Source: a virus. Taken from it: a stretch of DNA of 25,966 nt. The position numbers and the translations under genes were made by a program. The notes beneath the pieces were generated by a model. It was given only the letters and a program-made list of their open reading frames with translations, ran no database searches and was not told the DNA's origin. Each line of letters opens with the position of its first letter. Position 1 is the first letter of the stretch. Location: IMG/VR virus record IMGVR_UViG_3300001282_000615, positions 3,745 through 29,710 of that record; one strand, 5' to 3'. Positions 1 through 25,966 of the stretch are shown piece by piece.

Positions 1-237
1 GGTTGTTATCTCAAAGATAAAAAAATAACAACAACTCACTTTGGTTTAGCCAAATATGGAACTGATAATCCTATAGCAATAACCGGAAAAGAACCAAAGT
101 GGTTTACGACTAACGTAAACTTACTTAACCTCTTTTCGTTTTATCTAGATATCTGTTCCGGATTTCACCCGGGACCCAAAAGTCAATACAAAATATGTGA
201 TTATATAGAAAAGGTAATTATAAATGAACAACATTGA
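1..237 (+). CDS. C-terminal part of an unknown protein (5' end outside window)
   Basis: Frame 1 is open from the first base to a TGA at 235-237 and gives 78 residues; the start codon lies before the window. The fragment is rich in Lys, Tyr, Thr and Phe and holds a segment GLAKYGTDNPIAITGKEP near residues 15-32. I see no transmembrane segment and no motif I can assign. Its stop overlaps the start of the MazG-like gene by 14 nt, and overlaps like this are common between co-transcribed phage genes, which supports it being real. I do not recognise the family. Confidence 0.6.
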   Translation, partial: GCYLKDKKITTTHFGLAKYGTDNPIAITGKEPKWFTTNVNLLNLFSFYLDICSGFHPGPKSQYKICDYIEKVIINEQH

Positions 238-634
238 TCTAAACAAGTACGCAGATTTCGTCCTTTCTGTATGCAGTGACCAAAGTAAGGACCTAACTGC
301 ACTCATTGAACACCTCAAGGAGCTTGATGCTAACACCAATGTCAATCTTGCATTGCTAATGACTGCAAGCACTGGTCTTGGTAGCGAAGGCGGAGAGTTT
401 CAGGAGATTGTGAAGAAGATTCTCTTCCAGGGTAAGCCCCTCAATGAAGAAAACATCTTCCATATGAAGCGTGAACTCGGTGACATTGCGTGGTACTGGG
501 CTAACGCTTGTAACGCACTTGGACTTGACCCTAACGATGTTATTGCTGAAAACGTACACAAGCTGGAAGACCGCTATCCAGGCGGCAAGTTTGATGCACA
601 CTACAGCGAGAACCGTCAAGAAGGCGATTTATGA
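224..634 (+). CDS. MazG-like nucleotide pyrophosphohydrolase
   Basis: 136-aa all-alpha NTP pyrophosphohydrolase of the MazG/dUTPase-like superfamily. These enzymes hydrolyse (d)NTPs to the monophosphate and pyrophosphate and are common in aquatic phages, where they are thought to sanitise nucleotide pools or adjust alarmone levels. The metal-binding pattern is visible: an EGGE segment at residues 55-58 (ExxE) and ELGD at 84-87 (ExxD), separated by a basic helix and followed by the hydrophobic IAWYWA helix. An AAGG Shine-Dalgarno lies about 10 nt upstream of the ATG. The gene overlaps the partial gene before it by 14 nt and the next ORF by ATGA, so all three are probably one transcript. Substrate preference cannot be read from the sequence. 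Confidence 0.82.
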   Translation: MNNIDLNKYADFVLSVCSDQSKDLTALIEHLKELDANTNVNLALLMTASTGLGSEGGEFQEIVKKILFQGKPLNEENIFHMKRELGDIAWYWANACNALGLDPNDVIAENVHKLEDRYPGGKFDAHYSENRQEGDL

Positions 635-810
635 AGCCTGATGACACCGATAGTAAGATTGTTAAATTGCACAAACGTACTTTAGCAAATCTTAAGCTAA
701 AACTCAAAGGTTCAACATCTCCTGACATTAATGTTTTAGTAAAACGTGACATTGAAGAACTAGAAAAGAAAATCAAACGCATCATTGAGGCTGAAAAATT
801 GCAGCAGTAA
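631..810 (+). CDS. Small charged hypothetical protein (59 aa)
   Basis: The ATG at 631 overlaps the stop of the MazG-like gene (ATGA), a translational-coupling arrangement, and the frame runs to TAA at 808-810. The product is rich in Lys, Glu, Asp and Ile. Its second half, from about residue 34, has the heptad look of a short coiled coil (EELEKKIKRIIEAEKLQQ). There is no signal peptide or membrane segment. I do not recognise a family. The tight coupling to an NTP pyrophosphohydrolase suggests co-expression but gives no function. Confidence 0.62.
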   Translation: MKPDDTDSKIVKLHKRTLANLKLKLKGSTSPDINVLVKRDIEELEKKIKRIIEAEKLQQ

Positions 811-843
811 ATGACGTTAGAACTACTGACATGATTGTTTCCT

Positions 844-851
844 GATAAATA
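844..851 (+). promoter_or_regulatory. T4-type late promoter (GATAAATA)
   Basis: GATAAATA closely matches the T4 late promoter element TATAAATA, read by the gp55-type sigma factor without a -35 box. It lies 19 nt upstream of the ATG of the neck-type protein gene. A Shine-Dalgarno (AGGAAA) falls between the two, so the predicted mRNA has a short conventional leader. Confidence 0.72.
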
Positions 852-870
852 AGATTAACAGGAAACAATT

Positions 871-1656
871 ATGGCAGCAGATTTACTAGCAACACCAACT
901 AACCTTGACTTAACCCAACTTAAGGAAGGTCTCTTTGATAATCTTCGTCTACGTTTGGGCGGAGATATTATTGATCTTGAATTAGATCCGGATCACTATG
1001 AAGCTGCCTATAACTATACTATCAAGTTGTATAGACAGAGAGCGCAAAACGCAACAGTAGAAAGCTACACTCTTATGAGAGTGGAGAAGAACGTTGAAAT
1101 ATACACGCTTCCATCAGAATTCATCAACGTTAGGGCGCTTTTTAGGCGTACTGTGGGTCTTGAAACTGGTCCTGGTGCAACAGCATTTGACCCGTTTTCA
1201 AGCGCCATTCTCAACACCTATCTGTTGAACTATAACTTTACCGGGGGACTAGCGACATATGACTTCTATGCTGGTTACGTTGAACTAGCTGCTCGTATGT
1301 TCGGTGGATATGTAACATACACGTTCAATCCCGTTACTAAGGCACTTAGAGTAGTAAGAGACTTCAAAGGCTCAGGAGAACGTATCTTAATTTGGGCAGA
1401 TGTTCAACGTCCTGAAATTGAACTGCTTCAAGATCCGGGTGCTGGCGTTTGGATAGGGGACTACATTCTTGCTGTTCTTAAGGGCATCATCGGTGAAGCT
1501 CGTGAGAAGTTTGGTAGCATTGCAGGACCAGGTGGCGGCACCACTCTCAACGGTACTGCGATGAAGGCTGAGAGTAAAGCCGATCAAGAGAGATTAATCC
1601 TAGAACTCAAGAACTACGTAGATTACAGCCAACCACTCACTTGGGTCCAAGGCTAA
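871..1656 (+). CDS. Virion structural protein, probable neck protein (gp13-like)
   Basis: 261-aa protein that I recall as a widely conserved structural protein of marine T4-like phages, usually placed with the neck or head-tail joining proteins (gp13/gp14). Characteristic segments are LRLRLGGDIIDLELDPDHYE (about residues 25-44), YRQRAQNA at about 54-61, LPSEF at about 80, FDPFSSA at about 106 and a C-terminal REKFGSIAGPGGGTTLNGTA (about 211-230). In T4 the neck proteins close the filled head and receive the tail. The length is near T4 gp14 (256 aa) and somewhat below gp13 (309 aa). A late promoter and Shine-Dalgarno precede it, as expected for a virion gene. The exact T4 equivalent is my inference; a structural role is much safer. 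Confidence 0.7.
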   Translation: MAADLLATPTNLDLTQLKEGLFDNLRLRLGGDIIDLELDPDHYEAAYNYTIKLYRQRAQNATVESYTLMRVEKNVEIYTLPSEFINVRALFRRTVGLETGPGATAFDPFSSAILNTYLLNYNFTGGLATYDFYAGYVELAARMFGGYVTYTFNPVTKALRVVRDFKGSGERILIWADVQRPEIELLQDPGAGVWIGDYILAVLKGIIGEAREKFGSIAGPGGGTTLNGTAMKAESKADQERLILELKNYVDYSQPLTWVQG

Positions 1657-1811
1657 TGCTTGACGATAGAGAAACTATCGATAAACTTGTTGACCTACTA
1701 AATCAAGGACTAGCTGACGGTACCTTGACACCTGAACAAGAAGAAAATCTGCGTGACGAAATCAGCAGTCTCCAAATGAATCTGTTAGTCGGTAACTTAC
1801 TACTAGATTAA
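1656..1811 (+). CDS. Small acidic hypothetical protein (51 aa)
   Basis: The ATG shares one base with the stop of the neck-type gene (TAATG) and the frame closes with TAA at 1809-1811. The peptide is acidic and Leu-rich, with two amphipathic helical stretches around residues 6-17 (ETIDKLVDLLNQ) and 25-40 (TPEQEENLRDEISSLQ), which could form a small helical hairpin. There are no Cys residues, signal peptide or membrane segment. The coupling suggests translation along with the neck-type protein. I do not recognise it; a chance ORF is possible but less likely given the overlap. Confidence 0.55.
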   Translation: MLDDRETIDKLVDLLNQGLADGTLTPEQEENLRDEISSLQMNLLVGNLLLD

Positions 1812-1814
1812 GGC

Positions 1815-1843
1815 TTGACAACACTCACTTCTTATGTTATAGT
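1815..1843 (+). promoter_or_regulatory. Sigma70-type promoter of the dNMP kinase gene
   Basis: A perfect TTGACA (-35, 1815-1820), a 17-nt spacer and TATAGT (-10, 1838-1843) preceded by TG at the extended -10 position. With the usual 6-nt gap the start site falls at 1850, exactly the A of the kinase ATG, so the transcript would be leaderless. There is no Shine-Dalgarno between promoter and gene. Host RNA polymerase could use this promoter early in infection. Confidence 0.85.
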
Positions 1844-1849
1844 GTAATA

Positions 1850-2485
1850 ATGATAATAGGAATAACAGGTCTGATAGGATCAGGCAAAGACACAGCAGCA
1901 GATTATCTCTGCACATTTCACGGCTTCAAGCGTATGAGCTTTGCTGGCGCATTGAAAGATGCCGTAGCAGTTATCTTCAATTGGGACCGTGAACTTCTTG
2001 AGGGTTCAACCAAAGCCAGCCGTGAATGGCGAGAAGAAATTGACACTTGGTGGGCAGAACGATTGGGTATCCCTAATCTGACTCCCCGTTGGGTATTGCA
2101 GCAATGGGGAACAGACGTTGCCCGCAAGAACTTTCATAACGATATCTGGGTGGCAAGCGTAGAGAATCGCTTACGGGGAATCAAGGATGATATCGTAATC
2201 ACTGATTGTCGCTTTGCTAATGAAGTACACGCTATCAAGAGTGCAGGTGGCGTTACTTTGCGAACGCATCGTGGGGCAGATCCTATCTGGCTTGAAATAG
2301 CAGAATTGCACACTACAGCGGATAACGACAAAGATAAGACATACTTTAAAGACTTGCTAGAACAGAATCATGATGTTCATGCTAGCGAATATAGCAGTAT
2401 TGGACTAGATTACGATTATCACATTGACAACACCGGAACGATTGACCATCTACACAAACAGATGGAATCAGTAATCAACCGTTAA
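1850..2485 (+). CDS. Deoxynucleoside monophosphate kinase (T4 gp1-like)
   Basis: 211-aa P-loop kinase of the T4 gene 1 dNMP kinase family. It transfers a phosphate from ATP to deoxynucleoside monophosphates to feed the phage dNTP pool. The Walker A motif GLIGSGKDT is at residues 7-15. A LID/substrate region carries TPRWVLQQWGTDVAR at about residues 78-92, and the strand DDIVITDCRFANE (about 112-124) carries the DxRF motif typical of this family. Length is close to T4 gp1 (241 aa), slightly shorter. It has its own sigma70-like promoter with the predicted start site on the ATG and no Shine-Dalgarno, so it is probably expressed early even though it sits among late virion genes. Its last 18 nt overlap the convergent minus-strand gene. 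Confidence 0.9.
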   Translation: MIIGITGLIGSGKDTAADYLCTFHGFKRMSFAGALKDAVAVIFNWDRELLEGSTKASREWREEIDTWWAERLGIPNLTPRWVLQQWGTDVARKNFHNDIWVASVENRLRGIKDDIVITDCRFANEVHAIKSAGGVTLRTHRGADPIWLEIAELHTTADNDKDKTYFKDLLEQNHDVHASEYSSIGLDYDYHIDNTGTIDHLHKQMESVINR

Positions 2486-2818
2486 GTCTCCCCTCTTCCA
2501 TGTGACCTCTTTGCGCTTAACGACTTCAATGCAGTTGAGACATATGGTTCGTAGATTACTGAATGCTATATTGTTCAAATCACCGTCAATATGAAAGACG
2601 GTCATCTGACTAGGATATATACTCTTGAAGCCGCAGATATCACACTGCGGTTTCTTTTTGTATCCGGCCTTTTTCCAACTGGGCACAATAGGTTTCTTCT
2701 TAGCCTTCTTTTTTCCGCAGTTATCACATATACTTCGGTAATAGGTTTTACCGTTGCGGATGTAGTTTATCGCACAATAGTTCTTATTACATTCTTTACA
2801 TATGGGCCTTTTTAGCAT
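2468..2818 (-). CDS. Zinc-ribbon / HNH-like protein with degenerate HNH core
   Basis: 116-aa basic protein and the only minus-strand gene in the window. It has four CxxC knuckles: CKEC (8-11), CDNC (31-34), CDIC (59-62) and CLNC (93-96). The C-terminal half matches the HNH nuclease pattern: FHIDGDLNNIAFSNLRTICL, where DHxDGDxxNNxxxNLxxLCxxCH is expected. The first His and the Asn are kept. The residue before that His is Phe instead of Asp, and the terminal His after the last CxxC is Ile. It may be an inactivated or altered homing-type HNH nuclease, or a DNA- or RNA-binding zinc protein. It is convergent with the dNMP kinase gene (18-nt overlap) and has a dedicated late promoter on its own strand, five bases from its ATG, with no Shine-Dalgarno. 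Confidence 0.75.
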   Translation of the reverse strand: MLKRPICKECNKNYCAINYIRNGKTYYRSICDNCGKKKAKKKPIVPSWKKAGYKKKPQCDICGFKSIYPSQMTVFHIDGDLNNIAFSNLRTICLNCIEVVKRKEVTWKRGDLTVDY

Positions 2819-2823
2819 AAGAA

Positions 2824-2831
2824 TATTTATG
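2824..2831 (-). promoter_or_regulatory. T4-type late promoter on the minus strand (CATAAATA)
   Basis: On the minus strand the sequence reads CATAAATA followed by five bases (TTCTT) and the ATG of the HNH-like gene at 2818. Applying T4 late-promoter spacing, transcription would begin on the start codon itself. It is divergent from the sheath promoter about 50 bp away. Confidence 0.68.
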
Positions 2832-2835
2832 CATT

Positions 2836-2861
2836 TTAACCTTTAAAGGTTCGGTTAAACC
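2836..2861. repeat. Palindrome cluster between divergent late promoters
   Basis: A perfect 14-bp palindrome, AACCTTTAAAGGTT (2838-2851), overlaps an interrupted inverted repeat TTAACC (2836-2841) / GGTTAA (2853-2858). A second short palindrome GGTTAAACC (2853-2861) follows, and then a T6 run at 2865-2870. It could be a weak terminator or an operator between the divergent promoters. Nothing else in the sequence decides which. Confidence 0.4.
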
Positions 2862-2879
2862 AGGTTTTTTCACTTATAC

Positions 2880-2887
2880 ACTAAATA
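2880..2887 (+). promoter_or_regulatory. T4-type late promoter of the tail sheath gene (ACTAAATA)
   Basis: ACTAAATA matches the late element at six of eight positions, including the invariant TAAATA core. It is 74 nt upstream of the sheath ATG, the longest leader among the late genes here. The leader holds a hairpin (2898-2922) and a good Shine-Dalgarno (AAAGGAAA). Confidence 0.55.
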
Positions 2888-2897
2888 ATTATTAGAA

Positions 2898-2922
2898 TCT
2901 TGATGTAATGTATATATCAAGA
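2898..2922 (+). other. Hairpin in the tail sheath mRNA leader
   Basis: TCTTGAT (2898-2904) pairs perfectly with ATCAAGA (2916-2922) across an 11-nt AT-rich loop. It would form near the 5' end of the late sheath transcript, upstream of the Shine-Dalgarno at about 2946-2953, which stays free. A 5' stabilising role is plausible for a highly expressed virion mRNA; this is inference. Confidence 0.45.
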
Positions 2923-2961
2923 AGGTGGTAAACCTCAGAATCATACAAAGGAAATTAAATT

Positions 2962-5900
2962 ATGGCACTAGTATCCCCGGGCGTAGAAGTAACGATTACA
3001 GACGAATCGCAATATCTTCCAGCACCCACTAACTCAATTCCTTTTATTCTTCTTGCAACAGCAGAGAATAAAGCAAATCCAAATGGTACCGGAGTAGCTG
3101 TTGGTACTACCGCAGCTAATGCTGGAAAACTATTTCAGGTAACAAGCCAACGTGATCTTGTGACTCTTTATGGAGAGCCGTTCTTCTATACTACTTCGAA
3201 TGGGACTCCTATTCAGGGTTATGAATTGAACGAGTACGGATTGCTAGCAGCGTATTCAGCACTTGGCATTACTAATCGTGCATTTTGCTTAAGAGCAGAC
3301 ATCGACTTAGCAAGTCTCGTAGGACAAACAGGTAGACCAAGTGGTGCACCTGAAGATGGAACTTACTGGTTAGACACTTCTATCACAACTTGGGGTATTA
3401 ATGAGTTTGATTCAGTTACCGGTCAGTTTACACTACAGCAACCGATCGTAATCACTGATTCATCACTATTAGACGGCGGATTTCCGCTACAGTCAACCGG
3501 TGTTTTCGGCGACTACGCAGTAAACGCTATTCCAACTTATGAAGTACCTACTGCGGCTGATGCAGTTCAATTCTTCTATAAAAATGTTGACAATGTTTGG
3601 GTATCAATTGGTTCTCCGGAATGGTTAGAATCATGGCCAACTATTCAAGGGGCTAATTCAGTAAGTACATTGACTGCAGGTGATACTCTTACTATTAACA
3701 TCAACGGTAGTTTCGGCGCAACACTTACTGTTCCAGCCGCACCTGATAATACTGTGAGTTATATGGCCTCACTAATCAATTTACTAAACTTCCAGTTCTT
3801 GTCGGCTAGAGCAGCAGGAACAGGAACAAGCCAAAGTTTGCAATTGTTTTCTACTCAAAATGCTGGTCAATTGGGTGTAACTACACCATTTTCATTGACT
3901 GTTGCAGGAACAGGAACACTTCTTGCTGACTTGGGTATTTCTGCTGGTACATACTATCAGCCAGGTTTCGATTATGGAACTTCTGCTGAACAGCCACTTT
4001 GGACTACTGGTCAAACATTCCCTAGACCAAGTGGTTCAGTTTGGCTCAAAGTCGGAACAGCTGGATCTGGCCTAAACACTGCAATTTCTGTTTGGAATAG
4101 TACTTTAAATACTTGGGTACCTAAAACAGTATCCTACGCTACTTCTGACGTTGCTGCTACTAATGCACTTGATTCAACTGGTGGTAAGAATATTCCAGCC
4201 GGAACAGTATATACTCAGTATGATTTTAATGTAGCTACATTTGCTTCTCAGGCTTCTCCTCCTCTATATTATTGGGAAAGACTTGCAACCGGTCCAACGA
4301 TAGTTACGGGCAGCGTTACTAATCCAACATTTACTGTTGGGCCCTATTCTCTTGAGGTGATAGTGTCTTTGCCGGGAACAGGAATTAGTGGCACTTACTC
4401 AATAACATTAGGTGATGACACTGATGCTACAGATTTTGTAAATGAGTGGAATAGTACTGCTATCCCTTATACAACTGCTACTGTAACCGATGCAGGAGCA
4501 ATTCAGATTACACATACCCAAGGTGGTGAAATCTACATGAATGATAGAAGCAACACCACAGGCTTGCCCACTACTCCATCATTACTAAGCGCCGCAGGAT
4601 TCATTCCTGGATCAACATTAGGAGTGAAAAACGGATTTGGTGACCCTTTTGTCTTCCAGCCAGTGCAATCATCAAGTAGTGGATTAGGTGCAAACCTATC
4701 TATTAATGTTGGAACAGCTTATGGAAAATATTACGTTAACCCTACAAGCTTTCCTAATGCAGGATCAGGTTTTGCAGTCGGTGATACCGTAACTTTCTTA
4801 GGAAGTGCTATGGGCGGCACAGCGCCTACTAATAATCTTGTTGTTGAAGTAACAGCAGTTGTTTCTGGTGCAGTCACAGCTATTACACCAGTTAGTGGCG
4901 TAGCAGTAGCAAACTATACTACTCAGTTATCAAACTGGGTTGAATTTGATATGACTGCAAACGAAGGTGCACCGGTAGCTGCTCCTGCTAACCTAACTAA
5001 TTGGTTCTACTCAGTTGTTGACGAAGTAGATATCATGGTTAACACATCAGCTGGATGGAGAGGATATAAGAATGTCAATTATGACGCTAGTGGTTTCCCA
5101 CTCCCAAGCGGTACAAACTTAACGGATCCAAACGGACCAATCGTAAGTGCAAGTGAACCAACTGTACAATCAGACGGAACTGCTTTGGCATACGGCGACA
5201 TTTGGATCGATACATCTGACTTAGACAATTATCCAATCATTAATCGTTGGCAGCAAGTTGATACCGTTGATCAGTGGGTAAGAATTGATAATACTAACCA
5301 GACAAGTTCAACCGGCGTAGTATTCGCTGACGCTCGTTGGGCCCTTAACGGTACAACTAACCCAGTTGACGATCCTATCCCATCGATTGTGAGCTTGCTA
5401 TCTAGCAATTATTTGGATTTGGATGCGCCAACTACGTCACTTTATCCAGTAGGTATGCTATTGTTCAACACTCGTCGTTCAGGGTACAATGTTAAGCAAT
5501 ACCGCACTAACTACTTTAACACAACTCAATTCCCGGATGAGACACTTCCAGTTGAGAAGGCCGCATGGGTTTCAGTAAGTGGTCTAGAGTCAAGCGGTGC
5601 TCCTTATATGGGTCGTAATGCCCAGAGAGCAATGGTTGTTCAAGCAATGAGAGCAGCAATTGATTCTAACGGTGCAATTCGTGATGATGACAATCCATTC
5701 AACTTGATTGCAACTCCGAATTATCCTGAATTGCAACCTAACATGATTATTCTTAACAATGATCGTGGTCAAACTGGATTTATTATCGGTGACACACCAA
5801 TGAGACTGCCAGATGACGCAACTGCAATTCAAGCGTGGGCAACAAATGCTGCTGGCGTATCATCAACCGGAGAAGAAGGTCTAGTAACCCGTGATACTTA

Positions 5901-6573
5901 TATGGGTCTATTCTATCCATCAGGGATTACTAATGACTTGCGTGGTAATTTAGTAGCAGTTCCCCCATCACACATGATGATTAGAACTATTCTTCGCAAC
6001 GATAGTATCGCTTATCCTTGGTTCGCCCCAGCAGGTACTCGTCGTGGGGTAATTGATAACGCAGCGTCAATCGGTTACATTGATTCAATTACAGGTGAGT
6101 TTGTTCCAATCAAGACAAGAATAGGAATTCGTGACGTATTATATACTAATCAAATCAACCCACTCGTGTTCTTCACTGGAAATGGTTTGTTGAACTACGG
6201 TAATAAATCAAGCTTTAATTCACAGTCAGCACTTGACAGAATTAACGTTGCAAGACTTATTGCTTATCTTCGTCGTCAATTGACAGTCGCAGCAAGACCG
6301 TTCATCTTTGAACCAAATGATGCGCTGACAAGACAAGAGATTTCAGGGGTTGTCCAAACACTTCTAGTTGATCTTGTTGCTAAGAGAGGCATCTACGATT
6401 ATCTTGTAGTTTGCGACGAATCAAATAACACTCCTGCCCGTATCGATAGAAACGAGCTTTGGGTAGATGTTGCAATTGAGCCAGTTAAGGCAATTGAGTT
6501 CATCTACATTCCGGTTCGTGTCTTCAATACTGGAGAAATTGCAGGATTAGCAAATGGGCTATCACAAGACTAA
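2962..6573 (+). CDS. Contractile tail sheath protein (gp18-like), greatly enlarged
   Basis: 1203-aa tail sheath subunit, the protein that contracts around the tube to drive DNA delivery. The N-terminal arm MALVSPGVEVTITDES and the C-terminal domain from about residue 877 (SGAPYMGRNAQRAM through IEPVKAIEFIYIPVRVF) are classic gp18. T4 gp18 has 659 residues, so about 540 extra residues lie in the middle, the part that faces outward in T4. The insertion carries three related segments of the form PSG/DG-x-W-L/I-DTS near residues 124, 352 and 729, which look like repeated surface modules. A late promoter, a leader hairpin and a strong Shine-Dalgarno precede it and a perfect hairpin follows it. The family assignment is secure; the role of the insertion is unknown. 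Confidence 0.93.
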   Translation: MALVSPGVEVTITDESQYLPAPTNSIPFILLATAENKANPNGTGVAVGTTAANAGKLFQVTSQRDLVTLYGEPFFYTTSNGTPIQGYELNEYGLLAAYSALGITNRAFCLRADIDLASLVGQTGRPSGAPEDGTYWLDTSITTWGINEFDSVTGQFTLQQPIVITDSSLLDGGFPLQSTGVFGDYAVNAIPTYEVPTAADAVQFFYKNVDNVWVSIGSPEWLESWPTIQGANSVSTLTAGDTLTININGSFGATLTVPAAPDNTVSYMASLINLLNFQFLSARAAGTGTSQSLQLFSTQNAGQLGVTTPFSLTVAGTGTLLADLGISAGTYYQPGFDYGTSAEQPLWTTGQTFPRPSGSVWLKVGTAGSGLNTAISVWNSTLNTWVPKTVSYATSDVAATNALDSTGGKNIPAGTVYTQYDFNVATFASQASPPLYYWERLATGPTIVTGSVTNPTFTVGPYSLEVIVSLPGTGISGTYSITLGDDTDATDFVNEWNSTAIPYTTATVTDAGAIQITHTQGGEIYMNDRSNTTGLPTTPSLLSAAGFIPGSTLGVKNGFGDPFVFQPVQSSSSGLGANLSINVGTAYGKYYVNPTSFPNAGSGFAVGDTVTFLGSAMGGTAPTNNLVVEVTAVVSGAVTAITPVSGVAVANYTTQLSNWVEFDMTANEGAPVAAPANLTNWFYSVVDEVDIMVNTSAGWRGYKNVNYDASGFPLPSGTNLTDPNGPIVSASEPTVQSDGTALAYGDIWIDTSDLDNYPIINRWQQVDTVDQWVRIDNTNQTSSTGVVFADARWALNGTTNPVDDPIPSIVSLLSSNYLDLDAPTTSLYPVGMLLFNTRRSGYNVKQYRTNYFNTTQFPDETLPVEKAAWVSVSGLESSGAPYMGRNAQRAMVVQAMRAAIDSNGAIRDDDNPFNLIATPNYPELQPNMIILNNDRGQTGFIIGDTPMRLPDDATAIQAWATNAAGVSSTGEEGLVTRDTYMGLFYPSGITNDLRGNLVAVPPSHMMIRTILRNDSIAYPWFAPAGTRRGVIDNAASIGYIDSITGEFVPIKTRIGIRDVLYTNQINPLVFFTGNGLLNYGNKSSFNSQSALDRINVARLIAYLRRQLTVAARPFIFEPNDALTRQEISGVVQTLLVDLVAKRGIYDYLVVCDESNNTPARIDRNELWVDVAIEPVKAIEFIYIPVRVFNTGEIAGLANGLSQD

Positions 6574-6585
6574 CATTATAATAAA

Positions 6586-6619
6586 TTATCAACGGGTGCT
6601 TTCGGGCACCCGTTGATAA
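6586..6619 (+). terminator. Perfect 14-bp hairpin between sheath and tube genes
   Basis: The arm at 6586-6599 (TTATCAACGGGTGC) is the exact reverse complement of 6606-6619, with a TTTCGG loop that can tighten to a UUCG tetraloop. It starts 13 nt after the sheath stop codon. No U-run follows; a late promoter comes 4 nt later. It may act as a weak or partial terminator or as a 3' end stabiliser of the sheath mRNA, before the tube gene restarts transcription. Confidence 0.65.
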
Positions 6620-6622
6620 AAA

Positions 6623-6630
6623 GATAAATA
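6623..6630 (+). promoter_or_regulatory. T4-type late promoter of the tail tube gene (GATAAATA)
   Basis: GATAAATA followed by C, 21 nt upstream of the tube ATG, with a strong AGGAGA Shine-Dalgarno at 6639-6644. Its position right after the hairpin lets the tube gene be transcribed independently of the sheath gene. Confidence 0.78.
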
Positions 6631-6651
6631 CTTATAACAGGAGAATACAAA

Positions 6652-7293
6652 ATGGCAACAGCCTCACAATCATTGTTCAACATGACCGTAGCATCTGACA
6701 ACGCAGGCGGCAACCAAGGTCTGTTGATGCCTAAACTACAGTTCCGCTTTAGAGTCAATTTCTTGAACTTTGGGGTTGATGTCAACGGTGGTCTACAACT
6801 TACCAAACAAGTAGTAGATTGCACTCGTCCTAATCTTACATTCGATGAAGTTACGCTTAACGTATATAACTCAAGAATGTATGTAGCTGGTAAACACACT
6901 TGGAGCGAATTGACTGTCAACATCCGCGATGATGCATCAGGATCAGTCTCAAAGGCCGTCGGTCAGCAAATTCAAAAGCAATTTGACTTTGTTGAGCAGG
7001 CATCTGCTGCAACTGGACAAGACTATAAGTTCCAAACTAATATTGAAATTCTAGATGGTGGTAACGGAACACTTGTTCCTACAGTTCTTGAAACTTGGGA
7101 ATGCTACGGTTGCTTCATCAAATCAGCTAACTACGGTCAGTTAAACTATGCGACTAACGATCCTGCAACTATTGCACTATCAATTCGCTATGATAACGCA
7201 ATTCAAGCACCGTTGACAAGTGGTATCGGCCAGTTTGTTGGAAGAGCACCTCTTGGTTCAGCTGGTTCTGCAACGGGTATCGGCACACTATAA
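6652..7293 (+). CDS. Tail tube protein (gp19-like)
   Basis: 213-aa major subunit of the inner tail tube, through which DNA passes after sheath contraction. Typical family features are the N-terminal MPKLQFRFRVNFLNFG strand (about residues 26-41), VDCTRPNLTFDEVTLNVYNS in the middle (about 55-74), and a segment ETWECYGCFIKSANYGQLNY (about 148-167) near the conserved C-terminal strand pair. Length is slightly above T4 gp19 (163 aa) because of short end extensions. The gene directly follows the sheath gene, the standard sheath-tube order, and has its own late promoter, fitting a product needed in many copies. Confidence 0.92.
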   Translation: MATASQSLFNMTVASDNAGGNQGLLMPKLQFRFRVNFLNFGVDVNGGLQLTKQVVDCTRPNLTFDEVTLNVYNSRMYVAGKHTWSELTVNIRDDASGSVSKAVGQQIQKQFDFVEQASAATGQDYKFQTNIEILDGGNGTLVPTVLETWECYGCFIKSANYGQLNYATNDPATIALSIRYDNAIQAPLTSGIGQFVGRAPLGSAGSATGIGTL

Positions 7294-7308
7294 TAGTTAG
7301 GGCATACC

Positions 7309-8568
7309 ATGTCTTTAGGTAATTGGGGTGAAAGTTTACAGAATAGTGCTGCCGGAGATTTCTTCGGCAGCCAAATCCTTAGAGACTATACACATGCCTC
7401 TAAAATATTTAAACCTAATTCGTATGCAAACACCCCTAAATTCAAATTTCTATTCCACACATTCTTTGATATTAATCCTCAGGCGTATTTTTCAGATGCC
7501 AACTATGGTATTTTAGTGAAGGAAGTTAAACTACCTTCATTCAATTTTACCACTCATCAAATGAATCAATACAACAGAAAAAGAATAGTGCAAACTAAAA
7601 TCAAATATGATCCTATAGAAATATCCTTTCATGATGATAACGGCAACGCTATAAACAAATTGTGGGAAGCATATTACAAATATTACTACACAGACGGCTC
7701 AAAGCCTTCTAATGTGCTGAGAGCCACACGCGGTGCTAATTCTGCTACTGACGAGGATGGTGACTCACCTCTACGAACTACAGAATCATATAATTATAGA
7801 GACATCTATGAAGATGATGCAGGGTGGACCAATTGGGGTTTTTCTGGAGGCAGTAATGAAGATTTCATTGACGCAGGCGTTAAACTACCGTTCTTTAATA
7901 ACATAACAGTCTTTGGTTTTAACCAACATGACTTTACTGCGTACACGCTTATAAATCCGATGATCACTAATTTTGCACACGATACTTACAAATATGATTC
8001 CGGAAACGGTACTATGGAAAATAGAATGACTATAGATTATGAAACTGTAGTCTATAACGCTGGTAACTTAGATGGAAGAAGTCCAGGAGATATCGTAACC
8101 GGGTTCGGCAGCGAAGCAACATATGACCGCACACCAAGTCCAATTACCCCAACAGGTACCAACGGTACTGTATTAGGGCAAGGCGGGCTAGTAGATGGCG
8201 CAGGCGGCTCAGTCCGATCACTGCAATCCGGAAGTTCAACATTTGCCGCTGCCGCAGCAGAACAGCAGTATAACAATACTAAATTTCCAAACTTAAATAC
8301 AAATGCTCAACTAGCACTTAATCAAATGTTCGGTGACTCAGCTACAAACGTCCCATTGAATAGAAATACACCGTTCAATATTCCAAACGCAAGTCAAACT
8401 CCTGGCTTCGCCGGATTAGGGGGATCACCTACTATAGGAGCAGCACGCTCCCCTACAGTAATAACGAACGAGCCGACAGCAGGAAATCAATTTAACGGTA
8501 ATTCTAATGTTACCGGATTCCCAGTAGAAGCTCCGTTTGGATCAGATCCAAATCCCATATTCATATAA
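7309..8568 (+). CDS. Tube-like / baseplate-associated virion protein with low-complexity tail
   Basis: 419-aa virion protein that I recall as conserved after gp19 in marine T4-like phages. Residues 1 to about 265 look folded: FKPNSYANTPKFKFLFHTFF (about 35-54), VKEVKLPSFNFTTHQMNQYN (about 70-89) and KRIVQTKIKYDPIEISFHDD (about 91-110) have the strand pattern of tail-tube-fold proteins, which include the T4 tube initiator gp54 and gp48. Residues from about 270 on are rich in Gly, Ser, Thr, Asn and Pro (with an AAAAAEQQ run) and look disordered. The gene lies 15 nt after the tube gene with a weak AGGG Shine-Dalgarno. I infer a tube-initiation or baseplate-hub junction role; which T4 gene it matches is uncertain. 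Confidence 0.65.
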   Translation: MSLGNWGESLQNSAAGDFFGSQILRDYTHASKIFKPNSYANTPKFKFLFHTFFDINPQAYFSDANYGILVKEVKLPSFNFTTHQMNQYNRKRIVQTKIKYDPIEISFHDDNGNAINKLWEAYYKYYYTDGSKPSNVLRATRGANSATDEDGDSPLRTTESYNYRDIYEDDAGWTNWGFSGGSNEDFIDAGVKLPFFNNITVFGFNQHDFTAYTLINPMITNFAHDTYKYDSGNGTMENRMTIDYETVVYNAGNLDGRSPGDIVTGFGSEATYDRTPSPITPTGTNGTVLGQGGLVDGAGGSVRSLQSGSSTFAAAAAEQQYNNTKFPNLNTNAQLALNQMFGDSATNVPLNRNTPFNIPNASQTPGFAGLGGSPTIGAARSPTVITNEPTAGNQFNGNSNVTGFPVEAPFGSDPNPIFI

Positions 8569-8584
8569 AGACCGTTACATATAG

Positions 8585-8592
8585 TATAAATA
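8585..8592 (+). promoter_or_regulatory. T4-type late promoter, exact consensus (TATAAATA)
   Basis: A perfect TATAAATA followed by exactly five bases (GTATT) and the ATG at 8598. With T4 late spacing the transcript would start at the ATG. No Shine-Dalgarno is visible in this interval. Confidence 0.8.
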
Positions 8593-8597
8593 GTATT

Positions 8598-8954
8598 ATG
8601 GCTATATTTACTATTACTTCCACCGACAGCGCAGTAAGAATTTTTGATAATTTTTACTCCACAAGACTCAGAGTGAATGCTACAGACTGGGATGTAGTGT
8701 ACTCATTTTTCTTGGGTAACTCAAACGACAAAACTGAAGCCAGTACGTTTGCATCACTTTTGTTTAGAATTGCGCAAGAAGGAAACTACAATGTTCTTGA
8801 TTTATTAGCAACTATTAAAGGTAAAACTAATAAATTGCAGATGAATCAAGTCATATGCTACTATCTCAACACATTTAGACCAAAAGCATCCTTATATGGT
8901 GTTGGTATCATTCCAAGGCCTAATGAACCAGTTCAGAGAAACGTAGTCATGTGA
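8598..8954 (+). CDS. Conserved small T4-like phage protein (118 aa), probably virion-associated
   Basis: I recall this protein from aquatic T4-like phages, where it sits by the tail and head-completion genes and carries no function. Recognisable segments are VRIFDNFYSTRLRVNATDWD (about residues 13-32), LLFRIAQEGNYNVLDLLATI (about 54-73) and a C-terminal YYLNTFRPKASLYGVGIIPR (about 87-106). It is a compact alpha/beta protein without signal or membrane segments. It has an exact late promoter five bases from its ATG and no Shine-Dalgarno. Late expression and position between tail genes and gp4 suggest a structural or assembly role, which is inference. Confidence 0.68.
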   Translation: MAIFTITSTDSAVRIFDNFYSTRLRVNATDWDVVYSFFLGNSNDKTEASTFASLLFRIAQEGNYNVLDLLATIKGKTNKLQMNQVICYYLNTFRPKASLYGVGIIPRPNEPVQRNVVM

Positions 8955-8955
8955 T

Positions 8956-9390
8956 ATGGCTAGATATGCTCAGGGGATATATGTTCCTAAAAATCCACAA
9001 AAGTATATAGGTAATCATAAACCCAGATATCGTTCTGGTTGGGAGCTTACCTTTATGACATTCTGTGATACTAACAGCAATGTCATATATTGGGCTAGTG
9101 AGTCAATGCGAATTCCATATAAGCATCCATTGACTGGAAAACCAACCATATATGTTCCTGATTTCTTTGTAGTTTATGAGAACAAGTTCAGTAAAAAAAT
9201 AGCAGAAGTAGTTGAAATCAAACCTAAAAAGCAAAGCGTTATTGAGAGTAAGGTAGTAAATGCTAAAGATAGAATGGTTGTTGCAATTAACCATGCCAAA
9301 TGGCAAGCTGCGGCGCAGTATTGCAAAGCTCAGGGGTTCGGCTTTCGTGTAATAACTGAAGATGACATTTTCAGAAATGGGAAGAAGTAA
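8956..9390 (+). CDS. Head completion protein / nuclease-like (gp4-like)
   Basis: 144-aa homologue of the T4 gp4 (gp50) head completion protein, which acts on the packaged head before tail joining. The sequence carries a PD-(D/E)XK nuclease-like core: Glu30 in a GWE context, VPDFF with Asp69, then EVVEIKPKK with Glu87 and Lys89 spaced as ExK. The N-terminal half resembles TnsA-type endonuclease domains. Length is close to T4 gp4 (150 aa). It starts one base after the stop of the preceding gene, so translation is probably coupled. The family call is firm; catalytic activity is inferred from conservation of the motif. Confidence 0.82.
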   Translation: MARYAQGIYVPKNPQKYIGNHKPRYRSGWELTFMTFCDTNSNVIYWASESMRIPYKHPLTGKPTIYVPDFFVVYENKFSKKIAEVVEIKPKKQSVIESKVVNAKDRMVVAINHAKWQAAAQYCKAQGFGFRVITEDDIFRNGKK

Positions 9391-9391
9391 A

Positions 9392-9399
9392 ACTAAATA
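9392..9399 (+). promoter_or_regulatory. T4-type late promoter (ACTAAATA)
   Basis: The TAAATA core (9394-9399) is followed by five bases (CTCAT) and the ATG at 9405, the same spacing as at 8585. It lies just after the gp4-like stop codon. No Shine-Dalgarno is seen between it and the start. Confidence 0.6.
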
Positions 9400-9404
9400 C
9401 TCAT

Positions 9405-9884
9405 ATGACAAAAAAACTAGAACAACTTTTTGAACTTTCTTCGTCTGTCGAAAATGACCTAACTATTCCACTTCCGGATATGACGGAAGAAGTAACTGAA
9501 AACGCACTTAGCACATTAGATAAAATTGAAGCTGCGTTGCCCCAAGTAAAAGGGTTAGAAGCTGCTGATACTGAGATGGACGAGCTTGCACAGATGGCTA
9601 CCTCAAGTTACAAAGACTTGATGGACTTGGGTATGCAAGTAGAATCACGCTTTAGCTCAGAAATCTTCAATAGTGCAAGTAGTATGCTAGGACATGCTAT
9701 TACTGCTAAGACTGCGAAGATTAATAAGAAGCTCAAAATGCTTGATTTGCAAATGAAAAAAGCACAATTAGATGCTAAAAATGCAGCTAAAACCGAAGAA
9801 ATAGAATCTACCCCATTGGGAACGGGTCAATCGCTTGATCGCAATGACCTACTTAAAATGTTTAACACTAAAAACAAAGAGTAA
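9405..9884 (+). CDS. Terminase small subunit (gp16-like)
   Basis: 159-aa protein matching the small terminase subunit of marine T4-like phages. It binds DNA or regulates the large terminase gp17 to start headful packaging. Visible features are an acidic N-terminal third, YKDLMDLGMQVESRFSSEIF (about residues 70-89), ASSMLGHAITAKTAKINKKL (about 92-111) and a long basic helix KMLDLQMKKAQLDAKNAA (about 113-130), consistent with the central coiled-coil helices of gp16. The last segment LDRNDLLKMF (about 143-152) is a conserved short helix. It is very similar in length to T4 gp16 (164 aa). The large subunit is not in this window. It has a late promoter five bases upstream and no Shine-Dalgarno. Confidence 0.72.
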   Translation: MTKKLEQLFELSSSVENDLTIPLPDMTEEVTENALSTLDKIEAALPQVKGLEAADTEMDELAQMATSSYKDLMDLGMQVESRFSSEIFNSASSMLGHAITAKTAKINKKLKMLDLQMKKAQLDAKNAAKTEEIESTPLGTGQSLDRNDLLKMFNTKNKE

Positions 9885-9885
9885 T

Positions 9886-9893
9886 GATAAATA
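9886..9893 (+). promoter_or_regulatory. T4-type late promoter (GATAAATA)
   Basis: GATAAATA overlaps the end of the gp16-like gene region by one base past its stop. The ATG at 9921 lies 27 nt further on, after an AAGGA Shine-Dalgarno, so this promoter gives a conventional leader. Confidence 0.74.
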
Positions 9894-9920
9894 TATCATA
9901 AAGCTATTCAAGGATCCTAT

Positions 9921-10541
9921 ATGCGCAGTTTAAAACAATACATTGTTGAGAGTGTTCACACTTACAATTACACTATTAAGATCGCCGGACACGTTGATAA
10001 GAATTTTCTTGACATGTTCAAGTATAATCTTAACAAGTTTGACCCGATCAAAATTTCTGATCCCGTTTCAACGCCGATTCAGAAAAGCCCTTACGGGTTT
10101 CCTGATTTAGAAAACGAACCAGTTCACATCATTAAAGCAGAATTTCGCTATCCTGCAAACGAACCTATGATTCAGCAAATTGCGCAGTTGTTGGGTTATA
10201 ATGTAAACTATGTTCGTGTTGTTGGCACCAACTTTGATGACAGCATCAATAGCGAGAGCGAAGGCTACGCTAACGAAGCTTCGCATAGTCCTGTATTGAA
10301 TCACGAAGAACTAGAAGAACAGCCAGGCGCTAAGGAAGCTGCTAAGGCATACGGCAATAGCTATCTTGATAGCATTCAAGATCAAATGAAAGATAATACA
10401 ATCGACATTCCTTACGAAGGTAAGAAGACACCCAACGCATTTGATCCTTTCAAGCCAGAATCGCAGATGGCCTCGATGGGCAAAGAAAGTCCAATGAGCA
10501 AGGTCACTCGCCCGGCTAAGCCGCAGACAGGAAGAGGATAA
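9921..10541 (+). CDS. Putative capsid-interior protein with prohead-targeting-like N-terminus
   Basis: 206-aa protein that I recall as a conserved hypothetical or virion protein of aquatic T4-like phages. Residues 15-110 look folded (YNYTIKIAGHVDKNFLDMFK, PIQKSPYGFPDLENEPVHII, PANEPMIQQIAQLLGYNVNY). The rest is polar and probably disordered, ending in a basic RPAKPQTGRG tail. The first ten residues, MRSLKQYIVE, resemble the T4 internal-protein capsid-targeting sequence MKTYQEFIAE, which the gp21 protease cleaves after Glu10 in an (L/I)-x-E site; here Ile8-Val9-Glu10 fits exactly. I infer packaging inside the prohead with processing at residue 10. Late promoter and Shine-Dalgarno are good. The next gene follows after 4 nt. 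Confidence 0.66.
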   Translation: MRSLKQYIVESVHTYNYTIKIAGHVDKNFLDMFKYNLNKFDPIKISDPVSTPIQKSPYGFPDLENEPVHIIKAEFRYPANEPMIQQIAQLLGYNVNYVRVVGTNFDDSINSESEGYANEASHSPVLNHEELEEQPGAKEAAKAYGNSYLDSIQDQMKDNTIDIPYEGKKTPNAFDPFKPESQMASMGKESPMSKVTRPAKPQTGRG

Positions 10542-10545
10542 GTTG

Positions 10546-13125
10546 ATGAAAGACATTATGCAAAAACTAGCTGAGTTAGAAGCTACTGCTCCTAAAGTCA
10601 CTAAGAAAAGAATGTTGAGAGAAGATTCAACTACTCCTCCGATGAAAGTAGCAAATAAGCCAGCAACGCTTAAAGATGTTTTTGAAAATATGGCAATGCA
10701 AAAGCCTATTCCTGTTGTAGGTAAGCAAGGTGATACCCAGTCGACTGGCGCAGGCTTCTTAAACATCAATGATACTTCTCCTGCAGGACAAGCAATGCAA
10801 AAAGCATTGACTGATTTAGCAGCACAAGGTAAAGCTCAGATTGTTGTACCAACTCAGCCCGGACAACAGCCGCAGGCTACTGCTGCTGGTCAACCTAACC
10901 CAAATCAAATGCAGGCAGGTCAACAAGCAATGCAAGAAGAATCATCTGCTAGCGGCTCTAAAGAAGAATTGGCCAAAGAGATTTATAAAATTTACGATAG
11001 AATCCGTCAGCAAGAAAACAGCGGAGTTGTCGGTAGCTTACCCCAGATGAGTAAGAAACTTGAACAGTTAAAATCTACTTGGAATTACAACGAAGACCCG
11101 ATTAAATTAGGATTACAACTATGGCAGCAGTATCATGCCGATCAGAAAGCAGCCAAATCAGCAAATGATATCTCCAACAAAGCGATAGAACGACCACAGC
11201 AAAAATCATTTATGGGTCGTATGGCAGACAAAGCTAAACAGGCTGTTGGCATGAAAGAAGGTAAAAAGGTTGATCGCATGGTCAAGCACATTGAAAAGTC
11301 TGAAAAGAAATTAGGCAAGTCAAAAGGCGAAGCAGAAGATATTGCATGGGCAACTGCTAATAAGCGCGGCATGCTTGACAACAAGAATAAGAAAAAAGTT
11401 AAAGAGGGCGATCTTCCATCATCTGCTGGCGTAGATACTAAGGGAGCTGGCTTAGGCGCTGGCCGTAGTCCAACAACATTAGAAGGAAAAACTATGAATA
11501 AGAAAGCAAAGCCAGATTTCCTTGATATCGACAAGGATGGCAACAAGAAAGAACCAATGAAGAAGGCAGCAGCCGACAAAAAGAAAGCACCAGTTAAAGA
11601 AGGCATGAATGGCCGTATTGCTGCTGCTCGTCATGAAGGCCGCGCTGATGGATTGCGTGGCGCTGCGAATCGTATCAAGCATTATGATGATCTTGAAGAA
11701 GCTCGTGCTTATCACGCTGGATACAAAGATGGTCTTGATGAGTGCTATGGTCAGGGCGTATATGAAACTGCTCCTGCAATGCCAGCAGCAACAGTTCCTG
11801 GTATGGCAAGCGCAGCAATGCCTGCTATGGAAGCTGAATTTGATGAAGGAAATGCATTCACTGCTGCTCTTGCAAAGACTCCAAAGGGCGGCAAGTTCTC
11901 AGTAGGTGGCAAGACATTCACCGATCGTACAGGATACGATGCTAAAGTGAATGAATATGCGTTTGAATCATGGGATAGCCAACTTAATGACTTACTAAAC
12001 GAAGGTCTTTCGGTATCAATCTCAAAAGGCCAAGAAAATGCACCTGACTCAGTGACTATTACTGCACAAGATGCAGAAGCAGAACATCTTCTTGCATTTG
12101 TAAAGAACGCAGGTCTCGGTCTCTTCGGTGATGACAATGCAGATACACATTCAAGTGCAATGTCAGTTCAACCTTCACATGGTGCACCAGACGAAATTGG
12201 TGCAGGCGGCGTAGACATTGGTGTAGTGGACGGTCATGATGGTATGATGGGCTTGATGCAGAAATTATCAGGCATTCAATCTGATGGCGCAGAAGACTAT
12301 GCAGACGAAGAAGGCGACGAAGAACAGCTTTATGGTAATCATGAAGAAACTAGCAAGAAAGATTGCGGATGTGACGGCGACTGCGAATGCAGTGATTATG
12401 ATCAACCTGCCAATGAACAATCATGCAACGAATGCGGTGGGATGATGGAAGCTGGTCACTCATGTGGTTCAAAAGAAGTAGTTGACGAAGTAGAGTCAGA
12501 AGACCAAATGGAATTTGAAGTTTCTGAAGCTAATGCTCCAGACTCAGGTGCCGATAACTCATCAAATGATACGCAGGGCAATGCTGCTGCAAATGCATCA
12601 CTTGCTAAAGCTGATGCCGGTCAAGACATAGAAGACGGAATGAGCGATCAAGCTGTTCAAGAATCTGATGACGAAGAAGAGGAAACTGTTGCTGAATCGT
12701 TCGCTAATCTTTTCAGAAAGCTTTCGTTCATTGCAGAAGAATCACAATCAGAAGAAGATGACAAAGCTGAAAAGGCTGCTAAGAAAGTCGCTAAGGATAT
12801 CGAACATGACGAAGGTCATAAAGGTAAAGACGATGACAAAGCAGAAAAAGCCGGCGAAAAAGTAAAGAAAGACATCGAATATGATGACAAGAAAGACAAG
12901 AGAGAAAAGGTTGATGAGTGGGCAAATCAAGTAGGTTCTGGTCCTGGTAAAGGAACAGACGCTTCATTTCAACAAGACATTGACTTTATGACTAAAGTAA
13001 TTGCCGGTGGCTTAAACAAGCCTAAGTCAACTGGTCAAACAACAATTCCTGTTATTGCAGGTCAAGATGATCGCATGATTGACAGTCCTAAGGATTGGGC
13101 AACTCTTGCAGGAATCAAAAAGTAA
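10546..13125 (+). CDS. Large acidic, modular virion/prohead-core candidate protein
   Basis: About 859 aa, mostly low complexity. Parts in order: N-terminal MKDIMQKLAE with an L-x-E at residues 8-10; a Gln/Ala-rich stretch to about 130; a helical region; a basic segment with KKVDRMVKHIEKSEKKLGKS and IAWATANKRGML (about 240-285); an EF-hand-like loop DIDKDGNKKE (about 326-335); a globular part around NDLLNEGLSVSISKGQ (about 480-495); a Cys cluster CGCDGDCEC and CNECGG...CG (about 605-645); then highly charged Asp/Glu/Lys repeats. Similar proteins occur in aquatic T4-like phages without known function. The frame also offers TTG at 10543, but ATG at 10546 has better spacing to AGAGG and gives the targeting-like N-terminus. 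A scaffold or internal-head role is inference. A strong terminator follows. Confidence 0.75.
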   Translation: MKDIMQKLAELEATAPKVTKKRMLREDSTTPPMKVANKPATLKDVFENMAMQKPIPVVGKQGDTQSTGAGFLNINDTSPAGQAMQKALTDLAAQGKAQIVVPTQPGQQPQATAAGQPNPNQMQAGQQAMQEESSASGSKEELAKEIYKIYDRIRQQENSGVVGSLPQMSKKLEQLKSTWNYNEDPIKLGLQLWQQYHADQKAAKSANDISNKAIERPQQKSFMGRMADKAKQAVGMKEGKKVDRMVKHIEKSEKKLGKSKGEAEDIAWATANKRGMLDNKNKKKVKEGDLPSSAGVDTKGAGLGAGRSPTTLEGKTMNKKAKPDFLDIDKDGNKKEPMKKAAADKKKAPVKEGMNGRIAAARHEGRADGLRGAANRIKHYDDLEEARAYHAGYKDGLDECYGQGVYETAPAMPAATVPGMASAAMPAMEAEFDEGNAFTAALAKTPKGGKFSVGGKTFTDRTGYDAKVNEYAFESWDSQLNDLLNEGLSVSISKGQENAPDSVTITAQDAEAEHLLAFVKNAGLGLFGDDNADTHSSAMSVQPSHGAPDEIGAGGVDIGVVDGHDGMMGLMQKLSGIQSDGAEDYADEEGDEEQLYGNHEETSKKDCGCDGDCECSDYDQPANEQSCNECGGMMEAGHSCGSKEVVDEVESEDQMEFEVSEANAPDSGADNSSNDTQGNAAANASLAKADAGQDIEDGMSDQAVQESDDEEEETVAESFANLFRKLSFIAEESQSEEDDKAEKAAKKVAKDIEHDEGHKGKDDDKAEKAGEKVKKDIEYDDKKDKREKVDEWANQVGSGPGKGTDASFQQDIDFMTKVIAGGLNKPKSTGQTTIPVIAGQDDRMIDSPKDWATLAGIKK

Positions 13126-13144
13126 TAATAATACTTCAATAATT

Positions 13145-13177
13145 AAAATAGCCGGGCTAGTTTCCGGCTATTTTTTT
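13145..13177 (+). terminator. Rho-independent terminator
   Basis: AAAATAGCCGG (13145-13155) pairs perfectly with CCGGCTATTTT (13164-13174) across an 8-nt loop, and the T tract runs on to 13177. It is the best terminator in the window. It closes the unit that ends with the large acidic protein gene, and a late promoter restarts transcription 25 nt later. Confidence 0.9.
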
Positions 13178-13201
13178 GCCAGTTGTAAATGAATCCAGAA
13201 C

Positions 13202-13209
13202 GATAAATA
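13202..13209 (+). promoter_or_regulatory. T4-type late promoter of the large fibre gene (GATAAATA)
   Basis: GATAAATA followed by C, 29 nt upstream of the fibre ATG, with a TAGGAT Shine-Dalgarno-like element at 13225-13230. It lies directly after a strong terminator, so the fibre gene depends on it. Confidence 0.76.
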
Positions 13210-13238
13210 CAGTAAGACTAATAGTAGGATGTTAATAC

Positions 13239-16200
13239 ATGGCCCAAAAAAATATAGATTTTGGTAGTTTCCCGGATGATCCAAATGCGGATGCAATCAG
13301 AACAGCATTCCAAAAGGTACAAGAAAACTTTACAGAATTATTTTCTGGCTTGCAAGAACAGGCAGTGTTGTCAGTTAACAGAGTTCCAGGCACTGGTACT
13401 ACAGTTAACTCTCCTACTGGAAACGTTATTATCAGTGCTAATATTGCGCAAGTTAGAGCAGAAAGTACTACTTTAAATCTTTCTGCCGGAGCCGGAACAC
13501 CTGGACCACTAGCAGTTGTAACGCAAGGCTCTACCCCTCTTGTCATCAACCTCCCGTCAACTATTACAGGAGTTGCTAACTTACAATTATCAAGTACATT
13601 GACTGCTCAAACAGTAAATGTTAACGCACAGATTAACGGGAACACTGCTAGTTTTACAGGTAATATATCTACTACAGCCAATTTAATATCCAACAATATA
13701 ATTAGTAATACGTTAGTAGTAAATGCCAATGCCAATGTTACTGGTAACCTAAACGTAACCACTAATGCAAATGTAACGGCAAATGTTAATGCAGGGAATG
13801 TAAACGCCACTGCTGCGATCTCTGCTGCATCTGCTAATATTACAGGCAACGCTAACGCTAATATTGTAAATGCTAACTTCTTCTACGGAGACGGCAGCAA
13901 TCTTACTAATGTATCTGCATTAGCAAATACTAGAATTTTAAATGGCACCAGTTATGCTAACATCAGTGATGCTGGCGGCAATCTAAATATTGTGATTGCT
14001 GGTACTACCACAATGGTCGTAACTTCTATTGGATCAAACATCTCCGGCGCATTAGCAGTTACCGGAAACATAACTGCTGGTAACTTAGTTGGTTCATTAG
14101 CAAACGGTAACTCAAACGTAAGCATTCCTGCTGCTGCTGGTAACGTATCTGTATTTGTAAACGGTACTGCAAGAGCTAACTTTACTACTACTGGACTTAC
14201 CGTTGTCGGTGTCATCAGTACAACTAGTAACGCTAACCTAGGTAATCTAGGAACAGCGCAAGTTCTTGCATCTGCAAACGTAACTACACCCCAATTGATT
14301 AGTAACGTTGCAACCGGCACTGCTCCACTCGTAGTCACGAGTACAACTCGTGTTGCAAACCTAAATGTTAATTATGCAAACGTTGCCGACTTCATCAGTG
14401 TAGCGGCTGGAACGGGAAATAACTTCCTTATCTTTGCAAATGCGGCGACAGGTAACGTAACAGAATTAACAAGCACAGGTCTTACTGCTAATTTATCAAA
14501 CAACTCTATCACTGCAACTACGTTTGTAGGCGCTCTGTCTGGTGCTGCAACAAGTGCCACTACAGCGGGTACTGTAACAACTGCTGCTCAACCAAACATT
14601 ACATCAGTTGGCACACTAACATCATTAGGAGTTACCGGCACAACTACATCAGGCAACTTTGCAACAGCCGGCAACATTACTGCAAGTACTTTAATCTCAA
14701 ACGTAGCAACTGGTACTGCTCCATTAACAGTCACTTCGACTACTCGTGTTGCAAACTTGAATGTTGCTCAAGCAAATGTCTCTGATTTGATGAGTGTAGC
14801 TGCCGGAACAGGAAATAACTTCATTGTTTTTGCAAACGCAGCATCAGGCAATATTGCAGAACTAACAAGTACAGGTCTTATCGCTAACTTATCAAATAAC
14901 TCCATCACTGCAACTACATTCGTTGGTGCATTAAGTGGTGCAGCTACTACCGCCGGCACAGTAACAACAGCAGCACAGCCAAATATCACTAGTGTTGGTA
15001 CACTAAGCTCAGTTGCAGTAACCGCAAATGCTAACGTTGGCAATTTAAATGCAACTACTGCGGTTGTCGCAAGTACATTAACCTCAAACGTAGCAACTGG
15101 TACTGCTCCATTGACAGTAACATCTACTACTCGTGTTAGTAACTTGAACGTTGCGTATGCTAACGTTGCAGATAACATCAATGTAGCCGCAGGTACAGGA
15201 AATAACTTCATTGTTTTTGCAAATGCAGCAACAGGCAATGTAGCAGAATTAACAAGTACTGGCCTAACTGCTAATCTATCAAACAACTCTATTACTGCAA
15301 CTACGTTTGTCGGTGCCCTATCTGGCGCTGCTACAAGCGCAACTACTGCCGGTACAGTGACAACTGCTGCTCAACCAAATATTACATCGGTTGGCACTCT
15401 AACCTCACTTGGTGTTACCGGTAATATCACATCAGGCAACGCTAACTTAGGCAATCTTGCTAGAGCAAACTTCTTCCAAGGTGACGGTAGTTTATTAACA
15501 AACATTTCAGTAAGTACTGGTTCATTTATTATCAACGGAACCTCTGAAGTAAGAGTAGACAATAATAGCAATGTTAGAATTACGTCAGGTGGTACCGCTA
15601 ACGTATTAGTAGTAACCAATGCAGGAGCTAACATTGCAGGGTATGCCAATGTTACCGGAAACATCACAGCAGGAAATATATCAGCAACATCGCTTGCCGG
15701 CAACTTAACAACTGCTGCACAACCTAATGTCACTAGCGTAGGTACATTAACTGGACTAAATGTTTCTGGAGTAAGTAATTTAGGACCAAATAGCAACGTC
15801 ATCATTACCGGCGGTGTCGCAAATGCATTCTTAAGAACTAATGGTAGTGGCAATCTAACTTGGGACACTGCAACTCTAGTTCCTGCACAAGGCGCTAATT
15901 CTCAAGTTATTTTCAATGACGGTGGCTCGACTTATGCAGGTAACGCTAATTTAACCTTTAATAAAACTAGCGGCACTCTATCAGCCGGTGCGGTGACGGT
16001 AACCGGCAATGTTGGTGCAGGTAACATTACTGCAACAAATATTACCGGTACATTAACTACTGCTGCTCAACCAAACATTACGAGTGTTGGTTCGCTAACT
16101 TCACTTGCTATAGACACTACATTAAATGTTACTGGTAATGCTAACGTAGGAAACTTAGGGACTGCACGAGTACTTGCTACCGCAAACGTAACTGCTCCTC

Positions 16201-18326
16201 AGTTAATATCTAACGTAGCAACTGGTACTGCTCCATTCATAGTTACAAGTACAACTCAAGTTGCAAACTTGAGCGTTGCTACGGCCGGGTCTGCAACAAC
16301 TGCTGGTTCAGCAACAACCGCCGGTACAGTAACAACAAACGCACAACCTAATATCACGAGTGTAGGTACTTTAACTACGTTATTGGTAAGTGGAACTATC
16401 AGCGCCGGCAACGTTTCTGTTACTACAGGAACAATTACGTCTAACTTATTTTCCGGGAATGGTGCAAACTTAACAAATCTAACCGGAGCTAATGTTACTG
16501 GTACTGTTGCTAACGCAACATTTGCAACGTCTGCTGGTTCTGCTACAACTGCTGGTTCTGCTACAACTGCTGGTACAGTAACAACAAACGCACAACCAAA
16601 TATCACTTCTGTCGGAACGGTAACTGGGTTAACCGTAGGTAACGTAACAGCAAATATAGTGTTTGGTAATGGCACAATCAACGCAACAGGCAATGCTAAC
16701 GTAGGTAACTTAGGTACTGCAACAGCAATCATTACTACTGGTAATATTACTACTATCAACAGTGGTTTGCTACAGAACGGTACTTCAAATGTCGTAGTTA
16801 CCGCAGCTGGTGGAAATGTTAACTTAGGTGTAGCTGGTACTACTAGAATCACTGCTACATCAACAGGTGCCAATGTAACAGGTACATTAGGTGTATCAGG
16901 TAATGCTAACGTAGGCAATCTAGGCACAGCACAAGTACTTGCAACTGCTAACGTTACTGCTCCTCAATTTATCTCAAATGTTTCTACTGGTACTGCTCCG
17001 CTTGTGGTTACCTCAACTACTCAGGTTGCAAACTTAAATGCAGCAACCGCAGGTTCAGCAACTACAGCAACTTCAGCAACTAACGCAGCGGCAGTATTGA
17101 ATAACGTGAGATCAACTGGTACTTATTATCCGGCGTTTATCTCTGCTACTGCAAATGGCAACTATGCACTTAACTCAAATACAGCATTTAGTGCTAATTT
17201 AGCAAATGGTGGTCTAACTGCAACTACGTTTGTCGGTAATGTTATCGGTAATCTATCTAAATCAGATGGAACTAATTTTGTTACAACCATTACACCGTCG
17301 ACGGTATCTGGTGCGTATTTTGGACCTACTGCTGCTGTATCATATGATGTTTCGCTTGAAAGATATAGAGGCAACATTACCACTTACACCGAAGTATTAA
17401 ATGGTGATCAGTTGGGCGAAATTAATTTTAGAGGTTGGGATGGATTCAGTCCTAATACTGCTGCATCTATCACCTCTATTGTTGATGCTACATATACGTC
17501 AGGATCAGGTTCGGCACCTGGTGCGATTGTATTCAATACTGCAAACGCAGCGCAAGGTGGTGTCCCTACTGAAAAGATGAGAGTAGCAAGTACTGGCAAT
17601 GTTGGTATTGCTAATACTAATCCAGGACACACTCTCTCTGTAACTGGCACATTGAGTGCTTCCGGTAATGCTAATGTGGGTAATTTGGGAACGGCACGAG
17701 TACTTGCTACCGCAAACGTAACTGCTCCTCAGTTAATATCTAATGTAGCTACCGGCACTGCTCCATTCATAGTTACAAGTACAACTCAAGTTGCAAACCT
17801 AAGTGTTGCTACTGCTGGTTCTGCGACAAGCGCAACCACGGCAGGTACTGTAACAACTGCTGCTCAACCTAATATTACAAGTGTTGGTACTCTCACTTCA
17901 CTTGCTGTATCCGGAAACGTTACCACTGCATTTATTACAGCCTCTGGCAATATTACAGCAGCCGGCAACACTATCTCAGGTGCAAATATTGTTGCGACCG
18001 GATACCATATTCGTTCAGTAGAGACAGGTATTATTGCGTTAGGACTCACTCAAGGGACCGCAGTTGCTCTTACTAAAGAAATAAATGTAGTCAGTACAGT
18101 AGTACCACTATTGAATACTGGGGTAAAATTACCAGTAGCTACTCCTGGCATGATAATCACTATCACTAATACGTCTGCTAACGCTCTTTCGGTTTGGCCT
18201 AATACAGGTGCTGATATCAATGGCGGAACAGTTAACACGGCGTACTCACACTCAGCCGGCGCAACATTACAATACGTAGCACCGACTTCAACTGACTGGT
18301 ATACAGTCGGAGCGACATTTGCTTAA
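13239..18326 (+). CDS. Giant repeat-built tail fibre / virion adhesin (1695 aa)
   Basis: The N-terminal segment IDFGSFPDDPNADAIRTAFQ followed by KVQENFTELF is a variant of the virion-attachment segment found at the start of many aquatic T4-like fibre proteins (NIGxxPNDGTGDxLRxAFxKxNxNFxELY). Most of the chain is Ala/Asn/Thr/Val/Gly-rich repeats. AQPN(I/V)TSVG(T/S) occurs eight times and NV(A/S)TGTAP six times, and a unit of about 115 residues recurs at about 353, 485 and 614. FxGDGSxLTN-type motifs, common in fibres, occur near residues 211 and 741. A different globular part with KSDGTNFVT and ERYRGNITTYTEVLNGDQLG (about 1350-1450) precedes a non-repetitive C-terminal tip, which is the likely receptor-facing end. 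I see no S74 chaperone. The role is inferred from composition and position. Confidence 0.82.
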   Translation: MAQKNIDFGSFPDDPNADAIRTAFQKVQENFTELFSGLQEQAVLSVNRVPGTGTTVNSPTGNVIISANIAQVRAESTTLNLSAGAGTPGPLAVVTQGSTPLVINLPSTITGVANLQLSSTLTAQTVNVNAQINGNTASFTGNISTTANLISNNIISNTLVVNANANVTGNLNVTTNANVTANVNAGNVNATAAISAASANITGNANANIVNANFFYGDGSNLTNVSALANTRILNGTSYANISDAGGNLNIVIAGTTTMVVTSIGSNISGALAVTGNITAGNLVGSLANGNSNVSIPAAAGNVSVFVNGTARANFTTTGLTVVGVISTTSNANLGNLGTAQVLASANVTTPQLISNVATGTAPLVVTSTTRVANLNVNYANVADFISVAAGTGNNFLIFANAATGNVTELTSTGLTANLSNNSITATTFVGALSGAATSATTAGTVTTAAQPNITSVGTLTSLGVTGTTTSGNFATAGNITASTLISNVATGTAPLTVTSTTRVANLNVAQANVSDLMSVAAGTGNNFIVFANAASGNIAELTSTGLIANLSNNSITATTFVGALSGAATTAGTVTTAAQPNITSVGTLSSVAVTANANVGNLNATTAVVASTLTSNVATGTAPLTVTSTTRVSNLNVAYANVADNINVAAGTGNNFIVFANAATGNVAELTSTGLTANLSNNSITATTFVGALSGAATSATTAGTVTTAAQPNITSVGTLTSLGVTGNITSGNANLGNLARANFFQGDGSLLTNISVSTGSFIINGTSEVRVDNNSNVRITSGGTANVLVVTNAGANIAGYANVTGNITAGNISATSLAGNLTTAAQPNVTSVGTLTGLNVSGVSNLGPNSNVIITGGVANAFLRTNGSGNLTWDTATLVPAQGANSQVIFNDGGSTYAGNANLTFNKTSGTLSAGAVTVTGNVGAGNITATNITGTLTTAAQPNITSVGSLTSLAIDTTLNVTGNANVGNLGTARVLATANVTAPQLISNVATGTAPFIVTSTTQVANLSVATAGSATTAGSATTAGTVTTNAQPNITSVGTLTTLLVSGTISAGNVSVTTGTITSNLFSGNGANLTNLTGANVTGTVANATFATSAGSATTAGSATTAGTVTTNAQPNITSVGTVTGLTVGNVTANIVFGNGTINATGNANVGNLGTATAIITTGNITTINSGLLQNGTSNVVVTAAGGNVNLGVAGTTRITATSTGANVTGTLGVSGNANVGNLGTAQVLATANVTAPQFISNVSTGTAPLVVTSTTQVANLNAATAGSATTATSATNAAAVLNNVRSTGTYYPAFISATANGNYALNSNTAFSANLANGGLTATTFVGNVIGNLSKSDGTNFVTTITPSTVSGAYFGPTAAVSYDVSLERYRGNITTYTEVLNGDQLGEINFRGWDGFSPNTAASITSIVDATYTSGSGSAPGAIVFNTANAAQGGVPTEKMRVASTGNVGIANTNPGHTLSVTGTLSASGNANVGNLGTARVLATANVTAPQLISNVATGTAPFIVTSTTQVANLSVATAGSATSATTAGTVTTAAQPNITSVGTLTSLAVSGNVTTAFITASGNITAAGNTISGANIVATGYHIRSVETGIIALGLTQGTAVALTKEINVVSTVVPLLNTGVKLPVATPGMIITITNTSANALSVWPNTGADINGGTVNTAYSHSAGATLQYVAPTSTDWYTVGATFA
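14295..15420 (+). repeat. Three tandem ~115-codon repeats inside the fibre gene
   Basis: Three in-frame copies start at about 14295, 14691 and 15078 and end at about 14639, 15026 and 15420. Each runs from ISNVATGTAP (or TSNVATGTAP) through an AAGTGNNF core and FVGALSGAAT to AQPNITSVGTL. Copies are very similar at protein level but carry many synonymous differences, so they are diverged duplications under selection for the protein sequence. Confidence 0.85.
16164..16281 (+). repeat. Nearly identical direct repeat, copy 1 (fibre gene)
   Basis: This stretch of about 118 bp recurs about 1530 bp downstream, beginning near 17694, with only a handful of differences and long exact runs. It codes for TARVLATANVTAPQLISNVA and the following residues. 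DNA identity is higher than among the other fibre repeats, suggesting recent copying or gene conversion. Confidence 0.8.
17694..17811 (+). repeat. Nearly identical direct repeat, copy 2 (fibre gene)
   Basis: Second copy of the stretch at 16164-16281, in the same reading frame. Recombination between the two would delete about 1.5 kb (about 510 codons) in frame, including the distinct globular part before the tip. Confidence 0.8.
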
Positions 18327-18343
18327 CATAGAAAGGTAATATT

Positions 18344-18502
18344 ATGGCAAAATCAGTAAATTCAACTCAAAAAGTATCATTCTCTAATCAAGTAAAGGGA
18401 AAGACTTCAATTGGGGCGTCACATAGTAGTATTAAGTTTTCTACTATGAATAAGCACAAGCGTAAAAATTATAAAGCATATAGAGGTCAGGGAAGACCAT
18501 AA
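18344..18502 (+). CDS. Small basic conserved phage protein (52 aa)
   Basis: ATG at 18344 after an AAAGG Shine-Dalgarno, stop TAA at 18500-18502. The product is strongly basic, with Ser/Thr in the first half (MAKSVNSTQKVSFSNQ, KTSIGASHSS) and MNKHKRKNYKAYRGQGRP at the C-terminus. The ending KxYRGQGRP, after an NKHKR-type cluster, recurs in small proteins that I recall from many aquatic T4-like phages, without known function. The charge suggests nucleic-acid binding or a role inside the virion. It sits in the gap between the fibre gene and the endolysin gene. Confidence 0.72.
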   Translation: MAKSVNSTQKVSFSNQVKGKTSIGASHSSIKFSTMNKHKRKNYKAYRGQGRP

Positions 18503-18520
18503 TTAAAACAGGGGGAAATT

Positions 18521-19144
18521 ATGAGTAGAGTAACATTAGAATTATTGAGAGAAGTATGCCCGAAGACCAAGGCAACTGTTCTTGCAAAATATGTAGAACC
18601 GCTAAACAAGATCGGTGACCACTTTGACTTATTCGAGAATCCAAAGAGAATGGCTGCATTCCTAGCACAGATTGCTCACGAGTCCGGCGGATTCAACTTT
18701 GTTAAGGAAGGGTTGAACTATAGTGCTGCGTCACTTAGAAAAACTTGGCCAAAACGTTTCACTACACTAGAAATCGCAAACCAATATGCTCGTAAGCCAG
18801 TAAAGATTGCAAACAAAGTCTATGCAAATCGCATGGGCAATGGAACAGAAGCATCAGGTGACGGCTACAAATTCTGCGGTCGTGGACTAATTCAGTTGAC
18901 CGGTAAAGATAACTATAGTCGCTTTGCTAAGTCACTAGGCATGTCATTGGATGAAGCTGTTGCATATCTTGAAACTGCTGAAGGTGCTGTAGCAAGTGCT
19001 GGTTGGTTCTGGGACGCAAACAAGCTAAGCATCTATGCAGACAAAGGTGACTTTGTTGGCTTAACTAAGCGTATCAATGGTGGTACTATTGGTCTAGCTG
19101 ATAGAAAGCATCACTATGATATTGCATTGAAGGCATTAAAGTAA
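18521..19144 (+). CDS. Endolysin, glycoside hydrolase family 19
   Basis: 207-aa GH19 (chitinase-like) lysozyme that cuts peptidoglycan glycan strands for host lysis. The catalytic pair is visible: Glu54 in IAHESGGF and Glu63 in KEGLNYSAASL. The downstream GRGLIQLTGKDNY (about residues 118-130) and the GWFWDANKL / KRINGG segments are the usual substrate-cleft motifs. There is no signal peptide, so export would need a holin, and none is evident next to it. A strong GGGGG-containing Shine-Dalgarno lies about 10 nt before the ATG. It lies within the fibre region, so a virion-borne role is also possible, though no tail-attachment domain is seen. Confidence 0.9.
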   Translation: MSRVTLELLREVCPKTKATVLAKYVEPLNKIGDHFDLFENPKRMAAFLAQIAHESGGFNFVKEGLNYSAASLRKTWPKRFTTLEIANQYARKPVKIANKVYANRMGNGTEASGDGYKFCGRGLIQLTGKDNYSRFAKSLGMSLDEAVAYLETAEGAVASAGWFWDANKLSIYADKGDFVGLTKRINGGTIGLADRKHHYDIALKALK

Positions 19145-19151
19145 TATAATT

Positions 19152-21671
19152 ATGGCACAACCCATTTGGAACACCCCGGCTGGTAATATAGGAGCATTTA
19201 CTTCTGGATCTATTGTCAATTTTCAATTGTCCGCTACTCCTGTATCACCGGCCATCTCAGTCACATATGAACTGATTAGTGGTGTACTACCTACAGGTAC
19301 TTCACTAACTACCTCCGGGGTGATATTTGGTAGAACAGAACCGGTTTTGGATAACACACCATATACATTTGTAGTAAGAGCAACAGATAATCTTGGAAAT
19401 ATTCGAGACAGGACGTTTAACATAAGTTTGTCCGGGATCGACGCTCCTGAATTTGTAACCCCTTCCGGGACACTATTTGTGACTAATGATAGCATATGGA
19501 TAGAATATCCTATCAGATATAATGTGCCAATTGCAGATACACCAACGTTGATTGCATTAGTTCAGGGTACTCTTCCACCTGGTTTGGAAATAAACGAATT
19601 TGGATTAATAAGAGGATATCCCAATCCTCCTGTCGTGAACGTATCCTTGGGTTCTGTCACTACTGCATCACTTGCTGTATTAGATAACACAATCACCTGC
19701 TATAGTACTTTGGGATTTAGTGTCGGACGACCTGTATCATTCTCCGGTACTGTACTAGGTGGCCTTACGGCAGGAGAAACGTACTATGTCAGAGAAGTAA
19801 TTAACTCTACTACGTTTACAATATCTACTACCGTTAACGGTCCAACATATCAACTATCAAATGACGCCGGGTATATGGATGTACTGTTACCTAATATTTC
19901 TGTCGGTCAACCCACTATTGAAACTTATGAATTTACATTAAGATTGATTACTGATTTTGGAACTGCTCTACAAACATATTCGATTACAGTAGTAAATCAA
20001 AATGCACCGCTATCTATCGGTGGTCCAAGTCGGCCCCTCAATACTAGAATACCTACAATACTGAATACTAGACCGCTAACATATAATATTTTAGTGAATG
20101 ATATTGATTATGCTTTCTATTTGTTCCCACCTAATTCCGAAGGTAGAACATACCTTCCCACTCAATTTGCTTATATCGGAAAAAGTAGTAGTAATGACAG
20201 ATTTTCTTTTCAAATATTAGGAAAAGATTTTGATAACAGTGAACTTGAATATGTTTTTGCTGATCTACCATTAGGGTTGTTTGGCGATAGTCAAACGGGT
20301 TGGATAACAGGCAATCCTGTGATTGCGGATAACTCAATCAGTGAATTTACCTTTTCAGTAGCGGTTCGTAAAATACAAAATCCATCAATAACATCACCGT
20401 TCGTGAATTTCTCATTCCAAATTAGGAATGCGTTGAACGGGAACATTATTTGGGTCAGTCCTGAAAATTTAGGAACAGTATTTAATGGAACTACTAGCAC
20501 TCTTAGGGTGTCGGCGGCTAGTGATATATCTCTACAATATCGCATTGTATCAGGTTCTCTTCCGGCTAATCTTGTGCTACTCGATTCTGGAGAATTAGCT
20601 GGCAATATTGCTTTTCAACCTAGCGATACTTTCACCGACGCCAATCAGACTAGGGATTTTACGTTCACCATTGAAGCATATTCTCCGAATTTTGCCATAG
20701 TCAGTTCACAACGAACATTTACACTGTCAGTGGAGCAACTGTTCCCATATCCAACGGATACTCTTTATATTAAATGTTCTTCAAGTATTCCAGACAGAGA
20801 ACTACTAAAGACACTACTTGATAATGATAGCTTGATTCCTAATGAAATGATATATAGACCAAATGATATCAATTTTGGTAAAGCAACAAGTATCATATAT
20901 GAACATGCATACGGAATAAATTCTAGTTCATTAGATGAATACATAGCCGCGGTGACTATAAATCACTATTGGAGACAAATTACATTAGGTGAAATAAAGA
21001 CTGCAATTGCTAGAGACGAACAAACTGGCGAAATTATATATGAAGTCGTATATAGCAGTGTTATTGATAATTTAGTAAATCCAGCTGGGCAAAGTGTCAG
21101 TAAAGAAATATTTTGGCCAAGATTTATACCCTTAAATGAGGGCCCTTGGTACACAAGTTCCACTGACATATTCACGAGCTATATCGGACAGGGCGGACAA
21201 ACACAGTTCTATACTAGTTTAACACCAGGATTTGCTAGATTGCTATATCCTAATAGTTTACCTAATATGAGACAACAAGTAATCGACGTAATAGGAAGTG
21301 AAGAAAATACCTATATCTTGCCATTATGGATGACAAGTCAACAACTAGACGGTAATACCTTAGGCTACACCCCCGCTTGGGTAATATGCTATACTAAACC
21401 GGGCTTTGCAGAAATCATTAAGAGCAACATAGAAAACAATTGGAAAAATCCAGTAGGACAGATACAGCGTCTTAATCAAATCGCTTTCAATATCGATAGA
21501 TTTACGGTTGACAAAAGCACTACGTACAACTACGATAATAACTTGGTGCCTCCAGCTTGGACTGCATTGCCGAGTGGTGATCCGGTTCCCGATCCTATTG
21601 ATAGCCAAGATTTTTATGTCTTATTTCCCAGACAGACAATTTTACCTAACGATACCCAGTATCCACGATAA
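19152..21671 (+). CDS. Virion structural protein with Ig-like (He_PIG-type) domains
   Basis: 839-aa protein. Its first two thirds hold repeats resembling putative Ig domains: TYELISGVLPTGTSL...GVIFG (about residues 38-60), LVQGTLPPGLEINEFGLIRG (about 135-154), a diverged copy near 364 (VFADLPLGLFGDSQTGWITG) and RIVSGSLPANLVLLDSGELA (about 463-482). Between copies two and three lies a module, FSGT..GGLTAGETYYV (about residues 197-215), shared with the neighbouring fibre-type protein. The C-terminal third is not Ig-like and has a conserved look (DTLYIKCSSSIPDRELLKTL onward). Ig-like domains are common on phage tails and are thought to aid adhesion to cell surfaces. It follows the endolysin gene by 7 nt, and the next late promoter overlaps its stop codon. 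Confidence 0.78.
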   Translation: MAQPIWNTPAGNIGAFTSGSIVNFQLSATPVSPAISVTYELISGVLPTGTSLTTSGVIFGRTEPVLDNTPYTFVVRATDNLGNIRDRTFNISLSGIDAPEFVTPSGTLFVTNDSIWIEYPIRYNVPIADTPTLIALVQGTLPPGLEINEFGLIRGYPNPPVVNVSLGSVTTASLAVLDNTITCYSTLGFSVGRPVSFSGTVLGGLTAGETYYVREVINSTTFTISTTVNGPTYQLSNDAGYMDVLLPNISVGQPTIETYEFTLRLITDFGTALQTYSITVVNQNAPLSIGGPSRPLNTRIPTILNTRPLTYNILVNDIDYAFYLFPPNSEGRTYLPTQFAYIGKSSSNDRFSFQILGKDFDNSELEYVFADLPLGLFGDSQTGWITGNPVIADNSISEFTFSVAVRKIQNPSITSPFVNFSFQIRNALNGNIIWVSPENLGTVFNGTTSTLRVSAASDISLQYRIVSGSLPANLVLLDSGELAGNIAFQPSDTFTDANQTRDFTFTIEAYSPNFAIVSSQRTFTLSVEQLFPYPTDTLYIKCSSSIPDRELLKTLLDNDSLIPNEMIYRPNDINFGKATSIIYEHAYGINSSSLDEYIAAVTINHYWRQITLGEIKTAIARDEQTGEIIYEVVYSSVIDNLVNPAGQSVSKEIFWPRFIPLNEGPWYTSSTDIFTSYIGQGGQTQFYTSLTPGFARLLYPNSLPNMRQQVIDVIGSEENTYILPLWMTSQQLDGNTLGYTPAWVICYTKPGFAEIIKSNIENNWKNPVGQIQRLNQIAFNIDRFTVDKSTTYNYDNNLVPPAWTALPSGDPVPDPIDSQDFYVLFPRQTILPNDTQYPR

Positions 21672-21674
21672 ATA
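21667..21674 (+). promoter_or_regulatory. T4-type late promoter (GATAAATA)
   Basis: GATAAATA overlaps the TAA stop of the Ig-domain gene. The ATG of the next gene is 18 nt beyond it, after GGAAC at 21681-21685, which can serve as Shine-Dalgarno. A tiny ORF (MEQKL) begins four bases after the promoter and ends on that start codon. Confidence 0.72.
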
Positions 21675-21692
21675 TATTATGGAACAAAAATT

Positions 21693-22988
21693 ATGAGTCA
21701 GATTAACACAAACGGAATCAACACTAACTATCCAGTACCCGGCGAGAACAACAGTTCTCAGGGGTTTAGGGATAACTTCGCTCAAATCAGGAATGGATTA
21801 AACACGGCTGGAACTGAGATTACTGATCTTCAGAATAAAGTAGTGTTGAAAGCCGCACTGAATAATGCAGTATTGAACAATGACATGGCTAACACACTAA
21901 TTAGCAATGCATCTACTAGAGGCTGGCGCGGCACTACATATAATCTCGGTAATGCATTGATAGGTACTGTTCTAGTAGATGTTAACAGAGCAGATGTTCA
22001 TTATGGTACATTAACTGGAAACCTTACCTTGCAATTTGGTAGCTGGGCTCCTGTAAACACTGAAAGCTCAGTAACCGTTAGATTAGCAGTCGCTAACGCA
22101 AATGCGGTTATATCATTGCCTAGTGAAGTAGTTTCGTCAAATAACAATTTTGGTGTCACTATTATAGAGAATTACAAGGATATTAGCAATGTTGCTACTA
22201 TTACAGCACCGGCTAATGTTCAAATTTTGGAATATACTTTCACTTCAATTGATTGCGGCAACACTATCACGATGAGTCCAGTTAATCGTTCTTATCAATC
22301 AACTCAAATCATCAATCGTGATCCTCCCCCCACAGGGTTTCCGGGAGATGCTCCCGGAACTGTTGCAGTTGGAAATAGTGTGGGCGAGCTTAACGTTACT
22401 TCCACTATTGGTACCGGCAACTACATTATTGTAAATTCAACTTCCGGTCTGTATCCTGAATTACCTATCGTGTTTACTGGTAATACTGATGCTGCTAATA
22501 GCAACCTTACAGCAGGAACTACTTACTTTGTAAGTACAGTTGCTAATGCTACTGCATTTACTGTTGCTACTACAGCAGGCGGAGCGGCACGTGATGTAGG
22601 TACAAGCTCTCAAGCATTTAATGGTAATCCAACTAGCTATCTATATGTTTGCACCGCAGATTTTAATTCAACAGTGAATGCTAAATCAGTATCTAATACT
22701 TTTAGTTCTGGAAATATTATTCAACTCAACAATACTAGTAGCTTAGCGGTAAATGCTCCAATTATCTTTACTGGTAATGTGGATACTGCAAACACTAATA
22801 TTGTAGCTAACAATGTGTATTACATTAAGACCATTGCATCACCTAACATTACTATTAGTGGTACAAGAGTAGCAGGTACTGCTGGAGGCGTTGTCGCTAT
22901 AGGCAACCTCGGTGTGACTGCCAATATTACAGCTACAGCCATTATCGGTACTGATATTTGGAAAAGAATAGAACTGACTTCTTGGTAA
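21693..22988 (+). CDS. Second tail-fibre-type virion protein (431 aa)
   Basis: The N-terminal part, PVPGENNSSQGFRDNFAQIR (about residues 15-34), is the attachment-type segment common to structural proteins of aquatic T4-like phages and is related in pattern to the start of the 1695-aa fibre. Residues 70-210 look like a compact beta domain (RADVHYGTLTGNLTLQFGSW and following). From about 240 two copies of a module appear: LPIVFTGNTDAANSNLTAGT (about 255-274) and APIIFTGNVDTANTNIVANN (about 352-371), each followed by a YxVxT strand and an FTV/ITI strand. The chain ends with IWKRIELTSW. It was probably built by duplication of that module. Host-surface contact or tail decoration is inferred. Confidence 0.75.
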   Translation: MSQINTNGINTNYPVPGENNSSQGFRDNFAQIRNGLNTAGTEITDLQNKVVLKAALNNAVLNNDMANTLISNASTRGWRGTTYNLGNALIGTVLVDVNRADVHYGTLTGNLTLQFGSWAPVNTESSVTVRLAVANANAVISLPSEVVSSNNNFGVTIIENYKDISNVATITAPANVQILEYTFTSIDCGNTITMSPVNRSYQSTQIINRDPPPTGFPGDAPGTVAVGNSVGELNVTSTIGTGNYIIVNSTSGLYPELPIVFTGNTDAANSNLTAGTTYFVSTVANATAFTVATTAGGAARDVGTSSQAFNGNPTSYLYVCTADFNSTVNAKSVSNTFSSGNIIQLNNTSSLAVNAPIIFTGNVDTANTNIVANNVYYIKTIASPNITISGTRVAGTAGGVVAIGNLGVTANITATAIIGTDIWKRIELTSW

Positions 22989-22991
22989 GAC

Positions 22992-23231
22992 ATGGAACAT
23001 CCTTTTTTAACAAGCAAAGATTTAGAAGACAAGTCAATGGAAGAGATACAGGAAGCCATAAGTAATATTATGAATAAACTCACCTTTGCTTACAGAACAC
23101 AAAACGGTCCGCTAATACATCAACTTCAAATGGTTCTCGAAAGTCATAGAACGCAGTATTTTAAAAAGACTGATGAAGTTTTTGCTAAGCAGAAATTGAA
23201 CAACCAAATCAACATTCAGAGTGATAGATAA
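22992..23231 (+). CDS. Conserved hypothetical helical protein (79 aa)
   Basis: The ATG lies 3 nt after the preceding stop. The product is all-helical in appearance, with SMEEIQEAISNIMNKLTFAY (about residues 15-34), LIHQLQMVLESHRTQY (about 41-56) and a terminal NNQINIQSDR. I recall homologues after fibre genes in aquatic T4-like phages, always without function. There is no signal or membrane segment. The coiled-coil tendency could support a fibre-assembly chaperone role, but that is only a guess from position. Confidence 0.68.
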   Translation: MEHPFLTSKDLEDKSMEEIQEAISNIMNKLTFAYRTQNGPLIHQLQMVLESHRTQYFKKTDEVFAKQKLNNQINIQSDR

Positions 23232-23233
23232 CG

Positions 23234-23788
23234 ATGCACACCCGTATTGAACGAGATTTCTGTTTTCAAACAGGCTTGTATTTTGAAAACAAATTTCATG
23301 TGAATGTGTATGACATAACTGTATCTATGTTGGTAGAAACTGATTCAATCAAAGAACAAAATATTGCAATGGATAGAGCTATCTATTTGTTGAGCGAATT
23401 AATTACTAATTCAGTATTTGTAAACTCAGCTAATAGTGATATCATTAAGAAGTATGAAAATGTGGACTTGAGAGTATGTGAATTACCACAAGAACCATAT
23501 GATCAAATTATAGCAATGGTACTGTTACTTAAGCTTAACAGCATTATGGAAAATAGATTAAAGATTACTGATTTGGTTATAGGTTCAACTATGAGCGACG
23601 GAGTAAGATTTAATTTAGTATCAGAAACAGCAGAAAGTACATTTAGTGGAAAATACTGGTGGAACAGTCCCTGTTTAGCAATCACGAATCATGCAACTGA
23701 TGGCATAGACCACAATAAAGTAATCAAATTATTTAATGATGATTGGACTGGTTTGGGCTTATCTTGGCGAGAAACGGCTAAAAATTAA
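23234..23788 (+). CDS. Conserved hypothetical T4-like phage protein (184 aa)
   Basis: Follows the 79-aa gene by 2 nt, so the two are probably translated together. Characteristic segments are VNVYDITVSMLVETDSIKEQ (about residues 24-43), NIAMDRAIYLLSELITNSVF (about 44-63), LPQEPYDQIIAMVLLLKLNS (about 84-103) and SDGVRFNLVSE (about 120-130), ending in a Trp-rich part (KYWWNSPCL). I recall this family from aquatic T4-like phages but know no function for it. It looks like a globular alpha/beta protein without export signals. It is the last gene before a sigma70-like promoter. Confidence 0.66.
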   Translation: MHTRIERDFCFQTGLYFENKFHVNVYDITVSMLVETDSIKEQNIAMDRAIYLLSELITNSVFVNSANSDIIKKYENVDLRVCELPQEPYDQIIAMVLLLKLNSIMENRLKITDLVIGSTMSDGVRFNLVSETAESTFSGKYWWNSPCLAITNHATDGIDHNKVIKLFNDDWTGLGLSWRETAKN

Positions 23789-23789
23789 C

Positions 23790-23818
23790 TTGAAATCCTG
23801 TTAATAATAGTGTAAGAT
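23790..23818 (+). promoter_or_regulatory. Sigma70-type promoter of the DnaE-fragment gene
   Basis: TTGAAA (23790-23795), a 17-nt spacer and TAAGAT (23813-23818). The predicted start site, 7 nt after the -10, is 23825, the A of the next ATG. The -35 to ATG distance (35 nt) is the same as for the promoters at 1815 and 25275. No Shine-Dalgarno is present. Confidence 0.68.
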
Positions 23819-23824
23819 AACACT

Positions 23825-24334
23825 ATGTTCAAAGATAAGTATGGTCAGTTAATATTCAATGAGAATGATTTGGTAGATTTGTATCTAACCAACACTGAAT
23901 TCTCTACCAAAAGAGAAATATTAGTAGAAAACGATATTTTGTTTGATGACTCATTAGATTTAAAAACGCCTACTAAAGTAAAAAAATATCAAAAACTAGA
24001 TATTTCTATCGAAGATTTCGATATTCAATCAAGTAACACATGGCACTTCCCGTCTGAATACCAAACATTTGACATAGCTAAATTCGTATTAGACCAATGT
24101 CAATCTGAAACTGAACTGCAACGAGCAGGAGAAGAACTATTAATGTTTCAGGAACGAGATATGTTAATACTACTTAAGTATTTGAAATATCTAGTTGACA
24201 CCATGAGAAATAATAACATTGTTTGGGGTGTGGGAAGAGGATCATGCGTAAGTAGTTTTGTCTTGTTTCTTATTGGAATTCACAAAATCAATCCGATATA
24301 CTATGATCTTGATGTCAGTGAATTTTTAAAATAG
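23825..24334 (+). CDS. DNA polymerase III alpha (DnaE)-like fragment protein
   Basis: 169-aa protein whose C-terminus matches a palm-domain motif of bacterial replicative polymerase III alpha. VGRGSCVSSFVLFLIGI (residues 136-152) corresponds to GPGRGSxxGSLVxYxLxIT of DnaE, and NPIYYDLDVSEFLK (156-169) to DPLxxxLLFERFLN. The chain ends exactly there, just before the place where DnaE has its catalytic PDxDxD aspartates, so it cannot be a polymerase by itself. The N-terminal 130 residues are charged, and I cannot align them with confidence. It may be a repurposed fold that binds nucleotide, DNA or a replisome partner. I recall similar short proteins in aquatic T4-like phages. It has its own sigma70-like promoter and probably a leaderless mRNA. 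Confidence 0.72.
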   Translation: MFKDKYGQLIFNENDLVDLYLTNTEFSTKREILVENDILFDDSLDLKTPTKVKKYQKLDISIEDFDIQSSNTWHFPSEYQTFDIAKFVLDQCQSETELQRAGEELLMFQERDMLILLKYLKYLVDTMRNNNIVWGVGRGSCVSSFVLFLIGIHKINPIYYDLDVSEFLK

Positions 24335-24347
24335 ATGATTAGATACA

Positions 24348-24355
24348 CATAAATA
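24348..24355 (+). promoter_or_regulatory. T4-type late promoter (CATAAATA)
   Basis: CATAAATA, 17 nt upstream of the ATG at 24373, with a strong GAGGAG Shine-Dalgarno between them (24361-24366). It gives a conventional short leader. Confidence 0.74.
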
Positions 24356-24372
24356 ATACAGAGGAGTAACTT

Positions 24373-24831
24373 ATGGCAAAATATAGAACAGCAATGGGTA
24401 AGGTAGTTGATATGTCGCAACTTGCTGCCAAAAACGAAAGAGCCCGCGCAGTAGGTAATATGAGCGTTAATGCTAGAGGCGATACTATTGATGCTACTGG
24501 TAAAATTGTATTACCGGTAACTAAAAAGGTCGGAGACAGATACCAAAAGACTGTCAGTAACCGAGCAGCAAATATCGTAAAGAAAAAGCAAGTAGATAGC
24601 TTCACGCCTATTGAATCAGCACCTGCTCCCGAAACTAAAATTGACTTATCACAGTTAGTAGAAGAAGAACTAGAGTTTTTGGATACTACTGAGGAAGATG
24701 AAACAATTGATAGAATTAAAGCTATCGAAGCAGCTAAAGCCTTAGAAGCAAACTTAGTACAAGAATCTAAGAAGATTAAAATTAAGCCTGCAAGTGAGGC
24801 ACCGGACTCGTTTGATCCTAGCAAAGATTGA
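24373..24831 (+). CDS. Conserved hypothetical T4-like phage protein (152 aa)
   Basis: The N-terminal MAKYRTAMGKVVDMSQLAAK (1-20), then RARAVGNMSVNARGDTID (about 23-40), is a pattern that I recall from many aquatic T4-like phages. After a basic middle segment (NRAANIVKKKQVD, about 63-75) the C-terminal half is acidic and helical (LSQLVEEELEFLDTTEEDET, about 92-111) and ends PDSFDPSKD. The chain looks largely extended or disordered, with no catalytic motif. It has a late promoter and strong Shine-Dalgarno and is followed after 3 nt by the GroES-like gene, so both are probably made late together. The function is unknown; a structural or assembly role fits the late promoter. Confidence 0.68.
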   Translation: MAKYRTAMGKVVDMSQLAAKNERARAVGNMSVNARGDTIDATGKIVLPVTKKVGDRYQKTVSNRAANIVKKKQVDSFTPIESAPAPETKIDLSQLVEEELEFLDTTEEDETIDRIKAIEAAKALEANLVQESKKIKIKPASEAPDSFDPSKD

Positions 24832-24834
24832 TAT

Positions 24835-25203
24835 ATGGCAGAAAAACGTAACTTATCTACAACAAAGTTTAAAGAGTTTAAAGCAATTGGAGATCACATC
24901 CTAGTTCACGGGATGGAATTCAGAGAGCGTCTAAGTCGTGGTGGCATCATCATGATTAACGATGATATGAAAAGCGCAGGGATTCGTCCAAGATGGGCGC
25001 AAATATACTCAATAGGACCTAAATGTAAAGAAGACCTTAAAGTAGGTGATTATATTATGATAGCACACGGTCGCTGGAGTCGTGGTATGACCATTGAAGA
25101 CTCTGAAGGCGAGAAAACGATCCGTAAGGTAGATCCAAACGATATTTTATTAATTAGCGAAACACCAGTACAAGATTACACAATGACAGATAAAGAATAT
25201 TGA
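24835..25203 (+). CDS. GroES-like co-chaperonin (T4 gp31-type)
   Basis: 122-aa protein with the GroES fold pattern: AIGDHILVHGMEF (about residues 17-29), then RLSRGGIIM at the place of the GroES mobile loop (SAGGIVL in the bacterial protein), then ARIYSIGP-like QIYSIGPKCKEDLKVGDYIM (about 56-75) matching VLAVGxG...VKVGDIV, and a final IRKVDPNDILLISE (about 99-112) matching the DILAIVE end. Phage co-chaperonins such as gp31 replace GroES so that host GroEL can fold the major capsid protein. The length is close to gp31 (111 aa). It is coupled to the upstream 152-aa gene and shares its late promoter. The capsid-folding role is inferred from the family. Confidence 0.8.
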   Translation: MAEKRNLSTTKFKEFKAIGDHILVHGMEFRERLSRGGIIMINDDMKSAGIRPRWAQIYSIGPKCKEDLKVGDYIMIAHGRWSRGMTIEDSEGEKTIRKVDPNDILLISETPVQDYTMTDKEY

Positions 25204-25210
25204 TATAATT

Positions 25211-25272
25211 AGATCGGGAAAGTGAGAAATAATTGAATGATTGCTGCAATGGATCAATCACTTTCCCAATCT
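25211..25272. other. Structured intergenic hairpin upstream of an early-type promoter
   Basis: AGATCGGGAAAGTGA (25211-25225) pairs with TCACTTTCCCAATCT (25258-25272) at 14 of 15 positions, with one C-A mismatch. The 32-nt interior can form a smaller ATTG-CTG-CAAT hairpin. Neither side has a T run, so it is not a standard terminator. The whole intergenic space (25204-25309) holds only this structure and the promoter that follows at 25275. It may be a 3' end, a small RNA or a DNA operator. Confidence 0.7.
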
Positions 25273-25274
25273 AG

Positions 25275-25303
25275 TTGACATTTGTATTATATAATAGTAA
25301 TAT
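25275..25303 (+). promoter_or_regulatory. Sigma70-type promoter of the one-TM protein and clamp-loader genes
   Basis: TTGACA (25275-25280), a 17-nt spacer and TAATAT (25298-25303). The predicted start site is 25310, the A of the next ATG. A perfect TATAAT at 25290-25295 is too close to this -35 (9 nt) but could act with another element. No Shine-Dalgarno lies before the ATG. Confidence 0.66.
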
Positions 25304-25309
25304 GAGAAT

Positions 25310-25492
25310 ATGACAAACAAAACCATCAAAACCTATGCACCCTACATTGCTGTATTTGCTGCTTTGGGAGCGGCCGCTGCTGCTGCCACGGTAGCATATA
25401 TAAAAACTTCAAAGGCCCTTAAAGAATTGGAAGATATTGATCTTGACTTTGGTAACGATCCTGTGCTATCTTCTCATTTTAAGAAGGATTAA
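25310..25492 (+). CDS. Small single-pass membrane protein (60 aa)
   Basis: One clear hydrophobic helix, APYIAVFAALGAAAAAATVA (residues 10-29), follows a short basic N-terminus and is followed by Lys residues and an acidic C-terminal tail (ELEDIDLDFGNDP). The N-terminal charge and the Ala-rich helix could also be read as an uncleaved signal anchor. I do not recognise a family. It lies directly before the clamp-loader gene (3 nt apart), and the two probably share the sigma70-like promoter at 25275, so it is likely made early. A holin is possible from size alone, but early expression and a single Ala-rich helix make that weak. Confidence 0.68.
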   Translation: MTNKTIKTYAPYIAVFAALGAAAAAATVAYIKTSKALKELEDIDLDFGNDPVLSSHFKKD

Positions 25493-25495
25493 GCT

Positions 25496-25966
25496 GTGAA
25501 AAATCAATTATGGGTTGAGAAGTATCGCCCTAGTAAGGTAGAAGATTATGTATTCGTTGACGAAAATCAGAAACAAATTGTACAACGCTGGATTCTTGAT
25601 AAGTCCATTCCTCATCTATTGTTGTCAGGTGATCCTGGCACAGGTAAAACGACTCTTGCAAAAGTTCTCATCAACGAACTAGGTGTTGAAGAATTCGATG
25701 TGCTAGAAATCAATGCGTCTCGTGAGAACGGCATTGACAATATGCGTGAACGAATCAATGGCTTTGTTCAAACAATGCCCTTCGGCAGCTTTAAAGTCGT
25801 TCTGCTAGATGAGGCTGATTATCTTTCACAACCCGCGCAAGCAGCACTGCGTAACGATATGGAAGCTTATCACCAAACAGTTAGATATGTTCTTACTTGT
25901 AACTATCAGCATAAGATTATCCCTGCGTTGAAGTCACGTTGTCAAGAGTTTCATATTGCTAAGCCA
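25496..25966 (+). CDS. Sliding-clamp loader large subunit (gp44-like), 5' part
   Basis: The first 157 residues of the AAA+ ATPase that, with gp62, opens the gp45 sliding clamp and loads it on DNA for the phage polymerase; the rest lies beyond the window. The N-terminal LWVEKYRPSKVEDYV is the clamp-loader signature. Walker A is GDPGTGKT (residues 45-52), Walker B is VVLLDEAD (101-108), sensor 1 is TCNY (134-137) and the arginine-finger SRC motif is KSRCQEF (146-152). Translation starts at GTG 25496, seven bases after an AAGGA Shine-Dalgarno; an in-frame ATG closer to the motifs is absent. It is co-transcribed with the small membrane protein gene. Confidence 0.93.
   Translation, partial: MKNQLWVEKYRPSKVEDYVFVDENQKQIVQRWILDKSIPHLLLSGDPGTGKTTLAKVLINELGVEEFDVLEINASRENGIDNMRERINGFVQTMPFGSFKVVLLDEADYLSQPAQAALRNDMEAYHQTVRYVLTCNYQHKIIPALKSRCQEFHIAKP

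Follow-up and report, generated by a model that had tools for sequence, protein, structure and literature searches.

Leaderless start sites predicted behind early- and late-type promoters in uncultivated T4-like jumbo phages

Results and Discussion

The window analyzed here, a stretch of 25,966 nucleotides that forms part of a 29,710-base IMG/VR virus record, carries sigma70-type promoters whose -10 boxes lie a fixed 6 nt before an ATG, so close that the predicted transcripts would begin on the start codon itself. The sites at 1815 and 23790, and possibly the one at 25275, are probably real promoters that give leaderless transcripts, an arrangement that appears to be regular in a group of uncultivated T4-like jumbo phages and to involve both of their promoter types. 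An earlier note on this DNA, made from the sequence alone, had drawn attention to the three sites. Its observation is confirmed and is part of something larger than a reader of the sequence could see. Its interpretation is partly supported: it needs to be widened to include late promoters and leadered neighbors, and trimmed, with the third example doubtful and the timing of expression offered as a prediction.

Distances are given below as d, the number of bases that separate the promoter box from the ATG; in this measure a leader of 1 to 3 nt is indistinguishable from none. A sigma70 promoter usually sets +1 at this distance from its -10 box when d=6, and in a T4 late promoter transcription begins with the sixth base downstream of the box. 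We propose that both polymerase forms would begin transcription at the A of the ATG, the sigma70 form doing so behind the promoters at 1815, 23790 and possibly 25275 in the window, and that the ribosome would recognize the 5'-terminal AUG in place of Shine-Dalgarno (SD) pairing. Some early-type genes (those for the dNMP kinase, a DnaE-like fragment, the phrog_11279 protein, an exonuclease, a primase and others) would be read from a sigma70-type promoter at d=6, and some late genes (for virion proteins and the terminase large subunit) from a T4-type late box at d=5. Other genes of the same genomes would keep leaders, often with an SD sequence.

Promoters and genes in the window

All three promoters are as the earlier note described them, in hexamers, 17-nt spacers, coordinates and the 35 nt from the first T of the -35 box to the ATG, and in each the gap between -10 box and ATG is 6 nt (Table 1). 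Of the 24 start codons listed for the window, 3 have, at exactly d=6, a promoter that matches 9 or more of 12 positions, compared to a mean of 0.061 in dinucleotide shuffles of the 24 upstream regions. None of 3000 shuffles yielded three such sites, and chance was rejected as their source on this count. The argument that one recurring exact distance speaks against chance was therefore sound, and the recurrence, far above chance in the window, also holds across whole genomes and within gene families. Promoter-like sites as such are no more numerous in the window than expected by chance (34 versus 30.5 and 30 versus 40.5 in shuffled sequence); the signal thus lies in position before the ATG.

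Table 1. Genes and promoter elements of the window, in window coordinates
Feature	Position	Strand	Evidence or remark
dNMP kinase gene, predicted leaderless	1850..2485	+	phrog_139, E 6.7e-47; PF21448
DnaE-like (DNA polymerase III alpha) fragment gene, 169 aa, predicted leaderless	23825..24334	+	phrog_11127, E 9.8e-42; PF07733
Gene for 60-aa protein, familyless	25310..25492	+	PHROG/Pfam searches; 4 relatives found
Sigma70-type promoter TTGACA-17-TATAGT-6-ATG1850	1815..1843	+	11/12 matches
Sigma70-type promoter TTGAAA-17-TAAGAT-6-ATG23825	23790..23818	+	9/12 matches
Sigma70-type promoter-like site TTGACA-17-TAATAT-6-ATG25310	25275..25303	+	10/12 matches; doubtful
Late box TATAAATA, 5 nt before ATG 8598	8585..8592	+	Predicted leaderless late gene 8598-8954
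Variant late box ACTAAATA, 5 nt before ATG 9405	9392..9399	+	Predicted leaderless late gene 9405-9884
Late box GATAAATA, 19 nt before ATG 871	844..851	+	SD; leadered
Late box GATAAATA, 21 nt before ATG 6652	6623..6630	+	SD; leadered
Late box GATAAATA, 27 nt before ATG 9921	9886..9893	+	SD; leadered
Late box GATAAATA, 29 nt before ATG 13239	13202..13209	+	SD; leadered
Late box GATAAATA, 18 nt before ATG 21693	21667..21674	+	No SD by 4-mer rule
Late box CATAAATA, 17 nt before ATG 24373	24348..24355	+	SD; leadered

No SD 4-mer precedes any of the starts at 1850, 23825 and 25310, as had been noted. The accompanying claim that many other genes of the window have one is true of 11 of the 21 remaining starts. 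Ten lack it, including those of the late-type leaderless genes 8598 and 9405; the start at 18521 has a G-rich run that the 4-mer rule misses. An in-frame stop codon immediately precedes the ATG of the dNMP kinase gene.

The three sites are unequal. Those at 1815 and 23790 are kept in diverged relatives, whereas the promoter at 25275 is retained only in an identical copy (L108), the -10 stretch being absent from the three diverged relatives found (L109-L111). We regard the 25275 site as doubtful because of this lack of conservation. The 60-aa protein behind the doubtful site matched no PHROG or Pfam family. The 169-aa DnaE-like protein is encoded by a separate, stand-alone gene, and its match to the polymerase family is confined to positions 19-94 of PF07733.

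Early-type promoters across genomes

Eight environmental records (G000, G001, G002, G003, G004, G006, G007 and G016), in which 11,595 ATGs begin reading frames of 60 or more codons, were searched for early promoters with at least 10 of 12 matches. There are 33 such promoters at d=6, compared to 6 at d=5 and 5 at d=7. Permuted hexamer pairs (n=192) gave a mean of 2.16 and a maximum of 10 at d=6, and no more than 13 at any distance; permuted motifs thus rule out AT-rich composition as the cause of this peak and of the late peak described below. GTG and TTG starts show no early peak at d=6 (5 sites versus 33 for ATG). The d=6 sites are distributed as 8 in G001, 7 in G016, 6 in G004, 3 each in G002, G003 and G006, 2 in G000 and 1 in G007. 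The peak is carried by G001, G016 and G004; it is weak in G002, G003 and G007, where another distance is equal or higher, and in G016 another distance reaches 6.

Leadered early promoters in the same eight records are spread broadly over 15-45 nt, with up to 13 sites per distance. The earlier note had named early promoters at varied distances as a case against its idea; early-type promoters of this sort proved to be present in the same genomes, so that leaderless and leadered promoters coexist.

TTGACA-N17-TANNNT-N6-ATG was found 40 times, versus once for the backward pattern, in records G001-G004 and G015-G018, and 5 times versus once in four isolates. A looser early pattern gave 54 matches versus 4 for the control in 14 records (G005 and G013 repeat others) and 37 versus 11 in seven isolates. 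No clear early peak at d=6 was found in PA5oct, 121Q, Atu_ph07 or SCTP-2; early promoters in PA5oct and 121Q form a broad hump at about 20-36 nt.

Genes with the promoter at d of 5-7 in more than one record are those for the dNMP kinase, the DnaE-like fragment, the phrog_11279 protein, the exonuclease, the primase (phrog_47) and a familyless protein of 333 aa. SbcD-like, RusA-like and endonuclease proteins occur once each, and some of the sites listed at these distances look like chance matches within genes. The d=6 genes of recognized family are mostly of early type, with roles in nucleotide metabolism, replication and recombination.

Conservation within gene families

Upstream regions were counted as independent when less than 80% identical to each other. 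They were drawn from the best loci of longer match lists, except for the DnaE-like fragment, for which 27 loci plus the window were used. In four gene families the promoter stands at exactly d=6 in 58 of 90 independent regions.

The dNMP kinase gene is the most informative with respect to leaders. From the best 80 of 282 loci, 78 plus the window were usable and provided 22 independent regions. The promoter is at d=6 in 14 of these, none with an SD sequence, and 19-26 nt upstream in 8, of which 7 have one. In four loci (L058, L059, L060 and L062) the gene begins 9 nt earlier, and the promoter has shifted along with the start codon. A quickly built tree of 42 distinct proteins, 30 of them leaderless and 12 leadered, needs at least 4 changes of leader state, of which starred branches force 3; shuffled labels require 10.6.

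The DnaE-like fragment has its promoter at d=6 in 9 of 14 independent regions, at d=9 in 3 and at d=12 in 1, with none in the remaining one; inspection by eye showed no promoter of this kind next to the ATG in the more distant relatives L101-L106. For the phrog_11279 protein (best 80 of more than 600 matches, 77 usable), 20 of 22 independent regions have d=6 and the other two d=5. Its start codons are credible because orthologs in isolates begin at the same place without this promoter.

The exonuclease (phrog_298; best 80 of 597, 68 usable) is more variable, although its starts were picked automatically and some may be wrong: of 32 independent regions, 15 have the promoter at d=6, 2 at d=7, 4 at d=5 and 7 elsewhere, and 4 have none. 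An SD 4-mer is present in 1 of the 17 regions at d of 6-7. Exonuclease loci L341, L357, L364 and others like them contain a perfect 10-bp dyad, TTGTACTACA ... TGTAGTACAA, across the -35/-10 region, possibly an operator. Loci L316, L331 and L349 contain repeated CTATAAT units.

Late promoters

The earlier note had described leaderless genes as an early class. That restriction was rejected, as T4-type late promoters show a matching leaderless peak. In six records ATAAATA occurs 38 times at d=5, 11 times at d=4 and 3 times at d=6, with a second mode at 17-30 nt. Since ATAAATA is its own reverse, permuted 7-mers served as the control; 20 of them gave a mean of 0.9 and a maximum of 4 at d=5, and at most 14 at any distance. 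Eight records contain 59 late boxes at d=5 before ATG and 1 before GTG or TTG. ATG is thus nearly the sole start codon at both early d=6 and late d=5, and the near-absence of GTG and TTG fits leaderless initiation. ATAAATA-N5-ATG was found 141 times, versus 28 for the backward pattern, in 16 environmental records, and 41 versus 22 times in 12 isolates; PA5oct has 8 versus 4 for the control, and T4 has 2 versus 0.

In the window, gene 8598 has ATAAATA-5-ATG in 19 of 19 relatives, which represent about 6 distinct upstream contexts, and gene 9405 has TAAATA-5-ATG in the contigs of 18 of 19 relatives, the spacing being 6 nt in L398. A PHROGs scan assigned no function to these two proteins. G001 has 13 and G016 has 18 late leaderless genes that are 60 codons or longer; 2 of the 13 and 0 of the 18 have an SD 4-mer. 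Four of their proteins were scanned with PHROGs, and three are virion structural proteins and one the terminase large subunit; late boxes of the TATAAATA type thus stand before structural genes. The Pelagibacter T4-like phage HTVC008M, which encodes bS21, has 9 ATAAATA-5-ATG sites versus 1 for the control, and leaderless late genes may extend beyond the jumbo group.

Alternative explanations

Genome compaction could squeeze promoters into minimal gaps near the ATG, with leaderless translation a useless by-product; transcripts would then start wherever possible, or the genes would be read mostly from promoters further upstream. Coding density is indeed 0.96-0.98 in six environmental records (simple gene calls), and the -35 box commonly overlaps the 3' end of the preceding gene. 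Compaction alone, however, would make gaps short but variable in length instead of giving one sharp peak at 6 nt and another, for the second promoter type, at 5 nt; nor does it account for ATG as nearly the sole start at those distances. PA5oct and 121Q are about as compact (0.94 and 0.96), yet have no early peak. We consider this explanation unlikely.

Slightly less likely still is that the 5'-terminal AUG is a mere loading point for ribosomes, with translation also supplied by read-through or translational coupling. The window genes are arranged in co-directed arrays with short gaps, as such a mechanism would favor, and E. coli mRNAs with a 5'-terminal AUG have been described (PMC4965119). 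Against it stand the dNMP kinase relatives with a distant promoter, 7 of 8 of which have regained an SD sequence, as expected if the start region works alone. A chance origin of the window sites in AT-rich DNA is very improbable for 1815 and 23790, which are conserved, given that no shuffle reached three sites and that permuted motifs give no genome-wide peak, even if the total of promoter-like sites is near the shuffled mean and the doubtful 25275 site is unconserved.

Transcription from fixed positions into leaderless messages therefore remains our preferred reading. If it holds, the position of the promoter would identify start codons across a widespread group of giant phages, and orthologs with and without leaders would be natural pairs for studying why a virus drops the SD sequence. 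The hosts would be predicted to translate leaderless mRNA well.

Comparison with known systems

The classic leaderless phage mRNA is that of lambda cI, which begins on its AUG and represents one gene of a temperate phage. The transcripts predicted here would likewise begin with AUG, but they would form a recurrent class in lytic-type jumbo phages, with two promoter types. Lambda cI is also named as a leaderless phage mRNA in a review (PMC9031893).

In T4, leaders are the rule. The T4 late box lies roughly a helical turn ahead of the start (PMC2988020), as the late boxes here would, and structural genes lie behind it, but ATAAATA-5-ATG occurs only the two times given above.

In bacteria, Zheng et al. 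2011 (PMC3160421) take a TANNNT located some 12 bp upstream of the start codon as the sign of leaderless ("TA-led") genes. A d of 6 puts TANNNT at this very distance, and its first T is 12 bp before the ATG in 3 of 3 window genes. As in the TA-led genes of that account, the -10 box here would make the start codon the site of +1, predicted leaderless genes share a genome with SD-led ones, and orthologs switch mode. The TA-led genes belong to cellular genomes, whereas those described here belong to jumbo phages, mostly have a -35 box as well, and are joined by a late box at a distance of its own.

Early and late promoters of the jumbo phage AR9 have been mapped by RNA sequencing; that report (PMC5312081) gives 5' UTRs of 26-491 nt and describes RNA polymerases of the phage's own, in both of which AR9 differs from the jumbo group here. 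With reference to one E. coli study, the same source notes that transcripts of phages frequently lack a leader. For PA5oct, our literature search gave no mapped 5' ends. The PA5oct exonuclease gene has TTGACA-17-TATAAT-7-ATG, the nearest cultured case, and in 121Q, RaK2 and GAP32 this gene has a TATAAT box and then a short, GGAG-containing leader. Open-licence PMC full text yielded no account of leaderless genes as a class in T4-like jumbo phages, which does not prove that none exists. Leaderless genes are already known, but the literature searched contained no report of their systematic use with two promoter classes in these phages.

Translation factors

Leaderless mRNAs are bound mainly by 70S ribosomes, inhibited by raised IF3 and favored by initiator tRNA, according to a review (PMC9031893). 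An IF3 (PF00707) is encoded by 5 of 7 related jumbo isolates, Phosso, Atu_ph07, 121Q, GAP32 and RaK2; none was found in PA5oct, SCTP-2, five other T4-like phages or any of 16 environmental records (G001-G018 set). The two carriers measured, 121Q and Atu_ph07, lack both the early and the late peak. PA5oct and SCTP-2 encode no IF3, yet they too show no clear early peak; their late d=5 counts are 2 and 7 versus means of 0.9 and 2.4. Phage IF3 thus runs opposite to the leaderless peaks, a lead rather than a result, as descent and cause are confounded.

It is possible, though on balance doubtful, that two initiation modes run in parallel across the early and late programs, that selection on position keeps replication and virion genes leaderless, and that control through IF3 perhaps decides between the modes. 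Pairs of leadered and leaderless orthologs, if the preferred reading is true, could be used to ask whether phage IF3, initiator-like tRNA or bS21 steers ribosomes between modes.

The environmental genomes G001 and G016 have 43 and 28 tRNA genes, respectively. Each has a tRNA-Met gene with a C-A mismatch at 1:72, which is initiator-like (L132:16979-17057 in G001 and L469:3404-3480 in G016). Such initiator-like tRNAs, found in G001, G016, PA5oct and Atu_ph07 among 12 records scanned, do not track the leaderless class; nor does bS21, present in 8 of 28 records, five of them isolates.

Phage identity, relatives and host

The tail sheath protein and dNMP kinase place the window near the jumbo phages PA5oct/Paride, 121Q, RaK2, GAP32, Phosso, Atu_ph07 and SCTP-2, with the nearest cultured relatives at no more than about 47% identity among the matches listed for these two proteins. 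The window comes from a T4-like jumbo phage related to PA5oct, RaK2 and 121Q. Its relatives among viral contigs include records of up to 367 kb. The tail sheath protein (2962-6573) is very long, at 1203 aa, and its PHROG matches fall mostly in residues 648-1191, so that its first half represents a sizeable extension or insertion.

A search of cellular genome contigs with the dNMP kinase found no relative that would point to a host. The same search with the phrog_11279 protein gave one match of 29 residues, at 52% identity, in a Hyphomicrobiaceae MAG, too weak to assign a host. tmRNA genes that ARAGORN marks with an asterisk, which we take to denote the permuted form, are present in G001 (L123:19513-19897), G003 and G004, and their tags, such as ANDNSTMDIALAA, are a possible hint at the host.
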